Shown here in pieces: positions 1 through 45,412 of a stretch of 45,412 bases of DNA (its first letter is position 1; every line of letters starts with the position of its first letter). The DNA comes from Chryseobacterium gleum (GTDB lineage Bacteria > Bacteroidota > Bacteroidia > Flavobacteriales_D > Sanyastnellaceae), in contig CAMAYP010000005.1 in assembly GCA_945862415.1 (NCBI GenBank), positions 1 through 45,412 on the forward strand, in the 5' to 3' direction. The translations under genes and the position numbers were made by a program. The notes under the pieces are model-generated. The model had not been told where the DNA came from, searched no databases, and worked only from the letters and a program-made list of their open reading frames with translations.

Positions 1-1
1 G

Positions 2-625
2 TCGCTTCAAAAGAAAGAAGATATGCTGAAAGATCTTGAAAAAGACCTCAACGAAAAACAAGCAGCCATTGATCTAACAACTGCTGAACTCGCCGAAAAA
101 CAGAAACGTCTCGGCGACCTGGAAAAACTGCTTGCCGACCAACAAGCAGCAAGCGAGGCATTGAAAAACAAAGTGCAAGCGGCCTTGCTCGGCTTCAAAG
201 ACAAGGGTCTTACCGTTAGTGAAAAAGACGGGAAAGTATATGTGAGCATGGAAGCCCAACTGCTGTTTGCAACCGGAAGCACGGTGGTTGACCCGAAGGG
301 AAAAAAAGCGTTGATCGATTTGGCGAAAGCTATTGAAAACGACACCGACATGGAGGTGATCGTAGAAGGACATACCGATACTGACAAGCTCAACGCACCT
401 GCATACCCGAAAGACAACTGGGACCTCAGTGTGTTGCGTGCAACAGAAGTAGTAAAAATTATTTTGGGCAATAGCAGCGTAAAACCGCAAATACTAACCG
501 CAGCGGGTCGTGGTGAATTCTACCCCGTGGATGCCACCGATAAATCGAAGAACCGTCGCATTGAAATCATTCTGCAGCCGAAGCTGGACGAATTGTACAA
601 ACTCATTGAAGGCGAGCAGAACTAG
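2..625 (+). CDS. OmpA-family protein, C-terminal part (5' end outside window)
   Basis: The reading frame is open from base 2, so the gene starts upstream of the window; the ATG at 23 is internal. The visible 207 residues begin with a charged Lys/Glu/Gln/Ala-rich stretch of about 60 residues that reads as coiled coil. An OmpA C-terminal peptidoglycan-binding domain follows, with LLFATGSTVVDPKGKKAL, the VEGHTDTD motif, a W-LS--RA helix and the closing NRRIEIIL strand. OmpA domains anchor the outer membrane non-covalently to peptidoglycan in the periplasm. The coiled-coil-plus-OmpA arrangement suggests a periplasmic tether more than a porin, but the N-terminus is not visible. Its TAG stop shares the palindrome CTAG with the TAG stop of the opposing adhesin gene (4-base overlap). 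Confidence 0.88.
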   Translation, partial: SLQKKEDMLKDLEKDLNEKQAAIDLTTAELAEKQKRLGDLEKLLADQQAASEALKNKVQAALLGFKDKGLTVSEKDGKVYVSMEAQLLFATGSTVVDPKGKKALIDLAKAIENDTDMEVIVEGHTDTDKLNAPAYPKDNWDLSVLRATEVVKIILGNSSVKPQILTAAGRGEFYPVDATDKSKNRRIEIILQPKLDELYKLIEGEQN

Positions 626-3600
626 CGAATGAGGGTCACAAAGCCCTGCACTATTTTTTCTTCACTCAACCCTCCGTCTTCCTCTATTACTTGATAGCGT
701 ATCAAGTAGGCATATACCTCAGAATCAACATATTCGTTTCCATCGCGGCGCTGGCCTAGCCAAGGCTTAGCGAGATCAAAGTTTTCGTAGAACATTTCAC
801 CCATGCGGTTATACAACTGCAAGTGATAGCTGACGATGTTCACGCCATACACAAACCAGGCATCGTTGATTCCGTCACCATCCGGTGTAAATGAGTTGGG
901 CACATAGAGGGCCTCAATGCACTCCTGACGCACCGTTGTTTCAAACTCAGAAACACAGCCCTTATCGGTGGATATACTTACCGAATAATCCCCCGGCGCT
1001 TGCAAAATGAGTATTCGCGAAAGCGAGTCGTTGTTCCACACATAGAACGAACCGGGATTCTCGGCATCTAGGTAAAATGATTCACTGCTCGCTTCAAAGC
1101 AAAACTCGTATTCGGGTAAGAATGGCTGCACAGGCAATGGATTAAAGTCAACCTCCACCGTATCTCGTGAAGTACAATAACCGTTTGTTATTTCCACTTG
1201 ATAGACGCCTGGGTCAATCACATAAATTTCGCGAGAAAGTTGGCCTGTATTCCACAGGTAGCTCAAACCGGGGTCCCCGGCTTGCAAGCGTATCTCCTCA
1301 CCCACACAAGCCGATGTATCAGGCCCCAAATCAAGTTCAGGATAATCAAACACCTCAACGACTATTTCATCCTCAGAAGTACATCCGTCAGGCGCTTGCA
1401 CCCAAACCGAATAAGTGCCTGATGCGTTCACCTCTATGGAAGACTCAGCAGAACCCGTGCTCCATTGCACTTCATATTCAGCGGGCCACGACACGCTTAG
1501 CGTTTGCGTTTCATCAATACACAAACCAATATCGGCACCCAAATCGGTCACCAACGGTGAAACTTCCAATACAATTGTAGCCGATGCCTCACATCCGGAA
1601 GCACTTCTCGCGGTAACCGTTAAGACGCCCGAATTTTCGGTTGCCAATTCTGTATTCTGAGCAGAAAAATCGCTTACCCAATCGGTTGGTGTCCAATCCC
1701 ATTGAAGCGTTTCATTCAAGGTAGCTACAGCGCCAACAACGGTTCCGGTAGCTTCACACGTTTGCAGAAGATCGGGCGTTGCATTGACTGTAAATGAAGG
1801 TGTAACATCAATCACAATTTCTTGTTCTACTTCGCAACCCGATGACGCCTGAATAGCCAAACAAGTAAGCACGACATCCTGTTGTGGTGTCAACGAGACA
1901 CTTGCTTCTGCAGAGCCCACAACACCCGGATCGCCGCTCCACTCAAACACCACTCCATCGGCTGAACCGGCAAGTGCCGCATTTATTTCCGCCGATTCTC
2001 CGGCGCACAAGGAATCTTCTGAGGCGCTGAGGACAAGTGAAAACAACGAGCCCAAGGTAACCGTAAGGCTACCGTGAGCCTCACAACCAAACTCGGACGT
2101 GGCGTCCACTTCGTAGGTTTCGGTCTGTTGCACATTCACCGTTGGGTTAAATGAAAAAGCCCCCTGCATGGAGACCGTGGGTGTCCAACTGAAATCATAC
2201 AGCCCGGGCACGGTAGACGTAGCCGACAATTGAACATCTTGTGGATAGCAAATCACTATTTCTTCCGGCATGACCAATTCAAATGGCTGCCCCACCTCAA
2301 CGAGCACCGAATCAACATAATCGCACCCGGTAGAAGGATCAATCGTTTCAACTTGATACCACGTTGTAACCGTTGGTGAAGCCACTACGCTGGTGCCAAA
2401 AGCAGCTGACAGGCTCGATTGTGGTGTCCAGGCGCAGCTAAAAGAAGATGTTGCGAGCTGACCTATATAGGCGTTCTCCAAAACCCAATTATCCAAATTG
2501 GCCGCATAAGAGCCGCTCTGTCTCCATCTCAATCGCGTGTTCGGATTGCAAGCAGCAAGAGGTAACGGCACTTCCAAAGCCACAAAATCGGGATAGGCCG
2601 ATTCGTAAAATGTTTGTATGGTCACCCATGTACCACCGGCCACCGAGTATGCTAGCAACACATTATCTCCCGGTTCAGCGTCATCACAGGGCGCGCTGCC
2701 GTTAGCAATTTTCAGGGAAAAATAGACCGTTCCACCACCGGTTAAGTCAAGCGGTTGCGTTATTGCCTCCCGCGGAAAGCTATTATTGAAGTATAATCCG
2801 TTGCCTGTAATTGTGCCGCAAACATTGCTTTCGTCGCCTCCGGAAATACTCTCCCAATCGCCCCATGAAATAGCAGGGTCAAAATTGTCGCGCCAGATAA
2901 CACGCTCGACTTCCACTTCAAGATCTGCTGTTTCGCCTGCACATACTTGATGCAAATCGTCTAGAACCGAAAAGCGGGCAACATCGCCCTGAGTAATGAC
3001 CACGGTAGTAGTTGCAGACGTTTGAGCACAACCGGAAGGAGTCGTTAATGTTACGGTGTAATCTACGTTTTCCTCAGCCGTCACGGCAATGAGCGCAGGA
3101 TCATCATTTACGTTTTCGCCTTGGGGCGACCAGTTATAAGTATACACGGCATTTGGCTGTGTAGTGACCGCTGAAAGCGTAACCGACTCAAACGAGCAAA
3201 CACTTAATTGATCTTGAAGTATAGTAACCGGAATTGGATTGGGTGATTCTACGCTGTAATAAAATGTATCAACACAGCCTGAAAGATCATCGACAGCCCG
3301 CAACTCATATGCGGCATTTTCAATAGGGGCCGCAATCAAATAGTTGGAAGCAGTGGAAAGAAGCGCTGATGAATTATTGGCATAATACCATTGTGGCGAA
3401 CTATAATTGGCGGGGACATTGAGTTCTACATCGTTCGAAGAGCAAATCGTTTGTGCCCACGTAATGGGTGGCGTATTGATATCAACTGCAAGACTCGACA
3501 AATAGCTGGTAGTAATGATCCCTTCATTAGCAATTCCATAGATAATCCCGGAAAATCCGGAAGGGCACTCAATTGTATGCTCTCCTGCGGATAAATCCAA

Positions 3601-4815
3601 GGTACAGGTCAGATAGTCGGCGCATGTGCCCGCTTGTGTAAACTGCCCCGCAGGCACCACAACACCATCGAGCCTGCACGTACCTAGCGCAGCCGGTGTA
3701 ACAATCAAATTCACGAAGTGAGCATTCAGGACGGGTGAATCGGGTATGTGCACGTACGCGGATGCAACGTTATGATTGAGCGGATCGAGCACAACCATAG
3801 CAGGGTCACCATTTCCACCGCATGATATCCCCTGCATATACTGAACAACCGCTATCGGCTGATTCGCCAAAATGCAATGTGAATCGGTTTCACCGTTGTA
3901 CTCAATAAACTCACCCGCCTGAAGGGATACCGCGTTGGTATTATCTATTGTGATAGCTGTGCCGTTAAGAGCGGCTATAATTCTATAGGAATATCTCGGT
4001 TCAGGAATTGACGCATAATCCGAGCTAATCTCGAAACCAAAAGGCGTTATGACATAATCTGTTCCCCACTTTTCCAAATCGTACAACTGCTCATACAGAT
4101 GGTCGCATGCCAGTGCACAGTTGGCCGGCACATTTGCACAGCCCGCACCTGCGAATACAGCAAATGGTCTGCATTTGCCGCTTGCGGCCGTAGCGATTAT
4201 CTGTGTACCCGATAAATCGTTGGTGCCCGAGGCCTCCATTCGGTAACATTGGCCTCTGTCGAGCTGCAACATAAATGGCACCCCGGCCATATTTCCTGCG
4301 CTCGTTGTTGTTGACGGCACAATTTGCATTTCCGTTCCATCCTGGGTCGCCACGATAAGCAATTCTGAACCATTATCGGCCAGCCCACCATATGATGCCG
4401 CAATATATTTTGTTCCCAAAAGACGTTCAGGCAAAACGCGGGTTGCATCGGCACTGCTTTGAGCATAGTTAAGGGCCTGAACCGTTACCGGCTGAGAACA
4501 TTCAATGTGAATCGCTCTTCCCTCAACAAACTGATCGGTAACCACTTCAGCCAAATCATCAGGCACAGCTACTTCAATGCTCGATTGCGCATCTACATAA
4601 AACGTTTGACTCCATGATTGACCGGGAATTTCAATGATACCGGATGTTGCAACTTGAGCAGAAATAGTAACCAGCAATTGATCATCAGGTCCGTCGGTGG
4701 CATTGGCCATAAACCCTAACCAAAATGAAGTACCCGACGCAGGCAGCTGAGCCTTGGCCCCTTGAGGGAGCAAGCATAGGAAGGCAAATACAAAAAAAAT
4801 CCCGAGAAATCTCAT
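622..4815 (-). CDS. Large secreted adhesin with IgGFc-binding-like, Ig/PKD-like, reelin-like and T9SS type B C-terminal domains
   Basis: The protein has 1397 residues. I chose the ATG at 4815 because it begins a typical signal peptide (cleavage predicted at GAKA|QLP, Q23) and a promoter lies just upstream; the frame is open to a TTG at 4878, but that TTG is the -33 box. Residues about 25-455 resemble the IgGFc-binding protein N-terminal domain (strings such as PVTVQALNY and ELLIVATQDGTEMQI). Ig/PKD-like beta domains follow. Residues about 636-785 look like a reelin subrepeat (W-SISGG----CG, then C near LLAYSVAGGTW, then LRWRQ----LDNW). More Ig-like repeats (LGPDTSACVGE) follow. Residues about 1305-1397 are a gliding-motility-associated C-terminal domain (VPNSFTPDGDGINDAW), the type B signal for the type IX secretion system. 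Inferred role: cell-surface or released adhesin; ligand unknown. Confidence 0.9.
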   Translation of the reverse strand: MRFLGIFFVFAFLCLLPQGAKAQLPASGTSFWLGFMANATDGPDDQLLVTISAQVATSGIIEIPGQSWSQTFYVDAQSSIEVAVPDDLAEVVTDQFVEGRAIHIECSQPVTVQALNYAQSSADATRVLPERLLGTKYIAASYGGLADNGSELLIVATQDGTEMQIVPSTTTSAGNMAGVPFMLQLDRGQCYRMEASGTNDLSGTQIIATAASGKCRPFAVFAGAGCANVPANCALACDHLYEQLYDLEKWGTDYVITPFGFEISSDYASIPEPRYSYRIIAALNGTAITIDNTNAVSLQAGEFIEYNGETDSHCILANQPIAVVQYMQGISCGGNGDPAMVVLDPLNHNVASAYVHIPDSPVLNAHFVNLIVTPAALGTCRLDGVVVPAGQFTQAGTCADYLTCTLDLSAGEHTIECPSGFSGIIYGIANEGIITTSYLSSLAVDINTPPITWAQTICSSNDVELNVPANYSSPQWYYANNSSALLSTASNYLIAAPIENAAYELRAVDDLSGCVDTFYYSVESPNPIPVTILQDQLSVCSFESVTLSAVTTQPNAVYTYNWSPQGENVNDDPALIAVTAEENVDYTVTLTTPSGCAQTSATTTVVITQGDVARFSVLDDLHQVCAGETADLEVEVERVIWRDNFDPAISWGDWESISGGDESNVCGTITGNGLYFNNSFPREAITQPLDLTGGGTVYFSLKIANGSAPCDDAEPGDNVLLAYSVAGGTWVTIQTFYESAYPDFVALEVPLPLAACNPNTRLRWRQSGSYAANLDNWVLENAYIGQLATSSFSCAWTPQSSLSAAFGTSVVASPTVTTWYQVETIDPSTGCDYVDSVLVEVGQPFELVMPEEIVICYPQDVQLSATSTVPGLYDFSWTPTVSMQGAFSFNPTVNVQQTETYEVDATSEFGCEAHGSLTVTLGSLFSLVLSASEDSLCAGESAEINAALAGSADGVVFEWSGDPGVVGSAEASVSLTPQQDVVLTCLAIQASSGCEVEQEIVIDVTPSFTVNATPDLLQTCEATGTVVGAVATLNETLQWDWTPTDWVSDFSAQNTELATENSGVLTVTARSASGCEASATIVLEVSPLVTDLGADIGLCIDETQTLSVSWPAEYEVQWSTGSAESSIEVNASGTYSVWVQAPDGCTSEDEIVVEVFDYPELDLGPDTSACVGEEIRLQAGDPGLSYLWNTGQLSREIYVIDPGVYQVEITNGYCTSRDTVEVDFNPLPVQPFLPEYEFCFEASSESFYLDAENPGSFYVWNNDSLSRILILQAPGDYSVSISTDKGCVSEFETTVRQECIEALYVPNSFTPDGDGINDAWFVYGVNIVSYHLQLYNRMGEMFYENFDLAKPWLGQRRDGNEYVDSEVYAYLIRYQVIEEDGGLSEEKIVQGFVTLIR

Positions 4816-4850
4816 GATTCGAGGGTTTTCAGATAGTCCAGCAATGGACT

Positions 4851-4878
4851 CAAAGGTATGAATATTAAGACTATTCAA
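4851..4878 (-). promoter_or_regulatory. Bacteroidota promoter for the adhesin gene
   Basis: Read on the minus strand, TTG (4878-4876), 17 bases, then TACCTTTG (4858-4851). This is an exact match to the Bacteroidota consensus TTG-N17-23-TAnnTTTG. Transcription should start near 4846, giving a leader of about 30 bases before the ATG at 4815. Confidence 0.75.
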
Positions 4879-5001
4879 CAGTCGAAACGTTGCGTAAGGT
4901 TAGTAACAAGCACTAAGCCTGTTGTATTACAGGTCGGTTATACTGAAAAACACAGTTTTAAGATACAGTGAGACTGATTTTTAATCTCACTTATAATCCA
5001 T

Positions 5002-5028
5002 AAAAAAGGGCTGATTGCTCAGCCCTTT
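5002..5028 (-). terminator. Intrinsic terminator of the atpD-atpC operon
   Basis: A perfect 10-bp stem (arms 5005-5014 and 5019-5028, AAAGGGCTGA / TCAGCCCTTT on the plus strand) with a 4-base loop. On the minus strand it is followed by six T residues (5007-5002). It lies 23 bases beyond the atpC stop. Confidence 0.9.
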
Positions 5029-5050
5029 GTAAGTATGTTTCGCAATTGGC

Positions 5051-5287
5051 TTACTCGGCCAAAATAGTAACTTTGTTATTGAAGACCTCAACTGTTCCGC
5101 CCTTCACATCAAAACGATGTTCTTTACCGGCGCCATCCTTAACACGGACAGTACCTTTCTTCAATGAAGAAATAAGTGGGGCGTGGTTATTCAAAACACC
5201 AAGGCTACCATCGCTTCCCGGAAGGAAAATAAAACTTCCTTCTCCGTCAAAGAGTGTAGCTTCAGGGGTTATGATTTCAACTTTCAT
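5051..5287 (-). CDS. atpC: ATP synthase F1 epsilon subunit (short form)
   Basis: This 78-residue protein matches the N-terminal beta-sandwich of F1 epsilon: MKVEIITPEATLFDGEG at the start, then FLPGSDGSLGVLNNHAPLIS, the conserved surface that contacts gamma and the c-ring. The C-terminal two-helix domain, present in the roughly 130-residue epsilon of many bacteria, is absent. The short form is usual in Bacteroidota, so this is not a truncation: the stop is followed directly by the operon terminator. Without that helical domain, epsilon cannot insert into the catalytic head to inhibit ATP hydrolysis in the way described for E. coli (inference from family knowledge). It follows atpD by 19 bases in one transcription unit. 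Confidence 0.95.
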   Translation of the reverse strand: MKVEIITPEATLFDGEGSFIFLPGSDGSLGVLNNHAPLISSLKKGTVRVKDGAGKEHRFDVKGGTVEVFNNKVTILAE

Positions 5288-5306
5288 GTGTTTTTACTTT
5301 CAGGAA

Positions 5307-6824
<1,518 letters not shown>

Positions 6825-6939
6825 TTAAAATTCGGGCGCGAAAGTAATGCGCAGATAGCCAAGGAAAAAACTTTTTAGCGATTCTGTTCAGAACCAATGG
6901 AAAGTTGCTGACCACAACAAGAGGCCGTTGCACTAACTA

Positions 6940-7632
6940 TCATGGCGCCAACAATTTAAATCCTTTGCCATGTATGTTGATTATCTCAACAGCTTCATCG
7001 TTTTTCAGGTGCTTGCGCAACTTGGCAATGTAAACATCCATCGAACGACCGTTAAAGTAATTGTCGTCACCCCAAATTGCCTTTAAGGCATATCCACGTT
7101 CCATGATTCCATTCTTGTTTTTACAAAGGAGATACATGAGTTCGTTCTCTTTGGTAGTCAGTTTCACCTCAAAGCCGGGCGATGTCAGTTTTTGCTTTTG
7201 ATAATCAAAGGCGTATGCACCAATCGTGAATTGAACATCCTCATTTCCATCGGGCAAGGCAGCTGTGCGTCGGAGTATGGCTTGAATTCTAACCAAGAGT
7301 TCCTCCATACTGAAAGGCTTCGTCATATAATCATCGCCACCCGCTTTGAAGCCCTCCAGCGTATCCTCTTTCATGCTTTTTGCAGTGAGAAATAAAATGG
7401 GAGTGTGTTTATCATCTTGCCGAATTTCCGTTGCCAGCGTAAATCCATCTTTTTGTGGCATCATGACATCGAGTATTAAAAAGTCGTACGTGCTTCGGCG
7501 AAACATCTTCAGCCCCTCATTGCCATCAACAGCCAAATCGGCGTCAAAGCCCTTTGCAATTAAATAGTCTTTCAGAAGAATTCCCAAGTTTGGATCATCT
7601 TCACACAGCAGGATTCTGGTTTTCTTTTTCAT
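6940..7632 (-). CDS. OmpR-family response regulator (RprY-like)
   Basis: A cytoplasmic transcription factor of 230 residues from the ATG at 7632 (a TTG two codons upstream also fits). The receiver domain has the acidic pair E11/D12, phospho-acceptor D55 in FLILDVMMPQKDG, and the T-x-K end of strand 5 (LFLTAKS). The C-terminal winged-helix DNA-binding domain is recognisable by FEVKLTTKENELMYLL and the SMDVYIAKLRKHL recognition helix, ending HGKGFKL. It overlaps the 3' end of the upstream kinase gene by about 30 bases, so the two are translated together. Domain layout and pairing recall the RprX/RprY system of Bacteroides; target genes cannot be inferred. It is followed after 124 bases by atpD. 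Confidence 0.93.
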   Translation of the reverse strand: MKKKTRILLCEDDPNLGILLKDYLIAKGFDADLAVDGNEGLKMFRRSTYDFLILDVMMPQKDGFTLATEIRQDDKHTPILFLTAKSMKEDTLEGFKAGGDDYMTKPFSMEELLVRIQAILRRTAALPDGNEDVQFTIGAYAFDYQKQKLTSPGFEVKLTTKENELMYLLCKNKNGIMERGYALKAIWGDDNYFNGRSMDVYIAKLRKHLKNDEAVEIINIHGKGFKLLAP

Positions 7633-9085
7633 GTTCAATAGGTATATGGATTGTGAAGGTGCTACCCTTCTTCAGTTCGCTGATAACATCAACCGTGCCG
7701 CCATGTTTTTCCAGGACTCCCTTCACATAACTCAGCCCAAGGCCGAATCCCTTCACATTGTGTATGTTTCCTGTTGGCACACGATATAACTTATCGAATA
7801 TTTTTCGTTGGTTTTCCTTGCTAATGCCAATTCCATGATCCGAAAAGGACAGCGCGATGAAACCGGCTTCATCGCGGGTTTCTATTTCCACCATCAAACT
7901 TTCTTCACTGTATTTCATGGCATTGTCGATGAGGTTGTATACCACATTGGTGATGTGCAACTGATCACCTCTCACCATTGAGTTTTTGGCATAAAACCGC
8001 GTGACGATTCGGCCATTGCGCGCTTTGATTTGAATTTCAATATTGGCAATTACTTGGAGAACGACCTGATGAATATCGAACATCTGCATCTTCAAGGTCA
8101 TTTGACCCTGTTCGAAGATGGAAGTTCGCAGCACATTTTCAACCAACACACCAAGGCGTTTATTCTCTTCGCGAATCATGCCCACATAGTTTGAAATTGC
8201 TCTTTCTCCCGTTCGCATATCAGGATCGCTCAATGCCTCGCAAGCAAGAGAAATAGTTGCAATTGGAGTTTTGAGTTCGTGTGTCATGTTGTTGATGAAG
8301 TCCGTTTTGATTTCACTCAACTTTTTTTGGCGATAAATAGTATTGATTGAAAAAGAAAAAAGCAGCATGATGAGAAGCATCAGGATGGCAGAAGTAGTGA
8401 GCATAGTACCCATTGTACTAATCACATATTGACGTTCTCGAGGAAACCAAACACATAGATAATTCGGATCAGCAATAGGATCGTTTGGGAAGAGCTGAAT
8501 CCGGTAACCCTCGCGCTGAATTTCATCGGCGCTGGACTTAGAAAAAACCGGAATGATTTCCACTTGCTGCAACTTATTAAACACCCCATAGGCATATTCG
8601 GCCTTCACCCCTTGCGACTCAAAGGACTGTTGGAGTAGCGTGTCGAGCACCAAGGTGTCAATACGATCAATTACGCTGGTATAGATATCCAACTCCAGAA
8701 GGCCTCCCATGATATCATCCAATATTCCGGATTGTGATAATATTGGCGCATCCTTAACACCGGCGGCGGCGAGCGGATCAACAGAAACACTGTCGGTTCC
8801 GAATGTAGATTGAGGCACAACGCTCACGTCGCCCCCTCCGTAGTTTATGACAAGATTTTCTTTATTAGGTGCGCTTAAACTTAGGGAGGAAGAGGTCTCA
8901 CCTTGAGTGAACTCTCGATTCTCGAGCTCATTGCTGATGTTCTTAAGGGCAATATTGATGTGTTCAGAAAACTCCTGCTCGCGGAGCGTAAAAACATTAC
9001 TAATCCAATACACCTGAATGGCAATTAAACCCAACACGGCAATGGTGCTGCCCACTACCAGCAAACGGATGTATTTAGTATTCAT
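7601..9085 (-). CDS. Membrane sensor histidine kinase (RprX-like)
   Basis: The protein has 494 residues from the ATG at 9085; an in-frame GTG at 9106 adds seven residues that break up the N-terminal membrane helix pattern. One membrane helix at about 7-27, then a periplasmic sensor region of about 200 residues with no recognised fold, then a second helix at about 226-248. No HAMP domain is evident. The H-box is NNMTHELKTPIATIS with H269. The N-box is NVVYNLIDNAMKYS, the G1 box SFSDHGIGIS and the G2 box GFGLGLSYVKGV, so the kinase looks catalytically complete. It autophosphorylates and passes phosphate to the response regulator encoded by the overlapping downstream gene. The signal is unknown. 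Confidence 0.93.
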   Translation of the reverse strand: MNTKYIRLLVVGSTIAVLGLIAIQVYWISNVFTLREQEFSEHINIALKNISNELENREFTQGETSSSLSLSAPNKENLVINYGGGDVSVVPQSTFGTDSVSVDPLAAAGVKDAPILSQSGILDDIMGGLLELDIYTSVIDRIDTLVLDTLLQQSFESQGVKAEYAYGVFNKLQQVEIIPVFSKSSADEIQREGYRIQLFPNDPIADPNYLCVWFPRERQYVISTMGTMLTTSAILMLLIMLLFSFSINTIYRQKKLSEIKTDFINNMTHELKTPIATISLACEALSDPDMRTGERAISNYVGMIREENKRLGVLVENVLRTSIFEQGQMTLKMQMFDIHQVVLQVIANIEIQIKARNGRIVTRFYAKNSMVRGDQLHITNVVYNLIDNAMKYSEESLMVEIETRDEAGFIALSFSDHGIGISKENQRKIFDKLYRVPTGNIHNVKGFGLGLSYVKGVLEKHGGTVDVISELKKGSTFTIHIPIEHEKENQNPAV

Positions 9086-9153
9086 TTGTTGCAGCCAATT
9101 TCCCACAAAATAGAAAATCAGCCATGACCGACATCAACTTTTTTCGGGAAATA

Positions 9154-9181
9154 CAAAAGTGGATAAAGATGAGTCGCTCAA
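9154..9181 (-). promoter_or_regulatory. Candidate promoter for the RprXY-like operon
   Basis: On the minus strand, TTG (9181-9179), 17 bases, then CACTTTTG (9161-9154), one mismatch to TAnnTTTG. This gives a leader of about 60 bases before the kinase ATG at 9085. Confidence 0.45.
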
Positions 9182-9235
9182 GTAGCAGCTTAACTTGATT
9201 TAACGGCAACTGCAAAGCGGAGTTTCCGGCAAGTA

Positions 9236-9715
9236 TTAGAATCGATATCGAACGCTCAATCCGCCGCTGTCCCATTCAATGTAGTGGCTACCGAGCAAAT
9301 TGATCCCCGGCTTCCAATCGACACTGAATTGCACAGGGAATGAATGGAGGTAGTAAGCAATTCCAACAATCGCATCGACGCCTAAAGCATAGGAGTTTTC
9401 ACGCAATATGTTATCCTGAAGAACACTGTTTTTGTTGAAAATCCATGCGTGCGCGCCGGCGCCATAGAAATACCGCAGGCCTCTTACATCAAACATTTGT
9501 TCGTGTGCCTCTGCCAGCAAGGTCAGATTGGCCGCGCCGAAACGTTGATACGCTATAGCTTCAAACGCGTTTCTGTTGCTTGTAAAGTGCTGAAAAGTTA
9601 CACCTGTACCAAGGCCCATTCGCAGGCCCACCGCATTATCTAGCATTCCCCTTTGCGCAAGTAGCGCAATCGTGGAGACCATCAGGGCCGCCCACATCAA
9701 CATCATTTTCTTCAT
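9236..9715 (-). CDS. Small exported beta-rich protein, function unknown
   Basis: The protein has 159 residues. A signal peptide ends at ALLA|QRG (Q21). The rest alternates polar and hydrophobic/aromatic residues in short strands with many glycines, and ends in SVRYRF, a C-terminal aromatic typical of outer-membrane beta-barrels. Its size would fit a small barrel of about eight strands. I do not recognise a named family. It starts 9 bases after the stop of the upstream lipoprotein gene, so the two are probably one transcription unit and may act together in the envelope. The ATG at 9715 is the obvious start. Confidence 0.75.
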   Translation of the reverse strand: MKKMMLMWAALMVSTIALLAQRGMLDNAVGLRMGLGTGVTFQHFTSNRNAFEAIAYQRFGAANLTLLAEAHEQMFDVRGLRYFYGAGAHAWIFNKNSVLQDNILRENSYALGVDAIVGIAYYLHSFPVQFSVDWKPGINLLGSHYIEWDSGGLSVRYRF

Positions 9716-9724
9716 GGCCTTACG

Positions 9725-10219
9725 TTATTCGAATTCAAGATTGTATTTCTTGCCGAACTCCTCTTGTGCCTTGTAAAAACGTTCTTGAGCAATTTTCGAT
9801 TGCATGAAAATGCGTTCTTGCACAACAAGGTTGGAGTCAACAATTGCCATGTCTACGCTTTGATCTGGTAAAAGTTTTATTTCTACAAGTTTTTTATATT
9901 CGAAATCCACCAAAGTCTCGTAGGACCTGAAAAGTTCCTTTGCAGAAAGCTGCAAAGAAGGATCTTCCTGAAAAGGGCCGATGCTATCCAGTGCCAGAAT
10001 TGCTCGCTTCACTCGGGCCTGTAAATCGGCAAAATTAAGATCCACCCATTCTTTGGTCGCATTGGTATCGCTGAAGGTTGAGTCCATAATAACCAGTGCG
10101 TCAACGATTGATTTCTGTGTACCCACGATACGATCATTATAATCGGCTGCACGCTCAGCTTTTGAAGCGCAAGAAACAGCTACAGCCGCAATAATTACCG
10201 AAAACAACATTCTCTTCAT
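9725..10219 (-). CDS. Putative lipoprotein, function unknown
   Basis: The protein has 164 residues. The N-terminus is a lipoprotein signal, with hydrophobic FSVIIAAVAVS followed by the lipobox cysteine C17 (AVSC). The mature part is charged and predicted mostly helical (long Glu/Lys/Asp-rich segments such as the final KAQEEFGKKYNLEFE), so it is probably a periplasmic or surface-anchored helical protein. No catalytic motif is visible. First gene of a two-gene unit with the small beta-rich protein; divergent from truB, with only 68 bases between start codons. Confidence 0.8.
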   Translation of the reverse strand: MKRMLFSVIIAAVAVSCASKAERAADYNDRIVGTQKSIVDALVIMDSTFSDTNATKEWVDLNFADLQARVKRAILALDSIGPFQEDPSLQLSAKELFRSYETLVDFEYKKLVEIKLLPDQSVDMAIVDSNLVVQERIFMQSKIAQERFYKAQEEFGKKYNLEFE

Positions 10220-10224
10220 TGCCT

Positions 10225-10232
10225 CAAAACTA
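10225..10232 (-). promoter_or_regulatory. Candidate -7 element for the lipoprotein operon
   Basis: TAGTTTTG on the minus strand (10232-10225) matches TAnnTTTG exactly. It ends five bases before the ATG at 10219, implying an essentially leaderless mRNA. No TTG lies at the expected -33 distance, so the call is tentative. Confidence 0.4.
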
Positions 10233-10249
10233 CTCGATTTTCTGAATGG

Positions 10250-10281
10250 TTGTATGAACCACGCCTAAGGCTATACTTTTG
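10250..10281 (+). promoter_or_regulatory. Bacteroidota promoter for truB
   Basis: TTG (10250-10252), 21 bases, then TACTTTTG (10274-10281), an exact consensus match. The -7 box ends six bases before the ATG at 10288, so transcription should begin at or within a few bases of the start codon (leaderless or nearly so). The TTG at 10279, an alternative start codon for the frame, is inside the -7 box and so cannot be a start if this promoter is used. Confidence 0.7.
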
Positions 10282-10287
10282 ACGCCC

Positions 10288-11031
10288 ATGAAATTGCCCA
10301 ACTCATTTGAGAGCATTGACGAATTTGTCAGCGGAAGCTTATTGCTTATTGATAAACCGTTGGGCTGGACAAGCTTCGACGCATTGAATAAGATTAAAGG
10401 TTTTGTGCGGCACAACTTGGTTATCCCAACCAACCAACAAGGCCATGCGCAGCGATTCAAAATTGGTCATGCGGGTACCCTCGACCCACTAGCGACAGGC
10501 CTATTGGTTATTTGCACCGGAGGGATGACCAAAAGCATCGACAGCCTTCAGGCGGGAACGAAAGAATACACCGGAAGCATTCAATTCGGGCAAACAACAC
10601 CCAGTTTCGATCTTGAAACTCACCCAGAGGGGAGTTACCCCACCTCTCATTTATCACTCACACTTTTGCAAGAGGCCGCTCTTGGACTTTCCGGAGAACA
10701 AATGCAAACGCCACCCAGTTACAGTGCCAAGCAAATTGACGGTCAACGAGCCTACAAAGCCGCCCGTCGAGGTGAACAACTAGAAATTCCTGCGGTGCGT
10801 ATACACGTTGAAGCATTTGAGATTACATCGTTCGAAAACAACGAAGCTCAATTCAGAATTTCTTGCAGCAAGGGTACCTACATACGCACGCTAGCCAACG
10901 ATCTGGGACAACGCGTGCAGAGTGGCTCCCATCTAAAGGCTTTACGTCGTACGAAAAGCAATCCGTTCGACGTAACGAATGCTTGGACCGTAGAAACCCT
11001 CCTGGAGCGACTCATTCAACTCAATAATTAA
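10288..11031 (+). CDS. truB: tRNA pseudouridine(55) synthase
   Basis: The protein has 247 residues. TruB converts uridine 55 of the T-loop of nearly all tRNAs to pseudouridine. The N-terminal LLLIDKPLGWTSFDALN motif, the catalytic GHAGTLDPLATG motif with nucleophile D66, the QTPPSYSAKQIDGQRAYKAAR segment and the CSKGTYIRTLANDLG motif are all present. The insert between the first two motifs (around residues 39-58) is seen in other Bacteroidota TruB proteins to my knowledge. The ATG at 10288 is supported by the promoter immediately upstream. About 106 bases separate it from queA, another tRNA-modification gene on the same strand. Confidence 0.96.
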   Translation: MKLPNSFESIDEFVSGSLLLIDKPLGWTSFDALNKIKGFVRHNLVIPTNQQGHAQRFKIGHAGTLDPLATGLLVICTGGMTKSIDSLQAGTKEYTGSIQFGQTTPSFDLETHPEGSYPTSHLSLTLLQEAALGLSGEQMQTPPSYSAKQIDGQRAYKAARRGEQLEIPAVRIHVEAFEITSFENNEAQFRISCSKGTYIRTLANDLGQRVQSGSHLKALRRTKSNPFDVTNAWTVETLLERLIQLNN

Positions 11032-11137
11032 CAATTTTCCAACTGACTGTCAACGATTTGCAAAGTTTCTCTTTACAAAGGCGTTTCAAAATCGTACATT
11101 CGGCTACCACATTTAAAATCTTAGAGCATTGATTTCC

Positions 11138-12193
11138 ATGATGAAATTAGGGCAGTTTCGTTACAAACTGCCAGAGGAGCTGATTGCACAGCATCCTGCC
11201 AAGCACCGCGATGAAAGCCGTCTAATGGTTATTCACAAGCGCACAGGTAAAATCGAACATAAGATGTTCAAAGACATCCTCGATTATTTCGAGGAGGGCG
11301 ATGTTATGGTGAATAACAACACCCGTGTTTTTCCTGCGCGTATGCTGGGTAACAAAGAGAAAACCGGCAGCATGATTGAAGTTTTCATGCTTCGCGAATT
11401 GAATGCTCAGAGTTTATTGTGGGACACTGTTGTCGATCCGGCCAGAAAAATCCGCATTGGCAACAAGCTCTATTTTGGTGAAAACGATGAACTCGTAGCT
11501 GAGGTAATTGACAATACGACATCTCGAGGTCGAACATTGCGCTTCTTGTTTGATGGCACTCATGAAGAGTTCAAAGCGCTGATATATAAATTGGGTGAAA
11601 CTCCCATTCCAAAATACATCAATCGACCTGTGCAGGCCGAAGATGAGGAGTGGTTTCAAACCATCTTCGCAAAGCATGAAGGAGCCGTTGCAGCTCCAAC
11701 CGCAGGCCTTCATTTTAGCCGCGAGTTGTTGAAGCGTGCAGAAATTAAAGGTGTACACATGCCCGAAATCACCATGCACATTGGCCTTGGCACCTTCCGC
11801 CAGGTAGAGGTAGAGGATCTGACCAAACACAAGATGGAAAGCGAGCAATGTATCATTTCAGAAGAAACTGCACGCATTGTAAATACTGCCCTTCAAACGG
11901 GTCATCGAGTATGTGCTGTTGGCAATACAGTTTTGCGCGCGTTTGAGAGCAGCGTGAGCACCGATCGGTTGTTGAAGCCATACGATGGCTGGATAAGCAA
12001 GTTCATATATCCGCCCTATGACTTCAACATAGCCGACAGCTTAATCACGAATTTCCATCAGCCTGAGAGCGCACTTCTGATGTGTGTGACGGCTTACGGT
12101 GGTTATGACTTGATTATGCATGCATACGATGAGGCCATCAAAAACAAATATCGTTTTTGGGCTTACGGTGATGCGATGCTGATTCTTACCTAA
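11138..12193 (+). CDS. queA: S-adenosylmethionine:tRNA ribosyltransferase-isomerase QueA
   Basis: The protein has 351 residues, the normal QueA length. QueA transfers and isomerises the ribosyl part of S-adenosylmethionine onto preQ1-modified tRNA to give epoxyqueuosine at wobble position 34. Family signatures are clear: [23 protein letters not shown] at the start, [46 protein letters not shown] and [13 protein letters not shown] at the end. Start candidates are adjacent ATGs at 11138 and 11141; the frame is open to a TTG at 11129. A second, longer QueA-family gene lies at 18353-19573, so this shorter one is the better candidate for the true QueA. The TM2-domain gene follows after 23 bases. 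Confidence 0.95.
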
Positions 12194-12216
12194 CACAACC
12201 AACATTGGGCTCATTC

Positions 12217-12609
12217 ATGCGAGGCCTACCCGTGATTCTCACTATTTCAGTGCTGCTTTTGGCTTCACTGAATAGCCACTCACAATGCATTGCTGAAGGG
12301 TTCATTTCCGGGCTATTACTGGAACAAACTGATGATGGCTTCATTCATTTCAGTGAAAGAGCTGTAAAGAGCGAAAACCCCAGGCTTGTAGCAATTGGAC
12401 TTGATTTGGCCCTGGGTCTATTTGGAGTTCACAGGCTCTACCTAGGAACCGACATTAAAGTACCCGTAGCCTATACGCTGACTTTTGGCGGTGGCGGTGT
12501 ACTTTGGTTGATAGATTTGGCTTTGCTCATTGGTTCTCCCAATATTGAACAATACAAAAACAACCCACACCTGTTTATGTGGGTTCCACTTGCCTCACCG
12601 CAGAATTAA
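12217..12609 (+). CDS. Exported TM2-domain membrane protein
   Basis: The protein has 130 residues from the ATG at 12217 (a TTG at 12205 is the alternative). An N-terminal hydrophobic signal ends near NSHS|QC. The C-terminal half is a TM2 domain: two membrane helices around the motif LGLFGVHRLYLG, a glycine-rich turn (TFGGGGVLWLIDL) and a short tail. TM2 domains occur in many small bacterial membrane proteins of unknown function; the arginine/aspartate motif between the helices is the conserved core. It sits 23 bases after queA and probably shares its transcript. The stop lies one base from the convergent thioredoxin-like gene. Confidence 0.8.
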   Translation: MRGLPVILTISVLLLASLNSHSQCIAEGFISGLLLEQTDDGFIHFSERAVKSENPRLVAIGLDLALGLFGVHRLYLGTDIKVPVAYTLTFGGGGVLWLIDLALLIGSPNIEQYKNNPHLFMWVPLASPQN

Positions 12610-12610
12610 A

Positions 12611-13234
12611 TTAACCTACTCGCTTGATGCCACAGCCGACCGGCTTCGTTTCCTCCGGCTTGATTTTCTTGCCCGCTGCGAGATTCTTAATGGCATTTTG
12701 TAAATAGGGCTCCTTCACTTTGTTACTGTCGTCCACATTGTCATCGATAGCACCCTTATAGACAAGTTTCATATTACCATCAAACAAATAGACATGGGGT
12801 GTTGTGCGCGCATAGAAGGCGTTGGCAACAACAGAGTTCACATCCAGCAAGTACTTGCACTTGGAAAATCCATGCTCTTCAGCACGCACTTTCATACTCT
12901 TTAAATCATCTCCCTTCTCGCGCTTTGCCTCGTTGCTGTTTATTAAGACCATACCGATGTTGTTCTCTTCGGCCAATGAGCGCAAATTGTCGTAGCGGCC
13001 CTCCCAACCTTCGCTTCCTTCACTCCCCACCACAAACGGGCAACCGTTGCAAGAGAAAACAACTAGCAACCCTTTCTGCTTTTTAACATCACTCAGAGAG
13101 TACTCTGAACCTGAGATATCAACCATTTTCACATCCGTTGCAGGAGCTGAATCACCAATGGCAAGTGTTTCCGCCGTTTGAGCAACCATACATGAGTTAG
13201 CTAAAAAAGCCAATGAGAGAAAGATATAGCGCAT
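12611..13234 (-). CDS. Exported thioredoxin-like / redoxin-family protein
   Basis: The protein has 207 residues from the ATG at 13234. A signal peptide ends MVA|QTA (Q19). The mature domain is an AhpC/TSA-redoxin-type thioredoxin fold: GDSAPATDVKMVDISG, a strand KGLLVVFSCNGCPFV with the redox pair CNGC, and the cis-proline loop RTTPHVYLFD. Close relatives usually carry CNHCP at this point; here His is replaced by Gly. The tail has an extra cysteine (KPVGCGIK). Inferred role: disulfide reduction or peroxide handling in the periplasm. It is monocistronic as far as can be seen. Confidence 0.85.
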   Translation of the reverse strand: MRYIFLSLAFLANSCMVAQTAETLAIGDSAPATDVKMVDISGSEYSLSDVKKQKGLLVVFSCNGCPFVVGSEGSEGWEGRYDNLRSLAEENNIGMVLINSNEAKREKGDDLKSMKVRAEEHGFSKCKYLLDVNSVVANAFYARTTPHVYLFDGNMKLVYKGAIDDNVDDSNKVKEPYLQNAIKNLAAGKKIKPEETKPVGCGIKRVG

Positions 13235-13255
13235 ACTTGTTTTTTTTGTTAGAAA

Positions 13256-13283
13256 CAAACATGCGAAGGAAAAGTTGAAACAA
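13256..13283 (-). promoter_or_regulatory. Candidate promoter for the thioredoxin-like gene
   Basis: On the minus strand, TTG (13283-13281), 17 bases, then CATGTTTG (13263-13256), one mismatch to TAnnTTTG. Expected leader about 17 bases. The TTG at 13258, an upstream in-frame start alternative, falls inside the -7 box. Confidence 0.45.
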
Positions 13284-13288
13284 CAAGC

Positions 13289-13316
13289 AAAAAGGCCATC
13301 CCGCTGGATGACCTTT
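13289..13316 (-). terminator. Intrinsic terminator downstream of the 1186-residue outer-membrane protein gene
   Basis: 11-bp stem with one G-U pair (arms 13291-13301 and 13306-13316; loop 13302-13305), followed on the minus strand by five T residues (13293-13289). It lies about 145 bases past the stop of the outer-membrane gene. The bases between hold no gene that I can see. Confidence 0.75.
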
Positions 13317-13462
13317 CTGCAAATGAAAACAATTAAACTATCTAATATCTCTACATGAGAACTTACAAGGGGGTTTAACGGGAAGTGGTAAGGTAAAGGT
13401 TACGAAATGCCAAAAATTATTTTCCGTACCGCTGTTTTTCAGCAAACTAGCGACCGAAAAAC

Positions 13463-16400
13463 TCAAAAAACAGCTCTCACTTGCACACTTCCTGCGTGTA
13501 TGGTCTTGAGGTCCTGAGGCTTCCTGCCGTTGTATTGAATATTGAGTTGGATGTTATCGGCCACATTGCGTTGCCAGGAAACCAGCCAGGTATAGTTGTA
13601 TCCCGGCTGCAACCCCTCCAGCATTTCAAATGCCAATGAATTCGTGGTTATACCGTTGTACTCGATTGCATACAAATTTACCTCCGTGCGAATACTGCCC
13701 TTTTCAGGTACATTATAGGTGCCTTCCGCTCCCAGTTTTCTAACCAATGCGCGTTCATCACCCATCGTATTTCGCTTGTCTGCGTATTGTACAAGCGCGC
13801 TTACCTTAATCAAAGGAGACGGCTGATAGGTAATCTTTGGCTGAAGCTGTGCGTATTGAATAAGGAAGTTTCTACCATTCAGAAAGTCGGAGCTTGTTTC
13901 TTTTTCACCCCAACGCACTTCTTGAATAATAGTAAGCGCGCGCCAGAAATTCCAGCGCAGCGCAAACAGGTTGAGTTGTTCGTTGCGGCTTTCAAAGCCA
14001 TTGCTGAGCAAGTTCCGATTTTCAATTAACTGGTGGGTGTAATCCATGCCAAAAACAGGATTGGACTTGTTATAGTAGAGAATGTTTCTTACGAGTCCTT
14101 GAGCAGCCAGCAACACCGAATCGGGAAGATTATTGAGGAGTGGATTGAATCGTTCAGGCCCTTCTTCTCGGGAAGTCTTACGTTCGATACGAAACGTAGT
14201 TGCCGTGCTGAATCGACCGCAAAAACGACCGAAAGGTTTCGCTGCTTTCAGCACTCGCGCGGGCTGAAAAAGAATCGACTCGCTGAACTGATTGGAGTAG
14301 GTCTTCACATAATCATTGCTTTGAACAAAGGTTCGTATGTAGTTGGCTTCGTAAGAAAACGCAGCCACTTCGAACTCGTTTAGATCCTTCACATTGTCGC
14401 CGTTGTAATCATTCCACACATAGGCACCTTGACCTGCCGGCACTTCCAAGTAAATAAACTCACGGCGTTGTTCCAAACCGGACCCAATCTCATAGAAGGT
14501 TGTATTTTGAATCGCGTTCTTCCAAATTTTCGTGTTGTACTCGCCTCGGGCAAGCAAGGTATTCTCCGGAGAAGCCGTAAACAATTCAGGGTTAATTGGA
14601 CGCAGTCTTCTATTGCTAATCTGCATAGACAAACGACTGTCATTCTTCCATCGTTGCACCCATTGCATGCCGTATTGATCAGCCTGAGCCGCTGCCTCCA
14701 ACGTATTTTGCAAAGCCTTTCGGTCAACACGTTCGCGATAAAAGAAACGCAAGGTCTTCTTGATGGTATCAGCATTTCCAACAGAGACCTCCCAATCCAA
14801 AAACTCATAGGAAGCGCTCTGAACACTATCCGCTGCGCGAAATACATTGCGTTCATACTCATCGACCAACATAAATCGAAGCTTGCCAAGGTCTTGCGCT
14901 GTTCTGCCCTTATGCCGTGCAAACATGGATTGAACGGCGCCGGTTGTGTGTAAAAAAGAAGCTTCCGTTTGCGATAAAAATTTACCGCGAGTAGAAATTT
15001 CCGTTGTTCCCTTTGCCCGATAACCATCGAATACATTCGGCATATGAATGACGTCTGCGGAAAGTGATACTTTACCCCATTTCTTGCTGCGCATCGTGCT
15101 TTGCACGGAGCTCCAATGTTGATTCACTGCAGAGTTCGAAACATTGGTCATGTTCCAGTTTCGTACAAACTCAACTTCCCTGAAACGCTCCACAGGGTTG
15201 AAGTTTCTTTGAGTGAATTCGTAGGAAAAGGTTGCAGACAATAAGCGCTGTTTCGTCGAATCGGCTAGCCATGCATTGGTTTCAGCGACCGATTTTAATT
15301 CATTCCATTGGAGGCGCGTTCGAGCCGCCACGCCAACATCATCAGCCGAATCATACTCCGAAAACGTATTTAGGTCGCGGTTCGAAAGTGCACCTTCCAC
15401 CGACCAAATCAATTTATCAGTATTACTGACGGGCACTGAAAAACCGGCTGAAACCATTTGTGTCTTCTTTGGAGCAGCGAGCAAAATAACCGGCGCATAA
15501 GAGCCTTGTTTAGACCATTGCAAGCCATTAAAGACCGGCGCAACCCAGCGGTACGTGCGTCCGTTGGCCGAGAATCCGTTCTCAACATAATCACCATTGC
15601 CGGTTCCGACAAAAGAAAAATTAACTCGGTAATGGGCACGCGTGGAATCGTCGGAATAAACAAAGACGCTATCAAAGCCGAGGGTATCCACCATCGCATA
15701 ACGGACTTCATTATTGAGATATCCGATGCTATCTATGCCCGGTCGAAAAGTTGCCAGGAAATCATCACCCCCCGCGGCCAGAATAGCCTTGTCATCGTCG
15801 GACAAATCTTGCTGCAACGGCTGATTGCGCGCATCATTTTCAGAATAGATATTTAAGAAAGCCGATTTGTTTCCGTTTTTCCACGCGAAGGCGCCCTGCA
15901 ATAAAGGCCTTGCATACCTTCTTTCAGAGTATTGAAACTCCACCGTGATGCGACGATCTTTGGTAATCAGCTGACGTGGCGTAAATGAAATTTCAGCTGA
16001 ATTATAATCAATCACATAATCTTTATCCATGCCGCGCTCCAATAGTCGTCCATCGATGTAGACCATTTCAGTTCCCGATAGCACAATAATAAATAGTTCA
16101 TTATCGGCTCCCTTCAAACGATATGGGCCTTGATTGCCCTCTACACCTTGAATGACATTGCGTGCAAACCGCCCCTTCGAAATGGAGGCGGATGCTTCAA
16201 TAGACATCGATTTCGACGTTGAGAATTTTCGTTCACTCAGCACATAAATTCCTTGTGCCCGTTTGAAATAATTCATGAAATAGCCGGTTGGCCTTCGCAA
16301 TTGAAAATCGCCAGCTATCAATTTGGATCTTTCATCCGAAAGCTGAATAAACACCTGGTCGAAATCTTGCAGCTGTTGGGTATTGCCTGAAGGTTGGATG

Positions 16401-17023
16401 GGAATATTGTCGTCAGTAATAGAGGCGAGTAAGCTCACCTTATCGGACACCTTTCCATTCAACTGCAAATTGAGCGTGGAGTTGACAGAAAGGTTTTGAT
16501 TGTTTCCGAAGAGAATACCGCGTGAAATGGAGCCATTCTTTTGGATTCTCTTGTCCTCGAGGAAAGAAGTTTCGCCCTCACTTCCCACCGTGTAAGGCTT
16601 AATGGTTGAGGCCGTTTCGGGTTGGATTAGAAGATCCGGATTCTTTTTCTGATACACATATCCGGCCTTCCAAGGCAGCGTGAGGTAGGAAACAAGTATC
16701 ACTTCTCCAACCGGCATATCATGCAGATAGAGCATGGCCTGCATTGCGTTGAAATAATAATCCGCTTCAGTAAGAGTGTCGCCCCGATACACAACAACCA
16801 GTGATTGGGGCCAGAGCGCCATGCTGTCGATGAACAACGTATCACCCGTGTGCCTTATCTCCATGGACTTTCGGGCAGTCATCTGCGCATGCACAGGCGC
16901 ACAAAATGCGCTCAACAACAGGAGCCAAGCAAAAAGGCGTGAAAGTGATATGCACGGTGATAGAATCAAGGTTAAGAGCAAAAGTCGATAAGAACCGACG
17001 GAGCAAACGCATCGGAAACGCAT
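13463..17023 (-). CDS. Large outer-membrane beta-barrel protein, SprA-like style, function unknown
   Basis: The protein has 1186 residues from the ATG at 17023. The N-terminus holds two hydrophobic stretches, the second ending at PVHA|QMT (Q47), so the true start may be internal. Recognisable blocks are: SISRGILFGNNQNLSVNS with LQLNGKVSDKVSLLASITDDN (about 150-210), NIPIQPSGNTQQLQDFDQVFIQL, then an extracellular-type domain with VYIDGRLLERGMDKDYVIDYNSAEISF. Long alternating beta strands follow to a C-terminal Phe (VRAVF). The IDGRLL---DY-VDYN-AEISF pattern recurs in the T9SS translocon protein SprA, but this protein is about half that size. A perfect EF-hand-type loop occurs at 872-883. I know relatives only as uncharacterised Bacteroidota proteins. 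Divergent from the MacB-like permease gene. Confidence 0.82.
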   Translation of the reverse strand: MRFRCVCSVGSYRLLLLTLILSPCISLSRLFAWLLLLSAFCAPVHAQMTARKSMEIRHTGDTLFIDSMALWPQSLVVVYRGDTLTEADYYFNAMQAMLYLHDMPVGEVILVSYLTLPWKAGYVYQKKNPDLLIQPETASTIKPYTVGSEGETSFLEDKRIQKNGSISRGILFGNNQNLSVNSTLNLQLNGKVSDKVSLLASITDDNIPIQPSGNTQQLQDFDQVFIQLSDERSKLIAGDFQLRRPTGYFMNYFKRAQGIYVLSERKFSTSKSMSIEASASISKGRFARNVIQGVEGNQGPYRLKGADNELFIIVLSGTEMVYIDGRLLERGMDKDYVIDYNSAEISFTPRQLITKDRRITVEFQYSERRYARPLLQGAFAWKNGNKSAFLNIYSENDARNQPLQQDLSDDDKAILAAGGDDFLATFRPGIDSIGYLNNEVRYAMVDTLGFDSVFVYSDDSTRAHYRVNFSFVGTGNGDYVENGFSANGRTYRWVAPVFNGLQWSKQGSYAPVILLAAPKKTQMVSAGFSVPVSNTDKLIWSVEGALSNRDLNTFSEYDSADDVGVAARTRLQWNELKSVAETNAWLADSTKQRLLSATFSYEFTQRNFNPVERFREVEFVRNWNMTNVSNSAVNQHWSSVQSTMRSKKWGKVSLSADVIHMPNVFDGYRAKGTTEISTRGKFLSQTEASFLHTTGAVQSMFARHKGRTAQDLGKLRFMLVDEYERNVFRAADSVQSASYEFLDWEVSVGNADTIKKTLRFFYRERVDRKALQNTLEAAAQADQYGMQWVQRWKNDSRLSMQISNRRLRPINPELFTASPENTLLARGEYNTKIWKNAIQNTTFYEIGSGLEQRREFIYLEVPAGQGAYVWNDYNGDNVKDLNEFEVAAFSYEANYIRTFVQSNDYVKTYSNQFSESILFQPARVLKAAKPFGRFCGRFSTATTFRIERKTSREEGPERFNPLLNNLPDSVLLAAQGLVRNILYYNKSNPVFGMDYTHQLIENRNLLSNGFESRNEQLNLFALRWNFWRALTIIQEVRWGEKETSSDFLNGRNFLIQYAQLQPKITYQPSPLIKVSALVQYADKRNTMGDERALVRKLGAEGTYNVPEKGSIRTEVNLYAIEYNGITTNSLAFEMLEGLQPGYNYTWLVSWQRNVADNIQLNIQYNGRKPQDLKTIHAGSVQVRAVF

Positions 17024-17105
17024 GAACTTCAAATAAATTATAACACCATCGGAATGAGGTGTGGCAAGTCATACAGCGCATGCGTCTATGGGTTAGTTTT
17101 ACCGC

Positions 17106-18350
17106 ATGATCCTGAACATTGTTCGCGAGAGTTTCCTCTTTGCGTTGCATGCACTGAATACCAATAGGCTGCGCACCGTGCTCTCGCTATTGGGTGTGAC
17201 CATTGGTATCTTCTCGATCATTTTCGTATTGAGCGTAGTCGACAGCATGGAGGCAGAAATGAAGTCAAGTTTCGACACCATTGGATCTGATGTGCTTTTC
17301 ATTCAAAAGTGGCCCTTTGGTCCGGAAGACGGAGCAGAAGACTACGAGTGGTGGAAATACATGCGCCGCCGACCGCCGGCATTGCGCGACATGGACATGC
17401 TGAAAGATCGCTTGGAATATGCAGATGCGCTGGCATTCGAGGCAGGCTCATCAGGCATAGCCACTTATCAAAGCAACAGCCTTGCAGATGCCGGCATCGT
17501 GGCAGTGACCTACGATTACAAAGAGACCATTGCCCTCAACATTGCGCAGGGGCGCTACTTTACCGAAGTAGAATGTGAAGCAGGAAAAAACTTTGCAATC
17601 ATAGGCAACACTGTGAAGCAACAGCTTTTTGGAATGGATTCGCCCATTGGGAAGGAAATTAAAATAGGTGGATTAAAGGTGTTCGTGATTGGTGAATTTG
17701 CAAAAGAAGGCACCTCACTTTTCGGCGATGGCATGGATAGGGCCGTTATGATGCCGTTTCAATTTGCAACCCGTCTCATCCCGTACAATTCAGAAGACAC
17801 CAAGATTCTGATAAAAGCCAAACAAGGCATCAACAATCAGCAACTGCGCGATGAAGTAACAGGAGCATTTAGAGAAGTGCGACGCATTAAGCCGAAGGCC
17901 GACAAAGACTTTTCGATTATAGAGTCATCCATGATCAATGAAATCGTGGACAGCATCATTAGTGTATTCAATGTGGTTGGCATGGTGATAGGAATTTTCG
18001 CCATACTCGTTGGAGCATTCAGCATCGCCAATATCATGTTTGTATCAGTGGCAGAACGAACGCCGCTGATAGGCATTCAAAAGTCGCTAGGAGCGAAGAA
18101 CTATTTCATTTTGATTCAATACTTATTCGAGTCGATAGCACTATGCATTATTGGCGGAACTGTGGGACTGCTGCTTGTATGGGGCACGGTTGCAGGGCTA
18201 GGCGCCATCATCGACTTCAATTTCATATTGCCCTTCGAGCGTGTTATAGCCGGCCTCAGCATCTCTGTGGGTGTAGGCGTTGTTGCGGGAATCATACCCG
18301 CTATAAAAGCATCACGACTCAATCCGGTCGAAGCCATGCGCTCCGTCTAA
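17106..18350 (+). CDS. MacB/FtsX-type ABC transporter permease
   Basis: The protein has 414 residues, the usual length. The topology is that of MacB-type permeases: one N-terminal membrane helix (about 20-45, RLRTVLSLLGVTIGIFSIIFVLSV), a periplasmic core of about 230 residues, then three C-terminal helices of the FtsX domain. The last ends in the family signature AIKASRLNPVEAMR. Such permeases work with a separate ATPase and transmit mechanical force across the inner membrane, moving lipoproteins, peptides or drugs from the periplasm outward. The ATPase is not encoded next to it. It is a single gene, divergent from the large outer-membrane protein (82-base gap). A near-consensus -7 (TAGTTTTA, 17094-17101) ends four bases before the ATG. 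Confidence 0.92.
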   Translation: MILNIVRESFLFALHALNTNRLRTVLSLLGVTIGIFSIIFVLSVVDSMEAEMKSSFDTIGSDVLFIQKWPFGPEDGAEDYEWWKYMRRRPPALRDMDMLKDRLEYADALAFEAGSSGIATYQSNSLADAGIVAVTYDYKETIALNIAQGRYFTEVECEAGKNFAIIGNTVKQQLFGMDSPIGKEIKIGGLKVFVIGEFAKEGTSLFGDGMDRAVMMPFQFATRLIPYNSEDTKILIKAKQGINNQQLRDEVTGAFREVRRIKPKADKDFSIIESSMINEIVDSIISVFNVVGMVIGIFAILVGAFSIANIMFVSVAERTPLIGIQKSLGAKNYFILIQYLFESIALCIIGGTVGLLLVWGTVAGLGAIIDFNFILPFERVIAGLSISVGVGVVAGIIPAIKASRLNPVEAMRSV

Positions 18351-18352
18351 AC

Positions 18353-19573
18353 TCACAGACGCCAGAGCAACGAGCTATCGCCATAGCTCAAGAATCGATA
18401 ATTGTTGGCCATTGCATGGTTATAAACCCGTTCCCAATCGGAACCAATAAAAGCTGACACAAGCACAAGCAATGTGCTTTTGGGTTGATGAAAATTCGTG
18501 ATAAGGCCCTGGGCCAATCGCAGGTTGAAACTCGGGGCAATCAACAAAGCAGAAGCAGCATGCAAGAAATCCAAGTTGCGGTCATCGAGGTACTTGAGAA
18601 GCGCATCGAGAGCTTCGGTGAGCGTTGGTGCCGATTCGTCGTATGCATACATTTCCCATTGCGACAAGGTGAGCATTTCGGGCGAAGCGGTGCCGCTTTT
18701 CAATTGCACACCCAAGCCGTATAGCGACTCTATCGTGCGCAAACTCGTGGTACCTGCAACGACCAGCCTGTTGTAATCGTGGTTGCGCAATTTCTGAATA
18801 GTGCTGCGCGAAACCGAAAACCATTCGCTATGCATCTCATGCCCGCTGAGTGTTTCTGAGCTTACAGGCTTGAAAGTACCGGCACCCACATGCAGTGTCA
18901 ACTCCTCGATTTGCACCTTGTTTACCTTCAATGCAGCAAACACTTCCGGAGTAAAATGCAATGAAGCAGTTGGTGCAGCAACGGAACCCTGGTACTTTGA
19001 AAAAACAGTTTGATAGCGTTCCAAATCAGAGCGCTCGGCTTCCCGGTTGAAATAAGGGGGCAACGGAATTTTTCCTACAGCGGCCAGAAATTCAGAGAAC
19101 ACCATGGATGAATCATCCCAGGTAAACTCAATGATGAATGCATCGTTCAGGCGCTCAACGCATGCAGCGTTGCATCGCACCGGCCCCATGTTACGCTCAA
19201 CATCAACCCCGATAAGCATTCCATCGTTCCACTTCTTTGCCCCGCCCACCAAGCACTTCCATCGAACGCCGGAGCCTGCGGCCATCGCATCTTGATGTCC
19301 CATTTCAACCGGGTCAAGACAAAAAACCTCGATGGCACCACCGGTGGGTTTGTACAGAATTAAACGCGCAGGTATTACACGGGTATTGTTTACTACAAGT
19401 AAATCATCCGGCATCAGTGCTCCCGGTAATTCATGAAATCGGGAATCCGTGATGGTTGCGCCCCGATAAACCAACAGCTTCGATTGGTCACGAACTTCTA
19501 ATGGAAACTTAGCGATGCGATGATCGGGTAAGTCGTAATTGTATGAATCTATGTATATCGAACTCGGATGCAT
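18353..19573 (-). CDS. Second QueA-family protein (long paralogue)
   Basis: The protein has 406 residues, about 55 longer than QueA at 11138-12193. It keeps the family core: YDLPDHRIAKFPLEVRDQSKLLV, LLVVNNTRVIPARL, VAAPTASLHF (Gly to Ser in the usual APTAGLHF), [33 protein letters not shown] and YRFLSYGDSSLL. Extra residues lie mainly in the 90-140 region and before the last motif (about 275-330). Many Bacteroidota carry such a pair, to my knowledge; whether the long form makes epoxyqueuosine or acts on another substrate is not known to me. The ATG at 19573 lies only 28 bases beyond the terminator of the FecR operon. The 3' end is 2 bases from the permease stop. Confidence 0.88.
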   Translation of the reverse strand: MHPSSIYIDSYNYDLPDHRIAKFPLEVRDQSKLLVYRGATITDSRFHELPGALMPDDLLVVNNTRVIPARLILYKPTGGAIEVFCLDPVEMGHQDAMAAGSGVRWKCLVGGAKKWNDGMLIGVDVERNMGPVRCNAACVERLNDAFIIEFTWDDSSMVFSEFLAAVGKIPLPPYFNREAERSDLERYQTVFSKYQGSVAAPTASLHFTPEVFAALKVNKVQIEELTLHVGAGTFKPVSSETLSGHEMHSEWFSVSRSTIQKLRNHDYNRLVVAGTTSLRTIESLYGLGVQLKSGTASPEMLTLSQWEMYAYDESAPTLTEALDALLKYLDDRNLDFLHAASALLIAPSFNLRLAQGLITNFHQPKSTLLVLVSAFIGSDWERVYNHAMANNYRFLSYGDSSLLWRL

Positions 19574-19601
19574 AGTGGCAAAGGAAGTATTGGGATGGTC
19601 T

Positions 19602-19637
19602 AAAAAAAATTATGGCCAGACGTTTCTGACCATAATT
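19602..19637 (-). terminator. Terminator of the sigma-TonB-FecR operon, directly in front of the long queA paralogue
   Basis: 13-bp stem (arms 19608-19620 and 19625-19637) with one pair that is G-U when read as minus-strand RNA, a 4-base loop, and a run of eight T residues (19609-19602). It lies about 150 bases past the FecR stop. The next gene on the same strand begins at 19573, so the hairpin may also act as an attenuator for that gene. Confidence 0.85.
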
Positions 19638-19760
19638 CTAAACCTTAACTAAAACTAACTATACTAATTGAAGCATTCGACATGCTTCAGCCGTGTGTTA
19701 CTTACTTTTTATGTGCAAGCTCAACAGGTGGCTTGCCTCTTTTTTATAACAACTCTCTAG
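19638..19760 (-). ncRNA. Candidate structured RNA or 3' UTR element between FecR gene and terminator
   Basis: Read on the minus strand, this gap holds two hairpins ahead of the terminator. The first is a 6-bp stem GCAAGC/GCTTGC (19736-19731 with 19720-19715) with a 10-base loop; the second is a 7-bp stem GAAGCAT/ATGCTTC (19688-19682 with 19676-19670). An A-rich linker lies between them. The first loop contains CACCTGT, which is exactly complementary to ACAGGTG just after the FecR stop (near 19780), so an alternative pairing is possible. No promoter matching TAnnTTTG is visible, so it may be part of the operon mRNA. On the plus strand the first hairpin is followed by CTCTTTTTT and would read as a weak terminator. 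Confidence 0.35.
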
Positions 19761-19785
19761 ATTTTGATAAGTTGCACCTGTGCTT

Positions 19786-20610
19786 TTATTTAACAGTTGG
19801 TGCGTCCTCGATCTTAACCACGCTATCACCCATCATCGTAAACTTCAATCCCATGGGCAAGCAAATCAGTTGCAATGCCTCTTCCAAGTTCTTGTTGCTA
19901 AATCTTCCGGTGTACATTCTGCCATCAAGCGAAGGCAACTGAAACGTCACATTGAATTGACGCGCGAGTTCTTCAAACACGGCAGCAAGGGCTGCTTCGC
20001 GATAAATAAACTCACCGTTGCGCCAATCTGATTCGGTAAGATCGAATTCACCAACGAGCAAACGACCGTTATCCAAGACAGCCATGAAGCCCGGGGCAAT
20101 TTCAACGGACTGCTTGCCTGCGCTCACCCGAACACGTCCGGTGCGACAGGCTACCTTAAAATCTTCATTTCTAGAGTATACATCGAAAGAAGTACCCAAC
20201 ACTTCAACCACACCTGTGGGGGTCACTACTTGAAATTTGTTCCCTTTGACAACCTCAAAAAAGGCCTGACCATTCAGTTCCAATGTACGCTCGTCATCCC
20301 AATTGTCAGAAAAAGTCAGCGTCGAACCCGCGTTCAACACAGCCATTGAGGCATCGGGAAATGTAATCAACTCCTGATTGCCGTGTTCACAGGCAACTGA
20401 GCTGAGTGTTTGATTGGGCCAAAAAAGAATGAGACCAACAATGATTGCAGCGGCTGCAGCTACGGAGACCATTGGTTTCCAACTGAACGCAATAATCTTC
20501 GTTTGCGAAGGACGGCTGTTCAGTTTCGCTTGCAACTCATTCCATGCCTGATCTGTTGACTTTCCCTCAGGCACTTTCCATTGATTCAATATGTCTTGAT
20601 ACTTATTCAT
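19786..20610 (-). CDS. FecR-family anti-sigma factor
   Basis: The protein has 274 residues. A short cytoplasmic N-terminus (about 1-45, with DQAWNELQAKL) binds the sigma factor, one membrane helix follows (about 47-64, VSVAAAAAIIVGLILFW), then a periplasmic FecR domain (NAGSTLTFSDNWDDERTLELNGQAFFEV and TPTGVVEVLGTSFDVYSR are diagnostic). The C-terminal DUF4974-type domain starts around residue 210 (FIYREAALAAVFEELARQF) and resembles an STN fold. It should pass the signal from the STN domain of the TonB receptor to the ECF sigma factor encoded in the same cluster. In most Bacteroidota clusters fecR sits between sigma and receptor genes; here it is last. Confidence 0.93.
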   Translation of the reverse strand: MNKYQDILNQWKVPEGKSTDQAWNELQAKLNSRPSQTKIIAFSWKPMVSVAAAAAIIVGLILFWPNQTLSSVACEHGNQELITFPDASMAVLNAGSTLTFSDNWDDERTLELNGQAFFEVVKGNKFQVVTPTGVVEVLGTSFDVYSRNEDFKVACRTGRVRVSAGKQSVEIAPGFMAVLDNGRLLVGEFDLTESDWRNGEFIYREAALAAVFEELARQFNVTFQLPSLDGRMYTGRFSNKNLEEALQLICLPMGLKFTMMGDSVVKIEDAPTVK

Positions 20611-20673
20611 TCCTCAGCAAAAGCCGAAACTCTTACAACTCTTTTCTTCTTTCCCCTACCCGAACGTGAGTTT

Positions 20674-21402
20674 TTATTCGATTTCCAATAAAATTTCTTT
20701 TGTTGAAATACCGGTAACAAATCCCTTACCTCCCAAAACATTGTCGGGGCCATTCTTCAGCAGGCCTCGAATATCGCTCGAACCAAAGAAAAACGCATTC
20801 AGCAATTCGTTATTTAACACAGCGATAGTGAGTTGGTGAGTGCCTAGGCAGGAAAACGATTCCGGTTGAAGTACCAACTGACCTGTCACCAGCGGTCCGC
20901 CATACAACTCCTCAAAATTACCGGGCGCCCAAGGCAAGAGTAGGGGGTTCGCTTCGAGACACTCCAAACGCACTGCAAACTCCAAGTTGTTTGGGGCTAC
21001 TTCCCATTGAATGGAGCACTCCTCCGAACCAGTGATCGAAAGCGTGTCATTCTGTACCACAACATTGGTAATAATCGGCGGCATTTCTACGACAACACTA
21101 GCGGTATCGGAATCTCGAAACCACTCCAAAACGAGTCGTTCGCCAGGTACCGGAGTTCTGTCAGAAAGGAGTTCATACTGTTCACCTAGCAAGGCAAAAG
21201 GCGCCTTCTCGCCGTCTCCAAAAGTTAGAATCAGCAACTGATTGGTTGCTGCTCGATTTTCTTCGGTTGAAAAATCAACGGCGTCGATGGTGGGTTTCTC
21301 GTTTGCAACCCACATTGCATAAATAGCAACATCATCGAATTCATACATTGTCTCCTGCCTGCAAGAACACAAAACGAACAGGAGATATAGCCAGTTTTTC
21401 AT
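20674..21402 (-). CDS. Lipoprotein partner of the TonB receptor, DUF4249-like
   Basis: The protein has 242 residues from the ATG at 21402. The lipoprotein signal is short (LYLLFVLCSC, C14 as likely lipidation site). The mature part is beta-rich: a first half with LLILTFGDGEKAPFALLGEQYELL, and a C-terminal part NVLGGKGFVTGIST that resembles the end of DUF4249 proteins. It is about 100 residues shorter than I would expect for DUF4249, so the family call is tentative. The start overlaps the receptor stop as TGATG, which indicates translational coupling and points to a lipoprotein that sits on or works with the receptor at the cell surface. The ligand cannot be inferred. Confidence 0.75.
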   Translation of the reverse strand: MKNWLYLLFVLCSCRQETMYEFDDVAIYAMWVANEKPTIDAVDFSTEENRAATNQLLILTFGDGEKAPFALLGEQYELLSDRTPVPGERLVLEWFRDSDTASVVVEMPPIITNVVVQNDTLSITGSEECSIQWEVAPNNLEFAVRLECLEANPLLLPWAPGNFEELYGGPLVTGQLVLQPESFSCLGTHQLTIAVLNNELLNAFFFGSSDIRGLLKNGPDNVLGGKGFVTGISTKEILLEIE

Positions 21403-24041
21403 CAGAATTGGCAAGTTATGTTTATTGACGGAATTCGGCCAAGCATGCGTATCTCACGTTGATTGATGTTCACTGAATTTTGGTCTGTTCGTGCTACGCT
21501 GTATTGAACAGCTCGATAATTGGGCGTGTTGAGCAGGTTGTATACAGACATCCCCAACTGCCAACGCATTTTGTTCCATTGCCAATTACAACCGGCTGAA
21601 ATATCGGACCTGAAATAAGGAGCCGTCGTGGCACGATTGTAACCACCAAATACAGGAAACACGCTCGTCGAACCATCGGGTAGTGAATAGTTATAAGATC
21701 CCTCAAGCTTTGTATAAGGCGCTCCTTGCGCAGCAAGCACAACGAGAGCGATATTCCATGGGCCCTTTTTCCATTCGTATACCATTTTCCCCTCAGCAGC
21801 GCGGTTGTAGCTTTCGGCAACGAAGCGTTGTTCAAAGTCGTCATAATCAGATACCGCATATAGTTGCGAGTAACACACCAGGAGTCGATGCGGCGCATGT
21901 TCCCATTGCACAGCGGCGTCGAAACCTCTCGCAATGGCAACCCCTGAGTAATAGCCGTCAAAACCTGCATTCGTGTATTGACCGGCCGACGCATTCAGCA
22001 CCTGGCCTTGTGTGCGTTTATAGTAAGCCTCCAAATCGATGTTCCATTTGCCACGCGTCCAATTCACTCCAAGGAGCGCATGGTCAGCATGCATAACCGG
22101 AAAAGCACTATCAGCGAGCTGCCATTGATCAGGTACGTTTTGATACAAACTTTGATTCGTGATGCGTTGAACGAATTGGAACGAACGAACAGCCGCAGCC
22201 TTTAGAAACAACTCTCTACCCGACAACCTGTAACGAGCCGAAATTTTAGGTTCCCAGGCTAGTTTCGAAGCATCGTTTGAATAGCTATTTATGCGCACAC
22301 CGGGTTGCAAAACAAGTCTGGAGAGCGTCCATTCATCGCCCATGAAAGCAGTTGCTACAAAACCTGCTGTACTAATGGTTTTATCCGTATTTGCAGGCGT
22401 TCGCTCCTTATTGAAGATGGAAATGCGATTGAACGAAATTCCCCATTTCAGCAAATGATTGCTGCTCTTACGTTGCCAGCGATGCAATGCCGACCAGTCG
22501 TGCAGCAATACATCTCGATAAGAAAACTGCGCACTATCGGTTGCAAACAAATTATTGCGAATGGAATCGGTCGAAAAATAAAACCCTTGAAAAGATGAAT
22601 ACCCCACGCTGGTCAGCACTTCCAATCGAGGAGTAAGTTGGTGAATCCAACGAGCAGAAGCGCCTCGGTTGGCCTTGGTCGCTTCATCGCTGTAACGAAT
22701 ATCAGACACATTGAGTACCTCAGCGCCCGAAGTGTCGGCATACGCGAAACTCATTTCATCGCGTGAGGCATAAAAGGAGAGATTGACTTGATGCCTTCCA
22801 GATGGACGGTAAGTGAATTTGGCGTTCAAATCTTGAAACAACAATTGCGGATCAAACTTTTCAGTTGAAGCCTGTGTCTGATCGTTTCCATCAGAGACAA
22901 TGGATGCGGAATACAAGGTCCTAAAAAGTTCGTTGTATGCAGGACCCTTTAGCCATTCGACGATAGAGCGTCGTCCGCATAAAAACAAACTTGCCTTACC
23001 TGTAGTATCGAGCGGTGTTTCAAGTGACCCGGAAATGCTCATTGTTCCCAATTCTATCCTTGCCGATGGTCTTCGTAAATCGCCTTCTCTTCCAACGAGC
23101 TCCACCGCACCTGCGGCACGTCCGCCCTGCGAAGCATCGGTAAGACACTTGTACACCCGCATCGATTTGACGGCGTAGGCATTAATAGAAGAAAACATTC
23201 CAAAAAAATGATCTTGGTGATAGATGTTGAATCCGTCGAAAAGCAGCTGACTCTGATCGGATGCGCTTCCGCGAATAAAGAGCCCGTTGCTATTCTCCTG
23301 AACACCGCTCACCCCGGGAACAAAATGTGCGAGTCTGAAAACATCCGACTCGCCGACGCCAAAACGCAGTCCGGACAGATTCGGGTTGATGGTTATCGTT
23401 GAAGGCATGCTTTCGAAAAGCATCGGTTTTACGGACGTTGCGCGTATATCAACATCAGGTAATAAAGCATGGGCGGCTACCAACTCAACAATTGCACTCT
23501 TGTTTTTTTCGGACCAGGTAAATGGCAATCGAAAATTGACGTAACCCATATAATTCACAACGAGCGTATCGTTCACGAAGGGCCCTTCGTAGACTAGCAC
23601 AAACTTACCCTCCGCATCGGTAGTTGCATAAGCACCCGCATTCAACGCGGCAACAGCAGCAAATGGCAATGTCTCGCCATTGAGTCGATCACGAACAACG
23701 CCGGAAAACGTGTTTGGCTGCAAATTCGTTGGCACTTGGGTTAACTCGGCCAAAGGAGTAGGAAAAATGATGCAGGTATTGTTTAACCAACGAAACTGAT
23801 AGGGCGTTTCCTTGAGCAGACGCGCCAGTGCTTGATCGACCGGTGTTGCGTCGAACACTCCAGAGAAAACGTAATTAGAAAGTTCAAAGCTGTCAAATGC
23901 AAAATCGATGTCGTAGTCTTCAGACCATACGTTCAGTACTGAGGCAACCGATTGTTTGCTGATACGTTGAGTAATTTTTGTTTGCGCTGTCGAATCAGCT
24001 GCGAAAAAAAAGGCAATCGTTATACAGATAAATAGTCGCAT
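21402..24041 (-). CDS. TonB-dependent receptor with STN signalling domain
   Basis: The protein has 879 residues. A signal peptide ends DSTA|QTK (Q20). Residues about 21-93 form an STN (secretin/TonB short N-terminal) domain, which transmits ligand binding to a FecR protein. Residues about 110-190 are a carboxypeptidase-regulatory-like beta domain (TFSGVVRDRLNGETLPFAAVAALNAGAYATTDAEG). The plug domain follows (GVSGVQENSNGLFIRGSASDQSQLLFDGFNIY). The rest is a 22-strand-type barrel closing with NITCQF. Such receptors import large or scarce ligands across the outer membrane using TonB energy. The gene starts 6 bases after the sigma stop and is coupled to the lipoprotein gene. The regulatory domain plus sigma/FecR implies ligand-induced expression. 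Confidence 0.95.
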   Translation of the reverse strand: MRLFICITIAFFFAADSTAQTKITQRISKQSVASVLNVWSEDYDIDFAFDSFELSNYVFSGVFDATPVDQALARLLKETPYQFRWLNNTCIIFPTPLAELTQVPTNLQPNTFSGVVRDRLNGETLPFAAVAALNAGAYATTDAEGKFVLVYEGPFVNDTLVVNYMGYVNFRLPFTWSEKNKSAIVELVAAHALLPDVDIRATSVKPMLFESMPSTITINPNLSGLRFGVGESDVFRLAHFVPGVSGVQENSNGLFIRGSASDQSQLLFDGFNIYHQDHFFGMFSSINAYAVKSMRVYKCLTDASQGGRAAGAVELVGREGDLRRPSARIELGTMSISGSLETPLDTTGKASLFLCGRRSIVEWLKGPAYNELFRTLYSASIVSDGNDQTQASTEKFDPQLLFQDLNAKFTYRPSGRHQVNLSFYASRDEMSFAYADTSGAEVLNVSDIRYSDEATKANRGASARWIHQLTPRLEVLTSVGYSSFQGFYFSTDSIRNNLFATDSAQFSYRDVLLHDWSALHRWQRKSSNHLLKWGISFNRISIFNKERTPANTDKTISTAGFVATAFMGDEWTLSRLVLQPGVRINSYSNDASKLAWEPKISARYRLSGRELFLKAAAVRSFQFVQRITNQSLYQNVPDQWQLADSAFPVMHADHALLGVNWTRGKWNIDLEAYYKRTQGQVLNASAGQYTNAGFDGYYSGVAIARGFDAAVQWEHAPHRLLVCYSQLYAVSDYDDFEQRFVAESYNRAAEGKMVYEWKKGPWNIALVVLAAQGAPYTKLEGSYNYSLPDGSTSVFPVFGGYNRATTAPYFRSDISAGCNWQWNKMRWQLGMSVYNLLNTPNYRAVQYSVARTDQNSVNINQREIRMLGRIPSINITCQF

Positions 24042-24047
24042 GGCACA

Positions 24048-24566
24048 TCAGAGTTCAGTGCCCAGTTGGTCGCGAAAAATCTGCAGTACTTTACTCATCC
24101 GCTTTTCAATTGCTTTCACTGAAAGCCCAAGTCGGTCAGCGATTTCCTGGTAGGTCAAATCTTCCAGTCGATTCATCAGAAACACTTCGCGACCTCCATC
24201 GGGTAGGGCGGCGATGACCGATTGCAATCGAGCTTCGTATTCATTCATTTCGACCATCTTTTCAGGCGTATCAAAATCGCGGTCGCTGGAACCTTGCTTT
24301 TGAAACTTGTAAAACAACTGCTGTCGTTTTTGGTAGTTGATGGTTTGGTTTTGAGCGATTTTATAGAGGTATGCCTTCAACGTAGATCGTTCAACCCGAT
24401 CGCGGCTCTCCCATAGCTTAATAAAAGAATCCTGCGCCAGGTCTTCGGCCAACTCCATATCGCCGCAGCGATAGTATATGAAGTTACGCACGGGCTTATA
24501 CCAATCGCTGAAGGCTCGCTGAAACTCAGCATGGGTAAGGGCGTTGGCAGAACCGGGAGGTGTCAT
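24048..24566 (-). CDS. ECF-family RNA polymerase sigma factor
   Basis: The protein has 172 residues from the ATG at 24566; the frame is open to a TTG at 24653, but the shorter form has the usual ECF length. Region 2 is at about 18-80 (RNFIYYRCGDMELAEDLAQDSFIKLWE, the core-binding and -10 recognition helices). Region 4 is at about 113-163, with the helix-turn-helix YQEIADRLGLSVKAIEKRMSKV. First gene of the four-gene receptor operon. It should direct RNA polymerase to that operon when the FecR protein relays ligand binding. I could not find a convincing housekeeping promoter upstream, so it may depend on its own or another sigma factor. Confidence 0.95.
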   Translation of the reverse strand: MTPPGSANALTHAEFQRAFSDWYKPVRNFIYYRCGDMELAEDLAQDSFIKLWESRDRVERSTLKAYLYKIAQNQTINYQKRQQLFYKFQKQGSSDRDFDTPEKMVEMNEYEARLQSVIAALPDGGREVFLMNRLEDLTYQEIADRLGLSVKAIEKRMSKVLQIFRDQLGTEL

Positions 24567-24647
24567 ACGTTGGGTCGATGGTTGCAGGTTTCGACAGTGG
24601 CAATGATAGTGTATAGACTCAACATAGAAAAACGGAGTTGCATCTGT

Positions 24648-24675
24648 TTGCAATGGGTCTGCTTTTATACATTTG
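24648..24675 (+). promoter_or_regulatory. Bacteroidota promoter for the epimerase/MORN unit
   Basis: TTG (24648-24650), 17 bases, then TACATTTG (24668-24675), an exact consensus match. Expected transcription start is near 24680, with a leader of about 27 bases before the ATG at 24707. Confidence 0.75.
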
Positions 24676-24706
24676 CTCTGTAGCAGTCAATGACACTGTG
24701 CAAACT

Positions 24707-25678
24707 ATGGAATCTACCACACTGATAATTGGAGCATCGGGCCAAATAGGCATTGAACTTACGATGGCTCTTCGCAAAAAAATGGGCAGCCAACGGGTTA
24801 TTGCCTCCGACATACGAGCCACCAACGAACCCGATTTGCTGAGCGGCCCTTATGAAATTCTCGATGTATTGGACAAGCCATCGTTAGAGGCTGTCATTAC
24901 CAAACACAATGTAACCGAGGTTTACTTGCTTGCTGCATTGCTTTCGGCAACGGCAGAAAAGAATCCGGAGTTTGCATGGCGCCTCAACATGGAAGGCCTG
25001 TTCAATGTGCTCGAATTAGCAAAAGCTAAAAAAATCACGAAAGTTTTTTGGCCTAGCTCAATCGCAGTGTTTGGCCCGAGCACACCCCGACACAATACAC
25101 CACAGCACACCACCATGGAACCAACCACGGTGTATGGCATATCCAAACTTGCAGGCGAACGTTGGTGCGCATACTACCACGAACGATACGGCGTCGACGT
25201 GCGCAGCATTCGATATCCGGGCCTCATTGGCTTTCGTTCAGAGCCAGGAGGCGGCACTACCGATTACGCAGTCGACATTTTTCACAAAGCCATCGAGACA
25301 GGAAATTACACGTGCTTCCTGAAGGCCGACACCGAACTGCCTATGATGATGATGGAAGATGCCATACGCGCCACCATCAGCATCATGGAAGCGCCATCAG
25401 AAGCTATACGTGAGCGAGGTGGTTACAACATAGCCGGCTGCAGTTTCACTCCATCACAACTGTCCCAAATCATTCAACGCACGATACCCACCTTCTCGAT
25501 TGCCTATGAACCCGATTTTCGTCAGGCCATAGCAGATTCATGGCCGGCAAGCATCGACGATAGCTCGGCCCGCAGCGATTGGGGCTGGCAGCGTGAATTC
25601 GATACGGATAAGCTTTGTGCAACGATGCTCTCCGAAATTGGTAAAAAAAAAGTAGCGACTCTTGAAACCCATGCGTGA
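24707..25678 (+). CDS. NAD-dependent epimerase/dehydratase family, probable short-chain L-threonine 3-dehydrogenase
   Basis: The protein has 323 residues. The extended short-chain dehydrogenase fold is clear: NAD-binding GASGQIG (9-15), the acidic residue D35 that favours NAD over NADP, and the catalytic pair Y143/K147 in TVYGISKLAGE. The length, the LLSATAEKNPEFAWRLNM segment and the SIRYPGLIGF---PGGGTTDYAVDIF segment fit the epimerase-like threonine dehydrogenases known from Flavobacterium and others. These oxidise L-threonine to 2-amino-3-oxobutyrate, the first step to glycine and acetyl-CoA. A nucleotide-sugar epimerase remains possible. The ATG at 24707 is supported by the promoter upstream; the longer TTG start at 24638 lies before it. 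Confidence 0.85.
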   Translation: MESTTLIIGASGQIGIELTMALRKKMGSQRVIASDIRATNEPDLLSGPYEILDVLDKPSLEAVITKHNVTEVYLLAALLSATAEKNPEFAWRLNMEGLFNVLELAKAKKITKVFWPSSIAVFGPSTPRHNTPQHTTMEPTTVYGISKLAGERWCAYYHERYGVDVRSIRYPGLIGFRSEPGGGTTDYAVDIFHKAIETGNYTCFLKADTELPMMMMEDAIRATISIMEAPSEAIRERGGYNIAGCSFTPSQLSQIIQRTIPTFSIAYEPDFRQAIADSWPASIDDSSARSDWGWQREFDTDKLCATMLSEIGKKKVATLETHA

Positions 25679-25737
25679 GTTGGTCGTATAGGCACCGTGC
25701 ACGTCAATTCGTGCACTCATCTAATACGAAAAACTAT

Positions 25738-26616
25738 ATGCGATTCTCATCCGAAATCAAGCGGGGGCTATGTTCTGTATTTGCCTTCGTTTGGATTACT
25801 GTTCAATCGGCTCAAGGCCAACAATTCAATGCAACCGATGCCAAAGGCCTTAAGCAAGGAAGTTGGATCATCCAAGGCTCCATGCTTAAAGACCCCGCCT
25901 ATGCTCCCAACGCGAAAGTTGAAGAAGGAGCGTACGTCAACAATGAAAAGGAAGGAATGTGGAAGCGTTACTGGCCCAATGGAGTCGTGCGATCAGAGAT
26001 TTACTACGAATATGGCAAGCCGGAAGGACCCTACAAGCTCTACTATGCGAATGGCAAAGTGGAAGAAACAGGCCGCTGGCACGATGGCAAACTGACGGAT
26101 CGAGTCCAGCGTTACCATTCGAGTGGCATTTTGAAAGAAGAATTAACCTACGACAAGGAAGGCAATCGTCATGGCAGGCAGCAATACTATCATGAAAACG
26201 GAACCTTGGCCCTGGAAGTAGACATGCAGCAAGGAGCAGAGCACGGCATGCAAAAACGGTATGACGAGCAAGGTCAGCTCATGGAGGAGCGCAACTTCGA
26301 CAACGGTAAATCGAAACCGGGCGGGGTTAAATCGTACATGACTCCGCAGCAAACAAAAGCATCTCAAATGGGTGCAAGTCAAGTGGGACAAAGCGAGGAA
26401 CGTAAAACAAATGGTGCCCAACCTTTCGACCCCAACGGCCACAATGTTTTGTACGACAAAAACGGAAACATCTGTGTAAACGGCGACTTTATGAACGGGA
26501 AACTCTACAACGGCCGCGTATTTCATTACAATGCCGATGGTCTGAAGACGGGTACAGAAATGTTTACCCGCGGCAAGAGCAATGGAAAAATCGCTCCCGA
26601 CAACAACAATCAATAA
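25738..26616 (+). CDS. Exported MORN-repeat (YwqK-like) protein
   Basis: The protein has 292 residues. A signal peptide ends around QSA|QGQQF. The mature protein is a string of MORN-type repeats of roughly 20-23 residues with the pattern G--K-YY-NG---E--Y--GK: for example GMWKRYWPNGVVRSEIYYEYGKPEG, then GPYKLYYANGKVEETGRWHDGK, and three or four further copies. Repeats resume at the C-terminus (YNGRVFHYNADGLKTGTEMFTRGK). A Ser/Gln-rich linker of about 30 residues separates the two blocks. MORN_2 repeats form an elongated beta structure; in Bacteroidota such exported proteins have no assigned function. It follows the epimerase by 59 bases and ends in a strong terminator. Confidence 0.85.
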   Translation: MRFSSEIKRGLCSVFAFVWITVQSAQGQQFNATDAKGLKQGSWIIQGSMLKDPAYAPNAKVEEGAYVNNEKEGMWKRYWPNGVVRSEIYYEYGKPEGPYKLYYANGKVEETGRWHDGKLTDRVQRYHSSGILKEELTYDKEGNRHGRQQYYHENGTLALEVDMQQGAEHGMQKRYDEQGQLMEERNFDNGKSKPGGVKSYMTPQQTKASQMGASQVGQSEERKTNGAQPFDPNGHNVLYDKNGNICVNGDFMNGKLYNGRVFHYNADGLKTGTEMFTRGKSNGKIAPDNNNQ

Positions 26617-26641
26617 CCTCAAAACGAAAAAATAATCAAAC

Positions 26642-26671
26642 AACCACCGCTGATAATGCGGTGGTTTTTTT
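26642..26671 (+). terminator. Intrinsic terminator after the MORN-repeat gene
   Basis: A 9-bp stem (AACCACCGC 26642-26650 with GCGGTGGTT 26658-26666) and 7-base loop, ending in a run of T residues to 26671. It separates the epimerase/MORN unit from cysS. Confidence 0.92.
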
Positions 26672-26707
26672 ATGTACGCGCTTCTCATTAGCTATTTACT
26701 TTGTGGC

Positions 26708-28180
26708 ATGGAACAGAATCTATTCATTTATAACAGCATCAATAGAGAAAAAGAACGCTTCGTGCCGATAACACCCGGACACGTTGGATTGTATGTGTGT
26801 GGTCCCACTGTTTACAGCGATGTGCACTTGGGCAATGTGCGCACATTCATGACCTTCGACATGGTGTATCGTTACCTCGTATACCTGGGATACAAGGTTC
26901 GTTACGTGCGCAACATAACGGACGTGGGCCACCTCACAGGCGACTCAGATGACGGAGAAGACAAAATTGCCAAGAAGGCGAAGCTCGAAAATTTGGAACC
27001 GATGGAAGTGGTGCAGAAATACACCAACGGCTTTCACGATGTAATGCGGATCTTCAACATACTCAACCCATCGATAGAACCGACCGCAACAGGTCACATC
27101 GTAGAGCAAATTGAGATGGTACAAGACATCATTGCCAATGGATACGCTTACGAGAGCAATGGCTCGGTGTATTTCGACGTTCGCAAGTTTGCCGAGAAAT
27201 ATCCGTATGGAAAACTCTCTGGACGCATTATCGACGAGTTGTACACCAACACGCGCGAACTGGATGGCCAAGACGAAAAGCGCGATTCGCTCGACTTTGC
27301 GCTTTGGAAAAAGGCCGACGACAGCCACCTCATGAAGTGGAACTCGCCTTGGGGTGTTGGTTTTCCGGGCTGGCACATCGAGTGCTCGGTGATGAGCACC
27401 AAGTACCTCGGTAAGTCATTCGATATACATGGTGGTGGTATGGACCTCAAGTTCCCGCACCACGAATGTGAAATTGCACAAAACGTTGGAGCAACAGGAC
27501 ATGAGCCTGTGCGCTACTGGATGCATGGAAACATGCTCACTGTAAACGGTCGCAAAATGGCCAAGAGTGAAGGCAATGGTTTCACTCCGGAAGAACTCAT
27601 CACCGGAAATCACAAACTACTCGAGAAGGGTTACAGCCCAATGACGGTGCGCTTCTTCTTCCTCATGGGGCACTATGCCAGCACGCTCGACTTCAGCAAC
27701 GAAGCACTGCAGGCTGGAGAAAAAGGATATAAGCGCATGTGCGCAGCAATGAAGGTATTGGATCAATTGAAGAGTTCCGACAAGTCTGAATTTGATGTAT
27801 CGGCATGGCGACAAGCTTGCATCGATGCTATGAATGACGACTTCAATACACCGATTGTGATTTCCCAGTTGTTTGATGGGGTGCGCGTGATCAATTCCAC
27901 CAAAGAAGGAATGATGACTCTCACCGGCGCAGATCTTGAACTTTTGAAAAGAACATTCCATGAATTCTTCTTCGACATCCTCGGACTGAGCAACGAACAA
28001 GGCGGCGGCGACAATTCAAAACTCAGCGATTCATTGGTTGAAATGATTCTCAACATGCGCAACGAGGCAAAGGCGAACAAAGACTACGCGATGTCCGACA
28101 AATTGCGCGACGCATTGGCCGCGATTCAAATTCAAATTAAAGACTCCAAAGAAGGTACTAGCTGGACATACGAAGGCTAA
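26708..28180 (+). CDS. cysS: Cysteine--tRNA ligase
   Basis: The protein has 490 residues. It charges tRNA-Cys with cysteine in the cytoplasm. Zinc-binding C31 is in [20 protein letters not shown] (40-43) is the HIGH-type ATP motif. [10 protein letters not shown] and [10 protein letters not shown] supply the other zinc ligands. KMAKS (283-287) is the KMSKS loop. The C-terminal DALR-type helical domain is present. I chose the ATG at 26708; the frame opens at an ATG at 26672 that lies against the T-run of the preceding terminator. A near-consensus -7 (TTACTTTG, 26696-26703) ends four bases before 26708, suggesting a nearly leaderless mRNA. The glutaminyl cyclase gene follows after 17 bases. Confidence 0.96.
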
Positions 28181-28197
28181 TCTTCTAAACCGAACGC

Positions 28198-29247
28198 ATG
28201 AAAGCAAAACAAATAGGCGCAATTGTACTGATTGCCATTTTCGCTGGAAGCACTGTATACGTTGGCTGCAAAGACGATAAAAAACAGAACACACAACAGC
28301 GCAAACCACAGCAAGAAGTAAAAGAAATCGCTGCACCTCTTTTCCAAGCCGACACAGCATTTGCGATGATAGAAAAGCAAGTTGCATTTGGGCCACGCGT
28401 GCCGGGCACGACCGCGCACAAAGCCTGCGGCGATTGGATAGTGGGCAGATTGAAATCGTATGGAGCCACCGTCGTGGAGCAAACCACCACGTTGAAAACG
28501 TTTGATGGCTCAAGCATTCCGGTGCGCAACATCATTGCATCCTTCAATACCGAAAAGCAAAACCGTATTCTGCTTTGTGCTCACTGGGACAGCAGGCCGT
28601 ATGGAGACAAAGACAAGAACAATGCGCTCTGGAAGAAACCCATCGACGGGGCCAACGACGGAGGAAGCGGTGTGGGTGTGTTGCTGGAAATAGCGCGTCA
28701 ACTGAGCGCATCGCCTGCACAAGCAGGTATCGACCTGATATTCTTCGATGCAGAAGATTTGGGTACCGCAGAGTTTGCTGAGGACACGAAAGAAGTGCTC
28801 AACGACGGTTTCACTTCGAGCTGGTGTTTGGGATCACAGCATTGGGCCAAGCAAAAGCATGTAGAAAACTACAATGCCCGTTTTGGTATTTTGCTCGACA
28901 TGGTAGGTGCAGAAAACGCGACATTCAACAAGGAGAAATTCTCGACCCAGGGTTCGCCTGATGTGGTGAATTTAGTTTGGAACACGGCCGCCAAATTGGG
29001 CTATGCTTCGACCTTCACGGCCGATGAGGTAGAGGGCGTGGTAGATGATCATGTGTTCGTATCGAAAGGAGGCATTCGCTGCATCGACATCATCGACACA
29101 AAACCTCAAATCATGGCCATGGGTATGGGTGGCTACGTATTTGGATCGTATCACCACACGCACAACGACAACATGAGCATTATCGACAAGAGCACGCTTA
29201 CAGCTGTTGGTCAGACCGTAATGCAAGTAATATACAACCAGCCGTAA
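28198..29247 (+). CDS. Type II (zinc) glutaminyl-peptide cyclotransferase, M28 family
   Basis: The protein has 349 residues. It should convert N-terminal glutamine of exported proteins to pyroglutamate. Anchoring: hydrophobic segment 6-23 ending in YVGC24, so a lipoprotein or signal anchor. The M28/QC core reads CAHWDSRPYGD (128-137), GANDGGSGVGVLLEIARQL with zinc ligand D154, FFDAEDLG with general base E186 and ligand D187, SSWCLGSQHW, GILLDMVGAE with D234, DDH (283-285) and the terminal YHHTHND with the likely zinc ligand H320. The SWCLGSQ-W and LLDMVGA strings are characteristic of the mammalian-like cyclases known from Porphyromonas and Tannerella. The usual Trp before that His is His here. 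Probably co-transcribed with cysS. Confidence 0.88.
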   Translation: MKAKQIGAIVLIAIFAGSTVYVGCKDDKKQNTQQRKPQQEVKEIAAPLFQADTAFAMIEKQVAFGPRVPGTTAHKACGDWIVGRLKSYGATVVEQTTTLKTFDGSSIPVRNIIASFNTEKQNRILLCAHWDSRPYGDKDKNNALWKKPIDGANDGGSGVGVLLEIARQLSASPAQAGIDLIFFDAEDLGTAEFAEDTKEVLNDGFTSSWCLGSQHWAKQKHVENYNARFGILLDMVGAENATFNKEKFSTQGSPDVVNLVWNTAAKLGYASTFTADEVEGVVDDHVFVSKGGIRCIDIIDTKPQIMAMGMGGYVFGSYHHTHNDNMSIIDKSTLTAVGQTVMQVIYNQP

Positions 29248-32200
29248 TCAGAAATCCATATTGAGCGACAGGTAGAAAACTCTATCGAGCACACGCCCGT
29301 CGTCGACACCCCACGCCCAGTCGGCACGAACAAAATATCCCAATAAGCGCGAATGCAAACCGAAACCATAGCCGTACACGATTGGCTCCCGGTTGTTGGT
29401 GATAGAAACGGTAACCGGATTTTTAATAACATCCGTGCGATTGAACAGATTGTTGTCTGAGTATGGATTCCATCCGGTCCAAGCGCTGCCCGCATCTAGG
29501 AAAGTTACAACCTGAAAGTTCTCAATGAAATCGCTCTTGATGGGGTTTTTTGCGAAATACTTAAATACAGGCATTCGCAGTTCGGCATTGGCAACAACCG
29601 CAGAATTGCCATTGCGTGCGTTCACATAAAACCCACGAACAGGACCTACAAACGACTGGAATCTATACGGCTCGTCAGGGTTGATTGGCGTCGCATTATC
29701 GACACGCTGAAAGAGCCAATTGTCAACTCCTCCAAAGTAATTGATCACTTTTTGCGCACCAAACGAGCTCGTGCCGGCTAAACGAAAAGCAGCGATGAAA
29801 TTTCTATGAATACGCTGGTAATGCCGAGTATCAAATCCAACAATATTGATATCGGTGCGTGTCTTCGTGTTTGGCTGCTGGTATCGTTCCGCCCAAACCT
29901 TTGCACGCGTTCCATTGAAGAGATTTAAACCACGTGCAATTGTGTTATCGAAAACGTATTCTATCTTGAGTGCAAGATTCGTTTCGGTAACATTGGATGA
30001 TTCGAGACTAATCAAATCGTTCGATTGACGCACACCACGATCAACGCGCACATCTCCACGGATGCGAATAGAACTGACTTCGCTAAACGGATACTTCAAG
30101 CTGTAAGCCAAATCGTTGCTTTGAAGTTTAATGACATCAAATCCTTGCTGGACACGCTGCGATTGGCGCGAGAAAATAATTTTACGGTCCCATCGATCCT
30201 GCAAACGCTCAAAGCTGATACCGTATTCAGCATTGTCTAGCCCCCAATTGACACGAAACCCTCCAACTACTTTATAATCCTCAAACAAATCGGAAACACC
30301 GAATTGGGTGAACCCTGAAAGCCCAGGTGAAATACTACTGGGCGATGGTCCAGTGTAATTCTGATAAATCGGATTGAAAAAATTATTGCTCATTTGGGCC
30401 ACTGCCTTGTCGGCCGCAAAGTTCAAACGGTAATTACGGGAGCGAGGCAACACGAATTGATTGAGCGTATCGTTGAGTAATTGCTTGCTCTTGCCTCCAA
30501 CTTCCTGTACCCTTGCTGTTTCCTTTTCCAACGTGTAGTCTAGCCTATCATCCTCGAACACATAATTATCAATGTCAATATCGCCTTTGCTAATCGTATC
30601 CGCAGAAACTTTCAAGCGGTCGGTCATTCCGATGATGAGCTCGTCCTTTTGAAGGTTTTCACCTGTTTGTGCACCATCAAACACATCGGAATTGCGATTA
30701 CCGAAAATAATCCAGGGGCGTCCGGCCTTTCTGAAGCCCGTGAAAAAACTTCCATCCGCAAGGTGAAATTCATAGTCGTGTATGTCGCGCTGAAATGCAC
30801 TCGCCTTCTTCGCCACAGTGAAATAGCGATAATGAATAGCTGTATCTATAGCACTGATTGCGCTATCCACGTATGCAATAGTCCTGTTGCGAAATCCGTT
30901 CTCAGTCGACAAAAAAGAATAGTACTTTTCGCTGTATTCAAAAGGCAGCGATTCATGTAGGTGTGGAGTAGTAGTGATGCGTTCCAGCAATTTTGAACGA
31001 TTCTCTAGATTGAAAATATAGACATCGTGTTCAGCACGAATTGGCAGCAAATCATCCGAATCTCTGCGGAGTGTATCATCGGTTCGATTGGATGTAAAAA
31101 TGACGCGGCGACCGCCTTCGATGAAGGTCGGATTCACATCATCCCATCGATCGTCGGTCAGCTTTTCGAAATTATTACCGATAACCTGATACAAATACAG
31201 ATCGGTTTGACCGCGGTTTACTGCGCTTAGAATCATTCGCTTTCCATCCGGGCTGTAATGCATGGAGTTTATTTTCTCTATGAGATAAAGCTCCTTTTCG
31301 GTGTGTTTCTTTTCGGCAATCGTGTAATTGCCAATCCAAGCATTCGCTCTTTTCTCAAAAACGTAAGTAAGTATTTCACCGGAAGGATGCCAGGCCAGCA
31401 CCGGGAACGTCTTGTCGGGAATGCGTTCCATGCGCGGCTCTCTTTTCAGAATGCACTTGTTTTTATTTTCCTCAACATCATACAACCAAATTCGATATTG
31501 GCCTTGCTCATGGGTTACGTAAGCAATGTAACGGCCATCGGGCGATTGCGTAAAATGGGAGTACTCATACCTGTTTTTATATTTCACCTGCAGCTCACCG
31601 AGCATCCGTTCACTTTTGCGATAATTTCTCACGTCATCGCGCGATGGATTGGGCGACAATCGTTTCTCGCCTGGCAATACCTCGCCTCTGCCCGCAGCAG
31701 CCTTCTCCTTGTAAAAGTTAAGGTACTCTTGCGATAACTGATCGAGAGGTAACCCAAGTACATAGAGGAACCCGCTCTCCACATTGCGGCTGGCTTGGGC
31801 CATGTACAGAATATTCGGTATAACATTCTGACCATATACTTCCGCAATAAAATTCCAAAACGTCTGGCCGGCCAATCTTGCGTCATCGCCTTCAAACTGA
31901 TTAAAACTCTTGAACTTGTTGCCCCGCACAAGGTCCTTCACAAATGTGGTGCTCTCGGTTGAAACACCGGCCGCAGCATAGGCAATTATGCCCTCCTCAA
32001 ACCATTTCGGGACGGTGAGTAAAGTAGAATTCTTCAACACGTCTTTCCAATTGCCGCCATATACCAGCTGAGCAAAAATCACTCGGGCAACGTTCTCGCG
32101 AATCTGCTTTTCAAGCAATGCATGATCGCCCTCGTAATAGGTGAACATTTTGCTTCCAACAATTTTCGCCGCACCACCAATATTGAACTGATCATCGCCC

Positions 32201-32532
32201 GTTAGTCCCAGGTTACTTTGCCGAAATTCGCTTTGATTGAGATAGGACAAAACTTCAATTTTCTCATCGATCGTGAAATCAAAAAACTGCTGCATCTCCT
32301 TCAGATTTCGTTCACACGCCATGAGCGTATACTGAGCGAGGTCCTCGCCTCCGATGTAGTAATAAACTTCAAAATTTTCGGATGGATAATAAAACCAGGT
32401 AAACTCCCGGTATTGGACACGGTTCTTGCCAAATTCCATATTCGTTCCCTGGTAAAACTGTGCAGACAATGGCATCGCATACAAGCATGCAAAAAGAAGC
32501 AAGAAGATGATATGGAAGAAACCCTTACTCAT
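29248..32532 (-). CDS. Pseudo-peptidase / TolB-propeller / BamA-type barrel fusion, outer membrane
   Basis: The protein has 1094 residues from the ATG at 32532. A signal peptide ends PLSA|QFY (Q25). Residues about 30-260 resemble the gluzincin-like N-terminal domain of Bacteroidota TolB-type proteins: the third metal-ligand helix VPKWFEEGIIAYAA (about 175) is kept, but the expected HExxH helix reads IRENVARVIF, so no zinc site is formed. Residues about 310-560 are PD40/TolB propeller blades (FTQSPDGRYIAYVTHEQGQYRIWLYD, MHYSPDGKRMILSAVNRGQTDLYLY). From about 780 to the end the protein resembles the Omp85/BamA surface-antigen barrel (GLSGFTQFGVSDLFEDYKVVGGFRVNW), closing YLSLNMDF. Substrate or partner unknown; no operon partners. 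Confidence 0.8.
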   Translation of the reverse strand: MSKGFFHIIFLLLFACLYAMPLSAQFYQGTNMEFGKNRVQYREFTWFYYPSENFEVYYYIGGEDLAQYTLMACERNLKEMQQFFDFTIDEKIEVLSYLNQSEFRQSNLGLTGDDQFNIGGAAKIVGSKMFTYYEGDHALLEKQIRENVARVIFAQLVYGGNWKDVLKNSTLLTVPKWFEEGIIAYAAAGVSTESTTFVKDLVRGNKFKSFNQFEGDDARLAGQTFWNFIAEVYGQNVIPNILYMAQASRNVESGFLYVLGLPLDQLSQEYLNFYKEKAAAGRGEVLPGEKRLSPNPSRDDVRNYRKSERMLGELQVKYKNRYEYSHFTQSPDGRYIAYVTHEQGQYRIWLYDVEENKNKCILKREPRMERIPDKTFPVLAWHPSGEILTYVFEKRANAWIGNYTIAEKKHTEKELYLIEKINSMHYSPDGKRMILSAVNRGQTDLYLYQVIGNNFEKLTDDRWDDVNPTFIEGGRRVIFTSNRTDDTLRRDSDDLLPIRAEHDVYIFNLENRSKLLERITTTPHLHESLPFEYSEKYYSFLSTENGFRNRTIAYVDSAISAIDTAIHYRYFTVAKKASAFQRDIHDYEFHLADGSFFTGFRKAGRPWIIFGNRNSDVFDGAQTGENLQKDELIIGMTDRLKVSADTISKGDIDIDNYVFEDDRLDYTLEKETARVQEVGGKSKQLLNDTLNQFVLPRSRNYRLNFAADKAVAQMSNNFFNPIYQNYTGPSPSSISPGLSGFTQFGVSDLFEDYKVVGGFRVNWGLDNAEYGISFERLQDRWDRKIIFSRQSQRVQQGFDVIKLQSNDLAYSLKYPFSEVSSIRIRGDVRVDRGVRQSNDLISLESSNVTETNLALKIEYVFDNTIARGLNLFNGTRAKVWAERYQQPNTKTRTDINIVGFDTRHYQRIHRNFIAAFRLAGTSSFGAQKVINYFGGVDNWLFQRVDNATPINPDEPYRFQSFVGPVRGFYVNARNGNSAVVANAELRMPVFKYFAKNPIKSDFIENFQVVTFLDAGSAWTGWNPYSDNNLFNRTDVIKNPVTVSITNNREPIVYGYGFGLHSRLLGYFVRADWAWGVDDGRVLDRVFYLSLNMDF

Positions 32533-32624
32533 TCGGAGCAATAGCCGCTAAAATAGCAGTTAAACCGTATTGAAAACGTGCGACCTTTGTCATTCTTTGC
32601 AATTAGCAATCATACATTCCACGC

Positions 32625-33290
32625 ATGAAAACACCCTTCCGTATTGCTCAGTTCACCTTCAACGCATTTTCAGAAAACACGTACGTTATAGCTGATTCTG
32701 CAGGAATAGCTGTCATTATAGACCCAGGCATGACCGATGTGTCAGAAGATTCTATTCTGTTTGACTACATCACGGAGGAGCAGCTTACGCCGCAGTTGAT
32801 TTTAAATACGCATTGCCACCTCGACCACATTCTTGGCAACAGCGCAGTGGCAGAGCGTTATAGCATCGACATGCGATGCCATGCGAAAGAGCTTCCGGTT
32901 ATTGAGCGAGCCGCATCGACAAGTTTAATGTTTGGAATTCCATACCGCCCTACCGTGATGCCCGCTTCAACCATAGAGGAAGGTGAAACCATTCAGGTCG
33001 GTGAACTCCGGTTCGAAACTCTTTTTGTGCCCGGGCATGCCCCCGGCCATTTAGCCTTTGTATGCCATGAAGAGCGCATTGTATTCTCGGGCGACGTGCT
33101 TTTTAAGGGAAGTGTTGGAAGAGTCGATTTGCCCGGCTGCAACCCTGCCGATCTCGTACATTCCATTCAAACGAAAATGTATGCCTTACCTGATGACTAT
33201 GTAGTTTATTCGGGACACGGGCCACACACAACCATCGGCGAAGAAAAACGTGAGAACTTTTTTGTGCGCCCCGATTGGGCCGGATTATGA
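32625..33290 (+). CDS. Metallo-beta-lactamase-fold hydrolase (glyoxalase II-like)
   Basis: The protein has 221 residues. The zinc motif is complete: THCHLDH (H63, H65, D67, H68), GHAPGHLAF (metal His), SGDVLF (bridging Asp) and the final YSGHGPHTTIGEEK. No signal peptide, so it acts in the cytoplasm. It belongs to the small YcbL/glyoxalase II-like group that hydrolyses thioesters such as S-lactoylglutathione; as Bacteroidota often lack glutathione, the natural substrate is uncertain. The stop overlaps the opposing kinase stop by six bases. Confidence 0.9.
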   Translation: MKTPFRIAQFTFNAFSENTYVIADSAGIAVIIDPGMTDVSEDSILFDYITEEQLTPQLILNTHCHLDHILGNSAVAERYSIDMRCHAKELPVIERAASTSLMFGIPYRPTVMPASTIEEGETIQVGELRFETLFVPGHAPGHLAFVCHEERIVFSGDVLFKGSVGRVDLPGCNPADLVHSIQTKMYALPDDYVVYSGHGPHTTIGEEKRENFFVRPDWAGL

Positions 33291-34343
33291 GGCAACCTTC
33301 CTAAGTGTAAAAGCAAAAGTGCTCCCCACTCCCTCTGTACTTCGCACAGAAATGCTTTGGCTGTGACTGTCGACGATGTGCTTGCAAATGGCCAGTCCCA
33401 AACCTGAACCACCTTCATTGCGCGAACGGCTCTTATCGACCCGATAAAAACGCTCAAACAAGCGCGGCAAATGCTCCTTCGCAATACCAAGTCCATTGTC
33501 GGCGATTTCAATCAAGACATTATCGTCCATGTCATAAAATCGCACCCGCGTTTCACCGCCTTCCTTACCATATACTACACTATTCATGAGGAGGTTGATG
33601 AATACCTGCTGTATGCGTTTTCTGTCTGCATCCACCCAAATGGGCCTTTCAGCCGCCTGACCCAATCGCAATGTTACACTGCGCTCACGCGACTGAGTTT
33701 CCAGCATATCAATCGTCTCTTTAGCGAGTTCAACCACATCAAAGCGGTGTATTTCCAATTGCATATTACCACTTTCGATACTGGCAATTTGATCGAGGTC
33801 TTTCAATAGATCGGCCAGCCGATCACAGCTTGCATTTGCCTTCTCCAGAAACTTGCGGTTAAGTTGCGCATCATCCAACCCGGTTTCGAGCAAGGTTTCA
33901 ATATATCCCTGAACATTAAAAACAGGCGTTTTCAGTTCATGCGCCAAATTACCAATGAATTCACGACGATAATTCTCAGCGCTCCGCAATTCCTTTACCT
34001 CGCGAATCTTTAGGTCGGCCCAACCGGCTACCTCCTTGTTTATTTCATTGAGCACATCGGTACTCATTTGAATCTTAGGCCGAGGTTCACCCTGGCTTTT
34101 CATCGAGTGAATTGTTTTATAAATAATCTTGACTTTGTGGTACAGAAAACGCTCGATACAGTAATAAACGATGCCGTATGAAATCGAAAAACCGAGCACA
34201 AGCAGAAAGACCAATGGCAATACTGAAAACTCCCTCTCAAGAATATAAATACCCAAAAAATAGGTAATGGCTAGGAGCCCTGTTATAAGCGATGCCGAGG
34301 CAAGCGCAACTTGTCGGGGTGTACGAACAGTGATTAGACTCAC
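33285..34343 (-). CDS. Sensor histidine kinase, PhoR-like
   Basis: The protein has 352 residues. Start is a GTG (34343) inside the overlap GTGA with the response-regulator stop; no ATG is available near it. Two membrane helices (about 14-34 and 39-63) are joined by only about five residues, so there is no periplasmic sensor. A linker of about 55 residues leads to the H-box FIGNLAHELKTPVFNV (H135), then the N-box QQVFINLLMNSVVYG, G1 EIADNGLGIA, the F-box RLFERFYRVDKSRSR and G2 GGSGLGLAICKHI. The kinase core is complete. Lack of a periplasmic domain fits PhoR-type kinases that sense through a partner such as a transporter. The operator-like repeats upstream of the operon support a phosphate link, but that is inference. 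Confidence 0.92.
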   Translation of the reverse strand: MSLITVRTPRQVALASASLITGLLAITYFLGIYILEREFSVLPLVFLLVLGFSISYGIVYYCIERFLYHKVKIIYKTIHSMKSQGEPRPKIQMSTDVLNEINKEVAGWADLKIREVKELRSAENYRREFIGNLAHELKTPVFNVQGYIETLLETGLDDAQLNRKFLEKANASCDRLADLLKDLDQIASIESGNMQLEIHRFDVVELAKETIDMLETQSRERSVTLRLGQAAERPIWVDADRKRIQQVFINLLMNSVVYGKEGGETRVRFYDMDDNVLIEIADNGLGIAKEHLPRLFERFYRVDKSRSRNEGGSGLGLAICKHIVDSHSQSISVRSTEGVGSTFAFTLRKVAS

Positions 34344-35017
34344 GGTTCAAATTTATACCCTACGCCCTTAATAGTTTTGAAAAAATCATCCCCAAGTTTT
34401 TCACGCAATTTGCGAATGTGCACATCGATGGTTCTATCACCAACTATCACATCATTTCCCCAAACGCTTGATAGAATATTTTCGCGAGTAAAAACTCGTC
34501 CAGGTTGAGAAGCAAGCAAGGCGAGCAATTCGAATTCTTTCTTTGGCAACGAAAGTTCGATTCCGTCCTTATAAACCACGTAGCGTTCTTTATCGATAAC
34601 TATTCCGGCCAAATCCCTTTTGGGCTGTTCGACTACTACAGGAATGCCACGCCTAAGAAGCGCTTTCACGCGCGAAACAAGTACACGTGGTTTAATCGGT
34701 TTAGATATGTAATCATCGGCTCCTGCGTCGAAGCCTGCTATTTGACTGTAATCTTCGTTGCGCGCAGTAAGAAATGCAATGATGGTGTTCTTCAGACGAG
34801 CGTCCTCTCTCAATTCACGGCAGGTTTCCATACCATCCATTTCCGGCATCATCACATCGAGAAGAATCAAGTCGGGTGTATGGGCACGGGCCAACTCAAG
34901 TCCCTTTCTGCCGTTGGGCGCAGTAAACACCTCAAAGCCTTCGCGTTCGAGATTGAAACCTATCATCTCCAAGATATCCGGCTCATCGTCGACCAATAGT
35001 ATTTTTTGCTTGCTCAT
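34340..35017 (-). CDS. Winged-helix response regulator, PhoB-like
   Basis: The protein has 225 residues. The receiver has D10/D11/E12 (VDDEPD), phospho-acceptor D54 in LILLDVMMPEMDG and the FLTAR / SKPIKPR elements. The C-terminal OmpR/PhoB winged helix includes IELSLPKKEFELLALLASQPGRVFTRENIL and the recognition helix VGDRTIDVHIRKLREKLG, ending KGVGYKFEP. It binds DNA direct repeats as a dimer. Translation of the kinase is coupled through GTGA. Three direct repeats spaced at exactly 10 bases lie 38-65 bases upstream of its ATG, which suggests autoregulation. Confidence 0.93.
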   Translation of the reverse strand: MSKQKILLVDDEPDILEMIGFNLEREGFEVFTAPNGRKGLELARAHTPDLILLDVMMPEMDGMETCRELREDARLKNTIIAFLTARNEDYSQIAGFDAGADDYISKPIKPRVLVSRVKALLRRGIPVVVEQPKRDLAGIVIDKERYVVYKDGIELSLPKKEFELLALLASQPGRVFTRENILSSVWGNDVIVGDRTIDVHIRKLREKLGDDFFKTIKGVGYKFEP

Positions 35018-35054
35018 GTGGGTGGTATTACTACGAATTTTTAGCGCTTCAAAG

Positions 35055-35082
35055 CAAGTTAATACAAGTTATGTCAAGGTTA
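35055..35082 (-). promoter_or_regulatory. Three direct repeats with 10-base period upstream of the PhoB-like gene (candidate operator)
   Basis: On the plus strand CAAGTTA occurs at 35055 and 35065, and CAAGGTTA at 35075. On the minus strand this reads as TTAAC/ATAAC/TTAAC units one helical turn apart. This spacing is what dimers of PhoB/OmpR-type regulators recognise; the half-site resembles the Bacillus Pho box TTAACA. A TTTG that could serve as a -33 box lies directly next to the repeats towards the gene (35054-35051 region on the minus strand), followed 16 bases later by a partial -7 (TAGTAATA). Confidence 0.55.
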
Positions 35083-35161
35083 ATTGATTATTAATCCATG
35101 CAAAACGAATCGCTCGCACATCCGATATTCGCCGCTGCAATTCGAGGTTAAAATTAAGGCA

Positions 35162-35959
35162 TTGAAAAATTACTTTGACAGTAAAACGATCTGGGTTACA
35201 GGTGCAAGCTCAGGTATTGGAGAAGCATTGGTATATGCTCTTTCCCATGCAGGCGCCAAGTTGATCATCTCAGCTCGTCGCGCTGCTGAGCTGGAAAGAG
35301 TAAAAGCTGCTTGCGCCCACCCTGAGCACATCGATATTCTTCCAATAGACTTAGCCTCATCCGATTCGGTGAACAAGGCTTTGGAAGATTGTTTTAGCCA
35401 CTATTCACGTGTCGACATGCTATTCAACAATGGAGGAATTAGTCAACGAGCGGAAGCGCTCGAAACGGACATAGATGTAGTTCGCAAAATAATGGAGATT
35501 GATTTCTTCAGCAACATCACCCTATCAAAAGCAGTTGCCATGCGCATGAAGGAACATGGCGGAGGCCACCTCATTATCACATCGAGTCTTATGGGTAAAT
35601 GGGGTTTCTTTCTGCGCTCCGGCTATGCTGCCGCAAAGCATGCTTTACATGGTTATTACGACTCAATGCGCATGGAAGTGGAGCAATACAACATTCAGAT
35701 TACCCTGCTTACTCCGGGGTTCATAGCCAGCGATATCTCTAAAAACGCCTTGAACGACGGTGGCATTGCTTCGGGTGAAATGGACAACAACCAAGCTTCA
35801 GGTATGAGCACAACACAATGCGCAGAAGCCATACTGAGAGGTGTCGCAGCCGGAAAAACAGAATTCGGAATTGGTGGAAAAGAATTGCTCGGTCTCAAGC
35901 TGCGCCGGTTTCTTCCGGGTCTCTTTGAAAAAATTCTCCGCAAACAATCCGCTCGTTAG
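35162..35959 (+). CDS. Short-chain dehydrogenase/reductase
   Basis: The protein has 265 residues from a TTG at 35162, which puts the fold start (MKNYFDSKTIWVTGASSGIG) at the right distance; the frame is open to a TTG at 35084, but no ATG is available. Classical SDR features are the cofactor motif TGASSGIG, LFNNGGISQR (the NNAG position), the catalytic Ser in LIITSSLMGKWG, and Y-x-x-x-K in SGYAAAKHAL. A helix at the C-terminus with many basic residues (LKLRRFLPGLFEKILRK) may touch membrane. Similar SDRs act on lipids, sugars or steroids; the substrate cannot be inferred. An out-of-frame 17-codon ORF (ATG 35098, stop 35151) precedes it. Confidence 0.88.
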   Translation: MKNYFDSKTIWVTGASSGIGEALVYALSHAGAKLIISARRAAELERVKAACAHPEHIDILPIDLASSDSVNKALEDCFSHYSRVDMLFNNGGISQRAEALETDIDVVRKIMEIDFFSNITLSKAVAMRMKEHGGGHLIITSSLMGKWGFFLRSGYAAAKHALHGYYDSMRMEVEQYNIQITLLTPGFIASDISKNALNDGGIASGEMDNNQASGMSTTQCAEAILRGVAAGKTEFGIGGKELLGLKLRRFLPGLFEKILRKQSAR

Positions 35960-37020
35960 TCGCGATCCTTAATCCGAGAGAAGCGCAATGCCTTCAGCAT
36001 GAAGTCGGGCAATGGCTTCAACGGATCACGCTTTTCAACGTTCAGAAACACTCCCCACTTTTCGATGATGGGTACTTTGTATACTTCAATCATCTCGATG
36101 AGTGTTCGATCATCGTCATGAATATAGGTGCAATGCACTTTCGTATTGCCCATGCTAAGCGCATTATTGCTGTCGCATGTGAAACCATATCCCGATCGTG
36201 AAAGGTCCTCACCCAACGCTTTCATACCCTTTACATCGAAGCCAATATGCGCAAAGCCGGTGTCGGCCCAAATTCGATCTTCAAAAATAAAATTCGGTTT
36301 TCGATCCAATGCCTGCACCAATTCGATGTAGGTCTTTCCGGTCACACGCGCAAAACCACCGCCTGGTTGGTTGCTTTGTGTGAGCAACACACGTCGGTAC
36401 GATTGTTTACCGGAAGGCAGCTCACTCCAATCATCAAACACGGATGTTGCATCATACACAACCTCGTCAAAACCTAACAAACCTGCATACAATCTCAACG
36501 CCTTCTCCATATCAGAAACGCCCGTCGAACAACCCAATACCCCACCGCTATGATGCCCGCTGTTGGTGTACCACGCATCGCCCTGGAGGTACTGCCAGCG
36601 ATTGCCGTCCGGGTCCTCGATGTAGAACGTTTCACGACCCAGCGGATCCTTTTGAATGGCAGTAAGGCCGCTTGCAACCTGTTGCTCGCAAAATCGGTAT
36701 GATGTACGCAAATCTCGGCATTTCACCTGCGTAATGAAAATGCCGAGATCGCCTATTTGCACTGCATTCTTTGCCTTAACAGGTTCAAATGAAGTTGGAC
36801 GTATTACCTCGATAGCACAGCCACCTTGCAGGTTCATGACCATGCTGGCTCGTTTGGTGATAGTAGCATTACGCGTGTATACATCCATTAATGGCGCGGG
36901 CTGAATGCTGTCGAAAAAAGGAATGTCGAGTCCGAAAAACGTACGATAAAAACGCAACGACAAATCCATGTCACTTACAGCCACGCCAATATGTTGAAGG
37001 CCATTGATTCTTTTATACAT
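35956..37020 (-). CDS. Double VOC (glyoxalase/dioxygenase-fold) protein
   Basis: The protein has 354 residues from the ATG at 37020 (a GTG one codon upstream is also possible). Two vicinal-oxygen-chelate domains are arranged in tandem. The first (about 8-150) starts LQHIGVAVSDMDLSLRFY and ends FYIEDPDGNRWQYLQ. The second (about 165-330) starts GCSTGVSDMEKALRLYAGLLGF and contains FAHIGFDVKGMKALGEDL and the end DDDRTLIEMIEV. Two modules make one metal site, as in extradiol dioxygenases and glyoxalase-like enzymes. H12, H255-type positions and the Glu residues near the end of each unit could be ligands. The first eight bases overlap the end of the acyltransferase gene, so the two are coupled. 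Confidence 0.87.
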   Translation of the reverse strand: MYKRINGLQHIGVAVSDMDLSLRFYRTFFGLDIPFFDSIQPAPLMDVYTRNATITKRASMVMNLQGGCAIEVIRPTSFEPVKAKNAVQIGDLGIFITQVKCRDLRTSYRFCEQQVASGLTAIQKDPLGRETFYIEDPDGNRWQYLQGDAWYTNSGHHSGGVLGCSTGVSDMEKALRLYAGLLGFDEVVYDATSVFDDWSELPSGKQSYRRVLLTQSNQPGGGFARVTGKTYIELVQALDRKPNFIFEDRIWADTGFAHIGFDVKGMKALGEDLSRSGYGFTCDSNNALSMGNTKVHCTYIHDDDRTLIEMIEVYKVPIIEKWGVFLNVEKRDPLKPLPDFMLKALRFSRIKDRD

Positions 37021-38311
37021 CACTTTTCAAATATGGAATTCGATTCAACCACTGAATCACGCTGTCTCTGTCTTTAACCCAGGCCAGAAACTCCGAGGAG
37101 TTGCGCATTCTGCGTATGCGTAAGGTATGCGTAAAACGTTTCACTGTGCGCCACCACGGCAATGTAATCAACCCGGCAGGTATAGAAAGCCACAACCAGA
37201 CGGCAATGCCCGAATCAACCCCTGCCCAGCGCAAGAGCCCATAGACTGAGCACAAATAGAGTGGGGTTATAAATGTCCAAAAGGAAATTCGCATGGAGTT
37301 TCGGAACAAAGGATCCTTCACAACACGATGCACAAACCGCTCTGTGAATAGTTGCACAGGCCAAAACACAAGGGCTGAAAGTAACGAAAATGGAAGACCC
37401 ACCAGCAGAAACAACACATGTAACAGATTGAACGGTGCAGCGTACAGCTCTTCCTCTATTTTCAGGCGATGCATACCGGTTCGATATCGATTCACTTCGT
37501 TATTCAAGAACGAATGATAAGTTGTATTTGCATCCAGCTCACCCGCAATCGCATGAAACATTTCGTACTTCTCCATGATGCTTCGACCGCTCAGTTTTTT
37601 ATCGGTCAAAGGCTTTAATGCGAGAATCTCTGAATGAACTTCATCGGTATCAATGTGTAGCATAAGTTTATGAAGAGCCACCTGCACCGCATGAGTAATT
37701 TCCGAATGTAATTTTGTATGAGTAATGTCCGGCTTTTCCAAAAAAGTGTCAACCTCGATGGGTTCACCGAATTTCACCAACAAGTTTTTTTGCGGCTCAT
37801 AAAAACTCTCATAGTCCAATCCTACTGGAACGATGCACAAGTCTCGGACACCCGATTCATAAGCACCAATAACCAATCGAGCCAAGCCCTTTTTGAGTGG
37901 CACCAATTGCTTCTTCCCTCTATGTGTGCCCTCCGGAAAAATCCCGATTACCGCATTGTTCTTCATGCGTTCATAGCACAATTGAAAAATCTCATTGTTG
38001 CGGTCATGCAAGTTTGCAACACGATCTCGCTCCCTGTAAACGGGCAGCATATTGATGCGACGAAGGAAACGATTGACTAGCGAATTCTTAAACACATCCG
38101 CGCGTGTGAGCCAGTGCAACTGCGTGGAAGTAGAAACACACAAAACGACCGGATCAAGTAATGCGTTTTGATGATTCGCCACAATAACGACCGGACGATT
38201 AGCGGGTAATCGATGTGCACCGGCAACTATTACTCTTCGAAAAAAGAAATGAATACCCGACCAAACGAATGGGCGAAGTACTTCGTAGATAAAAGATTTT
38301 TTTTGAGCCAA
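37013..38311 (-). CDS. Membrane acyltransferase with PlsC domain (Sct1/Gpt2-type motif)
   Basis: The protein has 432 residues. Start is a TTG (38311); no ATG or GTG occurs between the upstream in-frame stop and the conserved region. The acyltransferase motif I is NHQNALLD (H47, D53), spaced HX5D instead of HX4D, as in the Sct1/Gpt2 and related glycerol-3-phosphate acyltransferase branch. Motif III is GIFPEGTHRGKKQLVPLKKG (FPEGTH 125-130). The C-terminal half carries several membrane helices (about 290-395). Such enzymes acylate glycerol-3-phosphate or lysophosphatidate at the inner membrane. Located between gmd and the double-VOC gene and overlapping the latter by 8 bases. Confidence 0.87.
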   Translation of the reverse strand: MAQKKSFIYEVLRPFVWSGIHFFFRRVIVAGAHRLPANRPVVIVANHQNALLDPVVLCVSTSTQLHWLTRADVFKNSLVNRFLRRINMLPVYRERDRVANLHDRNNEIFQLCYERMKNNAVIGIFPEGTHRGKKQLVPLKKGLARLVIGAYESGVRDLCIVPVGLDYESFYEPQKNLLVKFGEPIEVDTFLEKPDITHTKLHSEITHAVQVALHKLMLHIDTDEVHSEILALKPLTDKKLSGRSIMEKYEMFHAIAGELDANTTYHSFLNNEVNRYRTGMHRLKIEEELYAAPFNLLHVLFLLVGLPFSLLSALVFWPVQLFTERFVHRVVKDPLFRNSMRISFWTFITPLYLCSVYGLLRWAGVDSGIAVWLWLSIPAGLITLPWWRTVKRFTHTLRIRRMRNSSEFLAWVKDRDSVIQWLNRIPYLKSDV

Positions 38312-38346
38312 TACTTCTGCCTGAACCTTGTTAATCGACTTAGCGC

Positions 38347-39435
38347 TTATTCATGATAGTTGAGCACTTTGTGCCCACCTTCCATCAAATAACGATCGCG
38401 TTTAAACAATTCGACGTCAGCTTTCACCATTTCGTTTACCAATTGTTCAAGAGTATGCTTGTGCTGCCATCCCAATTTGGTTCTCGCCTTGGTAGGGTCT
38501 CCGATAAGCAAGTCCACTTCTGTAGGACGGAAATATTTCGGATCGATTTCGATGAGCACTTTACCTGTTTTTACATCGTACGCCTTTTCATCGACACCGA
38601 CCCCTTTCCATTCGAGGCTAATACCCACATGCGCAAAAGCCAAGTTGCAAAAGTGTTTTACGCTGTACGTCTCACCGGTGGCCAGCACGAAGTCGTCAGC
38701 CTCTTCTTGCTGCATCATCATCCACATGCCCTCCACATAATCGCGGGCATGACCCCAGTCGCGCTGGGCATCAACATTCCCGAGATACAACTTTTCTTGA
38801 AGGCCCATGCTAATTTTTGCAACCGCTCGTGTAATTTTTCGGGTCACGAACGTTTCACCGCGCAAAGGCGACTCGTGATTAAACAAGATACCATTGCACG
38901 CATAGATTCCATATGCCTCACGGTAATTGCGCACAATCCAATACGCATAGAGTTTAGCAACTGCATATGGGCTTCTGGGATAAAAAGGCGTTTCCTCTGA
39001 TTGAGGCACCTCCATAACCCTTCCATACAATTCACTGGTTGAAGCCTGATAAAACTTCGTCTTTTTTTCAAGTCCGAGAATACGGATTGCCTCTAGCAAA
39101 CGGAGTGTTCCAGTGGCATCAGCATTTGCAGTATACTCAGGTGTTTCAAACGAAACATGCACATGACTTTGAGCAGCGAGGTTATAGATTTCGTCGGGCA
39201 TAGTTTCTTGCACCAGACGAATCAAATTCGTGCTATCCGTAAGATCGCCGTAGTGTAAAAACATGTTTACACCCTTCTCATGTTGGTCTTTGTAGAGGTG
39301 ATCGATGCGGTCGGTATTAAATAGCGAACTACGACGCTTCACGCCGTGTACTTCATATCCTTTGCTTAACAGCAACTCGGCGAGGTATGCACCATCTTGC
39401 CCGGTTATTCCGGTTATAAGGGCTCTTTTCTTCAT
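38347..39435 (-). CDS. gmd: GDP-mannose 4,6-dehydratase
   Basis: The protein has 362 residues, the family's normal length. It catalyses the first step from GDP-mannose to GDP-fucose and related deoxysugars (GDP-4-keto-6-deoxymannose) in the cytoplasm. The NAD(P)-binding [24 protein letters not shown] motif opens the protein. NLAAQSHV, the catalytic STSELYG segment, [12 protein letters not shown] (Tyr/Lys pair), [16 protein letters not shown] and the [16 protein letters not shown] strand are all characteristic. The usual partner, GDP-fucose synthase (fcl/wcaG), is not in the window. It probably shares a transcript with the acyltransferase (35-base gap). Confidence 0.97.
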
Positions 39436-39453
39436 GTAATGAAATTAGACTTA

Positions 39454-39486
39454 CAAAGCTAAGGAGTTCTTAGAGAAATTCGGCAA
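39454..39486 (-). promoter_or_regulatory. Bacteroidota promoter for gmd
   Basis: On the minus strand, TTG (39486-39484), 22 bases, then TAGCTTTG (39461-39454), an exact consensus match. Expected leader about 14 bases before the ATG at 39435. It lies in the 63-base gap after the ABC exporter gene, so gmd need not depend on that gene's transcript. Confidence 0.75.
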
Positions 39487-39498
39487 GAAGTAAATGGT

Positions 39499-41319
39499 CT
39501 ATTCTTGCTCGAATTGCAATTCGCACAGGCGTTTATACATACCTCCTGCTCGCATGAGTTCATCGTGGTTGCCTGTTTCCTGCACCCGACCCTGATCGAG
39601 CACCACAATTTGATCAGCCTTACGAATCGTAGAAAGTCGATGTGCAATAACAATGGATGTGCGACCCACCATGAGTTTTTCCAACGCGTCCTGCACGAGA
39701 CGTTCGCTTTCACTGTCGAGCGAGCTGGTCGCTTCGTCCAAGATAAGTATGGTTGGATTTCTCAACACGGCACGGGCAATGGCTATTCGCTGGCGCTGTC
39801 CGCCCGACAATTGAATGCCTCGTTCGCCAACGATGGTTAGGAACTTCTCGGGGAATGCCTCAATGAAGTCGAGTGCGTTTGCCTTACGCGCTGCTTCTCG
39901 CACTTCAGCCTCGCTTGCTCCCGGTGCACCGTAAGCGATATTGTCGTAGATGGTTCCTCCAAACAGGATCACCTCTTGTGGCACGAACGCCATGTGTCGG
40001 CGTAAATCAGTCAATTCAAAATCCGCGGCAGACCTGTTATCAAACTTAATCTCACCGCCTGTCGGCACATAAAATCGCTGTATCAGCGACGCAATAGTTG
40101 ACTTACCAGAGCCTGAAGAACCAACGAGCGCCACCTGTTTTCCTGCCGGCACGTCGAAGGAAACGCCTCTCAAAACCTCCACATCTTGGCGCGAAGCATA
40201 GGTGAACGTTACATCCGAAAACTCAATGCTTCCATTCATCGGAATGAGGTCCTTACGTTCTTCCAAGCCTACCTCTTCCGGTTCATAACCCAAGATTTCC
40301 ATGACACTCTCAATGACACCGATGCTTCGCTGGAGAGTTCCCATTTGCGAAGCCAAACCGCCAATAGAACCAGCTACTAACCCGGTAATGAAAACAAACT
40401 TTCCAAGCACATCTCTTCCTATTTCGCCTGTCTCCTGCAAGTGCGCTCCAACGCCCATAACCAATCCCAGTGCACCAAACAGGAAGATGATGATGAACGT
40501 ACCGAACATACCGCGCCAAACGGCACTTCGCATGGCGATTTCACGAATACTTGTAATGCTCTCACGGAAACGATTCGATTCGAAAGCTTCGTTTGCGAAG
40601 CTCTTCACATTGACAATACCCGTTAGCGACTCATTAACTATGACACTGCTTTCAGCCACTTTATCCTGCGTCTTCTTTCCGATTTTTCGGATATATTTTC
40701 CGAAAATAACCATAACAATTATAATTACGGGAAGGGTGCAAAGCATGACCAGTGTAAGCTTATACGAATAAGAAACCAGCCACCCCACACCTACTACGAT
40801 GATAACAGTTTGTCGAATAAACTCTGCAAGTGTGATGGTCAGGGTTTCTTGAATTGTGGTGATATCGCTGGAAAGTCGGCTCGACAAATCACCCACCCTG
40901 CGTTCGTTGAAGAACTGCATGGGCATTCGAATAATGGTCGAATAGGCATCGCGGCGCAAGGCCAGCATGGCGTTTTCAGTGACGTACGAAAAAATGTACA
41001 CCCGAAAAAACGAAAACACACCCTGTATAATGAGCAATGCAACCAACGCAGCGAGTACTTTGGATGTGCCGCCCCAGTCGGCGCTTGTAGGAAGCCATTG
41101 TACCCACATACCACCCGAGAATTCTGCCGAAGAGTCGGGGCTGACTAGCTGACCGAGCAGCGCGGTTATGACAATAACCAATAGTCCGGAAACAACCAGC
41201 AAAAGCAATCCAATCGAGAATAGAAAGCTATGGGGCTTGATGTAACTGAACACTCGAAGAGCATTCAGAAATGACTGTTTGGAGATTTTTTTCTTCTCCT
41301 GTTTTGATTCGTTAGCCAC
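39499..41319 (-). CDS. ABC exporter, fused membrane and ATPase domains (MsbA-like)
   Basis: The protein has 606 residues. Start is a GTG (41319) with GGAGG three bases upstream; the sequence around it offers no ATG. The first 330 residues form a six-helix ABC transporter membrane domain. The C-terminal ATPase has Walker A GSSGSGKST, the Q-loop FVPQEVILFGGTI, the signature LSGGQRQRIAIARA, Walker B TILILDEATSSLD and the H-loop IAHRLST. A half-transporter of this type acts as a homodimer or heterodimer exporting lipids, lipopolysaccharide core or hydrophobic compounds. The substrate is not determinable from sequence; MsbA-type lipid flipping is a plausible housekeeping role. It follows the small secreted protein gene by 50 bases. 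Confidence 0.94.
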   Translation of the reverse strand: MANESKQEKKKISKQSFLNALRVFSYIKPHSFLFSIGLLLLVVSGLLVIVITALLGQLVSPDSSAEFSGGMWVQWLPTSADWGGTSKVLAALVALLIIQGVFSFFRVYIFSYVTENAMLALRRDAYSTIIRMPMQFFNERRVGDLSSRLSSDITTIQETLTITLAEFIRQTVIIVVGVGWLVSYSYKLTLVMLCTLPVIIIVMVIFGKYIRKIGKKTQDKVAESSVIVNESLTGIVNVKSFANEAFESNRFRESITSIREIAMRSAVWRGMFGTFIIIFLFGALGLVMGVGAHLQETGEIGRDVLGKFVFITGLVAGSIGGLASQMGTLQRSIGVIESVMEILGYEPEEVGLEERKDLIPMNGSIEFSDVTFTYASRQDVEVLRGVSFDVPAGKQVALVGSSGSGKSTIASLIQRFYVPTGGEIKFDNRSAADFELTDLRRHMAFVPQEVILFGGTIYDNIAYGAPGASEAEVREAARKANALDFIEAFPEKFLTIVGERGIQLSGGQRQRIAIARAVLRNPTILILDEATSSLDSESERLVQDALEKLMVGRTSIVIAHRLSTIRKADQIVVLDQGRVQETGNHDELMRAGGMYKRLCELQFEQE

Positions 41320-41369
41320 AATCCTCCAATTTATTCGTGTGTGGCGAAATTAGCGCAATCGCCGAGGTA

Positions 41370-41918
41370 TCAGCCCTTGGCCGACTGCAATAGTTTTTTT
41401 GCCTTCTTGACAGCCTTATCCAATTCAACCTTTCGCTTGCGTGTATACTCTTCGTCCATGCGCACCTGATCCGATTCTGCGTCGTAAGCCATGCGCACAA
41501 AAGGCTCATTCAAGATAGAGAAATCCACGCCTTCAACCGCTCTAAACAGAGAAACATCCAGCGTTAGATCGCGCGGTCTTTTTTCTTCGGGCAGTTGCGT
41601 GGCGTCTACGTACAATTTTTTATTCGCAAAAGCAGAACCGCCGAACCATACCTCATACTCAAAACCAACAGGCAGATAGAACGAATACAAACCATCGGCA
41701 CCGCCAAAGAAAGCAACGTACAACTCCTTGTTTTGGTAGATTACAATTTGAGCGTGTGCCGCAGGTGCTTCGCTACCCTCTGCGAGATCATAATGGTAAA
41801 TCACGCCACTGATGTGGAAGTGATTTTCCGTTGAAGGAGTCTTCGTAATTTTCCGAAACTGCGCTTCAACAGAGATAACCGATAAAACAAGCAAAATTGA
41901 CAATACGAACGTTTTCAT
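41370..41918 (-). CDS. Small secreted protein, paralogue of the next gene, function unknown
   Basis: The protein has 182 residues. A signal peptide ends SVEA|QFR (Q20). It shares its layout with the protein at 41986-42498: a beta-rich domain in which a phrase equivalent to GLYSFYLPVG precedes a middle aromatic strand, then the matching string LTLDVSLFRAV, then a segment ending in a basic tail (KAVKKAKKLLQSAKG). The tail is lysine-rich and helical. The GxYxxxLP segment recalls carboxypeptidase-regulatory-type (transthyretin-like) beta domains. No catalytic motif seen. The start lies 15 bases after the upstream gene's terminator, so it probably has its own promoter overlapping that terminator. 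Confidence 0.75.
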   Translation of the reverse strand: MKTFVLSILLVLSVISVEAQFRKITKTPSTENHFHISGVIYHYDLAEGSEAPAAHAQIVIYQNKELYVAFFGGADGLYSFYLPVGFEYEVWFGGSAFANKKLYVDATQLPEEKRPRDLTLDVSLFRAVEGVDFSILNEPFVRMAYDAESDQVRMDEEYTRKRKVELDKAVKKAKKLLQSAKG

Positions 41919-41932
41919 GCTCTAAAGCAACG

Positions 41933-41957
41933 AAAAAGCGCCCGATGTTTCAGGCGC
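41933..41957 (-). terminator. Terminator after the 170-residue secreted protein gene
   Basis: A 5-bp GC-only stem (GGCGC/GCGCC; 41953-41957 with 41938-41942 on the plus strand), loop of ten bases, followed on the minus strand by five T residues (41937-41933). It lies 29 bases past the stop and only 14 bases before the next ATG. Confidence 0.65.
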
Positions 41958-41985
41958 CATTTCATTCGTTATCAACAACTAGCGG

Positions 41986-42498
41986 TTATTTTCCGTTGGC
42001 CACCAAGACACCCGTGAGGCGTTGGTTCACTTCTTTCGCATAATCCATGTTCCACTCAATTTTACCGCTGCGCTTGTTGAATTTCGCCATAGCCACAGGT
42101 GTATAGTTCATGAAGTTCATTCCAAGATATCCCCGATCTTTGAAGAGGCTGATATCGAGCTCCAGATTCACTATGGCCAAATCGGCAGCGCGCTCAAAAC
42201 CCTTGGTGTCGATATGAACCACCTTGGTGACATAAGGCACTTTACCAAACTTCAACGTAAATGCGGAATATCTCGGGAGGTTGATGCTGTACTTTCCTTT
42301 CGGGCCTGACATTTCGGTAGCTACCAATTCTTCACCCGACCATATTTCAATTGGAATACCCATTACACCCTTCTCAGATGAATCGGCCAAATTCAATTCG
42401 AGCACGTTTCCTTGAAAGGTGAATGATTTTACTTTCGATTGTGCTGTCATCCAATGCACACATAGCAAGGATGCCAAAATAGCAATAGTTTTTTTCAT
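41986..42498 (-). CDS. Small secreted protein, paralogue of the 182-residue neighbour, function unknown
   Basis: The protein has 170 residues. A signal peptide ends MTA|QSK (Q20). The mature part starts with a beta strand FTFQGNVLELNLADSS and a GIPIEIWSGEELVATEMSG segment. GKYSINLPRYS follows, which resembles the core of carboxypeptidase-regulatory-like domains. Then come VVHIDTKGFERAADLAIVNLELDISLFK and a C-terminal part ending in the YAKEVNQRLTG helix. The match with the neighbour is clearest at L-LD-[VI]-SLF-[RK]. No enzyme signature visible; a structural or binding role in the envelope is likely. It follows the beta-barrel gene by 48 bases. Confidence 0.75.
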   Translation of the reverse strand: MKKTIAILASLLCVHWMTAQSKVKSFTFQGNVLELNLADSSEKGVMGIPIEIWSGEELVATEMSGPKGKYSINLPRYSAFTLKFGKVPYVTKVVHIDTKGFERAADLAIVNLELDISLFKDRGYLGMNFMNYTPVAMAKFNKRSGKIEWNMDYAKEVNQRLTGVLVANGK

Positions 42499-42546
42499 TG
42501 TTTAAGTCAGTTTTCGCTCCTGTATACACGCACCGAGAGGAAAAGG

Positions 42547-43302
42547 TTACGGATCTGACTTCTTTTTGGCGCGCTTCTCCGGCTTCTCATGAAAGAAATA
42601 GCGGAAGTCGGCCGTGAGGTAATTTCCACCCAACCGAACGAATGTGGTTGTGGGATCATCGTCGCGCTGGAAAATAATTCGCGTGGTGCCTATGTTTTGA
42701 AAAGGTCTGTGATAAGAAGCTCCAATGTAAAAATATCCCTTTTCGGGAGTGCGCCATTCAAAGCCATAATTGGCGAGTAAGGCAGGTTGAATCCAGCTGT
42801 TTTTATACGTTTTCTGGTAGAAATCGTATCGCACTGTGTCGCGAAACTCATACATAGAAGATTCCACATTGCTTGGATACAAATCGAGCGATGCACCAGC
42901 GCTGGCATTCATGAAAATTTTGTCGGTTAGCTTCACAAACACCATCGCTTGAATAGGAATTTCATAGCAGATGTATCGAAAACGAAGCTGCTTCTCGGCT
43001 TGAAGTTCCGGGTGATTAAAATGCAGCGTGAAGTTGCGCTGAACTATACAAATGCCCGACTCCAAGCTCCAATTTCGGGTTAGACCCTTTCGCACCACCA
43101 TTCCGAAATTGACTCCTGGGTTGGGTTCGAAATTCACTCGTAAATTTTCCACTTCTGCATTTTCCGTTCCTGTTCCGAAATACTTACTCGGTATGAGGGG
43201 TTTGATTTGAATACCCAATGTTGTCACATTCACCTGAGCCAGCGAAACGCCGGAAACGGCAAGAAGCCACAAGAGAATACCATGTGTAAAATGAAATCTC
43301 AT
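42547..43302 (-). CDS. Outer-membrane beta-barrel protein
   Basis: The protein has 251 residues from the ATG at 43302 (a TTG seven codons upstream is inferior). A signal peptide ends SLA|QVN (Q23). The mature protein is a series of amphipathic strands with aromatic girdles (NWSLESGICIVQRNFTL, QLRFRYICYEIPIQAMVFVKLTDKIFMNASAGASLDLY, YFYIGASYHRPF), as in small Bacteroidota barrels of the PorT/OmpW size class. A positively charged tail (EKPEKRAKKKSDP) follows the last strand. The start is coupled to the nitroreductase stop by TGATG. Function unknown. Confidence 0.78.
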   Translation of the reverse strand: MRFHFTHGILLWLLAVSGVSLAQVNVTTLGIQIKPLIPSKYFGTGTENAEVENLRVNFEPNPGVNFGMVVRKGLTRNWSLESGICIVQRNFTLHFNHPELQAEKQLRFRYICYEIPIQAMVFVKLTDKIFMNASAGASLDLYPSNVESSMYEFRDTVRYDFYQKTYKNSWIQPALLANYGFEWRTPEKGYFYIGASYHRPFQNIGTTRIIFQRDDDPTTTFVRLGGNYLTADFRYFFHEKPEKRAKKKSDP

Positions 43303-43895
43303 CAAGCGTTGCTGTCTATCCAATGAGTAACATATTCGAGCGGCCTTCTGTGTTGCACAGGACGCTCACCTTCCGGATAACCTACATAGATTAATCCAAG
43401 GCATCGGTCGCCTACCTTTAAATCAAAAAATCGGAGCGACTCTTCCTGGTTAAGCAACTTGGGTGTTGACCAAAATGTGCCCAGACCATAGGCCGTAGCC
43501 GTAAGCATCATGTTCTGAACAGCACACGCGACCGCTTCTATTTCCTCTAATTCGTCAATTTTCCCTGTGGGGTCGCGCTCCATGCAAACCGCAATGACTA
43601 CCGACGATTTCTCAAGGCGCAACGCCATGCGATCGTATTTAGCTGTGCTAAATTTTTCAGCAGGTGTAATCCTTTTATAGAGATCAGGAACAAATTGCCG
43701 AATACGATCGACACCATCACCCATGAACACCCGAAAGCGCCAGGGCTGAGTCAAACCGTGCGTGGGTGCCCACAGCGCGTTATTGAGCATCAACTCAATT
43801 TGTTCGCGATGAACTTTGCGTGACGAAAATTTTTCAGGCGCAATGCTTCTGCGGTTGCGGATAACCTCGGTTATTTCACTCAGATTGTACTTCAT
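43302..43895 (-). CDS. Nitroreductase-family protein
   Basis: The protein has 197 residues from the ATG at 43895; the frame stays open 124 codons further upstream, but that part reads antisense to the divergent SDR gene and is not coding. Family features are: EVIRNRRSIAPEKFSSRKV (FMN phosphate binding), LMLNNALWAPTHGLTQPWRFRVF, the VACAVQNMMLTATAYGLGTFWST segment and the GYPEGE end (FMN and subunit contacts). Such homodimeric flavoenzymes reduce nitroaromatics, quinones or flavin using NAD(P)H; the physiological substrate is usually unknown. No signal peptide, so cytoplasmic. The downstream outer-membrane barrel gene overlaps its stop (TGATG). Confidence 0.92.
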   Translation of the reverse strand: MKYNLSEITEVIRNRRSIAPEKFSSRKVHREQIELMLNNALWAPTHGLTQPWRFRVFMGDGVDRIRQFVPDLYKRITPAEKFSTAKYDRMALRLEKSSVVIAVCMERDPTGKIDELEEIEAVACAVQNMMLTATAYGLGTFWSTPKLLNQEESLRFFDLKVGDRCLGLIYVGYPEGERPVQHRRPLEYVTHWIDSNA

Positions 43896-43910
43896 AATTG
43901 AACTTGAAGG

Positions 43911-43939
43911 CAAAGCTAAGCCAGCGAATGTTTGCACAA
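43911..43939 (-). promoter_or_regulatory. Bacteroidota promoter for the nitroreductase/barrel unit
   Basis: On the minus strand, TTG (43939-43937), 18 bases, then TAGCTTTG (43918-43911), an exact consensus match with the same octamer as the gmd promoter. Expected leader about 11 bases. It supports the ATG at 43895. Confidence 0.75.
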
Positions 43940-43961
43940 CCATGAAAAGGCGCAACCGAAA

Positions 43962-43994
43962 TTGCAATCGATTGTTGTTAGGCTGGTACATTGG
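43962..43994 (+). promoter_or_regulatory. Candidate promoter for the SDR/M28 unit
   Basis: TTG (43962-43964), 22 bases, then TACATTGG (43987-43994), one mismatch to TAnnTTTG. It lies 16 bases before the ATG at 44011, back-to-back with the nitroreductase promoter. Confidence 0.45.
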
Positions 43995-44010
43995 CCATTC
44001 AAAAACAATT

Positions 44011-44778
44011 ATGAAAAAAACGTATGTAATCACGGGTGCAGGCTCAGGCATGGGTCGCGCCACTGCAGCGCTTCTCTCGCAAAACAAGGATGTGAAATTG
44101 CTGCTCATCGGGCGCACACAAACAACCCTGGAGGAAACGCTTTCAATGCTCGCTAACTCTGAAAACCACACCATCGCTGCTATTGATATTCGTGACGCAG
44201 CCAGTTGGAAGCAAACCGTCGCTGCGAATTTTGATGAAAACACACAGCTATGTGGCGTATTTGCCAACGCTGGAGTCGGCGGGGAAAACCACTACGGCGC
44301 GGAAGATCGATGGGAGGAAATCATCAGCATAAACCTCACAGGCACCTATGTCACCCTCATGGAGTTGCTTCCGTTTTTGAAAAAATCGACCGATGCTTTT
44401 AAACATATTGTAATCACATCGTCGTGCCTTGCGCGCTTTGGCGTGCCCAATTACACGGGGTATTGCACTGCAAAAACGGGCTTGTTGGGGTTAACTCGTT
44501 CCCTATCGGTTCAGCTAGCAAGCGATCGCATATTAGTAAACGCCTTGTGCCCGGGTTGGGTTGAAACCGAAATGGCAAAAGCCGGCATTCAGAATCTGGC
44601 CGATCGCGGTGGCGAATCCTATAACGTTGAATTCGACAAGCAAATGAGCTACGTCCCGTTGGGGCGCATTTCACAACCCGAAGAAATTGCACGGATGGTT
44701 GCGTTTTTATTTTCCAACCAACAAACCTCTATTACGGGCCAGGGCATCGACATCAATAACGGATCATACATGCAATGA
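44011..44778 (+). CDS. Short-chain dehydrogenase/reductase
   Basis: The protein has 255 residues from the ATG at 44011. It is a classical SDR: cofactor motif TGAGSGMG near the N-terminus, FANAGVGG (NNAG position), catalytic Ser in IVITSSCLARFG, Y-x-x-x-K in YTGYCTAKTG, then LVNALCPGWVETEMA, and the end SSITGQGIDINNG-type segment of FabG-like enzymes. The substrate is uncertain; the closest pattern is 3-oxoacyl-ACP reductase or sugar/alcohol dehydrogenase. Its TGA overlaps the next start as ATGA, so it is translated together with an exported peptidase, an unusual pairing. Confidence 0.9.
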   Translation: MKKTYVITGAGSGMGRATAALLSQNKDVKLLLIGRTQTTLEETLSMLANSENHTIAAIDIRDAASWKQTVAANFDENTQLCGVFANAGVGGENHYGAEDRWEEIISINLTGTYVTLMELLPFLKKSTDAFKHIVITSSCLARFGVPNYTGYCTAKTGLLGLTRSLSVQLASDRILVNALCPGWVETEMAKAGIQNLADRGGESYNVEFDKQMSYVPLGRISQPEEIARMVAFLFSNQQTSITGQGIDINNGSYMQ

Positions 44779-45412
44779 GAAAAATAGTTTATACCCTTCT
44801 AGTCGTTTCCGGAAGTCACATGGCATGTGCTCAAAACACTACTCCCGCTTCCGACTCTACTATGCTAGCCACGATATACAACGAGGTGATGCTACACGGC
44901 GAATGCTATGAAAATTTACGCTACCTGTGCAAGAATATCGGCCATCGACTGGCCGGATCAGAGAGTGCGCAAAAGGCAATTGATTGGGGAATAATTACAC
45001 TGGACCAAACAAAAGCTGACAACGTATTCCTCATGCCCGTTGAGGTTCCACACTGGACACGCGGCTTGTATGAATACGGAGGTTATGCATGGGATGGCAC
45101 GCAGAAGCAACTTGCTTTGACTGCGCTCGGAGGCTCAGTAGGCACAGAAGGGAAAAAAATCACCGCAGAAGTTGTCGAGGTAAAAAGTTTCGAGGAGCTA
45201 AAAGCCTTGGGCGAGGAAAAGGTGAGAGGTAAAATTGTATTTTACAACAAGCCGCTCGATGCCACGCTCATCAATACCGGTGCGGCCTACGGAGGAGGCT
45301 ACCCGATTCGCGGGCAAGGACCGAGCGAGGCCGCCAAATTGGGCGCTGTTGCATGTCTGATTCGTTCACTAACCCTGGCCGACGACAACTATCCGCATAC
45401 CGGAGCGACCAA
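44775..45412 (+). CDS. Exported M28-family peptidase, N-terminal part (3' end outside window)
   Basis: The 212 visible residues begin at the ATG overlapping the SDR stop (ATGA). A signal peptide ends MACA|QNT (Q20). The first region resembles the prologue of exported M28 aminopeptidases in Bacteroidota: YENLRYLCKNIGHRLAGS followed by AQKAIDWGIITLD. A PA-type insert follows (EKVRGKIVFYNKPLD, then GPSEAAKLGAVACLIRS). The metal-binding core lies beyond the window end, so catalytic residues cannot be checked. Predicted to act in the periplasm or outside the cell. Confidence 0.82.
   Translation, partial: MRKIVYTLLVVSGSHMACAQNTTPASDSTMLATIYNEVMLHGECYENLRYLCKNIGHRLAGSESAQKAIDWGIITLDQTKADNVFLMPVEVPHWTRGLYEYGGYAWDGTQKQLALTALGGSVGTEGKKITAEVVEVKSFEELKALGEEKVRGKIVFYNKPLDATLINTGAAYGGGYPIRGQGPSEAAKLGAVACLIRSLTLADDNYPHTGAT

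Follow-up and report, generated by a model that had tools for sequence, protein, structure and literature searches.

A probable PHO box of 11-bp TTAAC repeats upstream of phoBR in a Flavobacteriales genome lacking detectable Pst

The window (the whole stretch of DNA analyzed, 45,412 nucleotides) carries direct repeats of TTAAC upstream of a phoB-like gene, spaced by 11 bp and in register with a Bacteroidota-type promoter box. The site is very probably the PHO box of the phoBR operon, an autoregulatory site at which PhoB would act as an activator in place of the -33 element, with control extending to phosphate uptake. This reading starts from what was observed in the genomes: the repeats, their period and phasing, their conservation, the genes they precede and the lack of PstC matches.

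Repeat array and promoter upstream of phoB

The minus strand from 35094 to 35050 reads TTAAT-N6-TTAAC-N6-ATAAC-N10-TTGCTTTG, in letters TTAAT AATCAA TTAAC CTTGAC ATAAC TTGTATTAAC TTGCTTTG (Table 1). Read along the coding strand, TTAAC (35083-35079) and ATAAC (35072-35068) have their TAAC cores 11 bp apart, and TTAAT lies 11 bp further upstream. The -7 box of the window lacks the A of TAnnTTTG, and the start site of phoB is predicted at ∼35045. Several features of a PHO box are present: at least two direct repeats with an 11-nt period (35068-35094), a position ∼10 bp upstream of a -10/-7 element (N10 to TTGCTTTG), and the occurrence of such repeats upstream of phosphate-acquisition genes (DUF47-pit, including the one in the own genome, and npt). 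The unit is TTAAC/TTCAC and not the E. coli-type CTGTCAT, and the Pst and PhoU genes of a classical Pst-PhoU-PhoBR system were not found in the genome.

Table 1. Features of the phoBR locus in the window, with the putative PHO-box units.
Feature	Coordinates	Strand	Remarks
Putative PHO-box unit 3 (far), TTAAT	35090..35094	-	in 11-bp register with units 2 and 1; TTAA(T/G) in most orthologues
Putative PHO-box unit 2, TTAAC	35079..35083	-	best-conserved unit in orthologues (mean 4.0 of 5 matches)
Putative PHO-box unit 1 (near), ATAAC	35068..35072	-	11 bp from unit 2; (T/A/G)TAAC in orthologues
Putative -7 promoter element, TTGCTTTG	35050..35057	-	one mismatch to the TAnnTTTG consensus; spaced 10 bp from unit 1; gap of 10 commonest in orthologues
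First-described copy, CAAGTTA	35055..35061	.	overlaps the -7 element and the 10-bp spacer; unconserved, outside the array
phoB-like OmpR/PhoB-family response regulator, 225 aa	34340..35017	-	profile matches; found in 60/60 relatives
phoR-like sensor kinase, 352 aa	33285..34343	-	only HisKA and HATPase domains found
Divergent SDR-family oxidoreductase	35162..35959	+	probable TTG start

The first-pass annotation had placed a triple repeat with exact 10-base spacing in this region. Its three copies (CAAGTTA at 35055, CAAGTTA at 35065 and CAAGGTTA at 35075) are all in the sequence, and they lie 38-65 bases 5' of the phoB ATG (complement, 35017), as described. The pattern CAAG-N6-CAAG-N6-CAAG occurs once in the window against 0.017 expected under a first-order Markov null, a figure qualified by the post hoc choice of this pattern out of many possible ones. 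The spacing is real and rare by chance, but the 10-base register is not conserved, even in the genus: in the 58 phoB upstream regions, unit pairs were 11 bp apart 30 times and 10 bp apart once. The conserved unit is TTAAC/TTMAC rather than CAAGTTA, and the third member of the array is TTAAT (unit 3) rather than the copy at 35055. The latter, which sits in the spacer and the -7 box, varies freely among sister species; congeners have lost it (L002 GAATGAACGTG, L004 GGATACACTTG, L005 TGTGTTGGCTTG). An operator made of three CAAGTTA units 10 bp apart would account for the exact 10/10 spacing, but neither this spacing nor the 35055 copy recurs in congeners or orthologues and the search of the own genome with CAAGNTAN3CAAGNTA returned only the original site, so that we regard it as highly improbable and dropped the CAAGTTA/10-bp consensus.

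The neighboring kinase gene is the same-strand neighbor of phoB in 51 of the 58 loci. The SDR gene is divergent to phoB in 16 of 58, so that one part of the family keeps this arrangement stably. The first-pass annotation had suggested that this gene could be co-regulated; both the orientation and the phasing of the array fit phoB, and none of the comparisons showed an effect on the SDR gene. Other conserved neighbors are a metallo-beta-lactamase-fold hydrolase downstream of phoBR (window 32625-33290; 29/58 loci) and a glyoxalase/VOC protein upstream of it (window 35956-37023; 19/58 loci). The window also encodes, at 6940-7638, another OmpR-family response regulator with 36% identity to PhoB.

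Conservation of the array and its phasing

A match to PhoB was found in all 60 relatives searched in the order, with a clear orthologue in nearly all, and the analysis of conservation rests on ∼58 upstream regions of these orthologues. Common to them was TTAAC-N6-TTAAC, usually with a third TTAA(G/T) 11 bp further up, and TAnnTTTG downstream. The GC-rich relatives (L013, L025, L030, L047) have degenerate units that have drifted towards TTCAC, the word also contained in the Streptomyces box GTTCACC (PMC4415409). The 11-bp pair was present in 27/58 phoB upstream regions (shuffle means of about 0.08-0.28 over the phoB, pit and npt sets), counts that are not independent events since the loci are related; the strict pair was missing in about half of the orthologues. 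The only spacing peak was at 11 bp, before phoB (30 pairs), DUF47-pit (10) and npt (11).

The array is in helical phase with TAnnTTTG, at 10/11, 21/22 or 32/33 bases and almost nowhere else. With strict units, the gaps upstream of phoB were 10 (8 cases), 11 (2), 21 (9), 22 (6), 27 (1), 31 (1), 32 (3) and 33 (2), where 21 and 32 also count more distant pairs belonging to one array and so reflect register rather than independent sites. Shuffled sequences gave essentially zero such gaps. The nearest good pair lies one turn farther from the -7 box in L028, L035, L042 and L043. The exact pattern TTAACN6TTAACN(9-11)TAnnTTTG occurred in 12 of 114 family genomes, with a single hit in each and always before phoB (eight assigned by coordinates, the remaining four by tblastn).

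A further 68 phoB loci from Bacteroidota (Flavobacteriales, Bacteroidales, Chitinophagales and others) were compared; TTAA pairs 11 bp apart occurred in 42 of them, against a null of 2.6 (maximum 8), and pairs of the same type were seen twice at 10 bp and four times at 12 bp. Further TTAA spacings in these 68 regions are 5, 6 and 16 bp, the half-turn positions inside an 11-bp array. Short AT-rich words are frequent between genes, and a functionless chance repeat could be built from them; the sharp spacing peak, the phasing with the promoter and the shuffle controls leave this explanation scarcely credible.

E. coli Pho boxes are located 10 bp upstream of the -10 element (PMC1906773), and the TAnnTTTG element of flavobacteria spans -12 to -5 (PMC9723704). 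The gap of 10 in the window equals the E. coli distance, and the array thus takes the place of the -33 element. An array that abuts the promoter could also be a site of repression, with PhoB covering the promoter core and shutting off phoBR or pit. In some bacteria PhoB acts as a repressor of the low-affinity Pit, which counts for this possibility. We consider repression rather unlikely, as the 10-bp gap matches the activating arrangement of E. coli (PMC1906773) and a competing -33 motif under the array was not among the conserved features in the comparison of 58 regions.

Phosphate transport genes and other candidate targets

PstC was not found in any of the 60 relatives (the control search was positive in 13 of 14 known genomes), and none of the 60 had a full-length PhoU above the cut-off (control search positive). 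The draft genomes are incomplete (the own genome 87%), yet Pst and full-length PhoU were found in none of the relatives. On this gene content, the array appears as the PHO box of a Pst-less Pho system.

Pit (PF01384) is encoded in 27 genomes including the own genome and an Npt-type Na/Pi symporter (PF02690) in 32, with little overlap; across the 60 relatives of the order the two are almost mutually exclusive. About seven small genomes without Pit and Npt still keep PhoB. The 11-bp repeats preceded DUF47-pit in 9/19 regions and npt in 11/19 (shuffle mean of about 0.1), compared with a pair in 1/30 regions of the ppk comparison set. In the own genome the pit site, GTAAC-AATATT-GTAAC, lies between two divergent DUF47 genes, 32 bp from TTCATTTG, and in the genus the pit boxes are 32 bp, not 10 bp, from the -7-like box. 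The complete own-genome search gave no more than 19 (D)TAAC-N6-(D)TAAC pairs, of which many lie inside coding frames; the intergenic ones include those of phoB and pit.

Thus the first-pass annotation's proposal of a PHO-box-like direct-repeat operator 5' of a PhoB/PhoR-like pair is borne out by conservation in orthologues and by occurrence at phosphate genes. The hits expected at phosphate genes are there, before pit or npt and not before pst, which was unfound in the order. The annotation had named as refutation repeats that are neither conserved 5' of orthologues nor linked to phosphate genes, and the comparison came out the other way.

An OmpR-family operator could instead serve a signal other than phosphate, for example envelope or redox stress, as has been argued from the ArcA-like motif of Riemerella anatipestifer PhoP, with the phosphate genes as only a part of a wider regulon. 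Both proteins score below the curated equivalog cut-offs for PhoB (TIGR02154, 213.7 of 296.2 bits; NF053854, 209.6 of 270) and PhoR (TIGR02966, 238.1 of 334.2 bits; NF053855, 174.4 of 500); the best curated models were TIGR02154 for the regulator and PnpS/PhoR for the kinase (263.2/238.1 bits), all under cut-off. The lack of Pst or full-length PhoU signaling partners in the 60 relatives points the same way, as do the 583 DAP-seq peaks of R. anatipestifer PhoP, for which the authors stress the ArcA-like motif (PMC9603813). Nevertheless, the repeats recur before two unrelated families of phosphate transporters, R. anatipestifer phoPR is reported there to be up in phosphate starvation (PMC9603813), and Flavobacterium johnsoniae phoB is up on Pi depletion (PMC8115612). 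A non-phosphate signal is therefore quite unlikely in our view.

Some other candidates were rejected as targets or search tools. The array-plus-promoter pattern with three mismatches gave 15 hits in the own genome against 55 in the reversed control and was unusable for regulon discovery. The ppk gene of the own genome has a single unit before TCACTTTG and, given the paired regions noted above, was kept for comparison. The ppk of one congener has a clear pair, TTAAC-N6-GTAAC, ∼50 bp before the ATG (L285 / L292, G003:C71), and most others have a single unit. A gene tandem at L312:314-6971 (G000:C58) encodes two PhoD-like phosphatases, both secreted and equipped with fibronectin III domains and type IX secretion tails. 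A TAAC-N6-TAAC pair lies ∼190 bp upstream of this tandem and a perfect TAGGTTTG just before its first gene. As a target the tandem was rejected: ∼155 bp separate the pair from the nearest good TAnnTTTG, and the phosphatase gene was not found in 35 relatives. At L311:975 (G000:C123), ATAAC-N6-GTAAC has TAAATTTG exactly 21 bp downstream and precedes the gene of an exported repeat protein, of which 491 residues are present before the contig ends; this gene is a possible further regulon member.

Comparison with known Pho systems

The array resembles the E. coli PHO box in its 11-bp direct repeats in the direction of transcription, which end 10 bp before the -10/-7 element and replace the -35/-33 element (PMC1906773, PMC4971064, PMC4415409). 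It differs in its unit, TTAAC instead of CTGTCAT, in the Bacteroidota TAnnTTTG promoter box, and in its targets, which are pit/npt and not pst. In cyanobacteria, the Pho box of SphR consists of three CTTAACCT joined by 3-bp linkers and shares with the array a nearly identical unit, the 11-bp period and the presence of three copies (PMC1906773); the window reads ATTAACCT-tga-CATAACTT. Unlike the window, the SphR box belongs to another phylum and promoter type, and the regulons of cyanobacteria contain pst and often show no autoregulation.

Within the phylum, R. anatipestifer PhoP binds TTTAACA and the promoter of its own operon (EMSA and DAP-seq), and thus shares the core word (PMC9603813). An 11-bp array or -7 phasing is not described in the text examined, and the likeness noted here is one of motif. 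In F. johnsoniae, where Pst is missing, PhoBR reacts to Pi depletion, an example of PhoBR-type control in Bacteroidetes without PstSABC; the operator is left undefined and a Pho box or promoter goes unmentioned in the text searched (PMC8115612). Bacteroides fragilis PhoB binds the pst promoter, with no box sequence found in the text searched (PMC3547664).

Proposed mechanism and implications

From the observations above we infer binding by PhoB, activation and a phosphate signal. Under phosphate limitation, PhoR would phosphorylate PhoB, and PhoB~P subunits would bind the 11-bp array of TTAAC direct repeats (35068-35094) head-to-tail, along a single face of the helix. As 10 bp separate the near unit from the -7 box downstream, PhoB would occupy the place of the -33 element and recruit the RNA polymerase of the main sigma factor at the -7 box, resulting in positive autoregulation of phoBR. 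The matching repeats before the DUF47-pit operon (npt in other lineages) would put phosphate uptake under the control of PhoB and allow its induction. More speculatively, in a Pst-less Pho system of Flavobacteriales the phosphate signal could reach PhoR from secondary transporters, whose PHO boxes would close a feedback loop; the obvious candidates are Pit together with DUF47, its PhoU-like partner, and the Na/Pi symporter with its PhoU domain.

In the open-access literature searched, no paper defining the 11-bp array with -7 phasing for Bacteroidota was found. The analysis provides a concrete predicted operator consensus for the phosphate regulator of environmental Bacteroidota without Pst, namely TTAAC every 11 bp, 10+11n bases from TAnnTTTG, and this consensus permits prediction of the regulon in a large Pst-less group of the phylum. 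The geometry of the E. coli PHO box relative to its promoter holds here under a different sigma-factor consensus.
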